A stretch of 64,000 nt of DNA from Burkholderiales bacterium (GTDB lineage: Bacteria; Pseudomonadota; Gammaproteobacteria; Burkholderiales; Burkholderiaceae_C): the NCBI GenBank assembly GCA_021732385.1, contig JAKFVA010000009.1, positions 1 to 64,000 of the forward strand. The letters are read 5' to 3'. Within the stretch, counting starts at the first letter, position 1. Every line of letters begins with the position of its first letter. This document shows, piece by piece, positions 1-64,000 of this stretch. Both the position numbers and the translations under genes were made by a program. Below the pieces are notes generated by a model. It saw only the letters and a program-made list of their open reading frames with translations, searched no databases and was not told the origin of the DNA.

Positions 1-207
1 GAAACCGGCGTAGGCCACGCGCGACTGCTTTTGGTCTTGCAACCATTTCACATGTTTCTTTAAAAGCGCATCCCAGGCGGCGTAGCGGTGGTCAAAGCCG
101 CTGGCAGTTTGAGCTTGCGCTGCTGTGCCATGGCCAAGCTGGCCCCAGGCAAGCAGGCTGGCCAAGCTGGCAAAGACGGCGCGGCGGCGTAGAAGGGGCA
201 TGCTCAT
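1..207 (-). CDS. DUF547 domain protein, N-terminal part (runs off the window)
   Basis: The 5' end of a minus-strand gene whose 3' end lies outside the window. It encodes about 69 residues: a start MSMPLLRRRAVFASLASLL with arginines then a hydrophobic stretch (a Sec-type or possibly Tat-like signal peptide ending near AQA), followed by FDHRYAAWDALLKKHVKWL and a serine/arginine-containing AYAGF segment. That pattern is typical of the start of exported DUF547 proteins, whose function is not established. A second in-frame ATG lies 6 bases downstream at 201, so the start could be either. Family call is from recognition of the N-terminal pattern only. Confidence 0.6.
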   Translation of the reverse strand, partial: MSMPLLRRRAVFASLASLLAWGQLGHGTAAQAQTASGFDHRYAAWDALLKKHVKWLQDQKQSRVAYAGF

Positions 208-779
208 GTTGGGGCGGCTACCAAAACGGTGGTGGGTAAGGTGGTGGGTAGGGGTGATGGATAGAGCAGTGAATGCAAGTGGTGGTGTGGCACCGGGCGC
301 AGGCCACGCGGCCTGTGCTCCTCAGCCAATCCCCTGAGTAAGAAGGGGCTATAGGGAAAATGGTTCCGGCTGTCACGCAAACTTCATGGGCGCGGCAGCG
401 GCTGGCGGCGGCTCAAGGGTGATTTTTAATTGCTATTGAGTTGGTAGCAAAAAACAATAGCGCTACCCGCACGTCTTTATTGGCTCTAAGGCTATTTTTA
501 TGCTGTAAAAATGGCAAAAACATAAAAATTCCAACTCTGCGGCTTGGTGTGGCCTTGCGGGGCTTAAAAACGCTAAAAACGGCATTTTTAAAGCATCAAA
601 TGAGGCTTTTAACCAATGACGGCCTGCGGGTGACGCTATCAATAATGAAGTCTATTGAAAGGCGCAACAACCTGAGTACGTGCTAAGGCGCGCCAACCTT
701 GAACGCCCGCCATGCCCGCCATGGTGAGTTCTTGCATCATTGGTTCACTTCAATCTCACTGCGTGCCGTGTGGCTGACA
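208..779. other. 572-bp gene-free region between DUF547 gene and murJ
   Basis: Both neighbours are on the minus strand; this is downstream of murJ and upstream of the DUF547 gene. The right half holds a copy of a dispersed inverted-repeat element (457-639, listed separately) with AT-rich flanks from about 420 to 660. The short open frames here have no recognisable protein signature. The rest (208-420) shows nothing I can name beyond promoter space for the DUF547 gene. Confidence 0.6.
457..639. repeat. Dispersed intergenic repeat, copy A (terminal inverted repeats)
   Basis: Left end 457-475 reads ATAGCGCTACCCGCACGTC. The right end 618-639 is its reverse complement with a 3-base insertion and one or two substitutions. 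The interior is AT-rich without a reading frame. The same ends recur at about 29765-29961 (copy B), 61729-61923 (copy C) and, one end only, at 20721 (copy D). Copies A and C also share TCTTTATTG after the left end and CTATCAATA(A/G)TGAAG at and after the right end. It looks like a non-autonomous MITE-like element or an intergenic hairpin family; no transposase is present. Confidence 0.7.
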
Positions 780-2375
780 TTAACGGAGCTCTGGCCCCGG
801 CTTTTCTGGCAATTTTTCCGGCTTCATCAGCGGGCGCAGCTTCAAGCCAGCAAGCCGCAACAAAGCAAAATACAGCGCTGCGCCGCCCAGGCAAGCGCCA
901 GCCAGCCGCCCAAGGCGCAAGCCCCAGTGGGTTTGCGCGGCCGTCCAGTCCACACTGCCAGCCCCCCACCACAGCGCCGCACCCAGCAGCCCGCTGGCCA
1001 GGCCCACTTGCACGCTAAAGCGCCACCAGCCGGGTGAAGGCGTGTAGCTGCCGTTTTTGAGCAACCCCAGCAGCAGCCACAGTGCGTTGATCAACGCGCC
1101 AATGCCAATCGCCAGCGCCAGACCGGCATGCGCCAACAGCGGCACTAGCGCAATATTGAGCAACTGCGTGACCACTAACACCACCACCGCAATACGCACC
1201 GGCGTTTTGATGTTCTGGCTGGCGTAATAGCCCGGCGCCAGCACCTTGATGGCCAGCAGGCCCAGCAGGCCCGCGCCATAGCCCATCAGGGCAATGCTGG
1301 TCTGCTGCACATCGCGCGCCGTAAACGCGCCATAGTGGTAGAGGCTGGCTACCAACGGCGTGGCAAAGGTCAGTAGCGCCACCGCGCAGGGCAGGCCCAA
1401 AAGCACCACCAGGCGCAGGCCCCAGTCAATCATGGCGGCATATTGCTGGTTGTTGCCGGCAGCTTTGGCCGCTGCCAGTTGCGGCATCAGCACCACGCCC
1501 AGCGCCACGCCAAGCAAGGCAATCGGAAACTCCATCAGGCGGTCGGCATAGGTGAGCCAGCTCACGCTGCCGGGGGCGAGGTAAGAGGCAATTTGCGTGT
1601 TGATAAGCAGCGATATTTGCGCCACGCCCACGCCCAGCAGCGCGGGCAGCATCAAGGTGAGCACGCTTTGGGTGGCGGGGTCGGCCCAGGCCGCTTTGAT
1701 GTGCCGCGCGCCAAAGCAAATGCGCGGCAGCATGCCGATGCGCAAAAGCGCGGGCACCTGCACCGCCAGTTGCAGCGCGCCGCCCAGCATGACGCCGCCA
1801 GCCAGCGCATAAATGGGCTCCAGCCCCAGACTCTTGAACCACGGCGCGCCCCACCAGGCGGCGGCAATCATGGCCAGATTCAGCAGCACCGGGGTAGCAG
1901 CAGGCACGGCAAAGCGTTTGTAGGTGTTGAGCACCGCCGCCGCCAGCGACACCAGCGACATGAAGGCGATGTAGGGAAACATCCAGCGCGTCATGAACAC
2001 CGCCGCCTCAAACGGGCGCGGCTGCAAGCCGCTGGCCATGGCGTACACCAAAACCGGTGCAGCCGCCACGCCGAGCACGCAGGTCAGCACCAGCGCCCAG
2101 GCCAGCAGCGTGGCCACGCGGTCTATCAATAACTGGGTCGATTCATCGCCATGTTGGGCACGGTTGGCGGCCAGAATCGGCACGAATGCCTGGCTGAAAG
2201 CGCCTTCGGCAAACAGGCGGCGCAGCAAATTGGGGATGCGAAACGCGACATTGAACGCGTCAGTTAACGCGCTGGCGCCGAACACGCTGGCCATCAACAG
2301 CTCGCGCACCAGCCCGGTAATGCGCGAGGCCAGCGTGAGCAGCGAAACAGTGGAGGCAGCCTTGAAAAGGTTCAC
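780..2375 (-). CDS. murJ: Lipid II flippase MurJ (MviN)
   Basis: Polytopic inner-membrane protein of 531 residues that flips the peptidoglycan precursor lipid II to the periplasmic side. The N-terminal FKAASTVSLLTLASRITGLVRELL and the following SALTDAFNVAFRIPNLLRRLFAEGAFSQAFVP are hallmark MurJ segments. The remainder is a regular series of hydrophobic helices, consistent with the 14-helix MOP fold, and the length matches the family. A longer frame opens at 2462, but the family start fits the GTG at 2375 (VNLFKAAS). The gene is divergent from rpsT, an arrangement common in Burkholderiales. Confidence 0.93.
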   Translation of the reverse strand: MNLFKAASTVSLLTLASRITGLVRELLMASVFGASALTDAFNVAFRIPNLLRRLFAEGAFSQAFVPILAANRAQHGDESTQLLIDRVATLLAWALVLTCVLGVAAAPVLVYAMASGLQPRPFEAAVFMTRWMFPYIAFMSLVSLAAAVLNTYKRFAVPAATPVLLNLAMIAAAWWGAPWFKSLGLEPIYALAGGVMLGGALQLAVQVPALLRIGMLPRICFGARHIKAAWADPATQSVLTLMLPALLGVGVAQISLLINTQIASYLAPGSVSWLTYADRLMEFPIALLGVALGVVLMPQLAAAKAAGNNQQYAAMIDWGLRLVVLLGLPCAVALLTFATPLVASLYHYGAFTARDVQQTSIALMGYGAGLLGLLAIKVLAPGYYASQNIKTPVRIAVVVLVVTQLLNIALVPLLAHAGLALAIGIGALINALWLLLGLLKNGSYTPSPGWWRFSVQVGLASGLLGAALWWGAGSVDWTAAQTHWGLRLGRLAGACLGGAALYFALLRLAGLKLRPLMKPEKLPEKPGPELR

Positions 2376-2398
2376 AGCGGGAGTGTAGCGACCCGGTT

Positions 2399-2428
2399 TT
2401 GAGGTGCTGATGCCAATTTGGCTAGAAT
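2399..2428 (+). promoter_or_regulatory. Putative sigma-70 promoter of rpsT
   Basis: TTGAGG (2399-2404), an 18-base spacer and TAGAAT (2423-2428) lie 48 bases before the rpsT start. Position and match are good for a housekeeping promoter. It overlaps the 5' side of the divergent murJ gene. Confidence 0.5.
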
Positions 2429-2475
2429 AGAGGGCTTTGCTGCAACATCCGCAAACCTCCAAAGGAAACTAAATT

Positions 2476-2781
2476 ATGGCCACTAAAGCCAAGAAAAAGA
2501 ACCCGCGCCTGGCATCGGGCCGCAAACGCGTCCGCCAGGACACCGTCATCAACCTTGCCAACACCTCGCTGCGCTCCCAATACCGCACCGTAGTGAAGAA
2601 CGTCGAAAAAGCCGTGGTGGCTGGCGACAAAACCAAAGCCACCGAACTGTTTGCCAAGATGCAAGCCGTGGTGGATTCGGTGGCCGACAAAGGCATCTTT
2701 CACAAAAACAAGGCAGCGCGCGACAAGAGCCGTTTGTCGGCCAAAGTCAAGGCGCTCAACCTTGCCCCTGCTGCCGCCTGA
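2476..2781 (+). CDS. rpsT: 30S ribosomal protein S20
   Basis: Small basic protein (101 residues) that binds 16S rRNA early in 30S assembly. The N-terminal [20 protein letters not shown] and the central [17 protein letters not shown] are diagnostic of S20. The helix-rich remainder ends in [20 protein letters not shown] plus a short alanine tail. It is somewhat longer than the E. coli protein, as in other Betaproteobacteria. A clear ribosome-binding site (AAAGGAA) lies 7-13 bases before the ATG. The gene is monocistronic by layout: own promoter, then a terminator at 2914-2941. Confidence 0.98.
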
Positions 2782-2908
2782 AGCGAATCAGGCAACAGCC
2801 GCCACTTAAATTGAGTTGGGCAGCTGCCGCCACCTGAGGCCAATCAGGTACCAGCCCGGTGGTTTGCAACAACAAACTGCCGCCGTTTGAAACGGGTGCG
2901 CTGCCAGC
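2771..2908 (+). repeat. Degenerate tandem hairpin units in the rpsT 3' region
   Basis: The octamer CTGCCGCC occurs at 2771, 2824 and 2877, exactly 53 bases apart, with a variant (CAGCCGCC) at 2796. Each occurrence is followed by a short inverted repeat of different sequence: CCTGA/TCAGG, CTTAA/TTGAG, ACCTGA/TCAGGT and CCGTTT/AAACGG. The first unit overlaps the last rpsT codons and its stop. The changing stem sequences with pairing kept suggest RNA hairpins in the transcript, though such short stems can arise by chance. Confidence 0.4.
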
Positions 2909-2913
2909 AAAGT

Positions 2914-2941
2914 AAAAAAGCCGTCTTTCGACGGCTTTTTT
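2914..2941. terminator. Bidirectional intrinsic terminator (rpsT / DUF3579 gene)
   Basis: Six A, then GCCGTC, loop TTTC, GACGGC, then six T followed by ATTTTT. It works in both directions, ending rpsT on the plus strand and the DUF3579 gene on the minus strand. The stop codon of the DUF3579 gene (2940-2942) lies inside the T tract. Confidence 0.9.
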
Positions 2942-3272
2942 ATTTTTCGGTGCCGGCTTTCGCGAACGATTGCGGCACCAGGCAGGCTTCTGACATCTGC
3001 AAATTGTTGTCCTTGGCAAAGTTCATCACAAAATCCCAGGCCATTGGCTCCTCGGCTTGCAGGTCGCGATGGGCAACGATGCATTTGATGCCGTTGACCA
3101 CGGTGGGAATGCACCATTCTGAGTATCCGAGGTGCGAGCCCGGCTGCGGCCCGCCAGGGCGAAACTGGCTCATCACGCCTGCCAGCCGCTCGCACCAGTC
3201 GCCGGGGCGAAAGGTTTTGCCGTCTTGCGTCAGGCCGAAGATGAAAACCTGTTTGGAAGTGTCAGCGGCCAT
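2940..3272 (-). CDS. DUF3579 domain protein
   Basis: A 110-residue soluble protein of unknown function. FIFGLTQDGKTFRPGDWCERL near the start, IKCIVAHRDLQAEEPMAWDFV in the middle and NFAKDNNLQ late are typical of DUF3579, a family found mainly in Betaproteobacteria and often beside rpsT and the arginine genes, as here. A TTG two codons upstream (3278) is an alternative start; I chose the ATG at 3272, although neither has a strong ribosome-binding site. The gene lies between rpsT and argD, convergent with rpsT. Confidence 0.8.
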   Translation of the reverse strand: MAADTSKQVFIFGLTQDGKTFRPGDWCERLAGVMSQFRPGGPQPGSHLGYSEWCIPTVVNGIKCIVAHRDLQAEEPMAWDFVMNFAKDNNLQMSEACLVPQSFAKAGTEK

Positions 3273-3439
3273 AGGCAAGAGTTGGCGTCAAAAAAGGGCG
3301 ACCTGTACTGGCAGCCAAAAATGCTGCACTGCAAAATCGCTCTATCTTACAGACCCCATTCGCAAGTATTGCGCGCCAGCGCTTCGTACGCACACCCTAA
3401 AATGTTCGTTTGGCCTTGCCCCCACCACCGGAGCCTTGC

Positions 3440-4654
3440 ATGAACGCCGCCCTGCCCGCTTTCGTTGAAGCCGCCTCACCGCACACCATGAACACCTATG
3501 GCCGGCTGCCCATAGCGCTGTCGCACGGCCAGGGCGTATGGGTGTGGGATACCAATGGCAAAAAATACCTCGATGGCCTGGGCGGTATTGCGGTGAACAC
3601 GCTGGGCCATAACCACCCCAAGCTGGTGCCCGCGCTACAAGACCAAATTGCCAAAATCATCCATTCAAGTAACTACTACCATGTACCGAACCAGGAAAAA
3701 CTGGCTGCCAAGTTGGTGGAACTCAGTGGCTTGACCAATGTGTTTTTCTGCTCCACCGGCCTGGAGGCCAATGAGGCCGCACTTAAATTGGCGCGTAAAT
3801 TTGGCCACGACAAAGGCATAGAGCGGCCGGAGATTGTGGTGTATGAAAAAGCTTTTCATGGCCGCAGCATCGCCACCCTGAGCGCCACCGGCAACCCCAA
3901 GGTGCAAGCCGGTTTTGGCCCGCTGGTTGAGGGCTTTATTCGCGTGCCCATCAACCACATTGATGCGCTTGAAAAAGCCACCCAGGGCAACCCCAATGTC
4001 GTGGCGGTATTTTTTGAAGCCATCCAAGGTGAAGGTGGCGTGCATCCCATGCACGCTGACTATTTGCGCCAGGTGCGTGCGCTGTGCGATAAGCGCGACT
4101 GGCTGTTGATGATTGACGAAGTGCAATGCGGTATGGGCCGTACCGGCAAATGGTTTGCTCACCAATGGGCCGGCATAAAGCCCGATGTGATGCCGCTGGC
4201 CAAAGGCCTGGGCTCGGGTGTTCCGATTGGCGCAGTGGTGGCGGGACCCAAAGCCGCCCATATCTTCCAGCCTGGCAACCACGGCACCACTTTTGGCGGC
4301 AATCCGCTGGCCATGCGCGCCGGCGTTGAAACCCTGCGCATCATGGAAGAAGACGGCCTGCTGGAAAACGCCGCGCAAGTAGGCGACCTGCTGCGCGCTG
4401 CGCTGGCGCACGAGCTGCTGGGCTTGGCGGGCGTGAAGGAAATCCGCGGGCAGGGCCTGATGCTGGGCATCGAGCTGGCCCGCCCCTGTGGCGAGCTGGT
4501 CAAGCGCTGTGCGGACGCGGGACTGCTCATCAGCGTCACCGCCGACAGCGTGATCCGGCTGGTACCGCCATTGATTTTGAGCGCGCAGGAGGCGCAGCAG
4601 ATCGTGGCCATTCTGGTGCCAATAATCAAAGCGTTTCTAGCGGAATCACCATGA
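3440..4654 (+). CDS. argD: Acetylornithine aminotransferase
   Basis: PLP-dependent class III aminotransferase (404 residues) converting N-acetylglutamate semialdehyde and glutamate to N-acetylornithine in arginine synthesis. Visible are the PLP-phosphate region STGLEANEAALKLARKFG, the cofactor Asp in LLMIDEVQCGMGRTGK and the Schiff-base lysine near residue 255 in PLAKGLGSGVPIGA. The frame is open 10 codons further up, but MNAALPAFVEAASPHTMNTYGR is the usual start. The stop overlaps the argF start by 4 bases (ATGA), so argD-argF form a translationally coupled pair. Related N-succinyl-diaminopimelate activity cannot be excluded from sequence. Confidence 0.92.
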   Translation: MNAALPAFVEAASPHTMNTYGRLPIALSHGQGVWVWDTNGKKYLDGLGGIAVNTLGHNHPKLVPALQDQIAKIIHSSNYYHVPNQEKLAAKLVELSGLTNVFFCSTGLEANEAALKLARKFGHDKGIERPEIVVYEKAFHGRSIATLSATGNPKVQAGFGPLVEGFIRVPINHIDALEKATQGNPNVVAVFFEAIQGEGGVHPMHADYLRQVRALCDKRDWLLMIDEVQCGMGRTGKWFAHQWAGIKPDVMPLAKGLGSGVPIGAVVAGPKAAHIFQPGNHGTTFGGNPLAMRAGVETLRIMEEDGLLENAAQVGDLLRAALAHELLGLAGVKEIRGQGLMLGIELARPCGELVKRCADAGLLISVTADSVIRLVPPLILSAQEAQQIVAILVPIIKAFLAESP

Positions 4655-5577
4655 CCGCATCGGCACTTCAGCATTACCTGCAGTTCAGCGACCTAACGGC
4701 GGATGACTACGCCTACCTGTTTGCGCGCGCGGCTTTCATCAAGCGCAAATTCAAAACCTATGAAAAACACCAGCCGCTGCAAGACCGCACGCTGGCCCTG
4801 ATTTTTGAGAAGGCCTCCACCCGCACACGCGTGAGTTTTGAGGCGGGGATGTACCAAATGGGCGGCCTGGTGGTCAACCTCACCAGCCAGGGCAGCCAAC
4901 TGGGCCGAGCCGAGCCGATTGAAGACAGTGCCCGGGTGATCAGCCGTATGGTCGATCTGGTGATGATCCGCACCTTTGAGCAGCATCGCATCAAACGCTT
5001 TGCCGAACATTCGCGCGTGCCAGTGATCAACGGCCTGACCAATGAGTTTCATCCCTGCCAGATACTGGCCGATATCTTTACCTTTATTGAGCACCGCGGC
5101 AGCATCACTGGCAAGACCGTGGCCTGGGTGGGCGACGGCAACAACATGGCCAACACCTGGCTGCAAGCCGCTGAGCTGTTGGGCTTTACCGTGCACCTCT
5201 CCACTCCCAGCGGCTACGGCGTGGACCACGCGGTAGCGGGTTTGCGCTCCAGCGCCAGCTACCGGGTGTTCACCAGCCCGGCGGATGCCTGCCGTGGCGC
5301 GCATTTGGTCACTACTGACGTGTGGACCAGCATGGGCTATGAGGCCGAGAACGAAGCACGCAAAACCGCCTTTGCCGACTGGTGCGTGAGCGAAGCCATG
5401 ATGGCCCTGGCGCAGCCCGATGCCTTGTTCATGCACTGCCTGCCTGCGCACCGCGGCGAGGAAGTGCAAGCCGAGGTAATAGACGGTCCGCAATCCGTCG
5501 TGTGGGACGAAGCCGAAAACCGCATGCATGTGCAAAAGGCACTGATGGAGTTTTTGCTCTTGGGACGGATAGCTTAA
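4651..5577 (+). CDS. argF: Ornithine carbamoyltransferase
   Basis: Catalyses ornithine + carbamoyl phosphate to citrulline + phosphate in the cytoplasm (308 residues, usual length). The carbamoyl-phosphate loop STRTR is at about residues 56-60 and the catalytic HCLPAHRGEEV at about 262-272. FHPCQILAD and the ornithine-domain VWTSMGYE segment are also present. It overlaps argD by 4 bases. The next gene, acnA, is convergent with a 15-base gap, and I see no obvious terminator between them. Confidence 0.96.
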   Translation: MTASALQHYLQFSDLTADDYAYLFARAAFIKRKFKTYEKHQPLQDRTLALIFEKASTRTRVSFEAGMYQMGGLVVNLTSQGSQLGRAEPIEDSARVISRMVDLVMIRTFEQHRIKRFAEHSRVPVINGLTNEFHPCQILADIFTFIEHRGSITGKTVAWVGDGNNMANTWLQAAELLGFTVHLSTPSGYGVDHAVAGLRSSASYRVFTSPADACRGAHLVTTDVWTSMGYEAENEARKTAFADWCVSEAMMALAQPDALFMHCLPAHRGEEVQAEVIDGPQSVVWDEAENRMHVQKALMEFLLLGRIA

Positions 5578-5592
5578 GGCTGTTGATCCGCG

Positions 5593-8586
5593 TTAGCGTG
5601 CCAGCAACTGCCGCAGCACAAACGGCAATATGCCACCATTTTGGTAGTACTGCACTTCAATCGGCGTGTCCACGCGTAGCACCACCTGGACTCGCTGTTG
5701 CTTGCCGTCAGCCCTGGTGATAATTAGGACGGCATCGCTTTGCGGCAGCAACTGGGGATGCGCCAGCACATCAATCACCTCAGAGCCCGTCAGGCCCAAT
5801 GATTGCCACGAATCACCCGGCTTGAATTGCAGTGGCAATACGCCCATACCCACCAGATTGCTGCGGTGGATGCGCTCAAAACTTTTTGCCACCACAGCCT
5901 TGATGCCCAGCAACGCCGTGCCTTTGGCAGCCCAGTCGCGGCTGGAGCCCGTGCCGTATTCCTCGCCCGCAAAAATAACTGTGGGCGTATCGCTGGCCAT
6001 GTATTGCATGGCCGCGTCGTAGATAAACATTTTTCCGCCTTGCAGCGCGCCTTTTTGCTGGTAGAGCGTAACGCCACCCTCCTCGCGCGAGCCGTGTTCG
6101 TCGGCTGGCAGCATGAGGTTTTTAATGCGTACATTGGCAAAAGTGCCGCGCATCATGACCTCATGGTGGCCGCGGCGTGCGCCGTAGCTGTTGAAGTCGG
6201 CTTTTTGCACGCCTTGCGCCATGAGCCACTGGCCTGCGGGGGAGTTGTCACTGATGTTGCCGGCGGGCGAAATATGGTCGGTAGTGATCGAATCGCCAAA
6301 CAGGGCCATGATGCGCGCGCCAGTGACAGTGCCCAGCCCTGATTTTGAATCTTGCGAGCCAGTGGCGATTTTTCCATTTGCACTTGACGCAGTGTTGTCG
6401 ATAACGAAATTTTTAAAAAACGGCGGCTGCGCAATGTAGCTGCTGGGTGGCCAGGTGTAGGCGTCTCCCGTTGCACCCTTGATTTTTTCCCACAGCTTGC
6501 CGGGCTCGGTACCCACCAGGGCGTAGTTCTCGCGAAACGCCTTGCCCTTCATGGCGTACTTGAGCAGCTGGTTAATCTCATCACTGGTTGGCCAGATGTC
6601 GCCCAGGTAGACGTCTTTCAACTTGCCCGATCGGCTTTTGGCTTGTCCGACCGGCTGCGTCATCAGATCGCGCAATACGGTTCCCGCAATCGCGTAGGCG
6701 ACCACCAGCGGCGGACTGGCCAGGAAGTTGGCTTTAAGGTTGGGGTGAATGCGTGCCTCGAAATTGCGGTTGCCCGACAGCACCGCCGCGCAAACCAGGT
6801 CGTTTTGCGTGATGGCTTCGTTGAGTTCGGGTGTCAAGTCGCCCGCGTTGCCAATGCAGGTGGTGCAACCGTAGCCAGCCAGTGCAAATCCCAGCTTTTC
6901 CAGGTAAGGCAGCAGACCCGCTTCGGCCAGGTACTGCGTGACAATGCGCGAGCCCGGTGCCAGCGAGGTTTTGATGTGGGGTGCCACGCGCAGGCCCGCC
7001 AGCACCGCTTTCTTGGCCAGCAGCCCAGCCGCCAGCATGACGCTGGGGTTGGAGGTGTTGGTGCAACTGGTAATGGCGGCAATCAACACATCACCATTGC
7101 CCAGCGTGATGCCACTGGACACGCTGGCTGGAGAGGACGCTGCCACACTGCGTTGCATCAGCGCAGTGGCCTCCAGCTGCGCTATGGCCAGGGTGGGCTT
7201 GTTACCCTCCATCTCAACCACCGAGCGCGGCGCACCATCAGGGGTGCGCGGGTGGAAAGGCACTTTGATTGGCAACGGCGCATCAGGCAGCCGCACTTCG
7301 TGGCGGGTGTGCAGCAGTGCGGCGTTCTGGTTAAAGCCATTGGCCGCTATCGGCTGGCTGAACAGGCTGGCGAACTGCCCAGCCACCCAACCCAGTTCAA
7401 TGCGGTCTTGCGGGCGCTTGGGGCCCGCCAGGCTGGGAGTCACAGCACGCAGGTCGAGTTGGACAACGCGGGTGTAGTCAATCTCCCCCGGATTGGGCAC
7501 GCCAAACAGGTCTTGAGCGCGAAAGTAGGCCTCAAACGCCTCAATCTCGCTTTTCTTGCGGCCTGTGCCTTGAAAATAATCGACAGTGTTACCGTCCACC
7601 GGGAAAAAACCCATGGTGGCACCGTATTCGGGAGCCATATTGGCAATGGTGGCGCGGTCTGGCAGCGATAGGGTTTGCGTGCCCTTGCCAAAAAACTCGA
7701 CAAAGCTGCCCACCACTTTCTCGCGCCGCAAAATCTCGGTCACCTTGAGCGCCAAATCGGTGGCGGTTACCCCTTCGCGCAGCGTACCGGTGAGTTCAAA
7801 GCCCACTACATCGGGCATTAAAAAATACACCGGCTGGCCCAGCATGGCGGCCTCGGCCTCAATGCCACCCACACCCCAGCCAACCACGCCGATGCCATTG
7901 ATCATGGTGGTGTGGCTGTCGGTGCCCACCAACGTATCGGGGTAATAAAGAGGCGTTTTTCCCTGCGCGCCTTGGCTTCGATGAACACCACGCGCCAAGT
8001 ACTCCAGATTGACCTGGTGCACGATGCCAAAGCCGGGCGGCACTACGCCAAAGGTATCAAACGCCTGCATACCCCATTTCATAAATTCATAGCGCTCACG
8101 GTTGCGCTGGAATTCAAGCTTCATGTTCAGGTCGAGCGAATCTTTTTTGCCGTAATGGTCAACCATCACGGAGTGATCGACCACCAAATCCACCGGTACC
8201 AATGGCTCAATTTTCTTTGGGTCGTGGCCCAGTCGTTGGGCGGTGCTGCGCATGGCGGCCAGGTCGGCCAGCAGCGGCACGCCGGTAAAATCTTGCAGCA
8301 CGACGCGGGCCACGGTAAATGGAATTTCATCGGTGCGTGGGGCCTTGGCTTGCCAATGCGCCAGCTGCGCCACATGCGCAGCAGTTACCGCGACATCACC
8401 TTGGGCGCAGTGTCTCAGCACGGATTCGAGCACGATGCGCAGCGATACCGGCAAGCGCCTCACCCCAGGGTAAGTTTGTGCCAACGCGGGCAGGCTGTAG
8501 AACTGCCCTTTTTTCCCCGATGCCGTGGTAAATGTCTTTAGCGTGCTGGCAAAGCCAGTGACTGGGCGAAGGGTGCTGTTTGGCAT
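5593..8586 (-). CDS. acnA: Aconitate hydratase A
   Basis: Citrate/isocitrate isomerase of the TCA cycle and a 4Fe-4S dehydratase; AcnA-type enzymes can also act as iron-responsive RNA-binding proteins. Cluster cysteines are at about 508 ([10 protein letters not shown]) and 574/577 (YGCTTCIGN). The N-terminal [23 protein letters not shown] and the C-terminal swivel domain with [16 protein letters not shown] are classic. At 997 residues it is longer than E. coli AcnA (about 890); the extra length is mainly the linker before the first cysteine motif and part of the C-terminal half. Convergent with argF; the FAD monooxygenase gene lies 80 bases upstream on the same strand. Confidence 0.95.
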
Positions 8587-8666
8587 AACGGTTTTTGGGG
8601 TTACAGGCAGGTAAACGGCAAGGCATTGGCGGCAGGCCCCCTGATGAATGCCGGATGGATACCCGA

Positions 8667-9923
8667 TTAGTACCCGTAAAGCCAGGGCTGGTCAAGCAAT
8701 CGCGGACCGAACAACTGCAAACTGGCATTTCGTGCCAGCCGAAGCCAGCCTGTAGCGTGGAACACGCGCCCGTTGCGCACTGCGCGCGCCTGTACCCGGG
8801 CATTGCGCTGCCAGCGTACATTGGCATAGGCTTGCAATGCCTGGGGCCAATGCGTCGGGCTGGCTGACAGCAATTGCACCGCCAGCTCATCTGCATCTTC
8901 CAAAGCCATGCCAGCGCCCTGGGCCAGGTAGGGGCGCATCGGATGGGACGCATCGCCCAGCAAGGCTACGCGGCCACCAGCCCAACGCGCATCGGTCATA
9001 CCCTGCGGGCCGCTAAGCGCAGCACGCTCACACAGCACCCACAAGCGCCACTGCGGCATGGCGTACAACAGGTCTTTTAAAGCCGGGCTGATAGCGGGCA
9101 AAGCGGCCTGAAGTGCTTGCGCGCTGGCTGCATGGCTCCAATGCTGGCACGCGGCCCCTGCACTGAGTTCAGCCAGCAGCGGCATTGCGCTGGCCTGAAT
9201 AATGACCACGACATTGAGAAGTTCACCACCGCGTACCGGGTAAGCCACCACATGCAGTTGCCGCCCAAGCCATACGTTGATGTGGTTAATGCGCAGATTG
9301 GCAGGCAAACTGGCCTGCGGCACCAGTGCCCGCCAGGCCAGATGGCCGGTGGTGGGTGCCGGACCGTCATGCAGGCATTGCTGACGCACAGCGCTCCACA
9401 AGCCATCAGCCGCTATCAGGGCGTGGCCCTCATACGCTGTTTGAGTTATTGCGCCCTCCTGCGGCACCATTTGCGCCGTCACCTTGCCAGGCAAGGTTTC
9501 AAAACCGCCAACAGCGCAAGCTTGGTGCAACGCCACCTGGCCCGTGGCCTGCACTGCCTGCAACAGCAAGGCTTGCAAATCGGCACGGTGCATGGTGGCG
9601 TACGGTGCGCCATAGCGCTGTTGCATGTGCGAGCCCAATGCCAGCCGGGCGAGTTCTTTGCCACTGTACGCACAGTTCACCGCAAGCCGGGACGGAAAAG
9701 CCGCCAACTGATCCAGTGCAGCGCCCAAACCCCAAGCTTGAAGGCGGCGAGTGGCATTGGGGCCAAGTTGTATACCAGCGCCAGCTTCTTCAAATACGAA
9801 CGTGCGCTCAAATAAGCGGGTTTGAATGGCAATGGAGTGGCGGCCTGTCTGGCGCTGGCTGCACGCCAGCGCAGTTGCCAAGCCGCCAATGCCGGCACCG
9901 GCAATCAAAAGTTGAGGGTTCAT
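8667..9923 (-). CDS. FAD-dependent monooxygenase, UbiH/salicylate-hydroxylase-like
   Basis: A 418-residue flavoprotein aromatic hydroxylase-like enzyme. The dinucleotide-binding motif GAGIGGL is at residues 8-14. The second FAD motif is [20 protein letters not shown], followed by [12 protein letters not shown], which is the class A monooxygenase pattern. The DG segment ([14 protein letters not shown]) is also seen. The substrate cannot be told from sequence: salicylate or 3-hydroxybenzoate hydroxylases are the closest in style, a ubiquinone hydroxylase is less likely. It sits between acnA and the AlgR-like regulator, all on the minus strand, with no pathway partner nearby. Confidence 0.8.
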
Positions 9924-9952
9924 GGCATGGCGCTGGCCTGCTTGGCGTCCAG

Positions 9953-10690
9953 TCAGGATGCAACCAGTTCACGCACGCTGGCCAGTTGCCTGCGCGAGAC
10001 CGACAGCAGTTCGTCAATGCCGTTCAGGCGCACGGCCCAGCCATCGCCCTCTTCCGCATCAAAGTTTTTCTCCAGCGAACGCACCGCACGGCGCGCAACA
10101 ATGGCGTTGCGGTGGATACGCACAAAAGTGTCGCCATAGGCAGACTCCAGATCGCTCAAACTGCCGTCAAGGATGTAGCTTTTCCCCGCAGTGCGCACGG
10201 TAATGTATTTCAACTCCGCTTTTAGGTACAGCACATCGACCAGTGGAACCCGCTCGGTGCGGCCACGGTCCTGAATCACCAGGTATTCACCAGAAAGTGG
10301 CGAAGGTGCTGACAGGACATGCGCTGCACGCTCTACTTTTTGCAGCGCTGCTTGCAAGCGTTCAAGCCGCACGGGCTTGGTTAGGTAATCCACCGCCTCT
10401 AGATCAAAGGCTTGCACAGCATGCTCGGCATGGGCCGTGACAAACACTACCGCAGGCGGATGTGGCAAGGCCTTGATTTGACGTGCCAATGCAATACCGT
10501 CCGCGCCAGGCATGTGAATATCCAGCAGTACGGCATCAAATGGCTGGCGCTGCAGCCAGTCCATGGCCTGCGTGGCATTGGCAGCCTCGGCACCGACCCG
10601 CACGCTAGGCTGGGTGCAGTCGCCCAGCAGCGTGGTCAATCTGGCGCGTGCCAGGGTTTCGTCGTCAACTACCAAAACAGTCAAGCTCAT
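9953..10690 (-). CDS. algR: LytTR response regulator, AlgR-like
   Basis: A 245-residue regulator: a receiver domain with acidic pair D9/D10, phosphoacceptor D57 (FDAVLLDIHMPG) and the conserved KPVRLERL switch lysine, then a LytTR DNA-binding domain (about 135-245) with YLKAELKYITVRT and FVRIHRNAIV. The frame is open 19 codons further up, but MSLTVLVVDDE with GGAGAAA before it is the natural start. The histidine kinase gene ends 19 bases upstream. This kinase/regulator pair beside argH is a common Burkholderiales arrangement; in pseudomonads AlgZ/AlgR controls alginate and twitching, but the targets here are unknown. Confidence 0.85.
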   Translation of the reverse strand: MSLTVLVVDDETLARARLTTLLGDCTQPSVRVGAEAANATQAMDWLQRQPFDAVLLDIHMPGADGIALARQIKALPHPPAVVFVTAHAEHAVQAFDLEAVDYLTKPVRLERLQAALQKVERAAHVLSAPSPLSGEYLVIQDRGRTERVPLVDVLYLKAELKYITVRTAGKSYILDGSLSDLESAYGDTFVRIHRNAIVARRAVRSLEKNFDAEEGDGWAVRLNGIDELLSVSRRQLASVRELVAS

Positions 10691-10709
10691 GCGCTTTTCT
10701 CCGCGGTAT

Positions 10710-11741
10710 TTAAGCCGGCACTTCGATACGAACCTGGTACAGGCCATTTTTCAGGGCCGACTGAAACTGGCCTTGCACATCGTGCAGCAAGCTCAGCCGG
10801 TCACGCACATTGTCCAGTGCCAAGCCGTGACCACGCCGCCCCTGCCCGCTGGGTACGGTGTTGGTCACTTTGACGACTACTGTGCTGCCGCGTCGTTGGG
10901 TGGATATTTTGATGTCAGCGCCTTCTGCACTCGGCTCTACGCCGTGCTTGACGGCGTTTTCCACCAAGGGCTGCAACAAAAGCGGTGGCAATCTGGCCTG
11001 CCCTGCCGCCGCATCGAGCGACCACTCCAAGCGCAGGCGCGAGCCAAAACGCACTTGCTCAATCGCCAAGTAGCGCTGCGCTAACGCAATTTCTTCATCA
11101 AGCGTGACCGACTGGCCCGGCTCCACTAAAGCGTGACGAAACAAATCGCTCAGGTCTTCCAGCATGGTCTCGGCCTTGGCAGGTTCAGCGCGCACCAGAG
11201 CAATCGCGCTATTGAGGGTGTTGAACAAAAAGTGCGGGCGTATACGCGACTGCAAATCAGTCAGCCGTGCCGTGGTGGCGGCTGGCGTCGTGCCCTTGGC
11301 ACGCAACACCAGGGCGGCCACCAGCAGGGCGGACAGCAGCGCACCGGCGCAGGCACTGGCCAGCCACGGCATGCGCTGCACAAAGCCCACCAGCGCCAAC
11401 AAACCCGCGCCATACACGCCAGCCAGTGCGCCCAGCAGGCTGCCAGCTAGGTATTGCCCCGCAGTGGTCAAGCGCGCCAGTAGCTTTTTGAGTTGGCAGG
11501 CCAGCAGCAGCCAGGCCAGCGTGGCAGGCAGGGCCCCGCCAGTCAGCAAAGACAGGCGGGTGACCCATTCCAGCAGCGTGTCGGCACCAAACATGGCCCC
11601 CACGCCAATCACGGTTTCGACAAACAGCACGGCGCGCAAAATCACCCCCGCCTGGCAGGCATCAAACACCCAGACGATGTCCGACGGCCTGACATGCGGC
11701 GTGAGTTCCTGGTAGGCCGATAGAATTTGAGAGTCTTTCAT
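10710..11741 (-). CDS. algZ: LytS/AlgZ-type sensor histidine kinase
   Basis: Membrane histidine kinase of 343 residues. The N-terminal half has about four hydrophobic helices. A His_kinase domain (IRPHFLFNTLNSAIALV) follows with the phosphorylated histidine at about residue 170. The ATPase part contains PLVENAVKHGV (N box) and GHGLALDNVRDRL (G box). This is the cognate partner of the AlgR-like regulator immediately downstream. Start chosen at MKDSQILSAYQEL, since the upstream extension to 11774 is unlike the family. Divergent from argH with a 26-base gap, so the promoters must overlap. Confidence 0.85.
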   Translation of the reverse strand: MKDSQILSAYQELTPHVRPSDIVWVFDACQAGVILRAVLFVETVIGVGAMFGADTLLEWVTRLSLLTGGALPATLAWLLLACQLKKLLARLTTAGQYLAGSLLGALAGVYGAGLLALVGFVQRMPWLASACAGALLSALLVAALVLRAKGTTPAATTARLTDLQSRIRPHFLFNTLNSAIALVRAEPAKAETMLEDLSDLFRHALVEPGQSVTLDEEIALAQRYLAIEQVRFGSRLRLEWSLDAAAGQARLPPLLLQPLVENAVKHGVEPSAEGADIKISTQRRGSTVVVKVTNTVPSGQGRRGHGLALDNVRDRLSLLHDVQGQFQSALKNGLYQVRIEVPA

Positions 11742-11767
11742 GACGCACCATTGTGCAAGCAGGCCCC

Positions 11768-13186
11768 ATGTCACACAACCAGTTCGAACAAAAATCCCAG
11801 GCGTGGTCGGCGCTTTTCTCAGAGCCCATGAGCGATTTGGTCAAGCGCTATACCGCTAGCGTTGGTTTCGACCAGCGCCTGTGGCAGGCCGATATACAAG
11901 GCTCGCTGGCACACGCCGAGATGCTGGCGGCACAAGGCATTGTGTCGGCTACGGACTATGCGGCCATCCAAAAAGGCCTGGCGCAGATTACACAGGAAAT
12001 TGAATCCGGCGTCTTTGAATGGAAGCTGGACCTTGAAGATGTACACCTGAACATTGAGGCACGCTTAACCGTATTGGCAGGCGACGCCGGCAAACGCCTG
12101 CACACCGGACGCAGCCGCAACGACCAGGTGGCGACCGATGTGCGCCTTTGGCTGCGCGGCGAGATTGACCTGATTACTGGCCTGCTGGTTGACTTGCAAA
12201 AGGCCTTGCTTGGCCTTGCAGAGAAAAATGTGGAAGTGATACTGCCCGGCTTCACACATTTGCAGGTGGCACAGCCGGTGAGCTTTGGGCACCACATGCT
12301 GGCTTATGTGGAAATGTTTGCGCGCGATGCCGAACGCATGCAGGACGCGCGCCAGCGCGTGAATCGCCTGCCATTGGGTGCAGCGGCGCTAGCGGGTACC
12401 AGCTACCCGTTGGACCGCGAACGTGTTGCCGTCTCGCTGGGCATGGTCAACGCGCAGGGCGCGCCACAGCTCTGCCAAAACAGCCTGGACGCTGTGAGTG
12501 ATCGCGACTTCGCCATTGAGTTCACGGCGGCTGCCGCGCTCGGCATGGTGCATATCAGTCGCCTGAGCGAAGAACTCATTTTGTGGATGAGCCAGAGCTT
12601 TGGTTTTATTGACATTGCAGACCGCTTTTGCACTGGCAGTTCTATCATGCCGCAGAAAAAAAACCCCGACGTACCCGAGCTCGCACGTGGTAAGACGGGT
12701 CGCGTCGTCGGCCATTTGATGGGGTTGATTACCTTGATGAAAGGCCAACCGCTGGCCTACAACAAAGACAACCAGGAAGACAAAGAGCCGCTGTTTGACA
12801 CGGTAGACACACTGAAAGACACGCTGCGTATTTTTGCCGATATGGCAAGCGGCATCACCGTTAAACCCGATGCGATGGAGCAGGCGGCCTTGAAAGGTTA
12901 CGCAACCGCAACAGACTTGGCGGACTATTTGGTAAAGAAAGGCCTGCCATTTCGCGATGCGCATGAAACAGTGGCTCACGCGGTCAAAACCGCCATGGCA
13001 AAAGGTGTGGATTTAAGTAGCTTGCCACTGGCTGAGCTGCAAAAATTCAATCCAGCCATTACGCAGGATGTGTACCAGGTGCTGACCCTGCGTGGCTCAC
13101 TGGAAGCCCGCCAAACCCTGGGTGGTACGGCTCCCGCGCAAGTACGCCAGCAAATTGCACGGCACAACAAACGACTGCAGACGTAG
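11768..13186 (+). CDS. argH: Argininosuccinate lyase
   Basis: Last step of arginine synthesis: argininosuccinate to arginine and fumarate. 472 residues, fumarase/aspartase superfamily. The signature loop [12 protein letters not shown] is at about residues 290-301, carrying the catalytic serine. [16 protein letters not shown] and TPEL-like [16 protein letters not shown] segments are also present. The ATG at 11768 ([14 protein letters not shown]) is preferred to an upstream GTG at 11753. argD and argF are 7 kb away, so the arginine genes are in two groups within the window. Confidence 0.96.
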
Positions 13187-13213
13187 TTTTGCCCCACTTT
13201 TGAAGGAAGCAGC

Positions 13214-14377
13214 ATGCCTGTAATCACAACCATTGAAGACCTGCGTGTACTCGCCAAAAAACGCGTGCCACGCATGTTCTACGACTATGCCGATTCCGGC
13301 TCATGGACTGAATCAACCTACCGCGCCAACCAGAGCGATTTTCAGAAGATCTTGTTGCGTCAGCGTGTGGCAGTCAACATGTTGGGCCGCAGCACGCGCA
13401 GCAGCATGATCGGCCAGGATGTAGCCATGCCCGTGGTCATAGCGCCTACTGGTCTCACAGGCATGCAGCATGCTGACGGCGAGATTCATGGCGCACGCGC
13501 TGCAAAAAAGTTTGGCCTTCCGTTTACCCTCTCGACCATGAGCATCTGCTCGATCGAGGATGTGTCCCAGGCCACTGGCGGCCACCCGTTCTGGTTCCAG
13601 CTCTATGTCATGAAAGACCGCGATTTTGTAGGGCGCCTGATTGACCGCGCCAAGGCGGCTAACTGCTCGGCGCTGGTGTTGACGCTGGACTTGCAAATCC
13701 TTGGGCAGCGCCACAAGGATCTGAAAAATGGATTGACAGCGCCACCCAAAATGACGCTGGCCAACATGATTGACCTGATGACCAAGCCGCGCTGGTGCCT
13801 GGCCATGGCACGAACGCCGCGGCGCCAGTTTGGCAACATCGTGGGCCATGTGAAAAATGTTGCCGATATGGGCTCACTCAGTGCCTGGACGGCGGGGCAG
13901 TTTGACCCAGCGTTGAGTTGGGCCGATGTGGAGTGGGTCAAGCAGCGCTGGGGCGGCAAACTGATTTTGAAGGGCATCCAGGATGTGGAGGATGCCCGCC
14001 TGGCCGTCAACAGCGGCGCTGATGCACTGATCGTGTCCAACCACGGGGGGCGGCAGCTAGATGGCGCACCGTCTTCTATTTCAGTCCTGCCTGAGATCGT
14101 GGCGGCGGTGGGCCAGCAGATTGAAGTGCACATGGATGGCGGCATCCGCAGCGGGCAGGATGTCCTCAAGGCGCGGGCGCTGGGCGCGCGTGGGGTTTAC
14201 ATAGGCCGCGCATTCTTGTATGGCCTGGGTGCCATGGGCGAAGCAGGCGTGACCAAAGCACTGGAGATCATTCACAAGGAGCTGGACTTGACCATGGCGT
14301 TTTGCGGCCACACAGACATCAATAAGGTAGACCAGGCCATCTTGCTGCCAGGCACTTACCCCAAGGCGCAGCAATAA
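13214..14377 (+). CDS. lldD: FMN-dependent alpha-hydroxy-acid dehydrogenase (L-lactate dehydrogenase type)
   Basis: A 387-residue FMN TIM-barrel enzyme oxidising L-lactate or a related 2-hydroxy acid. Visible are PVVIAPTGLTGMQHADGE at the FMN site, the active-site SNHGGRQLDG with catalytic His at about 277, and MDGGIRSGQDVLKARALGA binding the FMN phosphate. A strong ribosome-binding site (GAAGGAAG) precedes the ATG. It follows argH by 27 bases and may be co-transcribed. LldD is the best call; glycolate or mandelate activity cannot be ruled out. Confidence 0.85.
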   Translation: MPVITTIEDLRVLAKKRVPRMFYDYADSGSWTESTYRANQSDFQKILLRQRVAVNMLGRSTRSSMIGQDVAMPVVIAPTGLTGMQHADGEIHGARAAKKFGLPFTLSTMSICSIEDVSQATGGHPFWFQLYVMKDRDFVGRLIDRAKAANCSALVLTLDLQILGQRHKDLKNGLTAPPKMTLANMIDLMTKPRWCLAMARTPRRQFGNIVGHVKNVADMGSLSAWTAGQFDPALSWADVEWVKQRWGGKLILKGIQDVEDARLAVNSGADALIVSNHGGRQLDGAPSSISVLPEIVAAVGQQIEVHMDGGIRSGQDVLKARALGARGVYIGRAFLYGLGAMGEAGVTKALEIIHKELDLTMAFCGHTDINKVDQAILLPGTYPKAQQ

Positions 14378-14383
14378 CTCTAA

Positions 14384-14950
14384 TTAACGGGCCAGCAAAT
14401 CAGTCAACGGCGGTTGTTTTGGATTGGCATAAGAGGCTAAAGCCGCGTCTTTGAGTTGCACAGCAAACCGACCATACGACCGCTTGGAAACCAACAATTG
14501 CTGGGTGAGTACTTCGGGTTTGCCGTTCACCAGCCATTTCAGTTCCACTACCTGCGGGCCATTGTCCAACACGCTGTTAAAGCCGCCCAGGGTAAAGCAG
14601 ATCTTGTAGGCACAACCGTAGCTTTCATTGCTGTAGGCATACTCCGCCGCCAAGGGTGTGGCGGTAGATGCGGCTGAAGCCGTTATGGTGCCTGCAACCT
14701 GGCTGACCTTGTGGGCACAACCCCCAGCGCCGGCCAAAGGCAGAAAGCTGACCGTAACGCCGCCTTGCCCGTAATACGGCTCGGGCGTGCAACTGAGGTT
14801 GTTGTGCTCGGCACATTTGCCCTCTTCGATCCGCACTTCATGCTGGGATGCACGCACAATCAGCTCCGAAGCACCCGCAGTCTGTACCAGACCCGAAAAC
14901 AAAGTGGCGAAACACACTGCTGAAGAACAATAGGCAATACGTGAATTCAT
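14384..14950 (-). CDS. Exported cysteine-rich hypothetical protein
   Basis: A 188-residue protein I do not recognise. It starts with a signal-peptide-like segment (MNSRIAYCSSAVCFATLFSGLVQTAGA). The mature part has several cysteines in short motifs (GKCAEHNNLSC, GGCAHK, YGCAYKICF), which would fit disulfides in the periplasm, and ends in QPPLTDLLAR. GGAG sits at a proper distance before the ATG. It is convergent with lldD (6-base gap) and divergent from dinB (43-base gap). No function can be assigned. Confidence 0.6.
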   Translation of the reverse strand: MNSRIAYCSSAVCFATLFSGLVQTAGASELIVRASQHEVRIEEGKCAEHNNLSCTPEPYYGQGGVTVSFLPLAGAGGCAHKVSQVAGTITASAASTATPLAAEYAYSNESYGCAYKICFTLGGFNSVLDNGPQVVELKWLVNGKPEVLTQQLLVSKRSYGRFAVQLKDAALASYANPKQPPLTDLLAR

Positions 14951-14993
14951 GGTCGGCTCCAGTCTGGTTTATTTGTTTACTGTCTTCTAAGTC

Positions 14994-16205
14994 GTGAACA
15001 ACCCCGTTGGTCTTACTCCATTTGCTACCGCGCGTCGGGTGGCGCATCTGGATATGGACGCATTTTTCGCCTCGGTTGAGTTGCTGCGCTACCCACAATT
15101 AAAGGGTTTACCCTTGGTTATCGGTGGCGCACGGCGGCGAAACGACGACGCTTTGCTGGTGACACATGCCAATTTGCCGCTCAGCGAGATTCCACCGGCC
15201 GATTTTCCCTTGCTGAAAAATTATGTCGGACGCGGCGTAATTACCACTGCCACTTATGCGGCAAGGCAGTTTGGTGTTGGCTCGGCCATGGGCTTGATGA
15301 AAGCCGCAAAGTTGTGCCCACAAGCGATTTTGCTGCCCGTGGACTTTGACGAAATACGCAAATACACGGGCCTGTTCAAAAGCGTGGTGAGCGAAATTGC
15401 CCCGGTCATGGAAAACCGCGGTGTTGATGAGGTCTACATCGATTTCACTGATGTACCTGGCGGCCAGCGCGAGGGCGGTCGTGCATTGGCACGCCTGATT
15501 CAGCGAAGTGTTTTTGACGCCACTGGGCTGACTTGTTCAATTGGCGTGGCCCCCAACAAGCTACTGGCCAAAATGGCCAGTGAGTTCAACAAGCCCAACG
15601 GCATTTCCGTGATTGATATAGGTGACTTGCGCAGCCTGATTTGGCCGCTGGCCTGTCGCAAGATCAATGGAATTGGCCCTAAGGCCGAAGCCAAGCTGGC
15701 GGCATTGGGCGTGCACACCATTGGTGAGCTGGCAGCCCGACCGCGACAGGGCCTACTTGAGCATTTCGGCAAAAGTTACGGCGCATGGCTGCATGATGCC
15801 GCTTGGGGTCGGGATGTGCGGCCCGTCGTTACGGAAAGTGAGCCAGTTAGCATGAGCCGGGAAACCACTTTTGCCCGCGATCTGCATGCGGTGCGCGACA
15901 AGGCTGAATTGACCGCCACCTTCTCAGCGCTATGCGAAAAAGTAGCACAAGATTTGCAACGCAAAGGCTACGTGGGTCGCACCATTGGCATCAAGCTGCG
16001 CTACGACAATTTTCAAAGCGTTACCCGCGACATGACGCTTGAGCACCCCACCGCCGATGCCCTGACCATCCGCCGTGCCGCTGGGCAATGCCTCAAGCGT
16101 GTGACACTGGAAAAGCGTTTGCGGTTGCTGGGCGTGAGAGTGGCCAATCTAGCTAAAACAGATGAAGAGCAACACGCTTCAGACCCTGTGCTGCCCCTTA
16201 TTTGA
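14994..16205 (+). CDS. dinB: DNA polymerase IV
   Basis: Y-family translesion polymerase (403 residues). Catalytic acidic residues are visible at D20 (HLDMDAFFASVE) and D145/E146 (RGVDEVYIDF). SIGVAPNKLLAKMASEFNKP and the helix-hairpin-helix KINGIGPKAEAKLAALG follow, then a little-finger domain. The protein lacks an obvious C-terminal beta-clamp peptide of the usual QLxLF kind: it ends SDPVLPLI, where LPLI might serve. It starts with GTG at 14994 without a strong ribosome-binding site. The 3' end overlaps the convergent cytochrome c gene by 8 bases. No LexA box was recognised upstream. Confidence 0.92.
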   Translation: MNNPVGLTPFATARRVAHLDMDAFFASVELLRYPQLKGLPLVIGGARRRNDDALLVTHANLPLSEIPPADFPLLKNYVGRGVITTATYAARQFGVGSAMGLMKAAKLCPQAILLPVDFDEIRKYTGLFKSVVSEIAPVMENRGVDEVYIDFTDVPGGQREGGRALARLIQRSVFDATGLTCSIGVAPNKLLAKMASEFNKPNGISVIDIGDLRSLIWPLACRKINGIGPKAEAKLAALGVHTIGELAARPRQGLLEHFGKSYGAWLHDAAWGRDVRPVVTESEPVSMSRETTFARDLHAVRDKAELTATFSALCEKVAQDLQRKGYVGRTIGIKLRYDNFQSVTRDMTLEHPTADALTIRRAAGQCLKRVTLEKRLRLLGVRVANLAKTDEEQHASDPVLPLI

Positions 16206-16626
16206 GCGTCATAAGATAGGCAATCAGGTCGGCTCGATCCTGTTCTTTTTCAACCTCTACATTCATGCGCTGGCCCGCAATCAGGTCTTCAGGGTAAGTC
16301 AACCAGGCATTCAGGCTTTGTGCCGTCCAGCGAAAGCGCGAGTTGGCCATTACAGCGGAATACTTGTAGCCTTCCGCACTACCAGCGCGGCGACCAAATA
16401 CGCCCCTGTGGGCAGGGCCGATTTTGTGAGCGTCAATTGAGTGACACGAAATGCAGGTTTGCTCATAGAGCGCTTTGCCTCTTGAGGCATCGCCCGGCGC
16501 AGGCGTTACCCAAACCCGAGCCCCCCCAGTCTGCGAACCAGTGCCAGGGATTTGCGAAAAAGCAACACCACTCAACAGTGCGCTTAACAGGAACAAAAAA
16601 GTGGCAGCGCCAGTTTTTTTTGCCAT
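16198..16626 (-). CDS. Exported c-type cytochrome (class I, small)
   Basis: A 142-residue periplasmic cytochrome c. It has a signal peptide (MAKKTGAATFLFLLSALLSGVAFSQ), a haem-binding CISCH at about 58-62 followed by KIGPAHRGVFGRRAG, and a candidate axial methionine in AGQRMNVEV. This resembles cytochrome c2/c-552-like electron carriers. An in-frame ATG further up (16680) would add 18 residues before the signal; the start is uncertain. It is divergent from the DUF3034/globin/cupredoxin genes, which suggests a shared redox role, but this is inference. Confidence 0.8.
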   Translation of the reverse strand: MAKKTGAATFLFLLSALLSGVAFSQIPGTGSQTGGARVWVTPAPGDASRGKALYEQTCISCHSIDAHKIGPAHRGVFGRRAGSAEGYKYSAVMANSRFRWTAQSLNAWLTYPEDLIAGQRMNVEVEKEQDRADLIAYLMTLK

Positions 16627-16861
16627 CCTCAGGCGTTGATTGCACTTGTATGAAAAGGAAAACGTAGACATGACAGCCATTTAGTTTGTGGTTTTGGGTG
16701 TGCCAAAGTTGGCGAGTTCGGGCTAGGTACGTAACTAAATGTCTACACAGATTCAATATTTAGGCACTTTTGGCGCAAAGGTGTGCACTTTTGCATCCAC
16801 TGAAACTTAGCTTACGTAAACTATTGCATCAATTACAAATTTATTTCAGGGAGCAAATCTT

Positions 16862-17781
16862 ATGAAACGCATGATGCGATCCATTTCACTGGCTGTAGCC
16901 GCGCTGGTTTGCTGCAATTTGGTTCAAGCAGAAACCAATAAACTGTTGCTGACAGGCGGTGTGAGCTCAGTTGACGGCGCTGCTGGTGGGGGCTTGACCC
17001 ATGGGCGGTCATTGGCTCAAACGCCACGGCGGGGGAAATTGGTGGGACCGCGTTTCTAAGCCGGGCAACCACCAAAGATTACGGTCTGACTGTGGTTGGT
17101 GCCGCCCTAGGATACAAGGATTTTATTGAAGTCTCGCTGGCGCGCCAGGAACTGTCTACCGGCATCACTGGAACAACTCTAGGTTTGCCTGGGCTTAAGC
17201 TAAAGCAAACCATTCTGGGCGGCAAAGTCCGCATTGCTGGCGAAGCAATTCTGGACAGCGATAACCTGATGCCACAAATCGCGGTCGGTGTGGAATTCAA
17301 GTCGCTCAATGACACGGGGTTGGACCCCACGCTGGCGGCGCTTGGCGCCAAAAAATCTGGTACCGACCTGTATGTCAGCTTTACCAAGCTGCTGCTGGCC
17401 AACAACTTGCTGCTGAACGCCACGGTTCGCGCCACCAAGGCCAATCAGAACGGCTTGCTCGGCTTTGGCGCCACCCTGGGCGGAGCCAACGATTCCTACA
17501 AGCTGCAGCCAGAGTTCTCTATTGCCTACCTGCTGAGCAAAAACTTTGCGGTGGGTGCCGAGTACCGTTTCCTGCCCAACAACCTTGAAACCGCTGGCCG
17601 TGTAGCGGGCCTTGGCAATGGCCTGCGAGCGCAGGACTGGAAAGATATTTTCATCGCCTGGGCCCCCTCCAAGCATTTCTCCCTGACGCTGGCCTATGTT
17701 GATTTGGGCGTGATTGTTCCTGCCACTACCAACAACCGCCGCCAAACTGGCGCCTATCTGTCGGGCCAAGTGGCTTTCTGA
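16862..17781 (+). pseudogene. DUF3034 family outer-membrane-like protein, frameshifted
   Basis: Frame 1 (16862-17059) gives a signal peptide and KLLLTGGVSSVDGAAGGGLT, then turns into unrelated sequence. From about 17000 another frame continues the family: WAVIGSNATAGEIGGTAFLS, then GAALGYKDFIEVSLARQ and the C-terminal WAPSKHFSLTLAYVDLG and GAYLSGQVAF. Joining the two frames needs one extra base in the run ACCCATGG at about 16997-17000 (ACC CCA TGG would read T-P-W). Everything else is intact, so this is either a fresh one-base deletion or a sequencing error. Function of the family is unknown; a beta-barrel-like C-terminus is suggested by the alternating pattern and terminal F. Confidence 0.85.
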
Positions 17782-17830
17782 TTAACGCCCTTGGTTCTTT
17801 AACCCGATTGCAACGCTTGAGGAAAATCCC

Positions 17831-18259
17831 ATGAAAAAAACCCTGATTTATTTGACTATTGTTGCCGCCGGTTTGCTGGCAACCCCTGCTTTCTCCCAGG
17901 AAGCCCCGCTTTACAAGGCCTTTGGTGAAAAACCCGGCCTCGTCAAATTAATGGATGACTTCATGATCCGCCTTCTGGCTGACCCACGCACCAAACCGCA
18001 CTTTGAACCGTCCAATCAAAAACGCGTCAAAGAACAGCTGGTTGATCAGTTTTGCGCCTTGATGAAAGGCCCTTGTGCCTACAAAGGGGCAGACATGAAG
18101 AGCTCACATGCCAATCTGGACATCAAAAAATCCGATTTCAATGCATTGGTTGAGGTGTTGCAATTTTCCATGGACGCACAAGGCATTCCATTCACCTCAC
18201 AGAACCAATTGCTGGCTTTGTTGGCCCCCATGTACCGCGACATCATTACCGTAAAGTAA
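17831..18259 (+). CDS. Exported group 1 truncated haemoglobin
   Basis: A 142-residue truncated globin preceded by a signal peptide (MKKTLIYLTIVAAGLLATPAFS), so the haem protein should act in the periplasm rather than the cytoplasm. LYKAFGEKPGLVKLMDDFMIRLL matches the A-B-C region of TrHbN-type globins, and the likely proximal histidine is at about 93 (MKSSHANLDI). Such globins bind O2 or NO; a role in NO handling or electron transfer is inference. It follows the DUF3034 gene by 49 bases and precedes the cupredoxin gene by 5 bases, so the three probably form one operon. Confidence 0.8.
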   Translation: MKKTLIYLTIVAAGLLATPAFSQEAPLYKAFGEKPGLVKLMDDFMIRLLADPRTKPHFEPSNQKRVKEQLVDQFCALMKGPCAYKGADMKSSHANLDIKKSDFNALVEVLQFSMDAQGIPFTSQNQLLALLAPMYRDIITVK

Positions 18260-18264
18260 GTCCA

Positions 18265-18960
18265 GTGCGAACCACCCACCGATTGGCTTCCCGACTGCTT
18301 GCCACAGCCGCATCGGTTGTCTTGCTGGCAGCCACCTCCCTCATGGCCTCGTCCCAGGCTGTGGCGGGCAATGTCTCGGTCTTTGTGCTCGACCGTGACG
18401 GCAAGCCTGTGATTGACGCTGTGGTAATCCTCAAACCAGCGGCTGGCGGCGCACCGCGCACACCCCTGCCGACCAGCGCCACTATCAGCCAGCAACGCAT
18501 GCTGTTTTTACCGCCCATGACGCTGGTGCCTGCAGGCGGCAAGATCAATTTTCTGAACAACGACCCGTGGGAACACCATGTCAAGGCCACCGGGGCGGGG
18601 TTTTCCTCCTTCTTGCTTGACAACTCAACATCGTTTGAATTTCGCATGGATGGCAAACCCGATGGCAAGCCCGGAATTTCCACCGAGGTCACAGTGACTA
18701 AGCCCGGGCCTATATTGCTCGGTTGCCACATTCATGGGTCGATGCGCGGGCACGCTTACGTCACTGATTCACCCTGGGCGCTGATCACCACGGTAGAAGG
18801 TGAGGCACCATTTCAGGATGTCCCCAACGGACCCGCCACAATCCGCGTCTGGCACGCTGACCAGTTGATTGATTTGCCGATACAAACAATCAGCGTGGGC
18901 AACGCACTAAGCCGAATTGAAGTCAAGCTGACAGTTACACCGCGACGCCGCAGGATTTAA
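18265..18960 (+). CDS. Exported cupredoxin-domain protein
   Basis: A 231-residue protein with a signal peptide and an alanine-rich start. The central cupredoxin-like fold has a probable type 1 copper site: the histidines of NNDPWEHHV, then GCHIHGSMRGHAYV supplying Cys, His and Met. Homologues are often labelled methylamine utilisation protein, but no mau genes are here. The C-terminal part (VPNGPATIRVWHAD) resembles a small beta domain. GTG start at 18265, five bases after the globin stop; the two are likely co-translated. Predicted role: a periplasmic copper electron carrier next to a globin and a cytochrome. Confidence 0.72.
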   Translation: MRTTHRLASRLLATAASVVLLAATSLMASSQAVAGNVSVFVLDRDGKPVIDAVVILKPAAGGAPRTPLPTSATISQQRMLFLPPMTLVPAGGKINFLNNDPWEHHVKATGAGFSSFLLDNSTSFEFRMDGKPDGKPGISTEVTVTKPGPILLGCHIHGSMRGHAYVTDSPWALITTVEGEAPFQDVPNGPATIRVWHADQLIDLPIQTISVGNALSRIEVKLTVTPRRRRI

Positions 18961-18971
18961 GCTGATTCGCT

Positions 18972-19799
18972 TTACTGCCTGACCAGGCGTGTATTGGCTG
19001 GCGACGCCTGTGGATAGCTGGTCCTAAACGGGTTAATGTCCAAACCACCGCGGCGGCAATAACGCGCATAGACCGTCAGCTTCGTTGGTTTGCAGCGTCG
19101 CCATATATCCATAAAAATCCGCTCCACGCACTGCTCGTGAAACTCGTGGTGATTGCGAAAGCTCACCAGGTATTGCAGTAAGCCTTCATGGTCTATGGGT
19201 GCGCCGCTGTAGCTGATTTGTACACTCCCCCAATCGGGCTGACCAGTCACCAGGCAGTTGCTTTTGAGCAAGTGCGACACCAGCACCTCACTCACAGGGA
19301 CTTCTTCTGAAGCGCTTTGCAGCAATTCAGGCGCAGGCAAGTAGTGGCTACAGTGCAGATCGAGCCGGTCCAGGCTCAAGCCCTCAAGTGCCCCGATTCT
19401 TTCCATGTTAAAAGCGGCAGGCTCCACCAGCTTAACGCCCACGGTAGCCCCCACCAGCGCGCTTAAGTCAGCTCGTACACATTCGCGCATGGCTGATGCA
19501 TCGGCAAAAGCCGTATTGTTCAGGCTACCCAAATAAAGTTTCAGTGACTTGCTCTCGACCATGAATGGTGACTCGCAAGGCACTGTCAAGTGTGCCAACG
19601 CAACTTGCGGCTTGCCGCGCAGGTTAAGCCAACTCAATTCGTAAGCCGTCCACAAGTCCACACCAAAAAAAATCGGTTGGCTATGCACTCCAATTTCATC
19701 TCGTTTGGGCTGGCGCGGCAATGCAAACAGCAAGGCTGGATCGTACTGGTCGGTGTAGCTACTGGTCTTGCCAAGCGGGGAGTCGGCTTCGTGTTTCAT
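18972..19799 (-). CDS. queF: NADPH-dependent 7-cyano-7-deazaguanine reductase, long form
   Basis: Reduces preQ0 to preQ1 in queuosine synthesis for tRNA. 275 residues, the two-domain (E. coli-like) type. The QueF motif ESKSLKLYL is at about 82-90, the catalytic Cys at about 182 in [11 protein letters not shown] and the acid D189. [16 protein letters not shown] binds substrate. Start chosen at [11 protein letters not shown] (19799), whose ATG overlaps the stop of the upstream hydrolase gene (ATGA), so the two are translationally coupled. Confidence 0.93.
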
Positions 19800-20722
19800 A
19801 CCGCCGCAGCCTGCGCACAATCTTGCACTGCGCTGTGGGCGCCCAAATGTGGCAAAAGGTGCTTGAGCAGCTGCCTGACCACGCCCGGCGGCAGGTCGTG
19901 GCCCATGCCCTCAATGCCCACCAATTTGGCACCGGGGATACGGCGCGCTGTATCTTGACCGCAGGCAAAGGGCAGCAACGGATCACTCTTGCCGTGCAGC
20001 ACCAGCGTGGGGGTTCGAATGCCAGCCAGCAGCGGCGCACGGTCAACATCGGCAATGGCAGCCAGCATCTGGCGCAATGTGCCTGCCGGACGGTAGCTGC
20101 GGCGCACTTCAGGCTGAATCCGCTGACACCACTGTGCTTGTGTCAATGGGAAACCCGGGCTGGAAATAGCCTGCATGAGCTTGATGTAGTTGCTCACCAC
20201 TGCATCCGGTGTTTTGCCATTTCCACTGCCGAGCAAGGCGCGCACTACCGCTGGCTGCGGTGGTGGCAAGCCAGGTGCGCTGCTGGTGCTCATTATGCTG
20301 GTCAAGCTGGTAACACGCCACGGCTGCGTCAGCGCCATTCGCTGGGCGATCATGCCCCCCAGACTCACCCCCACCACATGCGCCTGTTGCAGCGCCAAGG
20401 CATCAAGCACGCCCAGGGCATCCAGCGCCATGTCCTGCACGCTGTACGGCGGCTTGATGCGCAGGCCCAGCTTGTATTTCATGCTGTCCCAAAGCAGGCT
20501 GGGTTTACCCAGCTCATCAAGTGACTGGCTCAAGCCCGCGTCTCGGTTGTCAAAGCGGATTACGCGGTAACCGGCAGCCACCAAGGCGCGAACAAAATCA
20601 GCAGGCCAGGCGGTCAGTTGCATGCCCAGACCCATCACCAGCAACACCGCAGGTTGCCCCGCAGCACCATTGAAAGCGCTGTCGTCGACTTTCATCAGGA
20701 GTTTATTTGCTAGTATTTTCAT
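19796..20722 (-). CDS. Alpha/beta hydrolase
   Basis: A 308-residue alpha/beta-hydrolase fold protein. The oxyanion/early strand is [15 protein letters not shown], the nucleophile elbow GVSLGG has Ser at about 120, the acid is in [10 protein letters not shown] and the histidine in GMGHDLPPG, so the triad looks complete. The closest style is pimeloyl-ACP esterase or haloperoxidase-like hydrolases; the substrate is unknown. The first codons (MKILANK) come from a partial copy of the dispersed repeat, with only a weak ribosome-binding site; MKVDDSAF at 20695 is an alternative start. Coupled to queF by a 4-base overlap. Confidence 0.75.
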
Positions 20723-20755
20723 AGCATTACTCGCAAGTCTGTGCTGCGTAAAAGC
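20701..20755. repeat. Dispersed repeat, partial copy D (one end) overlapping a start codon
   Basis: ATAGCATTACTCGCAAGTC at 20721-20739 is the left-end sequence of the dispersed element, with about 15 further bases matching copy B (29765 on). No right end is present before the stop of the next gene. The ATG of the hydrolase gene (complement of 20720-20722) lies at the outer edge of the end repeat, in the TTTCATAGC flank. Confidence 0.55.
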
Positions 20756-20761
20756 ATAATT

Positions 20762-21631
20762 TCATATAAAAATACCTTCCCTCAACCACTTGGTGGCAAT
20801 CCATTTTTCCCCAGCGATCACGGGTGCGCCGCCATGCAGTGACAGTGTTGAAGGGTGGGGTTTGTCGTAACTAAAAAATACCGCATTACCGCGCTTGGGC
20901 GCGACCACCAGATTGACATTGGGGAAGGTGGTGCCACCGCCCTTTTCGGGTTCACCCAAATACACAATGACCGTGGCCACGCGCTGACCACCTCGCTTAA
21001 GGATAGTGGGCGTGCCTGGCTCATTGGGGTCAAAGTAATCGTAGTGCGGCTTGTATTCGGCACCCGGCTGGTAGTGCAGCACCTGCAGGTCCTCGCCGTT
21101 GGCCAGCGGCCAGTTCAACAGTCTGGCAATGCGCGCCTCCAGCTTGGCCACCACATCGTTTTCCCCCAAGCGAAAAAACATGCCATTGCTGGTGCGGTCG
21201 GCATGCACTTCCTCACCCCCGGTCTGGTTGATTACTGTCAATGACCGGGCCATGCGCGGGCGCGCCGCTTCAATCAAGGTGGCGCACTCGTCGTCTGACA
21301 ACAAACCCCCAAATACCACCAAATGGGGTTGCGTCATCACCTGCAGCACCGCTACCTGCTTGTCACCAGCGTCCAGATACAGCGGTGCATCGTCGATCGA
21401 GGCGCGCGGCACCGGCACGCCTGCCTGGTTTACCGTGCCCGGCAAGGTTGTCTGCGCCTGCAAGTTGGCCAGGGTACTGGCAAGGGCTGCCTGCGCCACC
21501 GCTTCTTGCCAGCCTGAACTCCGCATGGACTGTAATATTTGCTCGGGTGTAAATGGCACGCGCAACTGCTCCACGATCCATTGCCGCAGTTCGGGCGAAA
21601 TAACTTGCCCGCTGGTGTTTGAATTAAGCAT
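20762..21631 (-). CDS. Prolyl 4-hydroxylase-like 2-oxoglutarate/Fe(II) oxygenase
   Basis: A 289-residue Fe(II)/2-oxoglutarate dioxygenase. The metal triad is visible as H196 and D198 (YKPHYDYFD) and H266 (LHGGAPV). The lysine K276 ten residues on (IAGEKWIATKW) would hold 2-oxoglutarate. The N-terminal 100 residues are a helical extension ahead of the catalytic core. Family members hydroxylate prolines in other proteins; the target here is unknown. It lies between queF-hydrolase and yaaA, all on the minus strand, with a 36-base gap to yaaA. Confidence 0.85.
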   Translation of the reverse strand: MLNSNTSGQVISPELRQWIVEQLRVPFTPEQILQSMRSSGWQEAVAQAALASTLANLQAQTTLPGTVNQAGVPVPRASIDDAPLYLDAGDKQVAVLQVMTQPHLVVFGGLLSDDECATLIEAARPRMARSLTVINQTGGEEVHADRTSNGMFFRLGENDVVAKLEARIARLLNWPLANGEDLQVLHYQPGAEYKPHYDYFDPNEPGTPTILKRGGQRVATVIVYLGEPEKGGGTTFPNVNLVVAPKRGNAVFFSYDKPHPSTLSLHGGAPVIAGEKWIATKWLREGIFI

Positions 21632-21667
21632 GCAGCGAAAACCTGGCTTTCGTGTCGCTTGAAGAAG

Positions 21668-22444
21668 CTAAACGGGTTTACGACGAAACACCAGCCGGTC
21701 CGGCAGGCTGGCCTTTTCGTCAAAAACGTAATTCTCCGTTTTGAAAGTGCACAGTCCTTCAGGCGTGCTGATGCGCTGGTTGATGGCATGGCGTGCCATC
21801 AACCCTCGTGCGCGCTTGGCCATGAAGCTCACCACTTTGTATTGCCCTGCAGAACGCCACTCTTCAAAAACGCAAGTCACCACCCGGGCACGCAGGGCTT
21901 TCATGTCTACCACCTTGAAATATTCCTGTGAAGCCAGATTGATCACCACAGGTGTCTTGTCAGTCTGTAAACGGGTATTGAGGTACTCCGCAATTTGCGC
22001 CCCCCAGAACTGGTAGAGGTTTTTGCCCTGCTCAGTGGCCAGTGCCGTGCCCATTTCAAGCCGGTAGGGCTGCATCAAATCCAGCGGCCGCAACACGCCG
22101 TACAAACCACTCAGGATCGCCACATGGTCTTGCGCCCAAGCCAAATCATTGGTTGACAAAGTGCTTGCCTGCAAGCCCTCATAGACATCGCCGTTGAAAG
22201 CCAGCAGTGCTTGCTTGGAATTCTTGCTGGTTAAACGCGGCTTCCAGGCCTGGTAGCGCGCCACATTCAGTGCAGCCAGTTTGTCGCTCAAGTCCATTAG
22301 CCTTGCAATCTGCCCGGGCGACTGGCGCCGCAGTGTCTCAATCAAGGCCATGCTTTGGCTTACAAACTGGGGCCGGGTATGGGTATTGGTAGATGGCGCA
22401 GTCTCGTAGTCGAGCGCTTTGGCAGGAGACAATAAAAACAGCAT
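21668..22444 (-). CDS. yaaA: Peroxide stress protein YaaA
   Basis: A 258-residue DUF328/YaaA protein that limits free iron during peroxide stress in E. coli and binds DNA. Recognised by MLFLLSPAKALDYE at the start, LSGLYGVLRPLDLMQPYRLEMG in the middle and INLASQEYFKVVD with VVSFMAKRARGLMARHAIN late. Full length compared with the family. It is divergent from valS, with a 295-base spacer. Confidence 0.92.
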   Translation of the reverse strand: MLFLLSPAKALDYETAPSTNTHTRPQFVSQSMALIETLRRQSPGQIARLMDLSDKLAALNVARYQAWKPRLTSKNSKQALLAFNGDVYEGLQASTLSTNDLAWAQDHVAILSGLYGVLRPLDLMQPYRLEMGTALATEQGKNLYQFWGAQIAEYLNTRLQTDKTPVVINLASQEYFKVVDMKALRARVVTCVFEEWRSAGQYKVVSFMAKRARGLMARHAINQRISTPEGLCTFKTENYVFDEKASLPDRLVFRRKPV

Positions 22445-22706
22445 GATGTAGCGGTTTGTCGGGCAAAATTAAAAACTGAAAAACCATGCCATTGCGGCCT
22501 TCGGCAATCCTAACCCATACCTTGTTTTGTCGACACTGCAGCGGTCCCCCGCACCGGAGCAAGGCGTAACAGCCCGCCCCACTGCGGCCATAGCCTGCAC
22601 GCCCGCCTCGCCGCTCGTCTGCGCGCTGGCAGTAGCGCAAGCCATCAACTGCGTTGCGGCCATGCACCTCGAATAAAATCCAGGCTGCTCCCCAACTTAC
22701 CCTGAC

Positions 22707-22732
22707 CGGCATCCCGCAAGGATGCCGTTTTT
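22707..22732 (+). promoter_or_regulatory. Terminator-like hairpin directly before valS start
   Basis: CGGCATCC (22707-22714), loop CGCAA, GGATGCCG (22720-22727), then TTTTT (22728-22732). The whole structure ends 7 bases before the ATG at 22740 and covers any ribosome-binding site. No plus-strand gene lies upstream that would need a terminator, so an attenuator or translation-control element in the valS leader is possible. The rest of the 22445-22706 spacer shows no recognisable feature. Confidence 0.5.
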
Positions 22733-22739
22733 GCTTGCC

Positions 22740-25712
22740 ATGACCAACTCTGTCACCCCTACCGCTACTGCCGCTTCGGAATTGCCCGCCCAGCCGGGGC
22801 TGCAAAGCCTGGCCAAATCGTTTGAGCCTGCCGCCATAGAAACGCAGTGGAGGCCGTTGTGGGAGCAGCGCGGTTATGGCGTGGCAGGCTTTCGTGGTAC
22901 GGGCGCGCCCGACAGCCAGGCGGCAAGCGCAGGCAACAATTTTGCTATCCAGTTGCCGCCGCCCAACGTGACCGGCACGCTGCACATGGGTCATGCCTTC
23001 AACCAGACCATCATGGATGCGCTCACGCGCTACCACCGCATGCGCGGCTTCAATACCCTGTGGCTGCCCGGCACCGACCATGCCGGCATCGCCACGCAAA
23101 TCGTGGTGGAACGGCAACTGCAAGCGCAGGGCCAAAGCCGCCACGAACTCGGCCGCAAGAATTTTGTGGCCCGCGCCTGGGACTGGAAAGCGCAGTCGGG
23201 CAACACCATCACCCAGCAAATGCGCCGCATGGGCTCCAGCGTTGACTGGAGCCGTGCGTACTTCACCATGGACGACAAAATGTCCGGTGTCGTTACCGAA
23301 ACTTTTGTGCGCCTGTATGAGCAAGGCCTGATTTACCGCGGCAAGCGTCTGGTCAACTGGGACCCGGTGCTGAAAAGCGCGGTGAGCGATCTGGAGGTGG
23401 AGAGCGAGGAAGAAGACGGCTTTCTGTGGCACATTCGCTACCCGCTTGTGAACAGCAGCGAGAGTTTGGTTGTAGCCACCACACGGCCCGAAACCATGCT
23501 GGGTGACGTGGCCGTCATGGTGCACCCCGAAGACGAACGCTACCGCCACCTGATTGGCCAGCAAGTCATGTTGCCGCTGTGCAACCGCTCCATTCCCGTG
23601 ATTGCCGATGACTATGTGGACAAGGACTTTGGCACTGGCGTGGTCAAGGTCACACCCGCGCACGATGTGAACGATTACGCTGTTGGCCAGCGCCACGGCT
23701 TGCCCCTCATCGGCATCCTGACGCTGGACGCTGCCATCAACGACAACGCGCCCACCGCCTACCGTGGTCTAGACCGGTTTGTCGCCCGTAAAAAAGTAGT
23801 GGCAGACCTGCAAGACCAAGGCCTGCTGGTTGAAATCAAAAAGCACAAGCTCATGGTGCCACGCTGCGCGCGCACCGGCCAGGTCATTGAACCCATGCTG
23901 ACCGACCAGTGGTTTGTTGCCATGACCAAACCCGATACAGGCGGAAAAAGCATCGCCCAAAAAGCCATTGATGCGGTAGACAGCGGTGCGGTGAAGTTTG
24001 TGCCCGAGCAATGGATCAACACTTACCACCAATGGATGGGCAATATCCAGGACTGGTGCATCAGCCGCCAGCTGTGGTGGGGGCACCAGATTCCGGCCTG
24101 GTACGGCGCGGGGGGCGAACTCTTTGTAGCGCGCACCGAAGCCGATGCACGCGCACAAGCGCAGGCAGCAGGCTACGGTGGCCTGCTGACACGCGATGAG
24201 GACGTGCTGGACACCTGGTACTCGTCAGCCATGGTCCCGTTCTCTTCCCTTGGCTGGCCTGAAAAAACCAACGACCTCGACCTGTATCTGCCGTCGAGCG
24301 TATTGGTCACCGGCTACGACATCATCTTTTTCTGGGTCGCCCGGATGATCATGATGACCACCCACTTCACGGGCCAAGTGCCGTTCAAACACGTTTACAT
24401 CCACGGCCTGGTGCGCGACGCGCAGGGCAGGAAAATGAGCAAGTCCGAGGGCAATGTGCTCGACCCGGTGGACCTGATTGATGGCATTGCGCTCGAGGCG
24501 CTGCTGGACAAACGCGCGCAAGGGTTGCGCAAGCCCGAAACTGCACCGCAAGTGCGCAAGAACACCGCCAAGGAATTTCCAGACGGCATCCCCGCCTTTG
24601 GAGCCGACGCGCTGCGCTTTACCTTTGCCGCCATGGCAACACTGGGGCGCAACATCAATTTCGACAGCAAGCGCTGCGAGGGTTACCGCAACTTTTGCAA
24701 CAAGCTCTGGAACGCCACGCGATTTGTGCTGATGAATTGCGAGGGCCAGGACTGCGGCCTCAAGCCCCACACCAAGGCCGAGTGCGAACCCGGCCAGTGG
24801 GCGCATGGCTACTTGAGCTTCAGCCAGGCTGACCGCTGGATCACTTCCCTGTTGCAAAAAGCCGAAGCCGAAGTGGCCCAAGGCTTTGCCGACTACCGAC
24901 TCGACAACGTGGCCAACTGCATTTACGACTTTGTCTGGAACGAGTTTTGCGACTGGTACCTGGAGATTGCCAAAGTACAAATTCAAACTGGCACGGGTCA
25001 CAAAGACCCACTAGTGGGCCTGGCCCAGCAGCGCGCTACCCGCCGCACCCTGATCCGCACGCTGGAAACCATTTTGCGGTTGGCCCACCCCATGATTCCT
25101 TTTATTACCGAAGCCCTGTGGCAAAAGGTAGCGCCCATCGCGGGCGTAATCACGCCTGCAAATGCGGATTCAACCGATTTGCCCAACGAATCAGTGAGCA
25201 TTGCGCGCTACCCGCAAGCCCAGTTGGACAAAGTCGACGAATCGGCGATTAGCTATATTGGCCAGCTCAAGCAACTGGTGGACGCCAGCCGCAACCTGCG
25301 CGGCGAAATGAAAGTCTCACCCGCCACCCGCTTGCCGCTGTATGTCAGCGGCGAGGCGGACTTCATCCGTGAAGCCGCGCCTGCGCTGCAGGCGTTGGCC
25401 AAGCTCAGCGAAGTCAAGGTATTCACCGACGAAGCCGCCTGGAGCGCCGCCACACAAGCCGCACCGGTGGCTGTGGTCGGCAATTCGCGCATCTGCCTGC
25501 ACATGGAAATGGATGCGGGCGCAGAAAAGCTGCGCCTGGGCAAAGAAGCTACACGGCTGCAGACCGAAATTACCAAGGCCCAGGCCAAGCTTGCCAATCC
25601 GGGCTTTGTGGCCAAGGCACCGCCCGCCGTACTGCAGCAGGAACAGCAGTGCATTGCCGATTTCAGTGCCACGCTGGCTAAAGTGCAGCAGCAACTGGCC
25701 CGCCTGGGCTGA
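22740..25712 (+). CDS. valS: Valine--tRNA ligase
   Basis: Class I aminoacyl-tRNA synthetase (990 residues) charging tRNA-Val with valine, with an editing domain. The HIGH motif appears as HMGH at about 82-85 ([13 protein letters not shown]) and KMSKS at about 565-569. The editing domain carries [17 protein letters not shown]. The C-terminal anticodon domain and the coiled-coil arm ([27 protein letters not shown]) are intact. An in-frame ATG at 22722 lies inside the upstream hairpin, so I prefer MTNSVTP at 22740; neither has a good ribosome-binding site. Convergent with the dehydrogenase-like gene, with a 1-base gap. Confidence 0.95.
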
Positions 25713-25713
25713 T

Positions 25714-26682
25714 TCAGGCCACCGTGAGATCACCTGGTATGGTGGGCTGCGGTTCCATGGAGCCAACTGGCTGGCCCAGCACGGCATGCAGGCGGTGCGC
25801 CACATACCAACTGGCACGCAAACGCGCCTCACGGGTATGCGCGCCAAGACGGGGGGTGAGAAACAAGTTGCTTAAGTCATGCAAGGGCGAGCCCTTGCTG
25901 GCAAAGTCAGTTTCTGCGCCATCAAGCAAACAGGCATCAATTCGGCCATCAGTCAGTGCGCCAGCTAGAGCATGTGGTTCAAATAAAGCCGAGCGGCTGA
26001 TGCTCACCCATACCTGCCCGTGTCGGCAATTTGCAAGCACCTGCTCATTGATAAAGCCAGCAAAGCGTGAGGCATACACCACCTGCACCGACACCGCGTC
26101 AGCCAATTGCAGCAGTTCAGGCAGGCTCACGGGCTGCATATGCAGACGGGCCCAAATAGGTGCGCTGTGGTGAATAGCCGGGTCATACCCAATCAATTTA
26201 ACGCCCAGCGAATGCAGCATGGGCGCCAACGTATGGGCCGTAGGCGCGAGGCCCAAAATGCCCACCACACTGCCGTTAAGCTCGCGCCCCAGACGCATCG
26301 TGTCGTACGCTCGTCCGTCCATTGCAGAGCGCACGCCCCGGCGAAAAAGCATCAACAAACCGGCCAGCAAATATTCGGCGTTGGAGCGGACGCTGGCGGT
26401 TGTGGCCTGCAAGAACCGCACATTGCGCTCGCGGCAGGCTTCCAGGTCAGTGTTGTCGCTACCTACATGCAAGCGCGCCACCGCGCGCAGCAAAGGCGCG
26501 CAGTCAAGCAATTGCTGCGTTACCGCCACTTTGCGCGGCAGCACCACGGCATCGGCGTAACGGATTTCATGCATCAGCCCGCGTGCGTCCAGCGCCAGTT
26601 CGGGCTGGCAGTCGACGTCGTAGCGCTCGCGCAGCCAATCGACGGCCTCCGGCAGCAGCATCTCCAAAAGGAGTATCTTCAA
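25714..26682 (-). CDS. Degenerate D-2-hydroxyacid dehydrogenase-like protein
   Basis: 322 residues with the overall D-isomer 2-hydroxyacid dehydrogenase plan: a substrate-domain segment ARLHVGSDNTDLEACRERNV, then an NAD domain. The cofactor loop, normally GxGxxG, reads GLAPTA (about 144-149). Arg230 (SISRSALFEPHAL) and Glu257 keep the catalytic positions, but the histidine expected in TPH is Arg278 (LTPRLGAHT). Loss of both the glycine motif and the acid/base histidine suggests no normal dehydrogenase activity; a regulatory or binding role is possible. Divergent from galU (133-base gap), with which homologues are often paired. Confidence 0.75.
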   Translation of the reverse strand: MKILLLEMLLPEAVDWLRERYDVDCQPELALDARGLMHEIRYADAVVLPRKVAVTQQLLDCAPLLRAVARLHVGSDNTDLEACRERNVRFLQATTASVRSNAEYLLAGLLMLFRRGVRSAMDGRAYDTMRLGRELNGSVVGILGLAPTAHTLAPMLHSLGVKLIGYDPAIHHSAPIWARLHMQPVSLPELLQLADAVSVQVVYASRFAGFINEQVLANCRHGQVWVSISRSALFEPHALAGALTDGRIDACLLDGAETDFASKGSPLHDLSNLFLTPRLGAHTREARLRASWYVAHRLHAVLGQPVGSMEPQPTIPGDLTVA

Positions 26683-26815
26683 GCTTGCGTTCCCATCCCT
26701 ATCGTTATTGATACCAAGCCGTGGGGCTAATGCAGACAGGCCTTGTCAGAAGTCGCTGGCATTGCCCCCGAACAAGACCAAACGAAAACTGTAGCAATTA
26801 ATCCTCCTGCCGTCC

Positions 26816-27742
26816 ATGCAAAAAAATTACAAGATCACTACCGCCGTTTTTCCGGTCGCTGGGCTGGGTACCCGATTTCTGCCCGCCACCAAGGCCCAAC
26901 CCAAAGAGATGCTGCCGGTGGTGGATAAACCACTAATTCAGTACGCAGTGGAGGAGGCGTACGCGGCAGGCGTGCGCCACATGGTTTTTGTAACCGGACG
27001 CAATAAACGCGCCATCGAAGACCATTTTGACCTGGCTTACGAGCTCGAATTTGAGTTGCAAGCCACGCAAAAACAAGCTCTGCTGGATCTGGTGCGCTCC
27101 ATCCAGCCTGCGGACATGCACTGCTCTTACGTGCGCCAGCCGCGCTCCTTGGGTCTGGGCCATGCGGTGCTGTGTGCGGAACATTTGATTGGTGCGCAAC
27201 CGTTTGCGGTACTGTTGGCCGACGATTTGATGCGTGGCGAGCCCAGCGGACCAGGCGTGTTGACACAAATGGCCGACATTTTTGTACATACGGGTGCCTC
27301 CCTGCTGGCTGTACAAACCGTGCCAGACGACCAAGTTCACCGCTATGGCATTGTGGTGGGCCAACCCGCCGTCAACCCGATCGAGGCGGATACAGGCGAG
27401 CTGGCGCAAAGCCGCTTGCTGACGCTTTCTCATATTGTGGAAAAACCGCGCGCATCAGACACACCTGCGCGCACCGCGGTGGCTGGACGTTATGTGTTGA
27501 CCCCAGCAATTTTTCACCACCTGCGGCATCTGCCGCCCGGCGCGCAAGGTGAGATTCAATTGACCGACGGTATTGCCGCGCTGATGCGCGCAGAGCCGGT
27601 TCAAGCCTACCGCTACAGGGGCAAGCGCTACGACTGTGGCAGCAAACTGGGTTTTCTGGAAGCCAGCGTGGAGCTGGCGCTAGAGCACCCTGAAGTAGGC
27701 GCACCGTTTGCGGCGTTTCTCAAAACGCAGCAGTTGCTTTGA
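26816..27742 (+). CDS. galU: UTP--glucose-1-phosphate uridylyltransferase
   Basis: Makes UDP-glucose from UTP and glucose-1-phosphate, supplying sugars for envelope polysaccharides (308 residues). The nucleotide-binding [21 protein letters not shown] is at about 15-35. [18 protein letters not shown] and VLLADDLM follow, with [13 protein letters not shown] and [12 protein letters not shown] late. The start at 26816 lacks a strong ribosome-binding site. Convergent with the TusA-like gene. Confidence 0.93.
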
Positions 27743-27779
27743 GCCGCCGCACCAAACAGCTGCGGCAAAAAATCAACCA

Positions 27780-28007
27780 TCAGCGGCGCGTCAAGACATG
27801 GATGAAGTCTGCGCCAGCAGTGGTCTGCTCCATCAGCGGATTGCCCGTCTGCTTGGCAAAAGCCTGAAAATCACGCACCGAACCGGGGTCGGTGGATACC
27901 ACTTTAAGTACCTCACCCGTGGCCATTTCAGACAGCGCTTTCTTGGCCTTCAAGATGGGCAACGGGCAGTTCAGACCGCGGGTGTCAATTTCTTTGTCAA
28001 TGTTCAT
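27780..28007 (-). CDS. TusA-family sulfurtransferase-like protein
   Basis: A 75-residue cytoplasmic protein of the SirA/TusA family. The N-terminal signature RGLNCPLPILKAKKAL carries the sulfur-binding cysteine of CPxP at about residue 14. The rest has the two-layer alpha/beta pattern. It may carry sulfur for tRNA thiolation or another pathway; the partner genes tusBCDE are not in the window. Start set at MNIDKEID, not the upstream MICPPPR. It lies 48 bases downstream of the Nudix gene on the same strand, which with cysM could form one sulfur-related transcription unit. Confidence 0.85.
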   Translation of the reverse strand: MNIDKEIDTRGLNCPLPILKAKKALSEMATGEVLKVVSTDPGSVRDFQAFAKQTGNPLMEQTTAGADFIHVLTRR

Positions 28008-28055
28008 GGCGATTCTTGGTGGTGGGCAAATCAAGTTGGACGCTGGCGGCTGGCG

Positions 28056-28577
28056 CTACCCCTGGCCTAAAAAACGAGGGGTATGCCCCCGGCTTAACAA
28101 CCAGTCGGCCAGGGCGCGGCCCGTTCCCTCTGGCCAGCATTTTACGGACTGGGCATCGAACAGCCGGTATTCCACCAACTCGGGAGAAAGACTAATTTCG
28201 CCAGTGGCAACGGCGTGGTAGGCCACGATCAACTGGTTCATGCGGCGAAACTCATACACGCCGATCAGTTGTGGCGCGGCGGCGTCCAGGTTGGTTTCTT
28301 CCTTGATTTCGCGGGCGATGCCCTCCGCCGGATTTTCGTTGGCCTCTAAGAAACCGGTGATCAGGGCAAACATTTTGCCGGGCCAGGCGGCGTTGCGCGC
28401 CAGCAGAATTTGCCCTTGGTACTCCACCACGGCAGCGAGCACCGGGGTCGGGTTGTTCCAGTGGGTAAAGTCGCACGCTGGGCAGCGCAAGCGCTGCTTT
28501 TCGCCCCCGTCTTCCATCTGGCTGACCCAGGCCAGGGGCGTGGCGCACTGCGGGCAATACTGGTAATGGGCCGCCAT
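28056..28577 (-). CDS. Nudix hydrolase with zinc ribbon
   Basis: A 173-residue protein. The N-terminal zinc ribbon has two CxxC pairs (CPQC near the start, CPAC about 25 residues later), then a Nudix box GFLEANENPAEGIAREIKEE with the full G-x5-E-x7-REUxEE pattern. The combination resembles NudC-type NADH pyrophosphatase, though it is shorter and lacks the extra N-terminal domain. Start chosen at MAAHYQYCPQC (28577); the frame runs further up into cysM. It follows cysM by 2 bases, so the two are almost certainly co-transcribed. Substrate not decidable. Confidence 0.85.
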   Translation of the reverse strand: MAAHYQYCPQCATPLAWVSQMEDGGEKQRLRCPACDFTHWNNPTPVLAAVVEYQGQILLARNAAWPGKMFALITGFLEANENPAEGIAREIKEETNLDAAAPQLIGVYEFRRMNQLIVAYHAVATGEISLSPELVEYRLFDAQSVKCWPEGTGRALADWLLSRGHTPRFLGQG

Positions 28578-28579
28578 GC

Positions 28580-29506
28580 TCACGCCGGGAACACACCGGT
28601 GGAGAGGTAGCGGTCGCCCCGGTCGCACACAATAAATACCACCGTGGCATTGCGCTCCCGCTGGGCAATTTGCAGAGCCACCCAGCAGGCTCCCGCGGCT
28701 GAGATGCCTGCAAAAATGCCTTCCTCACGCGCCATGCGACGGCAGTAGTCCTCGGCATCGGCTTGGCTGACTTGCACCAGTTCATCGACATGCTGCGGGT
28801 CGTAGATTTTGGGCAGGTACTCGGCAGGCCACTTGCGTATGCCCGGAATGCGCGAGCCCTCGCTGGGCTGCGCGCCAATGATCCGTATGACCGGGTTCTT
28901 TTCTTTCAGGTAGCGTGATACGCCAGTGATAGTGCCAGTGGTGCCCATGGCGCTCACAAAATGCGTCACCCGCCCCTGCGTGTCGGCCCAGATTTCGGGG
29001 CCGGTGGTTTCATAGTGAATGCGCGGGTTGTCTGGGTTGGCAAACTGGTCGAGCACGCGGCCTTTGCCGCTTTGCTGCATCTGCTCGGCCAGGTCGCGCG
29101 CGTATTCCATGCCGCCGGTTTTGGGCGTGAGGATCAGCTCGGCGCCAAACGCCTTCATGGTCTGCGCCCGCTCCACGGAAAGGTCTTCCGGCATGATGAG
29201 CAGCATGCGGTAGCCCTTGATGGCCGCCGCCATGGCCAGCGCAATGCCGGTGTTGCCCGAAGTGGCCTCAATCAGCGTGTCGCCGGGCTTGATTTCTCCG
29301 CGCTCTTCGGCACGCGCAATCATGGCCAGCGCCGGGCGGTCTTTCACCGAGCCCGCGGGGTTGTTGCCCTCGAGCTTGCCCAGAATCACATTGCCTTGCG
29401 CCCGGTTGTGCGCAACGCCCATGCGCTGCAAAGCAACCAGCGGCGTTTTGCCAATGGCTTGCTCAATGGTGGGGTAGTTAGGCGGGGCATGGGTGGGCTC
29501 GTTCAT
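28580..29506 (-). CDS. cysM: Cysteine synthase B
   Basis: PLP enzyme making cysteine from O-acetylserine and sulfide or thiosulfate (308 residues). The PLP lysine is at about 55 in NNPAGSVKDRPAL. The phosphate/substrate loop is TSGNTGIALA and the PLP-phosphate glycine loop SAMGTTGTITG. The EGNNPAGSVKDRPA wording with the length and the C-terminal FIVCDRGDRYLSTGVF favours CysM over CysK. Start at MNEPTHAPP; the longer frame to 29581 would run through the tRNA gene. Confidence 0.92.
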   Translation of the reverse strand: MNEPTHAPPNYPTIEQAIGKTPLVALQRMGVAHNRAQGNVILGKLEGNNPAGSVKDRPALAMIARAEERGEIKPGDTLIEATSGNTGIALAMAAAIKGYRMLLIMPEDLSVERAQTMKAFGAELILTPKTGGMEYARDLAEQMQQSGKGRVLDQFANPDNPRIHYETTGPEIWADTQGRVTHFVSAMGTTGTITGVSRYLKEKNPVIRIIGAQPSEGSRIPGIRKWPAEYLPKIYDPQHVDELVQVSQADAEDYCRRMAREEGIFAGISAAGACWVALQIAQRERNATVVFIVCDRGDRYLSTGVFPA

Positions 29507-29544
29507 GACAGCACTGTGCCATAATTTCGCCCTTGCCCCTCTTT

Positions 29545-29629
29545 GCCCGGGTGGTGAAATTGGTAGACGCAGGGGACTCAAAATCCCCCACCGAAAGGTG
29601 TGCCGGTTCGATTCCGGCCCCGGGCACCA
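29545..29629 (+). tRNA. tRNA-Leu (anticodon CAA)
   Basis: 85 bases with encoded CCA. Acceptor arm GCCCGGG (29545-29551) pairs with CCCGGGC (29619-29625); A is the discriminator and CCA follows. The anticodon stem GGGGA/TCCCC holds loop CTCAAAA, giving CAA (reads UUG). A long variable arm and the T arm GCCGGTTCGATTCCGGC are clear, as expected for a class II leucine tRNA. A CATAAT hexamer at 29520-29525 could be its -10 box. Confidence 0.97.
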
Positions 29630-30095
29630 TCTGGCGGTTTTCCCATCTCCTACTCAGCGAAGCTGCTGATAGTGCAAATCAGCCTGCTGCGAGTTCGCTT
29701 AGTTTGCGTTAAGCAGCACACTAAATTGTTATTTAAATTGCTATTAAATTAGTAGTATTTTTTAATAGCATTACCCGCAGGTCTGCGCTGTGTTTAAAGC
29801 CGATTTAAGCTCTTAAAAGTGCCCAAAAAACTTAAAAATTAATCGTCCGGCCGTGCAAGCGGCTGATTTTGAGAGTCTGCAGGGCAAACTTCAAGAAAAA
29901 CTGCCTTTTTTATGATGCATAAACAAGGTTTTAACCAGTACTGACGTGCGGGTAACGCTATGGTTTTTTACTATTTATTCAGGAGCAACCTAACAGGTCA
30001 ATTTTTCCGCAGCACCCTGCCAACCGCCTAAACCACCCCAGCGGCCAACCTAACAGCCCAACCAGCCCCGCCAGCCCCGCCAGCCCAAACCAGCG
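29630..30095. other. 466-bp gene-free region between tRNA-Leu and sapC
   Basis: Holds dispersed repeat copy B (29765-29961) with AT-rich flanks, and then a short low-complexity stretch around 30000-30095 with repeated CAACCTAACAG and CAGCCCCGCC units. No reading frame with a recognisable product. The GC-rich repeats at 30060-30090 are imperfect and have no obvious function. Confidence 0.6.
29765..29961. repeat. Dispersed intergenic repeat, copy B (terminal inverted repeats)
   Basis: Left end 29765-29783 reads ATAGCATTACCCGCAGGTC. Right end 29943-29961 reads GACGTGCGGGTAACGCTAT, the reverse complement of the left end with two differences. About 160 bases of AT-rich interior contain no reading frame. 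Outside the left end, an AATTGCTATT...GTAG motif is shared with copy A. This copy has the clearest 19-bp terminal inverted repeats. Confidence 0.75.
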
Positions 30096-30848
30096 CTACA
30101 CCCCGGGCCTTGGCGCGGGTTCAATTTGAGTTTTCTTTTTGGCCAGCCGGTCTACCAGGCGCTGCATGTTCGATAGCGATGCCAGGTGCAGGCCAATCCA
30201 GTGCAGTTCGCCCGAGCGAAACAGTTTGAGCGCCTGCGCATCAGACAATTCGAGCAGTTTTTTCTCGTCCACGATCATCAGGCCGTTTACCGAGTGGCTG
30301 GTGCCGTCAATCAAGTCGGCCTTGGCATTCATTTCAATGAGCAAACCGGCGTCTTGCAAGCTCTGGCAAAAACGGTCGGTGCGCATGTATTCAATTTGGT
30401 AGCGGTTCAAGAAGCTCAACGCGTTTTGCAAAAAGGGCGTGTTCCCTCCCTGGTCGTCAAACAACATCTCGCCGCGCTTGGCGTTCAAGCCGGGGTAGGC
30501 CTCGTCGATACACAGCCCCATGTTCTGGTCGGGCAGTTGGGAGAGCACAAACGGGTAGCGGCGCACAAAAGCCGGTACATAACTGGCCCCCCACTGGCCT
30601 TCGGCGTCAACAAACAGGTTTTCCCGCTCGCGCAAGCCCAGCATAGCCATGGGTGCCACCTTCTGGTTGGCGACTTTGGTAAACACAATCGCATATTCTT
30701 TGCAGGCCTCGGGAAACTCCACGCCCGCCAGATAAAGCGAATTGACGCGCCGTGCAAACAAAAAGCTATTGCTGGGCAACACCCGCAGGTGGCGGTGCAC
30801 GCTGCGGTCAAGCACCACGGGTTTTTCGTAAAACAAGGCGGCTGTCAT
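30096..30848 (-). CDS. SapC family protein
   Basis: A 250-residue protein of the SapC family, named after an S-layer-associated protein of Campylobacter but of unproven role in Betaproteobacteria. Seen: FLFARRVNSLYLAGVEFPEACKEYAIVF near the start, AMLGLRERENLFVDAEGQWGASYVPAFVRRYPFVL, then HWIGLHLASLSNMQRLVDRLAKK at the end. No signal peptide, so probably cytoplasmic. Start set at MTAALFYEKPVVLD; the open frame extends further but unlike the family. Confidence 0.82.
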   Translation of the reverse strand: MTAALFYEKPVVLDRSVHRHLRVLPSNSFLFARRVNSLYLAGVEFPEACKEYAIVFTKVANQKVAPMAMLGLRERENLFVDAEGQWGASYVPAFVRRYPFVLSQLPDQNMGLCIDEAYPGLNAKRGEMLFDDQGGNTPFLQNALSFLNRYQIEYMRTDRFCQSLQDAGLLIEMNAKADLIDGTSHSVNGLMIVDEKKLLELSDAQALKLFRSGELHWIGLHLASLSNMQRLVDRLAKKKTQIEPAPRPGV

Positions 30849-30906
30849 GGCGGGTGGCGGGTGCTGTGCTGCTAGTTTTATTGATTCTTGCAGTTGTCTG
30901 TTGCAA

Positions 30907-32265
30907 TTAATCGTTGTGCGCTGATTCTGCGACGGGCTGCGCCTGGCTGGCCAACACCTTGTCGATGCGTTTGCCATCCAGGTCCACCACCTCAAACACC
31001 CAGCCGGCACACTCAATGCGCTCGGCCACGGCAGGCAAACTGCCCGAGACCGACATCAGCAGACCGGCCAGGGTGTTGTAGCGGCCCCGCTCTTCTTCCG
31101 GCAGGTCGTCGATGCCCAGCCGCGCTTTCAATTCAGATACCGGCATCAAACCGTCAAGCAGCCAAGTACCGTCTTGGCGCTGGGTGGCCCAGGCGTCCAC
31201 TTGCGCATCGGGTTGTAGCTCGCCCGTAATGGCTTCCAGCAAATCATGCGGCGTCATCAGGCCTTGCACCACGCCGTATTCGTCCACCACAAACACCATG
31301 CGGCCCGCCTTGCTGCGAAACTGCTCCAGCAAGTCCATGCCGGTCAGGGTTTCCGGCACAAAAGTGGCGGGCTCCACATGGGCGGTAATGTCGCTGGTAT
31401 GGACCGCCGTTGCGCCCACTGGGCCACCCGACTCGGGTGCGCCAGCACTGGCATGCGCCAGCTCCAGCAGGCGGCCCACACTGATGATGCCCACCACCTC
31501 ATCCAGCGAGCCACGGCACACCGGGTACCAAGAGTGCGACTGCCCCTGCGTGCCCACCTCGGCCAGGCACTGCGCGATGCTGTGGCTGGCCTCCAGCCAG
31601 TGCACATCGGTACGCGGCAGCATCAAAGAGGTGAGTGGCCGATCGTCCAGATGAAAAACGTTTTGCACCATCTGGTGCTCGTGCGCCTCAATTAGCCCGG
31701 CGTCCACGCCTTCTTCCAGGCTGTGGGCAATTTCTTCCTCGGTCACATAGCGCGCGGCCTTGCTGTCGATGCGCATCAGCTTCAACACGCCATGGGTGCA
31801 GGCCGACAGCAGCTTCACAAACGGCCGGGCCGCGCTGGCCAGCCACGTCATGGGCAGGGCCACCAGGCGCGCCACGGGCTCTGGGTAGAGCTGGCCAATG
31901 CGCTTGGGCGCCAGTTCGCCAAAAATAATGGTCACAAAGGTAATGCCGGTAACCACAATGGCGGTGGCCGCAATACCCGCCACCTTGGCAGACAGGCCAA
32001 GGCCTATCAGCCATGCCGCCACCCCCGCGCTGAAGGCGGCTTCTCCCACAATGCCATTGAGCACGCCAATCGAGGTGATGCCGATTTGCACAGTAGATAA
32101 AAACTGCGTGGGGTCGTCCAGCAATTTCAGGGCGGCCAGCGCCCCTTTGTCGCCCCCCTCGGCCAGCGCACCCAACCTAGCCTTGCGGCTGGACGCCAGC
32201 GCCAACTCTGACATGGCGAAAACGCCATTAAGCAACGTGAGCACGACAATCAGCAGTAAATCCAT
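30907..32265 (-). CDS. CNNM/CBS-domain membrane protein (haemolysin/CorC family)
   Basis: A 452-residue inner-membrane protein: an N-terminal CNNM (DUF21) domain of about four helices (ISELALASSRKARL region, then TFVTIIFGELAPKRIGQLYPE), a pair of CBS domains (about 200-350, with MLPRTDVHWLEAS and VFVVDEYGVVQGLMTPHDLLEAITGE) and a C-terminal transporter-associated CorC_HlyC domain. The family is linked to magnesium/cobalt efflux or resistance; a role as haemolysin is historical naming. Divergent from apaH by 23 bases. Confidence 0.88.
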   Translation of the reverse strand: MDLLLIVVLTLLNGVFAMSELALASSRKARLGALAEGGDKGALAALKLLDDPTQFLSTVQIGITSIGVLNGIVGEAAFSAGVAAWLIGLGLSAKVAGIAATAIVVTGITFVTIIFGELAPKRIGQLYPEPVARLVALPMTWLASAARPFVKLLSACTHGVLKLMRIDSKAARYVTEEEIAHSLEEGVDAGLIEAHEHQMVQNVFHLDDRPLTSLMLPRTDVHWLEASHSIAQCLAEVGTQGQSHSWYPVCRGSLDEVVGIISVGRLLELAHASAGAPESGGPVGATAVHTSDITAHVEPATFVPETLTGMDLLEQFRSKAGRMVFVVDEYGVVQGLMTPHDLLEAITGELQPDAQVDAWATQRQDGTWLLDGLMPVSELKARLGIDDLPEEERGRYNTLAGLLMSVSGSLPAVAERIECAGWVFEVVDLDGKRIDKVLASQAQPVAESAHND

Positions 32266-32288
32266 AGACCCGTTAAAACACAAACACG

Positions 32289-33152
32289 ATGGCACTTTAC
32301 TGTATTGGCGATGTGCAGGGCTGCAACGACGCGCTGGGCCGCTTGCTGGCTGAGCTGGATTTTTCCCCCAGCCGCGACACTCTCTACCTGCTGGGCGACC
32401 TGGTCAACCGCGGGCCAGACAACGTGGGTGTGCTGCGCCGCCTGATGGCCTTGAGTGCGGCCGCGCAGTGCCTACTGGGCAACCACGACCTGCATTTGCT
32501 GGCTGTGGCGCATGGCGTGCGGCCGCAGCAGCCACGCGATACGCTGGATGACGTGCTGCAAGCCCCCGACCGCGTTGCCCTGCTGGACTGGCTGCGCCAG
32601 CAAAGGCTGGCCATGCAACCGACTGGGGCTGGCGTGCTGATGGTGCACGCGGGGCTACTGCCGGGCTGGAGCGCCACCCAAGCCCTGGCCCTGGCTGCCG
32701 AGGTAGAGACCGAGCTGCAGGGCCCCCAGCTGGTTGCGTTTTTGCGCACCATGTACGGCAACAGCCCCGCACAATGGCGTGATGATTTGCAGGGCACGGA
32801 GCGCTTGCGCGTCATCGTCAACGCACTCACGCGCCTGCGCTTTTGCAGCCCGGATGGCACGATGGACTTTAAAGTCAAGGAAGGCGCAAACGCTCAGGCA
32901 GGCAGTCAGCCGCCCGGCCTGCTGCCCTGGTTTGACGTGCCAGGCCGCGCCAGCGCGGGCACCACCGTAGCGTTTGGCCACTGGTCTACCCTGGGCTGGC
33001 TGGGCCGCCACGATGTGCTGTGCCTGGACAGCGGCTGTGTATGGGGCGGGTGTTTGACGGCAGTGGAACTGCCCGCGCAGCCAGCACGCCAAGCGGCTGG
33101 CGAGCCGTGGTGCCGGCTGACGGTGAAATGCGCAACGGCTGCGGCGCCTTGA
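32289..33152 (+). CDS. apaH: Diadenosine tetraphosphatase (symmetrical)
   Basis: Hydrolyses Ap4A to two ADP and removes NpnN caps from RNA in E. coli. 287 residues of the metallophosphatase fold: GDVQGCNDALGRLL, LGDLVNRGPDN and LGNHDLHLL are the metal ligand motifs, with VHAGLLPGW and FGHWSTLGW completing the site. The C-terminal 30 residues are an alanine-rich tail beyond the usual E. coli length. Convergent with rhlE. The start ATG follows the CNNM gene's divergent promoter region by only 23 bases. Confidence 0.92.
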   Translation: MALYCIGDVQGCNDALGRLLAELDFSPSRDTLYLLGDLVNRGPDNVGVLRRLMALSAAAQCLLGNHDLHLLAVAHGVRPQQPRDTLDDVLQAPDRVALLDWLRQQRLAMQPTGAGVLMVHAGLLPGWSATQALALAAEVETELQGPQLVAFLRTMYGNSPAQWRDDLQGTERLRVIVNALTRLRFCSPDGTMDFKVKEGANAQAGSQPPGLLPWFDVPGRASAGTTVAFGHWSTLGWLGRHDVLCLDSGCVWGGCLTAVELPAQPARQAAGEPWCRLTVKCATAAAP

Positions 33153-33183
33153 GCCAGCACCACAAGCCAGGCCTTTAAGCCGT

Positions 33184-34665
33184 TTAACCTGGTGTCTGGC
33201 CAAACAGTGCGGCAACTTTGCGCTTGGGTTTGATGTTGGTCGAAATACGGCGGCTGGTGGGTGCAGCAGCTGCGGTTGCCTCCCAGGCAGGTGCGGCCGC
33301 TTCGCTGGGCGCCTCGTAAGGCTGGCTGAAAAACGGATCCACCGGCGCGGCGGCGTGCCGCGGCGCGCGCGGGCTGGCGCTTTGAAACGAGCGTTCGGCA
33401 TCACGCTCGCGGTGACGGGCCGGTTCCCGCGCATCACCGCGCTCACCGCTTCTGTCAAAACCGCGGTCAGGCTGGCGCTCGGCGCGATCATGGCCGCGTG
33501 GGTGGTGTGGCTGCTCTGCCTGACCCTGTAACGGCAGGGGCTCGGGTTGAATGGTCTTCTTGATGAGCTTTTCAATGTCGGCCACCAAGCGGGCGTCTGA
33601 ACTGCTGACCAGTGTGACGGCCAGGCCCGACGCGCCCGCGCGGCCGGTGCGGCCAATGCGGTGGATGTAGTCTTCGGCGTTGAACGGCACGTCAAAGTTG
33701 AACACGGCTGGCACGTCCTTGATGTCGAGCCCGCGAGCGGCTACATCGGTACACACCAGGAGATCAACTTCGCCTTTTTTAAAAGCCTCGAGCGCCTTGA
33801 GGCGTTCGTCCTGGCTTTTGTCGCCATGCAAGGCTGTGGTGTTGAGCCCCTCGCGCTCCAGGCTGCGCGCCAGGCGGGCGCAGCCCAGCTTGCTATTCAC
33901 AAACACAAACGCCTGCTTAATACCGCGCTCATTGAGCACATGGTGAATGGCACGGCGCTTATCGTCGGCGTCCACTTGGTAAAAGCGCTGCTCCACCGTT
34001 GAGGCGGTGGCATTGGGCCGGGCCACTTCAATCGTGACCGGGTCTTGCAGATAGCTGCTGGCCAGGCGCTTGATCTCGGGCGAGAAGGTAGCTGAGAACA
34101 AGAGCGTGGTGCGTTGTTTAGGCAGGTAGCTCAAAATGCGTTGCAGATCGGGCAAAAAGCCGATGTCAAGCATGCGATCGGCCTCGTCCAGCACCACATA
34201 TTCCACTTGGTTCAACACCGCGTTCTTGGCTTCAATGTGGTCGAGCAGGCGGCCTGGTGTAGCCACCAGCACTTCAACACCTTTTTTCAGCTCCAGCGTT
34301 TGCGGCTTCATGTCGATACCGCCAAACACCACGCAGCTGCGTAGCTGCGTGTACTTGGCATACAGCTTGATTTGCTGGGCTACCTGGTCAGCCAGCTCGC
34401 GCGTGGGCAGCAGTACCAAGGCGCGCACCGGGTGGCGCGCAGGCGAGGTCGAGGCATTCTCGTGCGCCAGCATGCGCTGCAAGAGTGGCAGGGAAAATGC
34501 GGCGGTTTTGCCGGTGCCGGTTTGCGCCGCGCCCATCACGTCTTTGCCGGTGAGCACCACCGGAATGGCCTGCGCCTGGATGGGGGTCATGGTCTCGTAG
34601 CCCATTTCGGCTACGGCGCGGGCCAGCGTGGGGGCCAGCTGAAGTTGGGAAAAGGACATTGTCAT
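33184..34665 (-). CDS. rhlE: DEAD-box RNA helicase, RhlE-like
   Basis: A 493-residue ATP-dependent RNA helicase. Visible are the Q motif (MTPIQAQAIP), Walker A AAQTGTGKT with K53, VLDEADRMLD, SAT (LFSATFSPE) and YIHRIGRTGRAG. A basic, low-complexity tail of about 120 residues (many R, H and D) follows, which in relatives binds RNA. RhlE acts in ribosome assembly and RNA turnover. MSFSQLQ two codons in is an alternative start. Divergent from pcp (95-base gap). Confidence 0.9.
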   Translation of the reverse strand: MTMSFSQLQLAPTLARAVAEMGYETMTPIQAQAIPVVLTGKDVMGAAQTGTGKTAAFSLPLLQRMLAHENASTSPARHPVRALVLLPTRELADQVAQQIKLYAKYTQLRSCVVFGGIDMKPQTLELKKGVEVLVATPGRLLDHIEAKNAVLNQVEYVVLDEADRMLDIGFLPDLQRILSYLPKQRTTLLFSATFSPEIKRLASSYLQDPVTIEVARPNATASTVEQRFYQVDADDKRRAIHHVLNERGIKQAFVFVNSKLGCARLARSLEREGLNTTALHGDKSQDERLKALEAFKKGEVDLLVCTDVAARGLDIKDVPAVFNFDVPFNAEDYIHRIGRTGRAGASGLAVTLVSSSDARLVADIEKLIKKTIQPEPLPLQGQAEQPHHPRGHDRAERQPDRGFDRSGERGDAREPARHRERDAERSFQSASPRAPRHAAAPVDPFFSQPYEAPSEAAAPAWEATAAAAPTSRRISTNIKPKRKVAALFGQTPG

Positions 34666-34760
34666 ATAGCCTGTTATTGTCGCATTCAGGTGTTACAGGC
34701 GGGAAAGTCGGGTTTTGTTGCAGTAGAGTCAAGCTATGACTGCCACCGCGCACCTTCCAA

Positions 34761-35438
34761 ATGCCCAACAACAAGCCCACTGAGCTGCCATGCGTTGTGC
34801 TGGCGGGTTTTGACGCTTTTGGCGGTGAATCGCTCAACCCCAGCGGCCTGGCTGTGCAGGCGCTGGGCGGCCAGGTAATTGCCGGGCACCGCATTGCAAG
34901 CCTTCTGCTGCCCACTGTGTTTGACGCCGCCCTGCCCCGGCTGCTGGCCGCGCTGGAGCGCAGCCGGCCGGTGCTGGTGATTGCCGTGGGTTTGGCACAA
35001 GGGCGCGGTGCCATCGCCATAGAGCGTATCGCCATCAACCTGCAGGACGCCCGCATTCCCGACAACGCAGGCACGCAACCCTACGACACCGCCGTGGTGC
35101 CCGGCGCGCCCGCCGCGTACTTCAGCAGCTTGCCAGTCAAAGCCGTTTGGCAGGCGCTGTTGCAAGCGGGCCTGCCAGCCGACATTTCGCACAGTGCTGG
35201 CACGTTTGTCTGCAACCACGTGTTTTTTGGCTTGATGCATGCCCTGGCCAACAAGCGCAAACATTGGTTGCGCCACACGAGAGGCGGCTTTATCCACCTG
35301 CCCGCCCTGCCCGAGCAAGCTGCGGTGGGCCAGTTCGGTATGCCGCTGGACGAGCAAGTGCGCGGCTTGCGCGTTGCCGTGCTGGCCGCGCTACAGCACC
35401 CGCAAGATGCGTTGTTGGTGGGCGGAGCGACGCACTGA
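34761..35438 (+). CDS. pcp: Pyroglutamyl-peptidase I
   Basis: Cysteine peptidase of family C15 removing N-terminal pyroglutamate (225 residues). The catalytic triad is visible as E89 (AIERIAINLQDARI), C151 (GTFVCNHVFF) and H179 (GGFIHLP). GFDAFGGESLNPS marks the N-terminus. Its stop overlaps the ATG of the next gene by one base, so the two are coupled. With the neighbouring reductase it suggests a small module for proline-type or cyclic amino-acid metabolism. Confidence 0.92.
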   Translation: MPNNKPTELPCVVLAGFDAFGGESLNPSGLAVQALGGQVIAGHRIASLLLPTVFDAALPRLLAALERSRPVLVIAVGLAQGRGAIAIERIAINLQDARIPDNAGTQPYDTAVVPGAPAAYFSSLPVKAVWQALLQAGLPADISHSAGTFVCNHVFFGLMHALANKRKHWLRHTRGGFIHLPALPEQAAVGQFGMPLDEQVRGLRVAVLAALQHPQDALLVGGATH

Positions 35439-36412
35439 TGAACTACGCCACTGTGCCAGGCACTGCGCCACAGCCCGGCGCGGTGCTGGACGCCGCCCAA
35501 ACTGCCGCCCGCCTGCCCTGGGCGGCGCTGGTAGCTGAGATCGCCGCTGTGCTGCAAGACCCTGGCGTGCAGGTCGTACCCCGGCTGGTGCTGCCGCTGC
35601 CCCTGGGTGCCAGCCTGTTTGTCATGCCCGCACACGACGCGCGCCTGGCCATAGCCAAGCTGATCAGCTTTACCCCCGCCAACGCCGCTTTGGGCCAACC
35701 CACCATCCAGGGCGATGTGCTGGTGTTTGACATTGCCAGCGGCCAGCGCTGCCTGATGCTGCATGGCCCCACCGTAACTGCCCGGCGCACCGCTGCGGTG
35801 TCTTTGCTGGCGGCCCAGCGGCTGGCACCCAATCCGCGTGGCCCGCTGCTGATTGTGGGTGCCGGGGTACAGGGCCAGGCGCACCTGGAGGCGTTTGCCC
35901 AAGGGCTGGCGGTACAAGAAGTGGTTATTGCCAGCCGCGCTGATGCAAGCGCCCAGGCCCTGGCGCAACGTGCCCGCGCGCTGGGTTTGCAAGCCCGCGT
36001 GACGCCTGATGCCAATGCCGCTTTGGCCGACTGTCCGCTAGTGGTGACAGCAACGCCCGCCAAAGAAATAGTGCTGCGCACCCTGCCGCGCGCCGATGCC
36101 TTTGTGGCTGCGGTGGGCGCTTTCACGCCGCAGATGCGCGAACTGGATACGGCGTTTTGCCAGCACTGCGCGCAGCATGGCCAAGTTGTCATGGACACGC
36201 CAGACGCCGCTCACGAAGCCGGTGATTTGCTGCAAGCAGGCCTGGTTATGGCGCAATTGCGCACGCTGGCTGAGGTAATCACCGATGCGCGGGGTGCTGG
36301 AAAAACCACCAATCAAAATGCGACTAATGGCCCGGTGCTATTTAAAAGCTGTGGCTGGGCGGGTTGGGATTTGGCTGCCGCACGCTTGGCAATGGCATCG
36401 GCACTGCCTTAA
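35438..36412 (+). CDS. Ornithine cyclodeaminase/mu-crystallin family reductase (pyrroline-2-carboxylate reductase-like)
   Basis: A 324-residue NAD(P)-dependent enzyme. The Rossmann motif GAGVQGQAHLEAFAQG is at about 150-165, followed by a typical VTATPAKEIVLRTLPRADAFVAAVGAF. In Burkholderiales this type next to pcp is annotated as delta-1-pyrroline-2-carboxylate / piperideine-2-carboxylate reductase, giving proline or pipecolate. Ornithine cyclodeaminase is the other possibility. Start fixed by the overlap with the pcp stop (MNYATVPGTAPQ); the frame is open 97 codons further up but inside pcp. Confidence 0.75.
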   Translation: MNYATVPGTAPQPGAVLDAAQTAARLPWAALVAEIAAVLQDPGVQVVPRLVLPLPLGASLFVMPAHDARLAIAKLISFTPANAALGQPTIQGDVLVFDIASGQRCLMLHGPTVTARRTAAVSLLAAQRLAPNPRGPLLIVGAGVQGQAHLEAFAQGLAVQEVVIASRADASAQALAQRARALGLQARVTPDANAALADCPLVVTATPAKEIVLRTLPRADAFVAAVGAFTPQMRELDTAFCQHCAQHGQVVMDTPDAAHEAGDLLQAGLVMAQLRTLAEVITDARGAGKTTNQNATNGPVLFKSCGWAGWDLAAARLAMASALP

Positions 36413-36425
36413 CCACTGCCAAGCG

Positions 36426-37337
36426 CTACAAATTGCGCGCACTGAAGGTATCGCAGGCCTTTACGCTGCCTTGCTGCAAACCCACGCCAAACCAGCGCTG
36501 GCGCTGGGCACTGGTTCCGTGGGTAAAACTCTCGGGCACTACTGCGCCGCCCTGTGCCCGCTGCAAGGCATCGTCACCAATCTTGGCGGCGGCGTTCATG
36601 GCTTCTTCTACATCGCCTTGCTCCAGCACCTGGCGCGCGCTTTGCGCATGGTGGGCCCAGACACCGGCAAAACAGTCAGCCTGCAGTTCAAGTCGCACGC
36701 TGAGCGCATTGGCTTGCGCGGGGCTGGCGCGGCTGCGCATTTGCTCGACCTTGGCACTGATACCCAGCAGGTTTTGCACATGGTGGCCCACCTCATGGGC
36801 AATTACATAGGCTTGGGCAAAATCACCTGGCGCACCCAGGCGCTTGGTGAGGGTGTCGTAAAAGCCCAAATCAATATAGACTTTTTGGTCAGCCGGGCAG
36901 TAAAACGGCCCCATGGCCGCCTCACCAGCGCCGCATCCACCCGTGCCGGTACGCCCGCGAAACAGCACCAGGCGCGGCTCCTGGTAGGTGCTGCCGCCCT
37001 TGGCAAACACGTCTTTCCACACGTCTTCGGTATCGGCCAACACAGTAGAGATAAAGCGGGCTTGCTGGTCATTGGCGGGCGCGCGACGCGCCGGGTCACC
37101 CGGCAATGAGGGCGGCGCGCTTTGCACCTGGGGTGCGGGGCCGCCACCAGTGAGCAGCCCCAGCACGGTCAGCGGGTTGATGCCAAAAATCCAGCCTCCC
37201 AGCAAGGCCACCACAATAGTGCCGATACCGATACTGCGCCCGCCCAGCAAGCCGCCCAGCGGGCTGCCCCCACCGCCACCATGGCCATCGCGCCGGTCTT
37301 CAACGTTGTCGGATTCGCGGTTGCCTTCCCATTTCAT
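36426..37337 (-). CDS. ypfJ: Neutral zinc metallopeptidase-like protein YpfJ
   Basis: A 303-residue membrane-anchored protein: a glycine-rich N-terminus ([15 protein letters not shown]), one helix ([14 protein letters not shown]), then a periplasmic domain with zinc motif [12 protein letters not shown] and the glutamate-containing [36 protein letters not shown] is a family hallmark. Substrate unknown. Convergent with the pyrroline carboxylate reductase gene (13 bases). Confidence 0.88.
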
Positions 37338-37382
37338 GGATGTCCTCCTTGGAACTTCAGGCCAGTCTGCACAGCCGTCGCC

Positions 37383-39548
37383 TCATTCAAGCACATGACG
37401 CAGCTGGCGGGTAGTGGCGTTCAGTCTGCGAATGCCCACTTGCGCCAAGTTACTCATGAAAACCAACGCCTGGTCGGGATAGGTTTTTGCCCAGCGGTCA
37501 AATTGGCCGCGAGAGAGAAAACTCAGCCGCGCAGGGAGCGACTCGGTCATGGCGTTGGCAGTGCGTGCAATGTCATTCAAAAACGCCATCTCACCAAAAG
37601 CCATGCCGCGTCCCAAAGTAGCAAGGCGCAAACCTTCACCAGGACGCGGCGAAGTCGTTAGCGTGACCCGTCCCTCGTGCACGAAGACCAGATCGCTGCG
37701 TGGGTCACCCGCCGCAAAAATCAGTGAATGGGGCTGAATCGACTTGAGTACCAGCGCGCTCTCCAACGCAAACCGGGCTTGTTCGGACAGGCCTTCGCCC
37801 AGCTCGCCCAGTAACTCATGCTCAGTGCGAAACGGACGCCCGACCACGAGTTCGTCCTCAATCCATTCGAGCGCGCGGTCCAGATCGACAAACAAGCGCA
37901 CGCCCGGCAACTGAGCCGCATTGCGTGAGCTGACGCCAGACAAAATCAGGCTGACATGCCGGCTGGCCAGGTCTCGCCCCAGTGCACGAAACTGCGAATA
38001 ACCGGTTTCGTCCCATGCAGGCACGCGTGAGGCATCTACGATGACGCGCCTGTGGTGTTCGCGCAAGTGTTTGCGCACCTGCTCGCAAACATGTGCGGCC
38101 ACGCCAAACGAGACGATGCCCTGGAGTTCAAAAATAGGCACTTCATCGATGCGCTCGGCAATCCATGCCTCGGTCTTCATGTGACGAAGGCGGCGCGAGC
38201 GCACCTGCCCGAGCAAGTGAGTACGCCTGATGGCGCTACCGGCAGACACTTGCAGCAGCGCAAAAGTGGCCACCACAAGCCCCGCCACCAGCGCGCCAGC
38301 CCCGCCGATGACAGCAAACACACCTGCAACCAACCAGCTTTGTAAAAACGTAGCACGCGCGCGCCTCCAGTATTCCAGCGTCAGCATGGACAAAGGTACT
38401 TGGCGCGCGCCCGCTACCAGCAATGCGCCAGCCAGACACGCCAGCGGGAGCCAGGGCAACCACAAATGGCCAGTCAGCGCCACGACACACAGCAACCCCG
38501 CATGCCACAGACCAGCCTGCGTCGGTTGGCCCGACTGTTGCAATGCCGTACGTGAGCGTGAGGCACTGGTCGCAGCCGGTATCAGACCAAACACGGCGCA
38601 TCCCATACCCAGCAGGCTCTCGCGGCGCAGCACGGCGTTGGGGTCATTGCGCAATCCATGCTCGACATCGAGCTCCTGGTGAAATACCAGCACATCCAGG
38701 CTATTTACTACAGCCATCAACATCGCCAGTGACAGTAATGCCGGGCCAATCGCCTGCAGCACCCCCACCCAGGGCACACCGCCCCAGTCAGGCAAGGGCA
38801 ACAACAAAAAAGGCTGTGCAGGTGCCGCAGGTTGCAGTTGCCCAGTCGGCATAAAAACAAACGCAGCGGCTGCCACTAGTAAAACTGCCAGCAGCAAGCC
38901 CGGACCGCGTGGCCACCTTCTGAGCATCAACAGGCTGAGCGTAACCACCGCCAGGGCCGTCAGCGCATGCCAGGCCAACGCATCATGCGCCTGCCAGTTG
39001 CCTGCACCAAAGCCGATTTTCAGCTGCGATAGGATCATTGATAAACCAACACCTGCAGCAAACCCCTGTGTCACCTGCACCGGGAGAAAGCGTGCGAGTG
39101 TCGCCACGTGCAATCGCCCCAACACCCATTGCATGGCAAAAGCCATCGTCATGGCTGCCGCGGTGACAGCCAGCGCCTGGGCTCCCGTCAGACCCATTTG
39201 GGGGCCAACCGAGGTGGCCAGTGAGAGCATGGCACCAAACAGTAATGCAACCGCCGTAGTGGGCGCATAAATGACGCCGCGCTCACGTGCGCCTAAAGCC
39301 AACACCAGGCCGGGCAGGGCAGCCGACCACAACGCCAGCGCACTGGGCGAATACGTACCAGCCAGCGGTGCAAACGCCAACAAGCCCAGTCCGATGGCGT
39401 GCGGCAGTGTGACGGCAGCAGCTGATGCGGCAGCCAGCAAACCTTTTAATCGACCAGAGGATGTGACGGCTGTCGCCGACTCAAGACCCGAGGGCAGATG
39501 CGCGCTCTCCGAGTGAGCGAAGCGTGAAGGCTCAGGCTGGTTGCCCAT
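37383..39548 (-). CDS. SulP-type anion transporter fused to STAS and cyclic-nucleotide-binding domains
   Basis: 721 residues. About 1-430 is a SulP membrane domain with ten or so helices (first LKGLLAAASAAAVTLPHAIGLGLLAF). About 450-560 is a STAS domain (FELQGIVSFGVAAHVCEQV, then VIVDASRVPAWDETGYSQF). About 600-700 is a cyclic nucleotide-binding domain with a cassette-like FGEMAFLNDIARTANAMTE, where the RTA of the phosphate pocket is kept. SulP proteins move sulfate, bicarbonate or dicarboxylates; the extra domain suggests gating by cAMP or cGMP. Downstream of dcd on the same strand (11-base gap). Confidence 0.85.
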   Translation of the reverse strand: MGNQPEPSRFAHSESAHLPSGLESATAVTSSGRLKGLLAAASAAAVTLPHAIGLGLLAFAPLAGTYSPSALALWSAALPGLVLALGARERGVIYAPTTAVALLFGAMLSLATSVGPQMGLTGAQALAVTAAAMTMAFAMQWVLGRLHVATLARFLPVQVTQGFAAGVGLSMILSQLKIGFGAGNWQAHDALAWHALTALAVVTLSLLMLRRWPRGPGLLLAVLLVAAAAFVFMPTGQLQPAAPAQPFLLLPLPDWGGVPWVGVLQAIGPALLSLAMLMAVVNSLDVLVFHQELDVEHGLRNDPNAVLRRESLLGMGCAVFGLIPAATSASRSRTALQQSGQPTQAGLWHAGLLCVVALTGHLWLPWLPLACLAGALLVAGARQVPLSMLTLEYWRRARATFLQSWLVAGVFAVIGGAGALVAGLVVATFALLQVSAGSAIRRTHLLGQVRSRRLRHMKTEAWIAERIDEVPIFELQGIVSFGVAAHVCEQVRKHLREHHRRVIVDASRVPAWDETGYSQFRALGRDLASRHVSLILSGVSSRNAAQLPGVRLFVDLDRALEWIEDELVVGRPFRTEHELLGELGEGLSEQARFALESALVLKSIQPHSLIFAAGDPRSDLVFVHEGRVTLTTSPRPGEGLRLATLGRGMAFGEMAFLNDIARTANAMTESLPARLSFLSRGQFDRWAKTYPDQALVFMSNLAQVGIRRLNATTRQLRHVLE

Positions 39549-39559
39549 GAAATAGATGC

Positions 39560-40126
39560 TCAGGCTTTAGGCAAAGTCACGCCGCGTTGGCCTTGGTACT
39601 TTCCACCACGGTCCTTGTAGCTGGTTTCGCAGACTTCGTCGCTTTCAAAAAACAGCACCTGGGCGCAGCCTTCACCGGCATAAATTTTTGCCGGTAGTGG
39701 CGTTGTATTGCTGAATTCAAGCGTCACAAAACCCTCCCACTCGGGCTCAAACGGCGTCACGTTAACGATGATGCCGCAACGCGCGTAAGTGCTCTTGCCC
39801 AGGCAGATGGTCAGCACATTGCGCGGGATGCGAAAGTACTCCAGCGTACGCGCCAGCGCAAAGCTGTTGGGGGGGATGATGCAGCTGTCGCCCGAAAAAT
39901 CGACAAAGCTTTTTTCGTCAAAATTCTTCGGATCCACCACGGTGCTGTGAATATTGGTGAATACCTTGAATTCCGGCGCGCAGCGAATGTCGTAACCGTA
40001 GCTGCTAGTGCCATAGCTGATGATTTTTTTACCATCAACCTGGCGGATTTGGCCCGGCTCGAACGGCTCGATCATGCCGGTGGTCTCAGCCATTCGGCGG
40101 ATCCATTTATCGCTTTTTATACTCAT
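39560..40126 (-). CDS. dcd: dCTP deaminase
   Basis: Deaminates dCTP to dUTP, feeding dTMP synthesis (188 residues, family length). [64 protein letters not shown] and [31 protein letters not shown] are diagnostic of this trimeric dUTPase-fold enzyme. Minus strand between nagZ (63 bases upstream) and the SulP gene. Confidence 0.96.
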
Positions 40127-40189
40127 GTTGAAGGCTTGCGTTGCTTACAGAAATAATGGGAAATTCGGCGTGTTTTTTCGCAGGATGTG

Positions 40190-41269
40190 TCAGGGCAGTA
40201 AATCCAGCGCATGGATATAGGCTGGACTGCGCATCAGTTCGTCCCAAGGCATTGGAGTTGCAGTGGGTAGCAATGCCAGGCGGCGCGCCTCGCTAGCTTC
40301 GCTGGCTTGCCAGTGATCCTTGAGTAGAGCCTCGCTCAAGCCATCCAGCAATTCGTCCACTGCAGCGCCACCATCCGTACTCTGGTTGCACAGCAGCACC
40401 ATGTCGCAGCCTGCGCGCAAGGCGGTCACGGCCGCCTGCGTATAACTGACCTCGCGGCCATCAATCAGGCGGGCGCCTGCCATGCTCAGGTCGTCACTGA
40501 AAATGGCACCAGAAAAACCCAGTTGACTGCGCAAAATACCGTTCAACCAGCGGCTGGAGAAACCAGCGGGACGGGCATCAACCTTGGGGTAGACAACGTG
40601 CGCCGGCATGACGCTGGTGAGCGTGGTGCTTTGCCAACCATAGGGTGCGGCGTCATCAGCCAAAATGGTTTTGAGGCTGCGGCGGTCTACCGGGATGGCG
40701 GTGTGCGAGTCGGCCTTGACGAAGCCATGACCGGGAAAGTGTTTGCCACAGTTGCCCATGCCCGCTTGCAGCAAACCGTGCATCAGGCTTTTGGCCAACA
40801 GACTCACAACGCGCGGGTCGCGGGCAAAAGCACGGTCACCAATCACCGAGCTGGCACCAAAGTCCAGGTCAAGCACCGGTGTAAAGCTCAAATCGATCCC
40901 ACAGGCACGCAGCTCGGCGGCCAGCACATAACCACAAGCGGTGGCAGCGTTGGTGGCTTGGAGTGCGCCTGCGCCGGTACCACCTTTGCCATCCTTCATC
41001 CACAACTCACCCAGGGCGCGCATGGGTGGCAAGTGGGTGAAACCGTCGGTTTTGAAGCGCTGCACGCGGCCACCTTCATGGTCAACACAAATCAGCACAT
41101 CGGGGCGTATGGCTTTGATTTCAGCATTCAATGCCGTCAGTTGCGCGCGGTTTTCCCAGTTGCGGGCAAAGTGGATGACGCCACCTACAAGCGGGTGCGC
41201 CAAACGGCGGCGATCTGCGCTAGCCAAGGCGCTGCCTGCAATGTCTAAAACAAGTGGAGCATGCGTCAT
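40190..41269 (-). CDS. nagZ: Beta-N-acetylhexosaminidase
   Basis: Cytoplasmic glycoside hydrolase family 3 enzyme (359 residues) removing GlcNAc from anhydromuropeptides during cell-wall recycling. Key pieces: [33 protein letters not shown] and [11 protein letters not shown] with the nucleophile Asp. The start at [12 protein letters not shown] overlaps the acpS stop by 4 bases (ATGA). It is the last member of a chain of tightly overlapping genes rnc-era-recO-pdxJ-acpS-nagZ. Confidence 0.93.
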
Positions 41270-41685
41270 GGCGTTATGGTGGGGGGAGCTGGGAATGCAT
41301 ATTCGACCACACAAAAACTGGCGGCGTAGTCGGTTTCATCGGTAACACTGATATGGGCGCAAAGACCTTGCGCTTCAAACCAACGTTTGAGGCCACCGTG
41401 TAACACGATGGCTGGCTTGCCGCTGGGCAATTTACCCACTTCGCAGAGCCGCCAAGTCATGGGCATGCGCATGCCCAGCCCTACAGCTTTGCTAAAAGCT
41501 TCCTTGGCGGAAAAGCGGGTGGCCAGGTAGCGCACACCGCGCTCGGGCCAGCGCTGGCTGCGGGTGCGCCAGGTGACCAGTTCGGCGTCGCTCAAAATTT
41601 TGAGTGCGAAACGCTCACCATGCTTCGTGAGTGACGCGCGGATGCGGCGGATGTCGCAAATGTCGGTACCGATGCCAAAAATCAC
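41266..41685 (-). CDS. acpS: Holo-[acyl-carrier-protein] synthase
   Basis: Transfers the phosphopantetheine arm from CoA to ACP (139 residues). [13 protein letters not shown] with the metal-binding Asp, and [16 protein letters not shown] with the Glu/Lys, are the two AcpS signatures. Overlaps pdxJ upstream and nagZ downstream, each by 4 bases. Its substrate gene acpP is in the same window at 54.4 kb. Confidence 0.94.
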
Positions 41686-42473
41686 GCGTTCACCTTCATG
41701 GCATGCGCCGCTTCAATGCATTGCAAATAGGATTTGACAGCGGCGCTGTAGCCCAGTTCGAGCGCGTCGGCTATCAGCGCATGACCAATGGAAACCTCCT
41801 GCACGCCAGGCACAGCGCGCAAAAAATCAGCCAGGTTGGCGCGGCTCAAGTCGTGCCCGGCGTTGATGCCCAGGCCCACATCAAGCGCAGCTTGCGCGGC
41901 TTGCGCAAACTGCTGCAACACGTCGAACTGGCGCACTGTGCCCCAGGCGCTGGCATAGGTTTCGGTGTAGAGCTCGACCCGGTCGGCACCCAGCGCTTTC
42001 ACAACCGGCATGGCCTCGGGCAGCGGATCCATAAACAGGCTGACACGCACGCCCAGCGCCTTGGCTTCTTCAATCAGCGGGCGCAGCCCCTGCGCATCCT
42101 GCGGGAAACGCCAGCCGTGATCGCTGGTGAACTGGCTCTCGGTATCGGGCACAAAAGTGCATTGCTGAGGGCGCAGCTCACGCACCAAGCCCATCAGGTT
42201 CTGGTGTGGATTGCCTTCAATATTGAACTCACAACCTGGCCAGTCGCGCATGAATTGCGACAACGCATGCACATCCTGGGCGCAAATATGCCGCGCGTCA
42301 GGCCGGGGGTGCACCGTAATGCCCGTCGCACCGGCGTGCAGGCACATTTCAGCCGCGCGCAACACGCTGGGAATACCAATGTGGCGGGTATTGCGCACCA
42401 GCGCCACTTTATTCAGGTTGACGGACAAGGCGGTTCTCATCGCTGGGCGAAATGGGTATGAATCGGGGGTCAT
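41682..42473 (-). CDS. pdxJ: Pyridoxine 5'-phosphate synthase
   Basis: Condenses 1-deoxyxylulose phosphate with the PdxA product to pyridoxine 5'-phosphate in vitamin B6 synthesis (263 residues). [48 protein letters not shown] and [12 protein letters not shown], then [16 protein letters not shown], fit the TIM-barrel enzyme. The ATG at 42473 overlaps the recO stop (ATGA); MRTALSVNL at 42440 is an alternative start. Confidence 0.93.
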
Positions 42474-43222
42474 AAAGCAGCCAAATCCATCATCATCTGG
42501 CGGGTGCGCAAGACAGGCACACCACAATGGTAGTGGAGCAAGGCACGCAACTGCCCTTTCAGCTCGCCCATTTGCTCTGCAAACAAACGCAAGGTGACAG
42601 CAAACGGGTCTGGCGCATCAAGCGCAGCCTGCAGGGCACACCACTGGTTGCCGGGTAAGGCGCGCTCATCGCCGACGGCAGCGCGCAGGCCGGCTTCAGG
42701 CAGCAGGCAGTAGCGGGCATCAAAGTCCAGTGCTGCCAGGCTCATGGTTTGCAAATTAAGCGCTGGCAACACACCAATCTCGCGCAACAGCAACAACTCG
42801 AAGGTGCGCAACGCAGCAGATGATGTGCCCTGCCTGGTTGTGCCCTCGCCCAGTGCCAGCACCTGCACTGCACTGGCATAGGCGTCAAACAGCGCGGGAT
42901 GCGGGTCGTCGCGCGCCAGTAGACGCATCAGCAACTCATTGAGGTAGTAACCCGAGAGCAGCGCATCCCCTCCCGGCATGACATGGCCGCCAACCCAGTC
43001 GGCACCTTTCAAAGTGCGGATTTCTGCGTCGCCGCTAAAGCTAAGCTGCAGTGGTTGCAGTGGCAGCAATACGGGGCGAAAGTTGGAACTGGGCCGCTTG
43101 ACTCCTTTAGCCACCAACGCAATGCGCCCCAGATTGCGGGTGAATACTTCCAGGATCAGACTGGATTCGCTCCAGTCGTAGCGGTGGATAACGTAAGCGG
43201 GTTCGTGCGTGGCGCGTTTCAT
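42470..43222 (-). CDS. recO: DNA repair protein RecO
   Basis: A 250-residue recombination mediator of the RecFOR pathway, loading RecA. The N-terminal OB-like domain has [36 protein letters not shown], a typical RecO start. The helical C-terminal part shows [18 protein letters not shown]. Zinc cysteines of some RecO proteins are not conserved here, as in many Proteobacteria. Three bases separate it from the era stop; it overlaps pdxJ. Confidence 0.9.
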
Positions 43223-43225
43223 GGC

Positions 43226-44137
43226 TCACTCGTATCCGAATGACCTAACCCTTGCCTCGTCATCAGCCCAGCCCGAACGCACCTTGACCCACAATTCGAG
43301 GAAAACCTTGCAATCCATTAGTTTTTCCAGCTCGACCCGGGCCTCAGTGCCAATGCGCTTGATGCGCTCGCCCTTGTCACCAATTACCATGGCTTTATGG
43401 CCGTCGCGCTCGACCACAATGGTGATGGCCAGCTTGACCAGGCGCTTGTGACCCTTGCGCGCCGGTGGCTCTTCTTCAAACTTGTCTATCACCACCGTGC
43501 TGGTGTAGGGCAGTTCGTCGCCAGTCAGGCGAAACAACTTCTCGCGCACCATTTCCCCTGCCAGGAATTTCTCGCTGCGGTCGGTCAGTTCGTCTTCGCC
43601 GTGCCACCAGGGCTGCTCGGGCAGGTATTTCTCGCAGACATCCAGCAACCGCTCGATATCTTTGGCATTTTTGGCCGACATCGGCACGATTTCAACAAAC
43701 GGGTGGCGCTGCATCATGTCTTGCAGCCAGGGCGCAATGTCGGCGCGGCGCTGCACGTTATCGAGCTTGTTGGCCAGCAGCAGCACAGGCACATCGTTTT
43801 TAAGTAAGGCCAGCACACGGGCATCGGCCGTGGTAAAGCTGCCGGCTTCAACCACCAGCAGGGCCAGATCGACATCGCCCACCGCGCCTTGCACGGTTTT
43901 GTTCAGCGTGCGGTTGAGCGCGTTGTTGTGGATCGTCTGAAAACCTGGCGTGTCAACCAATACAAATTGCGCCGCGCCACGTGTGCGTATGCCGGTGATG
44001 CGATGGCGGGTGGTCTGCGCCTTGCGCGAGGTAATGCTGATTTTTTGACCAACCAGCGCATTGAGCAAAGTGGACTTTCCCACATTGGGTTTGCCCACAA
44101 TTGCCATCAGGCCACAGCGCTGCTGAGGCTCATTCAT
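43226..44137 (-). CDS. era: GTPase Era
   Basis: A 303-residue GTPase essential for 16S rRNA maturation. G1 is GKPNVGKS at about 15-22; [13 protein letters not shown] (G2) and VDTPGFQ (G3) follow, with ANKLDN (G4). The KH RNA-binding domain is visible in [21 protein letters not shown]. The start at [15 protein letters not shown] overlaps the rnc stop (ATGA); the upstream extension in the frame lies inside rnc. Confidence 0.95.
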
Positions 44138-44904
44138 GAAGCCGCCTTTTGTTTCAAATGGACCAGTACGGCGGCAGCGGCGGCTTGCTCTCCAGCGCGC
44201 CGCGATGCGCCGATACCGCGCTCGTTCAAGCCCAACTCCGGAATTTCGCACTCGACATCAAAAGTCTGCTGGTGTGCTGCGCCCAGTGTGCCCACAACCC
44301 GGTACGTCGGGAGCTTGAGCTTGCGGCCTTGCAGCAGTTCCTGCAACTCGGTTTTGGGATCTTTGGCAGCGGCGGCCATGTCGGGGTTGACCTCCACTGT
44401 TTCAAATAGACGGTGTACCAGTGCCTGGGCAGCGCTGAAGCCAGCGTCCAGGTAAACCGCGCCAATTAGCGCCTCTAACGCATCAGCCAGGATAGACGGG
44501 CGGTTTTGCCCGCCAGAGCGCATTTCTCCCTCACCCAAACGCAGCTCTTGCGGCAATCTCAAGCCCAGCGCCAATTGATGCAATGTTTCCTGCTTGACCA
44601 GATTGGCGCGCACCCGCGACAGCTCACCCTCAGGCACTTCCCGCAGCTTGTCAAACAGCAGGCTAGAGACCGCCAGACTGAGCACCGAGTCGCCTAAAAA
44701 TTCAAGTCGTTCGTTGTGGTCGGCGCCAAAGCTGCGGTGTGTCAGGGCGCGCTGCAACAGGCGGGCGTCTGCAAAATTGTGTTGCAAACGTCCCTGTAAG
44801 CTCTCTGGTGCGCAAAAAGGCAGGCCATCAGTCGGTATACCGCGCAACGCTATATCCGGCGCAGCAGCCTGTGCGGCCAGTTGGGGCTGGACAGGCGATT
44901 TCAC
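44134..44904 (-). CDS. rnc: Ribonuclease III
   Basis: Double-stranded RNA endonuclease (256 residues). The signature is [21 protein letters not shown], with a C-terminal dsRNA-binding domain ([36 protein letters not shown]). About 35 residues precede the core helix, an extension beyond E. coli. Starts at a GTG, two bases after the DUF4845 stop. Followed by era in the classic rnc-era order. Confidence 0.94.
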
Positions 44905-44906
44905 GC

Positions 44907-45260
44907 CTATTTTGAACTCCCAGCGTACTTGAGCAACAAGTAAGCGGGGCCAGCCAGATGGATTTCCTTGTTGTAGGCAAACTTGACCACGGTTTTGTCA
45001 CCTTCTTTGGTAACGTCAAGGTCTTTGCCGCGGATGGACTTGATATCGTCGATTTGCGCAGCCTTGTCGAAATTGGCTCGTGCTTCTGCTGCCGAGCCAG
45101 CCAAGGCAGCCTTGTTGGTTGCCTTCAAAATAATTTGGTATTCCAAAAAAGTAGGCAGGGCCTGCGCACCGACTACACCAGCAACCACCAACACGCCACC
45201 TACAAACAGGATGCCGATTAGAGATACGCCCCGTTGATTGAATTTGCTCTGCAATTTCAT
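44907..45260 (-). CDS. DUF4845 membrane protein
   Basis: A 117-residue protein with one N-terminal helix (GVSLIGILFVGGVLVVAGVVGAQALP) and a small periplasmic or pilin-like domain. RGVSLIG resembles a prepilin-like N-terminus, but no G-F-x-x-x-E cleavage site is seen. The family is conserved between lepB and rnc in Betaproteobacteria, and its function is unknown. A strong ribosome-binding site (GAGGTGA) precedes the ATG. Confidence 0.85.
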   Translation of the reverse strand: MKLQSKFNQRGVSLIGILFVGGVLVVAGVVGAQALPTFLEYQIILKATNKAALAGSAAEARANFDKAAQIDDIKSIRGKDLDVTKEGDKTVVKFAYNKEIHLAGPAYLLLKYAGSSK

Positions 45261-45278
45261 AAGTCACCTCGCTGCCAA

Positions 45279-46244
45279 CTAGTCGAACGAACCAAAACGC
45301 TTGATGTCGCTGAAGTTCATCCAGATGAAAAAGGCCTTGCCCACAATATTGCGCTCTGGCACAAACCCCCAGTAGCGCGAATCCAACGAATTATCGCGGT
45401 TATCACCCATCAAAAAATAGTGCCCTGCGGGGACTTTGCAAACCACCCCTTCCACACTGTAGCGGCAGTTTTGTCGGTAGGGGAAATCTTCCACGCCCGC
45501 AATAAAGGCAGGGCGATCGTCATCGTTGAGCAAGCGGTGCGCTACACCGCCTAATTTTTCTTCATACTGCTTGTAGTAGCGGGTTTCATTGGTGTCAAAG
45601 AACTCGGCCACAGGTTTGACCGGTACGCTCTGCCCATTGACTGTGAGCTTTTTGTTCAGATAGGCTATCTCATCACCTGGCAGGGCGACTACGCGTTTGA
45701 TGTAATCCAGGCTGGGTTTGGGCGGGTAGCGAAACACCATTACATCACCACGCTGGGGGTTACCCACCTCAATGACCTTGACGTTGAGCACCGGCAAACG
45801 CACGCCATAGGCAAACTTGTTCACCAAGATCATGTCGCCAATCAGCAGCGTCGGAATCATCGAACCAGACGGAATCTTGAATGGCTCGAACAAAAATGAG
45901 CGCAGCACAAACACCGCCACAATCACTGGAAATAGCCCAGCCGTCCAGTCCAGCCACCATGGCTGCTGCATGACGCGGTTTTTTGCGGCCTCAATATCGC
46001 CGTCCACTTGCGTAATGCCCTTGGTTGCCAGCTCGGCGCGAAAATGCAAGGCATCGGACTCCAGCGCTTGGGCCGCTTTTTCGCGTTGCGGCAAAAAGTA
46101 CAAACGTTCGGCCAGCCAATACAAACCAGTCACCACAGTGGCACAAAACAGCAGCAGGGCAAAATTGCCTTCAACCTGCCCGAAGTACCAGGCACCGGCA
46201 TAGCCTAAAAAGCCAGCCAATACAAAAGCAGTCAGCCACTGCAT
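45279..46244 (-). CDS. lepB: Signal peptidase I
   Basis: Inner-membrane protease cleaving Sec signal peptides (321 residues). Two helices at the N-terminus. The catalytic serine is in FKIPSGSMIPTL (about S128) and the lysine in DYIKRVVALPGDEI; GHYFLMGDNRDNSLDSRYWGFVP is the box E segment. The start overlaps the lepA stop by one base. With lepA, DUF4845 and rnc it forms a conserved chain. Confidence 0.95.
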   Translation of the reverse strand: MQWLTAFVLAGFLGYAGAWYFGQVEGNFALLLFCATVVTGLYWLAERLYFLPQREKAAQALESDALHFRAELATKGITQVDGDIEAAKNRVMQQPWWLDWTAGLFPVIVAVFVLRSFLFEPFKIPSGSMIPTLLIGDMILVNKFAYGVRLPVLNVKVIEVGNPQRGDVMVFRYPPKPSLDYIKRVVALPGDEIAYLNKKLTVNGQSVPVKPVAEFFDTNETRYYKQYEEKLGGVAHRLLNDDDRPAFIAGVEDFPYRQNCRYSVEGVVCKVPAGHYFLMGDNRDNSLDSRYWGFVPERNIVGKAFFIWMNFSDIKRFGSFD

Positions 46245-48055
46245 CAGTCTTCCACCTGCAGAATGGCCAAAAACGCTTCTTGCGGCACTTCAACCGAGCC
46301 GATTTGCTTCATTCTTTTCTTGCCTGCTTTTTGTTTTTCAAGGAGTTTGCGCTTGCGTGAGATATCACCGCCATAACACTTGGCGAGCACATTTTTGCGT
46401 AAGGCTTTAATTGTCTCACGGGCAATAATGTTGGCCCCAATGGCAGCCTGTATGGCCACGTCATACATTTGACGCGAAATAATCTCGCGCATCTTGGCCA
46501 CCACAGCCCGGCCCCGGTATTGCGACAGGCTGCGGTGCACGATGATGGACAGTGCGTCGACTTTTTCGCCATTCAATAAAATGTCAACCTTGACCACATC
46601 CGAGGCGCGGTATTCCTTGAACTCATAGTCCATTGACGCATAGCCACGGCTAACGGATTTAAGCTTGTCAAAGAAGTCCAGCACAATCTCACCCAAAGGC
46701 AGGTCATAGGTGAGCATGACCTGTTTGCCGTGGTAGGCCATGTTGATTTGGGCGCCGCGCTTCTGGTTAGCCAGCGTCATCACCGGGCCCACATACTCTT
46801 GTGGCATGTACAGGTGCACCGTTACGATGGGTTCACGAATTTCCTCCAATCGCCCCTGGTCGGGCATTTTTGACGGATTCTCGACCATCACCACTTCCCC
46901 GTCCGCCTTAACCACTTGGTAGACCACGCTTGGCGCAGTTGTGATCAAGTCTTGGTCAAACTCGCGCTCTAATCGCTCCTGAACGATCTCCATATGCAGC
47001 AGGCCCAGGAAACCACAGCGAAAGCCAAAGCCCAGCGCTTGGGACACCTCTGGCTCGTAATGCAGCGAGGCGTCGTTTAACTTCAGTTTTTCAAGTGCAT
47101 CACGCAGGGAATCGTACTCACTGGCTTCGGTTGGGTACAAGCCAGCAAACACCTGCGGCTGGATTTCCTTGAAGCCCGGCAATGCTTGGGTAGCGGTAGC
47201 CGCTGCGCCGCCCGTACCATGCTTGATGAGCGTGACGGTATCGCCTACCTTTGCGGCTTGCAGTTCCTTGATGCCGGCAATGATGTAGCCCACCTCACCC
47301 GCTTCCAACGATTCGCGCGGTTGGTTGCCTGGCGTGAATACGCCCAGATTATCGGCGTTATACATGGCGCCAGTGGCCATCATCTTGATACGTTCGCCCT
47401 TGGCCAAACGGCCATCGACCACGCGCACCAACATGACCACACCAACATAGCTATCAAACCAACTGTCGATGATCATGGCGCGCAATGGGCCGCTCGGGTT
47501 ACCTTTGGGCGGCGGAATACGTGCCACTACCGCCTCCAAAATCTCGTCAATGCCCATGCCGGTTTTGGCCGAGCACGGAATGGCATCGGTAGCATCAATG
47601 CCAATCACATCCTCAATTTCGAGCTTGGCATTTTCGGGGTCGGCGTTTGGCAAGTCCATTTTGTTGAGCACGGGCAGCACCTCAACCTTTAAATCCAGCG
47701 CGGTGTAGCAATTGGCTACGGTCTGCGCCTCGACACCTTGCGAAGCATCAACCACCAGCAAAGCACCTTCGCAAGCACTTAACGAGCGGCTCACTTCGTA
47801 GGAAAAATCCACATGCCCCGGCGTATCGATCAGATTCAGGTTGTAGGTTTGGCCGTCTTTAGCCAGATATTGCAATGCGGCGGTCTGCGCCTTGATGGTT
47901 ATGCCACGCTCTTTCTCGAGATCCATTGAGTCCAGCACCTGCGCCGTCATTTCGCGCGCCTGCAATCCGCCACAGCGCTGAATCAGCCGGTCTGCCAATG
48001 TGGATTTACCGTGGTCAATGTGCGCGATGATGGAAAAATTTCTGATGTGATTCAT
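46244..48055 (-). CDS. lepA: Elongation factor 4 (LepA)
   Basis: Ribosome-associated GTPase of 603 residues. The G domain begins [24 protein letters not shown], with DTPGHVDF and NKMDLP. The LepA-specific C-terminal region contains [25 protein letters not shown], which ends the protein family. A TTG one codon upstream is the only alternative start. It lies 49 bases after a minus-strand terminator-like hairpin (48104-48130), so it may have a leader or start just after that structure. Confidence 0.96.
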
Positions 48056-48099
48056 CAATAAAGACGTTCAAACGGTTGAATGAAAACAGTTCTACAAAA

Positions 48100-48240
48100 A
48101 AATAGGGCGCGTCGATGATGGACGCGCCCTGAACCAACAATCTATGGCAACTGCGATAGTTGGAAATTCATTGTAGGCAAAAAGACATGTGTACATAGCC
48201 CCAAAATGCCTAAACTTCAGCAGTTGCAAGCCAACAACAA
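48100..48240 (-). ncRNA. Candidate small RNA or lepA leader
   Basis: On the minus strand a TATAAA (complement of 48243-48248) precedes a foldable segment. Its outer stem is GCAACTGC (complement of 48220-48227) with GCAGTTGC (complement of 48147-48154). An inner stem TAGGCA/TGCCTA lies near 48212-48173. The segment ends in a strong intrinsic terminator at 48130-48104, which has a T tract. This fits a free-standing RNA of roughly 140 bases, or a longer one from the promoter at 48394-48421. A leader that attenuates lepA is the alternative. I recognise no known RNA family. Confidence 0.4.
48104..48130 (-). terminator. Intrinsic terminator upstream of lepA
   Basis: Ten-base-pair perfect stem AGGGCGCGTC/GACGCGCCCT with a 7-base loop (48114-48120). 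On the minus strand it is followed by ATTTTTTTGTAG. It is 49 bases before the lepA start codon and is too far from mucD (which has its own terminator) to serve that gene, so it closes an intervening transcript or acts in a lepA leader. Confidence 0.8.
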
Positions 48241-48256
48241 GATTTATATGCACAGC

Positions 48257-48265
48257 TTATCCACA
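48257..48265 (+). promoter_or_regulatory. Perfect DnaA box
   Basis: TTATCCACA exactly matches the consensus DnaA box. It lies just upstream of the TATAAA of the candidate small RNA on the minus strand and inside the inverted repeat TGCACAG...CTGTGCA. Degenerate boxes (two mismatches each) are near 48291 and 48305. A single perfect 9-mer can occur by chance. Confidence 0.45.
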
Positions 48266-48393
48266 GAATCTGTGCAGTAATCTATGGACAACATGTTGGA
48301 TATCTGTGGATTGGTAGGTAGTAAGCTGAATGGATCTCAAGTCATGACTTTAAATGCCTGTGTAACGTCAATTGACCAAGCACATTGAGCACA

Positions 48394-48421
48394 ATTCTAC
48401 TCAATATTAAATTGAAAACAA
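48394..48421 (-). promoter_or_regulatory. Putative sigma-70 promoter in the mucD-lepA gap
   Basis: Minus strand TTGTTT (48416-48421), 16-base spacer, TAGAAT (48394-48399). It lies after the mucD terminator, so it can start the candidate small RNA and/or lepA transcript. Confidence 0.45.
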
Positions 48422-48482
48422 TTTAAGTTAGTGTGCGCAAACTACTTATTTTTGTTTGGCACCACAAAAAAATTTGTAAAAA

Positions 48483-48511
48483 AGCCCTGTGCCCTTGTTG
48501 GGGCCAGGGCT
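48483..48511 (-). terminator. Intrinsic terminator of mucD
   Basis: Stem AGCCCTG/CAGGGCT (complement of 48505-48511 and 48483-48489) with a 15-base loop, followed on the minus strand by TTTTTTAC and a further T tract. Located 33 bases after the mucD stop. Confidence 0.85.
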
Positions 48512-48543
48512 AATAAAGCAGGACTTGTAGGCGCAAACGCGTA

Positions 48544-50028
48544 TTACTTGCCTGGACGGAGCATGACGTACTGCTCCCACTGACCACGCCGGTACAAGAC
48601 CTTGATCGGTTTTGTTTTATCGAGCTTGCCCACGGCGGCGTCAAATTCCTTGAGGCTACTTACCGCAATGCTGCCAAGCTCGGTAACCACATCGCCCTCG
48701 CGCAATCCAGCGCGAGCAGCAGCGTCGCTAACGGCGTCGACTTTCACACCGCCTTTGATCTTGAGTTCTTTTTTCTGCGCATCGGTGAGCTCACTGACTT
48801 TCAAACCAAGCACCTGCCCGGTACCGGTGGCTTTAGGTTTTTCGTCTTTCTCCGAAGTTTTAACCACGGGCTTTTCAGGCTCGATCTCGGCAATCACTAC
48901 GCTCAAGTCTTTATAGGCCCCCTTGCGAAACACGGTGATAGTACTTTTGTTGCCTGGCGCCGTATTGCCCACTTGGCGCGGCAAGTCAGCTGACTTGTCA
49001 ATTAGCTTGCCATCGACCTTGGTAATAATATCGCCTGCCTGCACACCCGCCTTGTCAGCGGGTGAGCCAGATTCGACACCACGTACCAGTGCGCCCTGAG
49101 CCTTAGCCAAGCCAGCCGCCTCGGCAACTTCCTTAGTGACTTGCTCGATTTGCACGCCAATACGGCCACGCACCACGCGCCCGGACACGCGCAACTGGTC
49201 ACTGACGCGAATAGCTTCATCCATGGGAATTGCAAAGGAGATTCCCTGAAAGCCACCCGAGCGGGAGTAAATCTGGCTGTTGATGCCCACCACTTCACCA
49301 CGCATGTTGATTAGTGGTCCGCCTGAATTGCCCGGGTTGATGGCCACATCAGTCTGAATGAACGGCAGGTAATCGCCGGTGTCACGTTGTTTAGCGCTGA
49401 CGATACCAGCAGTAACGGAGTTTTCCAAGCCGAACGGCGAACCAATCGCCATGACCCACTCGCCTACTTTAAGGCGGCTCACGTCGCCAACCTTGATGGC
49501 GGACAAACCAGTGGCTTCAATTTTGACCAATGCAACGTCAGTACGCCGGTCAGCACCAATAATTTTGGCCTTGAACTCGCGCCTGTCAGTGAGCGTAACC
49601 AACACTTCATCGGCTCCGTCGACCACATGTGCATTGGTCATGATCAGACCGTCGTTGCTCAAAATAAAACCTGAACCAACGCCGCGTGGCGCATCTCGAG
49701 GCGCCTCTTCTTCAGGCTGAGGCCGATTTGGGCGCGGCGCTTGGCGCGGCGCGCCAGGCAATGGCTGCCCAAAAAAACGCCGGAAAAATTCCTGCATCTC
49801 TTCGTCGGCCCCGCCCAAGCCAGGAATATTGGAGCCTACTTTGACTTTTTCCAAGGTACGAATGTTGACCACTGAAGGCCCCACTTGCTCAACCAAATCA
49901 GTAAAGTCGGGCAGAGTGCGGCCTTGTGCAACGGCGGGCTTGAGCGGCATAAGCGTTAACGTAACTGCCACAGCCAGCAAGCCTACTAAGGCGAAAGCGC
50001 GCCATTGGCTCATATCGATTTTCTTCAT
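48544..50028 (-). CDS. mucD: Periplasmic serine protease MucD/DegQ
   Basis: DegP-type (HtrA) protease of 494 residues with a signal peptide ending in AVAQG. The trypsin-like domain carries His in TNAHVVDGA, Asp in TDVALVKI and Ser in GNSGGPL. Two PDZ domains follow. The proline/glutamine-rich linker before the catalytic core resembles the Q-linker. ATG at 50028 has AGAGG at a good distance; the ATG at 50031 is equally possible. It ends the sigma-E operon rpoE-rseA-rseB-mucD. Confidence 0.92.
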   Translation of the reverse strand: MKKIDMSQWRAFALVGLLAVAVTLTLMPLKPAVAQGRTLPDFTDLVEQVGPSVVNIRTLEKVKVGSNIPGLGGADEEMQEFFRRFFGQPLPGAPRQAPRPNRPQPEEEAPRDAPRGVGSGFILSNDGLIMTNAHVVDGADEVLVTLTDRREFKAKIIGADRRTDVALVKIEATGLSAIKVGDVSRLKVGEWVMAIGSPFGLENSVTAGIVSAKQRDTGDYLPFIQTDVAINPGNSGGPLINMRGEVVGINSQIYSRSGGFQGISFAIPMDEAIRVSDQLRVSGRVVRGRIGVQIEQVTKEVAEAAGLAKAQGALVRGVESGSPADKAGVQAGDIITKVDGKLIDKSADLPRQVGNTAPGNKSTITVFRKGAYKDLSVVIAEIEPEKPVVKTSEKDEKPKATGTGQVLGLKVSELTDAQKKELKIKGGVKVDAVSDAAARAGLREGDVVTELGSIAVSSLKEFDAAVGKLDKTKPIKVLYRRGQWEQYVMLRPGK

Positions 50029-50187
50029 CATCGACCTCTTATTCAAAACATTGAAGCGCTGTACCAGCGCCAAAAACGGCAACTGCCAACCATTGGAAAA
50101 GCAAAGAAAGCACACAGCGACCCTAAAACAACCAACGCTTAAGTTCAGACCATAGCACTGCCGGGAGCACAGCGGTTATTTTGGGGC

Positions 50188-51225
50188 TTATTTAGCACGC
50201 TCAAGACTTTGAGCAAATGCCTGGAGTGTTTGTTGGGGCACTTCACCCACAGCAGTGAGCCACCAGTCGCCCATGCGACGTGTCAGCGAATGGGTAGCGG
50301 CAAGCGTATGCAAGCCCTCACGCTGGTGAAGCCGGGCATCAAAAGCCTCCACAAACAAGGAAACTGATGCCAAGCCATCAGAGAAGACCCACTGCATGGT
50401 TTTTTCTTCGTTAGCAGCGGCAGTGGATTTAGCGACCCGTTGCAAGCAACTCATGGGCGCGAAACCAGCTACTGGCTTACCCATGACCCAGCCTTGAGCG
50501 GCAGCTGTAGTTTTCTGCAATTCAGACTTTTCCAGCCGGTAACCCTGGGTTTTATCCATCATGCGAGCGAGTTTGTCCATTTTGACGGGCGCGTCAAACT
50601 GTAATTCAGAAAAGGCCATTTGTTCGAGCACTTGTCCATCCAAGCCAAGGGTTTGCATCTTTACAACCAGGCCGGTTTTTTTCTCGCTCCAAATACAATA
50701 GCCAAAGCGCAACTTGTCTTTAGGCTCAAGCTGCACTACATCGGCCTCAAAGCCAGCCACGCGTTGCGAGGGCATCAGGCGGGCAGCATAAAAGTTTCCG
50801 ATGGTGGAATCCGGCGCGCGAAGAAGGCCAGGAAACAAGCTCAAGGACTCGCGCGTTTCAGAGCGCGCCACCTTGCTGTCATGCAAGTAAGTCATGACTT
50901 GGTCGTTTTTGCGGTAAGTCGATCGCGGTGCGCCTGTCAGGGTTTCGACTTGCTCGATCTGGTTCTCGCCATCACAGACATGCAAAATGCGCGCGCTGGA
51001 CAGGCCACCACCAGTGGACGAGACCACAAAAGTACCCGCGTAGGCGCGGTTGCGCGAGGCATCATGCATACGCATGAGCCAGTCACCAACGCTGCGCTCA
51101 GCGGCAGCCGTCTGGCGCGCTGCCGTTGCAGGCTTAGCCGCCTGGGGCAATGCTGCGCCGACCGAGAAAAAAAGCATGGCGGCAACAGTACAGCGCGGCA
51201 GATGGTGGCTGAAAAAATGCTTCAT
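50188..51225 (-). CDS. rseB: Sigma-E regulatory protein RseB/MucB
   Basis: Periplasmic sensor (345 residues) that binds RseA and shields it from DegS-type cleavage until lipopolysaccharide or lipoprotein signals arrive. N-terminal signal (AAMLFFSVGAALPQA). The lolA-like N domain shows YAGTFVVSSTGGGLSSARILHVCDGENQIEQVETL, and the C-terminal domain ends with GDWWLTAVGEVPQQTL. It lies between rseA and mucD, as expected. Confidence 0.9.
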   Translation of the reverse strand: MKHFFSHHLPRCTVAAMLFFSVGAALPQAAKPATAARQTAAAERSVGDWLMRMHDASRNRAYAGTFVVSSTGGGLSSARILHVCDGENQIEQVETLTGAPRSTYRKNDQVMTYLHDSKVARSETRESLSLFPGLLRAPDSTIGNFYAARLMPSQRVAGFEADVVQLEPKDKLRFGYCIWSEKKTGLVVKMQTLGLDGQVLEQMAFSELQFDAPVKMDKLARMMDKTQGYRLEKSELQKTTAAAQGWVMGKPVAGFAPMSCLQRVAKSTAAANEEKTMQWVFSDGLASVSLFVEAFDARLHQREGLHTLAATHSLTRRMGDWWLTAVGEVPQQTLQAFAQSLERAK

Positions 51226-51255
51226 AGTGAAGGCAATCGGCGGAGCAGTTGCGTT

Positions 51256-51867
51256 TCAGTGGCCGTTGGCAGCAGCACCGCTGTCAAACGTGGCATTGCG
51301 CAAAAAACCTGCTGGCATTTGCAAGGCAGAAGTACCGCCCATTTGTTTGTGCGCTGCCAGCAGTTCATCCAACCGGGCGTCGCGCAGCATTACAGACCCA
51401 GACGAATTGCCCGCGGTAACCTGCACTAAACCAGGCACTGGCGATTGCGAAAGTTGTACCGAGGCGCCTCCCGAAATGCCCAATGCCAGCATGTTCCAGC
51501 CAATAGCGCCAACCGCCACCACAGACGCTGCTACAGCCAGCCATTTCCATGGTGCATTGGCTGCAGCAGTTGCACGTCCAGCAAAATCAGCCGCGATCGG
51601 CGCATCAACTTCTGCCACGGCCGAAACCGGTCGTTGCGGCTCGTTATCCAAACGGGCACGAAAACGCGCCACAAAGGCGGCATCGTCCTTGCAGTGCGCC
51701 AATTCAGTTGAGCGCATTACGTCGCCAATCAAATGGTAGCTGTGCCAAGCAGCACGAAATTGCGTGCTAGTTAACAACTGCTCGGCAGTGCTGGCAAAAG
51801 CCTCTGCCTCCAACTGGCCGTCAGCCAGCGCGGAAAGCGCCTCCTGGTTTTGCATCTCGTTGTTCAT
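51256..51867 (-). CDS. rseA: Anti-sigma-E factor RseA
   Basis: Inner-membrane anti-sigma factor (203 residues). The N-terminal cytoplasmic domain (ALSALADGQLEAEAF, WHSYHLIGDVMRS) binds RpoE. One transmembrane helix (WLAVAASVVAVGAIGWNMLAL) is followed by a periplasmic tail that binds RseB. Start set at MNNEMQNQEAL (51867); the frame upstream runs into rpoE. It lies 58 bases after rpoE. Confidence 0.9.
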   Translation of the reverse strand: MNNEMQNQEALSALADGQLEAEAFASTAEQLLTSTQFRAAWHSYHLIGDVMRSTELAHCKDDAAFVARFRARLDNEPQRPVSAVAEVDAPIAADFAGRATAAANAPWKWLAVAASVVAVGAIGWNMLALGISGGASVQLSQSPVPGLVQVTAGNSSGSVMLRDARLDELLAAHKQMGGTSALQMPAGFLRNATFDSGAAANGH

Positions 51868-51925
51868 CTTTATATTTTCTTGGCACACAGTTAAATACGT
51901 TGGCATCTTCGGCATCTGGCTGCTG

Positions 51926-52558
51926 TCACCAGCGTTTGCCGGTTTGTTTGTCCAGCAAGGGCTTGATCTTGGCAGATATGGCCTCCCGTGCCCTGAATAT
52001 CCGGGAGCGCACTGTGCCAATCGGGCAGTTCATCAGCAGCGCAATCTCGTCATATGTCAGCCCCTCGATTTCCCGCAAGGTCACGGCTTGGCGTAAATCA
52101 TCGGGCAATTCGTCCACCGCCAAATTGACCATTTGGGCGATTTCCTTGGCAGCCAGCACTGAATCGGGTGTCTCGTAATTGATTAGTTCGCGCTCTGGCG
52201 CATAAGTTTCATCTTCATCATCACCGGACACATGGGCGTTTTCCAGAAAAACCGGGTCGCGCTTCATGTCCACCAAGGCTTTTTTGGCAGTATTGACGGC
52301 AATTCGGTACAGCCACGTATAAAACTGGGCATCCCCACGGAATTGGTGCAGCGCACGATAGGCGCGAATAAAGGTCTCTTGGGCAATGTCTTCGACTAAG
52401 TCAACATCGCGCACCATGCGACCAATCAGGCGTTGGATGCGACGCTGGTATTTGATCACCAGCAGCTCAAATGCGCGCTGGTCGCCCGCCACACAGCGCT
52501 CAACTAGTAGCAAATCACTGTCTGAGGAGGCTGAGGAGGACGGGGTGGTATTGGTCAT
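51926..52558 (-). CDS. rpoE: RNA polymerase sigma-E factor (ECF)
   Basis: Extracytoplasmic stress sigma factor (210 residues). Region 2 is recognised by FELLVIKYQRRIQRLIGRMV and DLVEDIAQETFIRAYRALHQFRG; region 4 by LREIEGLTYDEIALLMNCPIGTVRSRIFRAR. Overlaps the upstream small membrane protein gene by 4 bases (ATGA). Heads the operon rseA-rseB-mucD. Whether rpoE is autoregulated cannot be decided; no clear sigma-E promoter was found here. Confidence 0.96.
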   Translation of the reverse strand: MTNTTPSSSASSDSDLLLVERCVAGDQRAFELLVIKYQRRIQRLIGRMVRDVDLVEDIAQETFIRAYRALHQFRGDAQFYTWLYRIAVNTAKKALVDMKRDPVFLENAHVSGDDEDETYAPERELINYETPDSVLAAKEIAQMVNLAVDELPDDLRQAVTLREIEGLTYDEIALLMNCPIGTVRSRIFRAREAISAKIKPLLDKQTGKRW

Positions 52559-53034
52559 GATGCGGCTATTGCGGCACCGGGCTCGTGGCTACCCTCTGCA
52601 TATCGCGCTGGCGAATATACCGCACGACGCAGTGCATGCCAGCGCTGTGGTCGACTCGCTCGGTCAATCCAGAACCGCCCTGCTGAGCTATGGCCTGGCC
52701 AACGCACTAACAGGTGACGCTGTAAATCCAGTGTCACCACAAGCTGACGGCAAGGTGACGCCGAGTTGTCCCGGAGCGAGCCATGGGCGGGTGTGAATTG
52801 CCAGACTTCACCGTCCCAAGCCAGTTCACCCACTGGCATAGCGCGCCAAGCCAGAGCGCACCAAAGGCAGCCTAGCGCGCAACACAGGACGCCCAGTCTG
52901 ATCTGCCACCCGCCGTGCGCCTGCACAAGCCAAAGCGCGCTAACAGTAACGGTCAAGCCGCAAACGGCCAGCAAATACAGCCCGGCTGCGCGCGAACGCC
53001 GCACTGGGTAAGCCACCGCAGGGGCACTGTGCAT
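52555..53034 (-). CDS. Small membrane protein upstream of rpoE (YgfX-like)
   Basis: A 159-residue protein with two hydrophobic segments near the start (YLLAVCGLTVTVSALWLV, then LGVLCCALGCLWCALAW), followed by a cytoplasmic part with LVVTLDLQRHLLVRW and WHALRRAVYSP. The layout and the LDLQRxxLxRW segment recall YgfX/CptA-like membrane proteins, but this is a weak resemblance. Conserved between fabF and rpoE in relatives. The 4-base overlap with rpoE implies coupled translation. Confidence 0.6.
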   Translation of the reverse strand: MHSAPAVAYPVRRSRAAGLYLLAVCGLTVTVSALWLVQAHGGWQIRLGVLCCALGCLWCALAWRAMPVGELAWDGEVWQFTPAHGSLRDNSASPCRQLVVTLDLQRHLLVRWPGHSSAGRFWIDRASRPQRWHALRRAVYSPARYAEGSHEPGAAIAAS

Positions 53035-53069
53035 GGATTTCTTTGGGGACGCGTAAAAAAAACAGGCTG

Positions 53070-54317
53070 CTATTGGAGCCGCTTGAACACCAGCGTGCCA
53101 TTGGTGCCACCAAAGCCAAAGTTGTTTTTTAGGGCAACTTCCACCTTCACATCGCGTGCTTCATTGGCACAAAAATCCAGGTCACACTCGGGATCCTGAT
53201 TGAAGATATTAATGGTTGGCGGGCTTTTCTGGTGGTGCAACGCCAACACGGTAAAGACCGATTCAATACCGCCAGCACCACCCAGCAAATGCCCAGTCAT
53301 GGACTTGGTGGAGTTAACCACCACTTTCCTGGCGTGCTCACCCAAAGCAGCCTTGATGGCATTGCTTTCATTGATGTCCCCCAGCGGCGTGGAGGTGCCG
53401 TGGGCATTGAGGTAATCGACTTGGCTGGCATTGATGCCGGCGTTGCGCAACGCGCCCAGCATGGCGCGGCGCGGGCCATCCATGTTTGGTGCGGTCATGT
53501 GGCCAGCATCCGCGCTCATGCCAAAACCGGCCAGCTCGGCGTAAATTTTGGCGCCACGGGCTTTGGCGTGTTCGTATTCTTCCAGCACCATGATGCCGGC
53601 ACCTTCACCCAGCACAAAACCGTCGCGGTCCTTGTCCCAGGGGCGTGAGGCGGTAGTGGGATCGTCGTTGCGGGTGGACAGCGCGCGCATGGCAGCAAAG
53701 CCCCCAATGCCCAGCGGCGACACGGTAGCTTCAGCACCCCCTGCAATCATCACATCGGCGTCGCCGTATTCAATCATGCGACCAGCCTCGCCGATGCAGT
53801 GCAAGCCGGTAGTGCAAGCGGTGACGATGGCGATATTGGGACCTTTGAAGCCAAATTTCATCGATACATGGCCTGCAATCATGTTGGTGATCGACGCAGG
53901 CACAAAAAACGGCGTGATCCGGCGCGGCCCACGGTTGGTCAATTCAGTGTGGGTGTCTTCAATCATCGGCAGGCCGCCAATGCCGGAGCCAATGACGCAG
54001 CCAATCCGGGTGGCAGCTTCTTCACTCAGCGCCTCGCCGGTGGCCAACCCGGCATCCTGCACAGCCTGCATGGACGCAGCTAAGCCAAAGTGAATGAAGC
54101 TGTCCATGGTGCGCGCTTCCTTGGCGCTGATGTAGCTGTCGAGGTCAAAGCCCTTGACCTCGCCCGCAATCTTGCAGGCGAAGGCGCTGGCATCAAACTT
54201 GGTAATCAGGCCAATGCCTGACTGCCCGGCCAGCAAATTGGCCCAAGCCTCGGCCACCGTATTGCCCACAGGGCTGACACAGCCCAGGCCGGTAACCACA
54301 ACGCGACGACGGCTCAT
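53070..54317 (-). CDS. fabF: 3-oxoacyl-[ACP] synthase II
   Basis: Fatty-acid elongation condensing enzyme (415 residues). [16 protein letters not shown] at the start, the catalytic Cys in [12 protein letters not shown], and His residues in [12 protein letters not shown] and [13 protein letters not shown] complete the Cys-His-His site. 54 bases after acpP. Together with acpP-fabG-fabD-fabH-plsX it makes the fatty-acid cluster. Confidence 0.96.
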
Positions 54318-54371
54318 GCAAATACCCTGTTAAACCCAGATGCTCCGGCGCTGCAAGCAACGCCTAAGAAA

Positions 54372-54725
<354 letters not shown>

Positions 54726-55481
54726 CTACATATACATGCCACCATTAACGTGGATTTCCTGCCCGGTGATGTAACCCGCTTGCGGGCTGGCTACGAATGC
54801 TACCGCATGGGCAATATCAGCCGGCTGGCCCAACGCCCCCAATGGAATCTGGCCAAGCAAGGCCTGGCGCTGCTCGGGCGGCAGGCCAGCAGTCATGTCG
54901 GTTTCAATAAAGCCTGGTGCAATACAGTTGACGGTGATGCCACGGCTACCCAACTCGCGCGCCAGCGCGCGGGTCAGGCCCGCCACTCCTGCCTTGGCCG
55001 CAGCATAGTTGGCCTGGCCGGCGTTGCCAGACGCACCCACCACGCTGGTGATGTTGACGATGCGGCCATAGCGCTGCTTCATCATGCCGCGCATCACGGC
55101 GCGGGACAAGCGAAACACCGCTTTGAGGTTGGTGTCGAGCACGGCATCCCAGTCGTCGTCTTTCAGGCGCATGGCCAGCATGTCGCGGGTGATGCCGGCG
55201 TTGTTCACCAGAATGTGCAGCCCGCCGTGTTGCTGCAAGACAGCATCCACCGCCGCTTGCGCGGCAGCGCCGTCAGTTACGTCAAGTTTCATGCCCTTCA
55301 GGCTACCAGCGCCCTTCAGATCTGCCCCTACAGCTTCTATTTTTGTAGCGCCTTCAACAGTGGTGGCGGTGCCAATCACGTGTACGCCGCGCTCGGCCAG
55401 CGCCATGGCAATGGCTGCCCCTATGCCACGCGTGGCACCCGTGACCAAAGCCACCTGACCTTCCAGCTTGATCTCGCTCAT
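54726..55481 (-). CDS. fabG: 3-oxoacyl-[ACP] reductase
   Basis: NADPH-dependent short-chain dehydrogenase (251 residues). GATRGIGAAIAMALAERG (NADP site), NNAG, and the catalytic SVVGASGNAGQANYAAAKAG (Ser-Tyr-Lys) are present, and ITVNCIAPGFIETDMT closes the site. Start overlaps fabD stop by 4 bases (ATGA), so fabD and fabG are coupled. Confidence 0.96.
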   Translation of the reverse strand: MSEIKLEGQVALVTGATRGIGAAIAMALAERGVHVIGTATTVEGATKIEAVGADLKGAGSLKGMKLDVTDGAAAQAAVDAVLQQHGGLHILVNNAGITRDMLAMRLKDDDWDAVLDTNLKAVFRLSRAVMRGMMKQRYGRIVNITSVVGASGNAGQANYAAAKAGVAGLTRALARELGSRGITVNCIAPGFIETDMTAGLPPEQRQALLGQIPLGALGQPADIAHAVAFVASPQAGYITGQEIHVNGGMYM

Positions 55482-56443
55482 TGCAGCAGCCCCTTGGTTT
55501 GCGCCAGTGTGGCGGGATCGTAAATGGCCACACCCGTCAGGTCAGCGTCGATACGCTTGACCAATCCCGCTAGCACCTTGCCAGGCCCGCATTCGACCAA
55601 CGTGGTGATGCCCAGGGCTTTGATGGCAGCAACACATTCGACCCAGCGCACCGGGCCTGCGGCCTGACGGATCAGCGCTTCGCGAATCAGCGCGGGATCG
55701 GTTGGCGTGGCGACGTCGATATTGTTGAGCACCGGAATCTGCGGTGCCAGTAAAGGCACGCAGGCCAGCCGCTCGCGCAAGCGCTCGGCCGCCGGGCGCA
55801 TCAGGCTGGAGTGAAACGGCGCAGACACCGGCAATGGCAGGCAGCGCTTGGCCCCAGCGGCTTTCAACGCCTCGCAGGCCTGCTCCACTGCCTGCTTGCT
55901 GCCAGCAATCACCGTTTGCAGCGGATCGTTGAAGTTGACGGCTTCCACCACATGCTGGGCTGCTGTTTCAGCCCCATTTGGGCCTGCAGCGCTGGCCACC
56001 TCGGCACATATGGCTATCACCTTATTCACGTCCAGCCCTAAAACCGCCGCCATGGCGCCCGTGCCGACCGGTACCGCCTCTTGCATGGCCTGCGCCCTGA
56101 AGCGCACCAGGGGCAGCGCATCGCTCAAGCGCAATACACCAGCCGCCACCAAGGCGGAATACTCGCCCAGCGAATGCCCGGCCACCACGGCAGGCGGGGC
56201 ACCGCCCTCGGCCAGCCAGGCGCGGTAAGCCGCCACACCAGCCACCAGCATCACTGGCTGGGTGTTGGTGGTCAGTGCCAGCGCTTCCTTGGGACCTTCT
56301 TTAATCAGTTGGGCCATGTCCTGGCCCAGCGCATCGGCTGCCTCTTGCAGGGTTTGCGTGACCGCGGGGTGGTCGCCCCAGGCATCAAGCATCCCCACGG
56401 ATTGCGAGCCCTGACCAGGAAAAACAAATGCGAATGGCGTCAT
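55478..56443 (-). CDS. fabD: Malonyl-CoA-ACP transacylase
   Basis: Transfers malonyl from CoA to ACP (321 residues). FVFPGQGSQSVGM, the nucleophile Ser at about 91 in GHSLGEYSAL, and VSAPFHSSLM with its histidine mark the family. It precedes fabG (overlap) and follows fabH by 73 bases. Confidence 0.95.
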   Translation of the reverse strand: MTPFAFVFPGQGSQSVGMLDAWGDHPAVTQTLQEAADALGQDMAQLIKEGPKEALALTTNTQPVMLVAGVAAYRAWLAEGGAPPAVVAGHSLGEYSALVAAGVLRLSDALPLVRFRAQAMQEAVPVGTGAMAAVLGLDVNKVIAICAEVASAAGPNGAETAAQHVVEAVNFNDPLQTVIAGSKQAVEQACEALKAAGAKRCLPLPVSAPFHSSLMRPAAERLRERLACVPLLAPQIPVLNNIDVATPTDPALIREALIRQAAGPVRWVECVAAIKALGITTLVECGPGKVLAGLVKRIDADLTGVAIYDPATLAQTKGLLQ

Positions 56444-56516
56444 GCTGGGGTATCAAATAAAAAAGCAAATATAAAGTCTAAATGGTCATTGGCGCACAAC
56501 TGGCGTGCAGCTGCAG

Positions 56517-57518
56517 CTACATATTCAGTAGCGTTGCACCCCAGGTGAAGCCGCCACCCACACCTTCAAGCAGCAGCGTATCGCCGGGCTGGATACGGCC
56601 ATCGCGCACCGCCACGTCCAGCGCCAGCGGAATTGAGGCAGCTGAGGTGTTGCCATGCTGGTCTACGGTGACGACCACTTTGTCAGGCCCGAGCTTGAGC
56701 TTCTTGGCGGTGCTTTGCATGATGCGGATATTGGCCTGATGCGGAATCAGCCAGTCAACATCGGCCTCGGTCTTGCCCGCTTTGGCCAGCACCGAGCGGG
56801 CCACGTCAGCCAACACGCCGACGGCCAGCTTGAATACCGCCTGGCCGTCCATCTTGAGGGTTGGATCGCCCAAAATCTGGCCACCCGAGACATTACCAGG
56901 CACGCACAAAATGCCCACGTGCTTGCCGTCGGCATGCAGTTCACTGGCAAGAATGCCAGGCTTGTCCGACACCTCCAAAACCACGGCACCGGCGCCATCT
57001 CCAAACAACACGCAGGTTGTGCGGTCTTTGAAATTGAGAATGCGCGAGAACACTTCGGCACCGACTACCAACGCGCGGTTGGCGGCACCGGTTTGAATCA
57101 AACTGTCGGCTAAGGTTAGCGCATAGACAAACCCACTGCACACCGCCTGCACGTCAAACGCCGGGCATCCAGCTATACCGGCGGCAGCTGGATTGGATTG
57201 CGCCAACTTGTGCTGCAGGATGGCCGCCGTTGACGGAAACACCATGTCGGGCGTGGAAGTGGCCACAATGATGAGATCAATTTCATTGGCGTTACGCCTA
57301 GCCGCCAACAAGGCACTTCGGCAGGCCTCAAAAGCCAAATCGCTGGCGGCCACATTGGGGGCGCAAAAGTGGCGGGCGCGGATGCCGGTGCGCTCGACAA
57401 TCCACTCGTCAGAAGTGTCTATCCCATCGGCAGCCAAACGCGCCACCAGATCGGCATTGGTCAAACGCTGAGGTGGCAGAAAACTACCGGTGCCGGTAAT
57501 GCGGGAATAACGTTTCAT
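56517..57518 (-). CDS. fabH: 3-oxoacyl-[ACP] synthase III
   Basis: Initiates fatty-acid synthesis from acetyl-CoA and malonyl-ACP (333 residues). The catalytic Cys is in [12 protein letters not shown], His in IPHQANIRI, and Asn in [10 protein letters not shown]. The RTGIRARH segment is typical. Start at [12 protein letters not shown] (57518); the extension to 57542 is not family-like. Confidence 0.96.
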
Positions 57519-57607
57519 TGATGGCACAAAAAAATGACGCAAGGCGCTTGTGGCTTAGAAGGGCACCAAAACCGGGCAAGACAGATAAAGATCAACACCC
57601 AGCGAGC

Positions 57608-58636
57608 TTAAACCACTGCCGCATCAAGTTTGGCCAGTAAAGGCGCGGCACGGGCAATTCGGGCCTGCACTCGTTCCAACAAGTTGTTATGGGCGGCATC
57701 ATAAGCCCGATTGAGCGCCTGCTCAAAAGCAAATATGTCAGCCGAGCCGTGGCTTTTAAATACCAATCCACGCAACCCCAACAAAGCTGCCCCGTTGTAG
57801 CGCCTGTGGTCTAAACGGCTTTTAAACGCTCTTATCACCCGAAAAGCAGTTATAGCAGCAAATTTACGGAAGATATTGCGCGAAAACTCCGCCTTCAAAA
57901 ACTCACCAATCATGTGGGCTAGGCCTTCACTGGCCTTTAAAGCGACGTTGCCAACAAAACCGTCACACACTACAATGTCAACCCTACCCGTAAAAATATC
58001 ATTGCCCTCAACATTGCCGATAAAGTTTAAATCACCAGAATTACCGGCAGATCGCAACAAATCAGAGGTTTTTTTGATGGTTTCACTGCCTTTTATGGAT
58101 TCTTCGCCAATATTGAGAAGGCCAACTGTGGGGTTGTCGTCATTTTTCAGCACCGAGACGAGCGCGGATCCCATAACGGCAAACTGCAGTAGATGCTCTG
58201 GCAAACAATCCACGTTGGCCCCTAAATCCAGTACCGTCGTTGCTCCACCTTTGGCATTGGGCAATTGGGTGGCTATTGCTGGGCGGTCAATGCCATCCAG
58301 GGTTTTGAGCACATAACGTGAGATAGCCATGAGTGCGCCGGTATTGCCGGCCGACACCGCGACTTGAGCCGCACCGTCACGTACCTGTTCAATGGCGATG
58401 CGCATTGAAGAGTCTTTTTTGCGCCGCAGTGCCACCTCAAGTGAATCGTCCATGGCGACAACTTCGCTGGCGGCCACAATGCGGGCGTTGGGCGCTTTGA
58501 TGTGGGAAAGCGCCTCAGGCTGCCCGACCAGCAGCAACTGCGCCTGGGGGTGCGAGCCAAGAAACAACTGGCATGCCGCTAAAGTCACGGCAGTGCCTTG
58601 GTCGCCTCCCATGCAATCAACGGCGATGGTGATCAC
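57608..58636 (-). CDS. plsX: Phosphate acyltransferase PlsX
   Basis: Makes acyl-phosphate from acyl-ACP for phospholipid synthesis (342 residues). VDCMGGDQG at the N-terminus, [32 protein letters not shown] and [18 protein letters not shown] are diagnostic. The GTG at 58636 ([12 protein letters not shown]) is the family-like start; a TTG at 58669 would add 11 residues. A hairpin sits just upstream at 58676-58704. Lies between rpmF and fabH, the usual order. Confidence 0.93.
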
Positions 58637-58675
58637 GCTTGGATCCGCGTTGTGGGTGCTGGCAGTCAAAACAAA

Positions 58676-58704
58676 GGCCCGAGGCTACTGCGTAGCGCCG
58701 GGCC
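58676..58704 (-). terminator. Hairpin with T tract between rpmF and plsX (attenuator?)
   Basis: On the minus strand GGCCCG-GC-GCTAC-GCA-GTAGC-CT-CGGGCC, a long interrupted stem, followed by TTTGTTTTG. It lies between the rpmF stop (58724) and plsX start. Because plsX belongs to the same series as rpmF, this may be partial attenuation rather than full termination, keeping L32 higher than PlsX. Confidence 0.6.
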
Positions 58705-58723
58705 TGCTTTTGTCGGACTAGTT

Positions 58724-58906
58724 TTAAGCTTCAGACTTGGTTTTCAGCACCTTGCGACCACGGTAAAAGCCGGTGGGGCTAATGTGGTGGCGCAAATGCA
58801 CCTCGCCTGTGGTGGATTCCACGGCAATGCCGGGCACGTTCAAGGCGTTGTGCGAGCGGTGCATGCCGCGCTTGGAAGGTGACTTTTTGTTCTGTTGGAC
58901 GGCCAT
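58724..58906 (-). CDS. rpmF: 50S ribosomal protein L32
   Basis: A 60-residue basic ribosomal protein. [22 protein letters not shown] at the start and [18 protein letters not shown] at the end are diagnostic. No zinc cysteines, the usual form in Betaproteobacteria. Own sigma-70 promoter about 120 bases upstream (59036-59064). yceD, normally just upstream, is 2.1 kb away here, with yceI genes between. Confidence 0.97.
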
Positions 58907-59035
58907 GATCCGCTCCTGGGTAAATAGCGCCAGCCCACTTTGGGCCGCGCTGAATTAAGAAATCTGCCGGGGTTGCCGTACAAAGCCAGGCCAATTTGCC
59001 AAAGCCCTGTCCATCAGCTATCCAGTAAACCCGAG

Positions 59036-59064
59036 ATTATAACTTGCTGCACAGCACAAGGCAA
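59036..59064 (-). promoter_or_regulatory. Putative sigma-70 promoter of rpmF-plsX-fab series
   Basis: Minus strand TTGCCT (59059-59064), exactly 17 bases, TATAAT (59036-59041). A near-consensus promoter with a leader of about 120 bases before rpmF. Confidence 0.65.
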
Positions 59065-59116
59065 ACCCGCCGCTTGGCTGTAGCAGGCAAGCGGCGGCTC
59101 AATACGCCAACAACAG

Positions 59117-59704
59117 TTACTGCTTGACCGCCTCGACCTGGATGGTGACCTTGATTTCGTCCGATGTGGCCTTGTTGGCCAAGCCCCAGTTCAGACCAAA
59201 CAAGCTGCGTTTGACAACGGCTTCGAAGTCGCCGCCACAGACCTCACGCTTGACAAAGGGGTTCTCGTAGCAGTTGAAGCCCAACGCCTTGAGGGTGACG
59301 GGGTTGGTAACACCCAACATGGTGAGGTTGCCACTGACCTCGACTACCTTGTCGCCGTCGAACTTGAACTTGTCGCCTACAAACTTGGCCGTGGGAAATT
59401 TTTCTACGTTGAAGAAATCTTCCTTCTTCAGGTGCGCGTTGAATGGGGCCACGCCGGTGTTGACCGAGGCCATGTCAATAGTCAAATCAACCTTGCCGGT
59501 TTTGGCGGCCTTGTCCAGCGTGACATCGCCTTCGTACTTGTCCCAGGAGCCGCGGTTAGTGGAGGTGCCAAAGTGCTTGGCCTCCCACAGGGCCTTGGTG
59601 TGGGTGGTATCAATCTTGTACTGCGCTGGCTGGGCTTGCGCGCTGCCGGCCAAAACAAAAGCGGCGGCGGCAATGGCGGTCAGGGTGCTTAGGGTGGTTT
59701 TCAT
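59117..59704 (-). CDS. yceI: YceI family periplasmic protein (1)
   Basis: A 195-residue exported protein of the YceI lipocalin-like family that binds isoprenoid-type ligands. Signal peptide (AIAAAAFVLAGSAQA), then YKIDTTHTKALWEAKHFGTS, VDLTIDMASVNTGVAPFNAHLK and DFFNVEKFPTAKFVGDKF. Two cysteines late (FNCYENPFVKREVCGGDF) could form a disulfide. Followed upstream by a second YceI gene and a cytochrome b561 gene; E. coli has a yceJ (b561)-yceI pair. Confidence 0.88.
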   Translation of the reverse strand: MKTTLSTLTAIAAAAFVLAGSAQAQPAQYKIDTTHTKALWEAKHFGTSTNRGSWDKYEGDVTLDKAAKTGKVDLTIDMASVNTGVAPFNAHLKKEDFFNVEKFPTAKFVGDKFKFDGDKVVEVSGNLTMLGVTNPVTLKALGFNCYENPFVKREVCGGDFEAVVKRSLFGLNWGLANKATSDEIKVTIQVEAVKQ

Positions 59705-59751
59705 GGTGGTTTCCTTGTTAAAAATCAAAAAAGAGTTTGTTAGAGATCAGA

Positions 59752-60300
59752 TCACAGCCCCGCTAGAGCCAGTTTGAACTTAACGGTGACATCGTTGGCG
59801 ACAATGCTGACGTCGGCCCATTCGCCAGCGCCAATCTGAAAATCGTTGCGCTTGAGGACAAAACTTCCTTGCGCCAAGCCCGTGGTGCCAGTTTGAACCA
59901 GCGTAACCGGCACGACCACTGGCTTGGTGTTGCCTTTGATACTCAGGGTTTCGCTAACCTCATATTTGCCTGGGCCCACGGCCTTGATGGCACTCGATGC
60001 AAACGTGGCCTGCGGAAACTTGACTACGCTAAACCAATCCGGTTTTTTCAGCTCCTTGATGGTCTCGGCATCACCAATCTCGGCGCTGCCCAAGTCGATG
60101 GCAAAGTTGATCTTGCCTGTTTCGGGTTTTTTGGTGTCAAAGGCTATTTGCGCATCAAATTTTTTGAATTTGCCGTCTACTGGCACGCCTAGTTGTTTGG
60201 ACACAAAGACAATTTCGCTTTGCGCAGGCACCAGTTTTTGCTGGGCAAAAGCGCTTGACAGCGCCAGCGCAGCCAAGAATAACAGCAGTGTTTTTTTCAT
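59752..60300 (-). CDS. YceI family periplasmic protein (2)
   Basis: A 182-residue paralogue with its own signal peptide (MKKTLLLFLAALALSSAFAQ). IVFVSKQLGVPVDGKFKKFDAQI, INFAIDLGSAEIGDAETIKELKKPDWFSVVKFPQATF are the YceI marks. Lacks the cysteines of the first copy. 47 bases separate the two copies, so a shared transcript is likely. The pair with a b561 gene suggests quinone- or electron-related function. Confidence 0.85.
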   Translation of the reverse strand: MKKTLLLFLAALALSSAFAQQKLVPAQSEIVFVSKQLGVPVDGKFKKFDAQIAFDTKKPETGKINFAIDLGSAEIGDAETIKELKKPDWFSVVKFPQATFASSAIKAVGPGKYEVSETLSIKGNTKPVVVPVTLVQTGTTGLAQGSFVLKRNDFQIGAGEWADVSIVANDVTVKFKLALAGL

Positions 60301-60356
60301 ATCAATTCCGCATCAAAGGTCAGAAGAAAGAGCAAGTTGAATCGGCAGGCCATCGT

Positions 60357-60908
60357 TCAGCGGGCAAAAGGGTTCATGCGGCGCAGCAGGTCGTCACCCG
60401 CTATCCATTGGTGCTTCAGCGCCGCAGCCACATGCAGCGCCACCACCGCTGCCAAGGTATAGGCCAGCGTGCGGTGCACCAGCTTGAGCAAATCCGCCAG
60501 GTCTTTGTCGCGCGGCACCCAGTCGGGCAGCGGCAGCACGCCAAAATACACCACCTGAAAACCCGCCGCCGAACTGTAGGCCCAGCCCGCCAGCGGCAAC
60601 GCGAAAAATAAAACGTAGAGCAGGCCGTGGGTCAGGTGCGAGGCCTTAACTTGCCAGTCAGGTGTGTCGCCATGCAACGCAGGCGGGCGGTGCGCAAGCC
60701 GCCATAGCAGTCGCATGGCGGAGAGCGTCAAAATCGTAATGCCCGCCCATTTGTGCCAGTTGTATTGCTTCAAGCGCGCCGGGGAAAACGGCAAATCCAC
60801 CATGTAAAAGCCAAACCCCCAGGCCCCCACAATCAGCAGCGCCAACAGCCAGTGCAGGGCAATGGCGGTTTGGGTGTAGCGGGCGTCGGCGGGGGCGCTG
60901 GGTGTCAT
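60357..60908 (-). CDS. cybB: Cytochrome b561-type membrane protein
   Basis: A 183-residue protein with four transmembrane helices of the bacterial b561 family. Haem histidines fit TAIALHWLLALLIVGAW, NWHKWAGI, SHLTHGLLYVLFFALPLAGWAYSS and LVHRTLAYTLAAVVALHVAAALKH. It transfers electrons from quinol, perhaps to the YceI proteins downstream. Start at MTPSAPADARYTQ. Confidence 0.88.
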   Translation of the reverse strand: MTPSAPADARYTQTAIALHWLLALLIVGAWGFGFYMVDLPFSPARLKQYNWHKWAGITILTLSAMRLLWRLAHRPPALHGDTPDWQVKASHLTHGLLYVLFFALPLAGWAYSSAAGFQVVYFGVLPLPDWVPRDKDLADLLKLVHRTLAYTLAAVVALHVAAALKHQWIAGDDLLRRMNPFAR

Positions 60909-61057
60909 CGATTTGATGGTTTCAGTAAGTAGATGGCGAAACGTTGCTAAATACTCCGCCCCGATTATTCCGGTTAAATGCGACAGCAAATCGGGTCTGC
61001 CTGATGACTCCGTTCAAAAATTGCAACAAAGCACATCGATAACCGCATGCGCCAGCC

Positions 61058-61636
61058 TTACAGCTTGTCTTTGAGCACTTGCAGGGCAGCGAACGGATGC
61101 GGCGTGGCGTCTTTGGTGGCCGTTTGCAAGCCCGGCAACATACGCGGGCAGGTGGCATGGCGTGGCGAGATGGGCAGTGCCATCAGTAGCTCGTCCTCCA
61201 GCAAAGCCAGCAAGTCAAAGTCGGTAGTCAGCGCCAGCACGTCTTCTTCAGACGCGTCGTCTTCACGTTCCGCTGTGGCTTCGTCGGCCACAAAACGGTA
61301 GTCTTGTGCCACGGTCAAAGGCGTCAATACGGCCTCCAGGCAACGCTGGCAGCTCAAGTTAAGCGCGATTTGCGCTTGCAAATGCAGCCAGATTTCGTCA
61401 GTCCCACCGCTTTGAGGGCGCTGCATGCCACGGGCCTGCCATGCAGCGCCCTCAAAGGCAGCACCCGGATGCGCCTCGGCCAACAAACGCGGCATGGCTT
61501 GCAGCGGATGTGCGCCAGCTAATACGCCGCCAGCGCTGGCAAATGCCAGCACATCCAGCCGCTGAGCAGAAAAATTTGGCGCGTCAGAATCAGCGGGTAC
61601 AGCAAGCGGCGGGGATTTTTGAGGTGCAACAGACAT
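61058..61636 (-). CDS. yceD: YceD/DUF177 family protein
   Basis: A 192-residue protein linked to 23S rRNA accumulation in E. coli and normally transcribed with rpmF. LNLSCQRCLEAVLTPLTVAQDYRFV and DFDLLALLEDELLMALPISPRH are typical, with C-x-x-C and a further CPRM that could bind metal. In this genome it is separated from rpmF by two yceI genes and cybB. Start at MSVAPQKSPPLAV. Confidence 0.85.
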   Translation of the reverse strand: MSVAPQKSPPLAVPADSDAPNFSAQRLDVLAFASAGGVLAGAHPLQAMPRLLAEAHPGAAFEGAAWQARGMQRPQSGGTDEIWLHLQAQIALNLSCQRCLEAVLTPLTVAQDYRFVADEATAEREDDASEEDVLALTTDFDLLALLEDELLMALPISPRHATCPRMLPGLQTATKDATPHPFAALQVLKDKL

Positions 61637-62019
61637 GCAGCAGAGTTTATAGGGACACCAGCGAGCGCGTTTGCTGCCAATGCAGCATGCCAAGGACGCC
61701 GGAAAACCCTGGTAGCGCTAGCTTTTTCATAGCGCCATCCGCATGTCTTTATTGATCTAAGACCGCTTTTGATGGGTAAAAACAGCTGAAAAAGGCCGGT
61801 TTTGATCTTCAAAACCGCTTTTTGCGCTGTTTCACCCTCCAAAAACTCTTGTGGCTGACTTCAAGGCTATTTTTACCTATCAAATAGGCTTTTAGCTCAG
61901 CATTGACGTGCAGGTACAGCTATCAATAGTGAAGCAAGTTGGCCGCTACTTACAACCCCTTCAGCACCTACTTTGACCACCTGGCGGCGCTGCCGCTGCG
62001 GTGTAGGAAAATCCATGCC
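61637..62019. other. 383-bp gene-free region between yceD and maf
   Basis: Divergent promoter region for yceD and maf. Most of it is dispersed repeat copy C (61729-61923). Any maf promoter would have to lie in or just after that copy; none is clear. Confidence 0.6.
61729..61923. repeat. Dispersed intergenic repeat, copy C (terminal inverted repeats)
   Basis: Left end 61729-61747 reads ATAGCGCCATCCGCATGTC, more diverged than copies A and B. Right end 61905-61923 is GACGTGCAGGTACAGCTAT. Interior is AT-rich. The left end continues TTTATTGATCTAAG as in copy A, and the right flank CAATAGTGAAG matches copy A's CAATAATGAAG. Confidence 0.7.
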
Positions 62020-62622
62020 ATGACGCTTGCCGCTTCCACCTGCCCCGCCCTGATTCTGGGCTCCACTTCGCTTTATAGACGCGAGCTACTCACGCGGCTG
62101 CGCTTGCCGTTTGACGTGGTGGCACCGCAGGTCAATGAAACCCCGCGTCTCGGTGAGATGCCTGCCGCCTTGGCCAGCCGCCTGGCGCTGGAGAAAGCAC
62201 GTGAAGTAGCGGCCCGTCACCCGCAGGCTGTGGTAATTGGTGCAGACCAGGTGGCCGACCTGCACGGCCAGCCGCTGGGCAAACCCGGTACGCATGAGCG
62301 CGCTACCGCCCAGCTGCGCCAGATGAGCGGGCAGACCGTGGTCTTTCACACCGCGCTGGCGGTGGTCTGCCAGGCCAGCGGCTTTGAAATGGCCGACCTT
62401 GCGCCCGTGCGCGTGCTGTTCAGGCCACTGAATGACGCCGAAATTGAAGCCTACCTGTTGGCTGAACAGCCCTACGACTGCGCGGGCAGTGCCAAAAGCG
62501 AGGGACTGGGCATTGCGCTGCTCGCGCGCATTGACAGCGACGACCCCACCGCATTGATTGGCCTGCCGCTGATACGCACTAGCGCCCTGCTGCGCGCCGC
62601 TGGCGTGAAGTTGCTGGCATGA
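62020..62622 (+). CDS. maf: Maf-like nucleotide pyrophosphatase
   Basis: A 200-residue house-cleaning enzyme hydrolysing modified NTPs such as m7GTP (YceF type) or dTTP/UTP. LILGSTSLYRRELLTRL is the signature; VIGADQVADL, GSAKSEGLGIALLARIDSDDPTALIGLPL complete the active site. Start chosen at MTLAASTCPALIL (62020). Coupled by a 4-base overlap to the following methylase. Confidence 0.9.
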   Translation: MTLAASTCPALILGSTSLYRRELLTRLRLPFDVVAPQVNETPRLGEMPAALASRLALEKAREVAARHPQAVVIGADQVADLHGQPLGKPGTHERATAQLRQMSGQTVVFHTALAVVCQASGFEMADLAPVRVLFRPLNDAEIEAYLLAEQPYDCAGSAKSEGLGIALLARIDSDDPTALIGLPLIRTSALLRAAGVKLLA

Positions 62623-63410
62623 CTGTCCCTACACCCCAAGGCACCCTCTACCTGGTTCCAGCTCCGCTGGATTTTGGCTGCGCCACGCAGGCACCCCTGC
62701 AGGATGTGCTGCCGCAGGGCACATTGGCCGTGGCGGCGTGCCTGCAGCACTGGATTGCTGAGAATGCCAAAAGCACCCGCGCCTACCTCAAGCGTGTCTA
62801 CGCTGCGCACCCCAGCGCCCACACGCTGCAGTCGCTACACATTCAGGAGCTGCCGCGCGCTGTGCATAAAAAGGGTGACCACCCGGGTGTCGCACACGAC
62901 TTTGACGCCCGCCCCTTGCTAGCCGCTGCCTTGGGCCTTGATGGCGCACCGCAAGACATTGGCTTGGTCAGCGAGGCGGGCATGCCGGCCATTGCCGACC
63001 CGGGCGCCTCGGTGGTGCGCGCTGCCCATGCGCTGGGTCTGAGGGTGGTGCCGCTGGTGGGCCCCAGTTCGCTGTTGCTGTCGCTGTCTGTCAGCGGTCT
63101 GAACGGCCAAAGTTTTGCTTTTGTCGGCTACCTGCCGCAAGACGCCAGCGCCCGCAACGCGCGCATCCGTGAGCTGGAAGCGCTGGCACTGCACACCGGC
63201 CAGAGCCAGCTGCTGATTGAAACCCCTTACCGCAATGCCGCAGTGCTGGCCGCGCTGCTGGCGGTCTTGCAGCCACGCACGCGCCTGAGCGTTTCGTTTG
63301 GCATGACGCTGGCTTGCATGGCCAGCCGCAGCGCCAGCGTGGCCGACTGGAGAGCACAGCCTGCCGCTTTGCCTTTGGATTTGCCTGCGGTGTATTGCAT
63401 CGGCCTGTAA
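62619..63410 (+). CDS. RsmI-like tetrapyrrole-methylase-fold methyltransferase
   Basis: A 263-residue SAM-dependent methyltransferase related to RsmI (16S rRNA 2'-O-methylation at C1402). LYLVPAPLD, GLVSEAGMPAIADPGASVVRAAHALGLRVVPLVGPSSLLLSLSVSGLNGQSFAFVGYLP and LIETPYRNAAV are typical. The N-terminal part has extra sequence (residues 35-90) absent in RsmI, so it is a paralogue rather than rsmI itself. Next to maf in many Comamonadaceae. Confidence 0.8.
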   Translation: MTVPTPQGTLYLVPAPLDFGCATQAPLQDVLPQGTLAVAACLQHWIAENAKSTRAYLKRVYAAHPSAHTLQSLHIQELPRAVHKKGDHPGVAHDFDARPLLAAALGLDGAPQDIGLVSEAGMPAIADPGASVVRAAHALGLRVVPLVGPSSLLLSLSVSGLNGQSFAFVGYLPQDASARNARIRELEALALHTGQSQLLIETPYRNAAVLAALLAVLQPRTRLSVSFGMTLACMASRSASVADWRAQPAALPLDLPAVYCIGL

Positions 63411-63468
63411 TTTTTTACGTTTGCCAGCATCCAAGCCGAAATCCCCGCCTTGTATGAGCCTGCCATGA

Positions 63469-63678
63469 ATACCCCACAACTTTGCCCTACTCTGGCGGCT
63501 GGCGCTGGCCATCACCAGCTATCGCGCCAATGGGAAGGTCTACCTGGAATAGCTCTACGGCACTCCGGGCGGGAAGGGCAGCACGCGTCGGCTGGCACGC
63601 AAGGAATGGGACGACACCGGCGCACTGCTGGCTGATGAGTAGTTTCTAGAAGGTGGCTTGCGCGTGCGCAAACCGTAG
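63469..63678 (+). pseudogene. Remnant of an unrecognised gene, with in-frame TAG codons
   Basis: One frame of 63469-63678 reads as protein-like sequence (WRLALAITSYRANGKVYLE, then LYGTPGGKGSTRRLARKEWD and FLEGGLRVRKP) interrupted by TAG at 63550 and 63640 and closed by TAG at 63676. Third-position GC is high in this frame, as in real genes. Single C-to-T changes of CAG would explain both internal stops. I do not recognise the family, and there is no intact start. It fills the 303-base gap between the methylase and sppA. Confidence 0.35.
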
Positions 63679-63713
63679 AGCCCAGGCCAAAGCTACTTGG
63701 CCCCAAGCACCAA

Positions 63714-64000
63714 TTAACGCAGCGGGCTGCTCTGGCGCATGGCCTTGAAAGCGCCCTCGCCCAGCGCCGCGCCAAAGCGCTTGGCAAGCCGCTCGGCCAC
63801 GTTCTCGCGCCGCGTGTAGTCAATGATGTCCTCGGCTTTAACTACATCGCGCGCCACCGAGTCAAGGCTGCCGTACTGGTCGGCCAGGCCCAGCTCAATC
63901 GATTGCTGGCCGCTCCAAAACAGGCCGCTAAACAGCTCGGGGGTTTCTTTCAGGCGCTTGCCGCGGCCCTTACGTACCACCTCAATGAACTGCTGGTGAA
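63714..64000 (-). CDS. sppA: S49 family peptidase (SppA-like), C-terminal part
   Basis: The last 95 codons of a minus-strand gene whose start lies beyond the window. HQQFIEVVRKGRGKRL, then FSGLFWSGQQSIELGLADQYGSLDSVARD fits the end of the signal-peptide peptidase SppA catalytic domain, where the K-R-L and G-L-A-D segments are conserved. The Ser-Lys active site is not in the window. Confidence 0.85.
   Translation of the reverse strand, partial: HQQFIEVVRKGRGKRLKETPELFSGLFWSGQQSIELGLADQYGSLDSVARDVVKAEDIIDYTRRENVAERLAKRFGAALGEGAFKAMRQSSPLR

Follow-up and report, generated by a model that had tools for sequence, protein, structure and literature searches.

A candidate small RNA in the lepA leader of a Burkholderiales family, with a loop complementary to the start of a histone H1-like gene

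The gap between mucD and lepA

The window, a stretch of 64,000 nucleotides (nt) from a Burkholderiales bacterium, carries mucD and lepA on its minus strand, separated by a gap that holds the features collected in Table 1. Downstream of lepA lie genes that we take to be lepB, rnc, era, recO, pdxJ and acpS. A sequence-only reading of this gap had proposed a small RNA of 140 to 290 bases with its own promoter, a long fold and a terminator, or else attenuation of lepA. Comparative sequence upholds the idea of a small RNA at this site, but not the 5' end, length, promoter or fold first assigned to it: its conserved form measures about 68-70 nt instead. The DnaA boxes and the complementarity to a histone gene described below were absent from that reading and are new here.

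Table 1. Features of the mucD-lepA gap in the window
Feature	Position	Strand	Basis or remark
Separate terminator 3' of mucD	48478..48510	-	sequence
P1, TTGTTT-16-TAGAAT	48394..48421	-	sequence
Tandem DnaA boxes TGTGGATAA-GC-TGTGCATAT, 9+2+9	48246..48265	-	79 and 90 nt upstream of P2 -10
Dyad TGTTG-N7-GCAAC between DnaA boxes and P2	48223..48239	-	conservation profile, 123 leaders
P2 -10 box TACAAT of predicted small RNA	48170..48175	-	invariant in 36-row alignment
Predicted small RNA, about 68-70 nt, ends inferred	48096..48165	-	model match 48096-48175, fold z, pair counts
Hairpin 1, CCAAC-u-AUC / GAU-u-GUUGG round loop	48134..48163	-	fold and pair counts
Loop GCAGUUGCCAU, predicted seed, antisense to AUGGCAACUGC	48144..48154	-	conservation and target matches
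Intrinsic terminator AGGGCGCGUC...GACGCGCCCU and T tract	48096..48130	-	both arms kept with compensatory changes
lepA	46244..48058	-	ORF; tblastn for lepA in relatives

The motifs of the promoter proposed at first sit where they were placed (TTGTTT at 48421-48416, 16 nt, TAGAAT at 48399-48394), and the position of TAGAAT is kept in many relatives, but TTGTTT is not kept in those inspected by eye. Scanning positions 47500-49200 for consensus motifs revealed no sigma-70-type promoter. The terminator at 48130-48104 is located as claimed, with 10 pairs of which 8 are G-C, and it stands as a motif, but terminators in the same interval do not exceed chance by consensus scan (2 sites versus 2.2 expected). 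As the scan detects neither promoter nor terminator beyond chance, support for both comes from their conservation in relatives.

The remaining motifs are present but take on other meanings. The TATAAA at 48248-48243 is the end of a DnaA box (48265-48246). Both arms of the long fold, GCAACTGC (48227-48220) and GCAGTTGC (48154-48147), can be found in the window, but relatives do not keep the fold: of the 30 loci checked, GCAACTGC is present in one, namely the window's own, and this fold was dropped. Its inner stem, TAGGCA (48212-48207) with TGCCTA (48179-48174), also exists, but the 3' arm overlaps the conserved -10 box TACAAT (48175-48170). All 200 shuffles fold less well than the 294-nt and the 147-nt segment (z = -3.53 and -3.66, respectively).

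Conservation and structure of the leader RNA

The window's GTDB family appears to comprise Comamonadaceae together with the Rubrivivax/Roseateles group. Searched at the DNA level, 87 of 150 genomes of this family contain the segment, with identity densest in the last 90 nt, and a pattern scan yielded at least 118 matching stretches; Acidovorax, Variovorax, Polaromonas, Rhodoferax, Limnohabitans, Rubrivivax, Roseateles and Ideonella are among the matches listed. From 146 of the 150 genomes, 147 lepA leaders were taken (one genome contributes two), and mucD lies upstream on the same strand in 138 of them. A core that begins with the -10 box TACAAT, includes hairpin 1 and ends with the terminator was detected by profile in 136 of the 147 leaders, in three of them weakly. 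The loop is kept letter for letter over much of this range: GCAGTTGCC (RNA: GCAGUUGCC) occurs in 123 leaders, the longer GCAGTTGCCA (RNA: GCAGUUGCCA) in 119, and the full GCAGTTGCCAT (RNA: GCAGUUGCCAU) in 73. TACAAT is invariant in a 36-row alignment (A2) and nearly so in 95 rows. The predicted RNA would start at about 48165-48161.

Leaders fall into two types, here labeled C (CCAAC-u-AUC / GAU-u-GUUGG, the window's type) and S (CCAACAA / UUGUUGG, with a shorter spacer). The window's 69-nt RNA has a fold z of -5.49. Pairing conserved across relatives' mucD-lepA gaps, which the sequence-only reading had proposed to look for, does exist, in the form of two covarying hairpins rather than the fold it described. 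In a 95-sequence alignment, itself fitted to the model, 97.9% of cells are paired and 10 of 18 pairs have changed on both sides, a value reached in 0 of 500 shuffles; 42 of the 64 both-sided cells belong to one pair that differs between types C and S, a clade-wide change. This alignment leaves out L039, L045, L051, L070 and L104 and includes L167, which scores below the match threshold. RNAalifold returned the same two helices from it, with 14 pairs. Within one type alone (36 rows), covariation did not exceed that of shuffles (151 of 500 as high).

With a model that combines both types, 23 of 24 family genomes gave a single match, and 16 genomes from outside the family gave none. In an order-wide search with model R1, 28 of 300 genomes gave matches; of the 19 lying outside the family, only one (L167, in G244) is located between mucD and lepA, and it lacks the loop. 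The element thus described is intergenic, with a predicted promoter of its own (the conserved TACAAT) and an intrinsic terminator, and its loop offers a conserved, unpaired predicted seed that can pair with the start region of an mRNA. On this comparative footing, the element is family-wide, and the small RNA predicted from it is probably real.

No Rfam family reached its gathering score in the search, membership in a known one was rejected, and nine sub-threshold matches look like chance; the RF02278 covariance model stayed below its gathering score and does not appear among those weak matches either. Identity with ncS35 (BCAM2068/2069) or with S17 (coq7) is ruled out by the different locus. 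One sequence titled as an Alphaproteobacteria metagenome-assembled genome (L251) carries the element and is probably a misbinned contig. In the genome with two leaders (G067), lepA lies on two contigs, and the loop is present in one of the leaders and absent from the other (L037 and L055), likely through contamination or a mixed bin.

Complementarity to a histone-like gene start

The complement of the loop, AUGGCAACUGC, opens a gene that comes right after nrdB and encodes a protein rich in lysine, alanine and proline, which profiles classify as histone H1-like (NF038053.1 and Pfam HC2, both above cut-off). This gene starts with ATGGCAACTGC[AG] in 58 of 60 genomes. Twenty genomes, most of them picked for a missing or odd loop, were added to these 60; among the resulting 80, the target start matches in all 62 genomes that have the loop, as opposed to 9 that match, 8 that do not and one in which no such gene was found among those without it (Fisher exact test, P = 9e-7, not corrected for relatedness). 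A MucD tree applied to this association is poorly resolved and provides two supported independent pairs. Three of the 8 nonmatching cases (G072, G037 and G057) may rest on a misidentified gene or start, and one loopless genome with a matching start, G091, has a one-base variant of the loop.

The second and third codons of the target are GCA and ACT in all 62 loop-bearing genomes, although both are rare in the rest of the same genes (15.8% of alanine and 12.0% of threonine codons, respectively). Outside the family, 3 of 13 lysine- and alanine-rich genes beside nrdB have the same start. Because these 3 genes and 9 of 17 loopless family genomes share it, this start must in part predate the RNA.

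Of the 150 family genomes, 136 contain GGAG-N3-10-ATGGCAACTGC, compared with 20 of 146 other genomes of the order. The window's own genome has a single ATGGCAACTGC site preceded by a Shine-Dalgarno sequence, that of the histone gene. When 30 family loci with GGAG-N3-10-ATGGCAACTGC were fetched, 29 encoded lysine- and alanine-rich histone-like proteins and one a transporter. The first target search, with the 11-mer TGGCAACTGCG in 8 genomes, returned 51 sites versus 9 for a reversed control; TGGCAACTGCG is common inside genes, 7 of the 51 sites are the RNA locus itself, and 3 of 30 loci examined lie at a start codon, all of them the histone gene.

In the window's genome, the duplex of loop and target has a predicted energy of -24.0 kcal/mol, and the best of 53 gene-start windows in the window reaches -20.7, a predicted margin that is modest. 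Across the 62 genomes, the predicted values range from -17.7 to -27.2 kcal/mol. The loop is predicted to be mostly open (unpaired probability, 0.44-0.94), as is the AUG of the target.

Seven of the 29 histone-like loci (L501, L505, L506, L508, L510, L517 and L518) represent a second gene that begins with ATGGCAACTGC. Its product has a histone-like tail and a TPNAAF-type C-terminus, and both of the two proteins scanned, out of the 7, contain a SWIB domain.

Attenuation, DnaA boxes and the proposed mechanism

Attenuation of lepA, the alternative raised by the sequence-only reading, is supported by the nearness of the T tract to lepA and by promoters and terminators in other families. The predicted terminator stands downstream of the last promoter and ahead of lepA. 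In type C (Comamonadaceae), a median of 38 nt separates the end of the T tract from lepA (at most 60 nt in 73 of 79 leaders), leaving no room for a promoter, so lepA must be reached by reading through the terminator; the median distance in type S is 102 nt. Among 28 leaders from outside the family, the best-scoring from 59 genomes of the order with lepA, a purpose-made detector finds a terminator before lepA in 21 (4.0 expected) and a -10-like box together with a terminator in 13 (0.2 expected). Loopless leaders within the family retain both in 18 of 24 cases. From these leaders we infer that the promoter and terminator are an ancestral lepA attenuator to which hairpin 1 was added later. In the leaders of other families (L311-L338), the -10 box often stands right before the terminator, whose stem is commonly GGGCAC...GTGCCC; S-type leaders such as L059, L066 and L091 have several further hairpins between terminator and lepA (for example, GGCC-TTCG-GGCC and CAACGGCTTCGCCGTTG).

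The reading that we favor, with a probability of about 0.68, is that a trans-acting small RNA cut from the lepA leader blocks a start codon in the manner of chlamydial IhtA, the same RNA probably also serving as a lepA attenuator. Transcription would begin at TACAAT (48175-48170), probably the -10 box of lepA as well, proceed through the 5' hairpin and stop at the terminator (48130-48104), while polymerases that read through the terminator would transcribe lepA. The two roles are not exclusive, premature termination in the leader being the event that would release the short RNA. The open loop of hairpin 1, GCAGUUGCCAU, would pair with AUGGCAACUGC, covering the start codon and the next codons of the HC2-like mRNA, and this pairing would block initiation of its translation. 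In the Rubrivivax/Roseateles type, the loop would also target the histone-tail SWIB gene with the same start.

That the leader acts purely in cis, setting transcription of lepA-lepB-rnc-era, with the histone match a coincidence or a shared preference, is unlikely. It would account for the position of the T tract, for the promoters and terminators of other families and of loopless leaders, and for the presence of the element always at lepA in loci where lepA was sought. It leaves unexplained, however, both the letter-for-letter retention of the loop in 119-123 of 147 leaders and its perfect antisense match to one gene start. The 14 to 18 consensus pairs all belong to the two hairpins; inspection by eye revealed no alternative antiterminator pairing, and complements of the loop are rare in the leader or early lepA.

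The tandem DnaA boxes are two TTATNCACA-like 9-mers facing the same direction. In 120 leaders, boxes with at most one mismatch number 240, compared with 23.1 expected from shuffles. If a displacement of 2 from the fixed place is tolerated, both boxes have at most one mismatch in 76 of 123 leaders, and at least one box does in 114. A search for the tandem pattern in 10 genomes gave 14 genome-wide matches versus 1 for a reversed control, two genomes having none; 8 of the 14, including all five perfect ones, fall in the lepA-leader gap. A looser tandem test detects boxes in 108 of the 123 loop-bearing leaders and in 1 of the 24 loopless ones, that of G091. Since most loopless gaps are short, the absence of boxes there may reflect mere loss of space.

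The distance from the boxes to P2 is the same in both leader types, while that of P1 differs: P1-like TA[GCA]AAT sites lie 221-225 nt upstream of the P2 -10 box in Comamonadaceae-type leaders (54 sites in 79 leaders) and 179-181 nt upstream in the other type (27 sites in 54), both counts having no chance control. The boxes are thus tied to P2, suggesting that DnaA bound to them at their fixed upstream distance might tune this promoter, up or down. More tentatively, the pieces could form a switch from replication to chromatin, in which cooperative DnaA would gate P2, the RNA would block the HC2-like histone start (and in one branch the SWIB-histone), nucleoid packing would follow the replication state, and the regulator would be a seed hairpin added to the ancestral lepA attenuator.

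It is improbable that the boxes are themselves the functional unit, a DARS- or datA-like chromosomal element with the RNA as passenger or modulator. Escherichia coli DARS and datA are intergenic clusters of DnaA boxes away from oriC, and in most of the 10 genomes no other site matches the tandem pattern better than the boxes here, but they are fixed to the small-RNA promoter and not to P1, the loop is under a separate constraint of its own, and the order of the boxes is presumably not that of DARS. A leader peptide, read from an ATG overlapping the -10 box, is very improbable: its frame stops after 9 codons in 21 leaders (a pattern that includes the window) but is not conserved, with no stop within the core in 76 leaders and stops elsewhere in others, no Shine-Dalgarno sequence is visible by eye, and the loop sequence is kept through 1-nt insertions.

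Bacterial histone-like proteins are widespread, but to our knowledge little is known about the control of their synthesis, and chlamydial IhtA is the sole known case of a small RNA silencing a histone at its start codon. IhtA represses the histone-like hctA, its hairpin loop 1 covering the AUG of the histone H1-like mRNA, and like the lepA-leader RNA it consists of stem-loops ending in an intrinsic terminator (available text of PMC4355289). Its target site is CAUGGCG, as opposed to AUGGCAACUGC here, and its target is HctA (Hc1) rather than an HC2-like protein. IhtA has three stem-loops in 107 nt, a 7-nt contact and a host of another phylum, whereas two hairpins are found here, and the available text reports neither a lepA leader nor DnaA boxes (PMC4355289). 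The likeness is one of mechanism, and no sequence kinship is claimed.

In Burkholderia cenocepacia, ncS18 and ncS33 are dual 5'UTR/small RNAs in which, as proposed here, the leader gives a short RNA and read-through gives the mRNA; they belong to other genes and are released mainly by processing, and the candidate table shows no lepA link (available text of PMC5688073). The double-hairpin RNAs of RF02278 (ncS03, ncS05, ncS27 and ncS62 [PMC5688073]) and Bordetella S17 (PMC11722255) are described in the available texts as betaproteobacterial small RNAs with two hairpins and about 57-70 nt. They differ from the lepA-leader RNA in having CU-rich seeds directed against ribosome-binding sites and in occupying other loci, that of S17 being next to coq7, and RF02278 has no match in the window. 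None of the papers listed in a literature search describes the lepA-leader RNA. If the favored reading is true, a whole family of environmental betaproteobacteria silences a histone at its start codon by a small RNA, a small RNA has arisen from an attenuator, and the replication initiator is tied to nucleoid packing; the histone target and the DnaA link are the surprising parts.

Two further elements lie upstream of P2. The dyad TGTTG-N7-GCAAC is common to both leader types and might act as an operator or form a hairpin in RNA made from P1. A block, TCCACAGATC..CCCACAAGTTGTCCAGAG (about 48311-48282 in the window), is conserved in the upstream region of L002-L031, where it faces the tandem DnaA boxes, and it may contain further weak DnaA sites.
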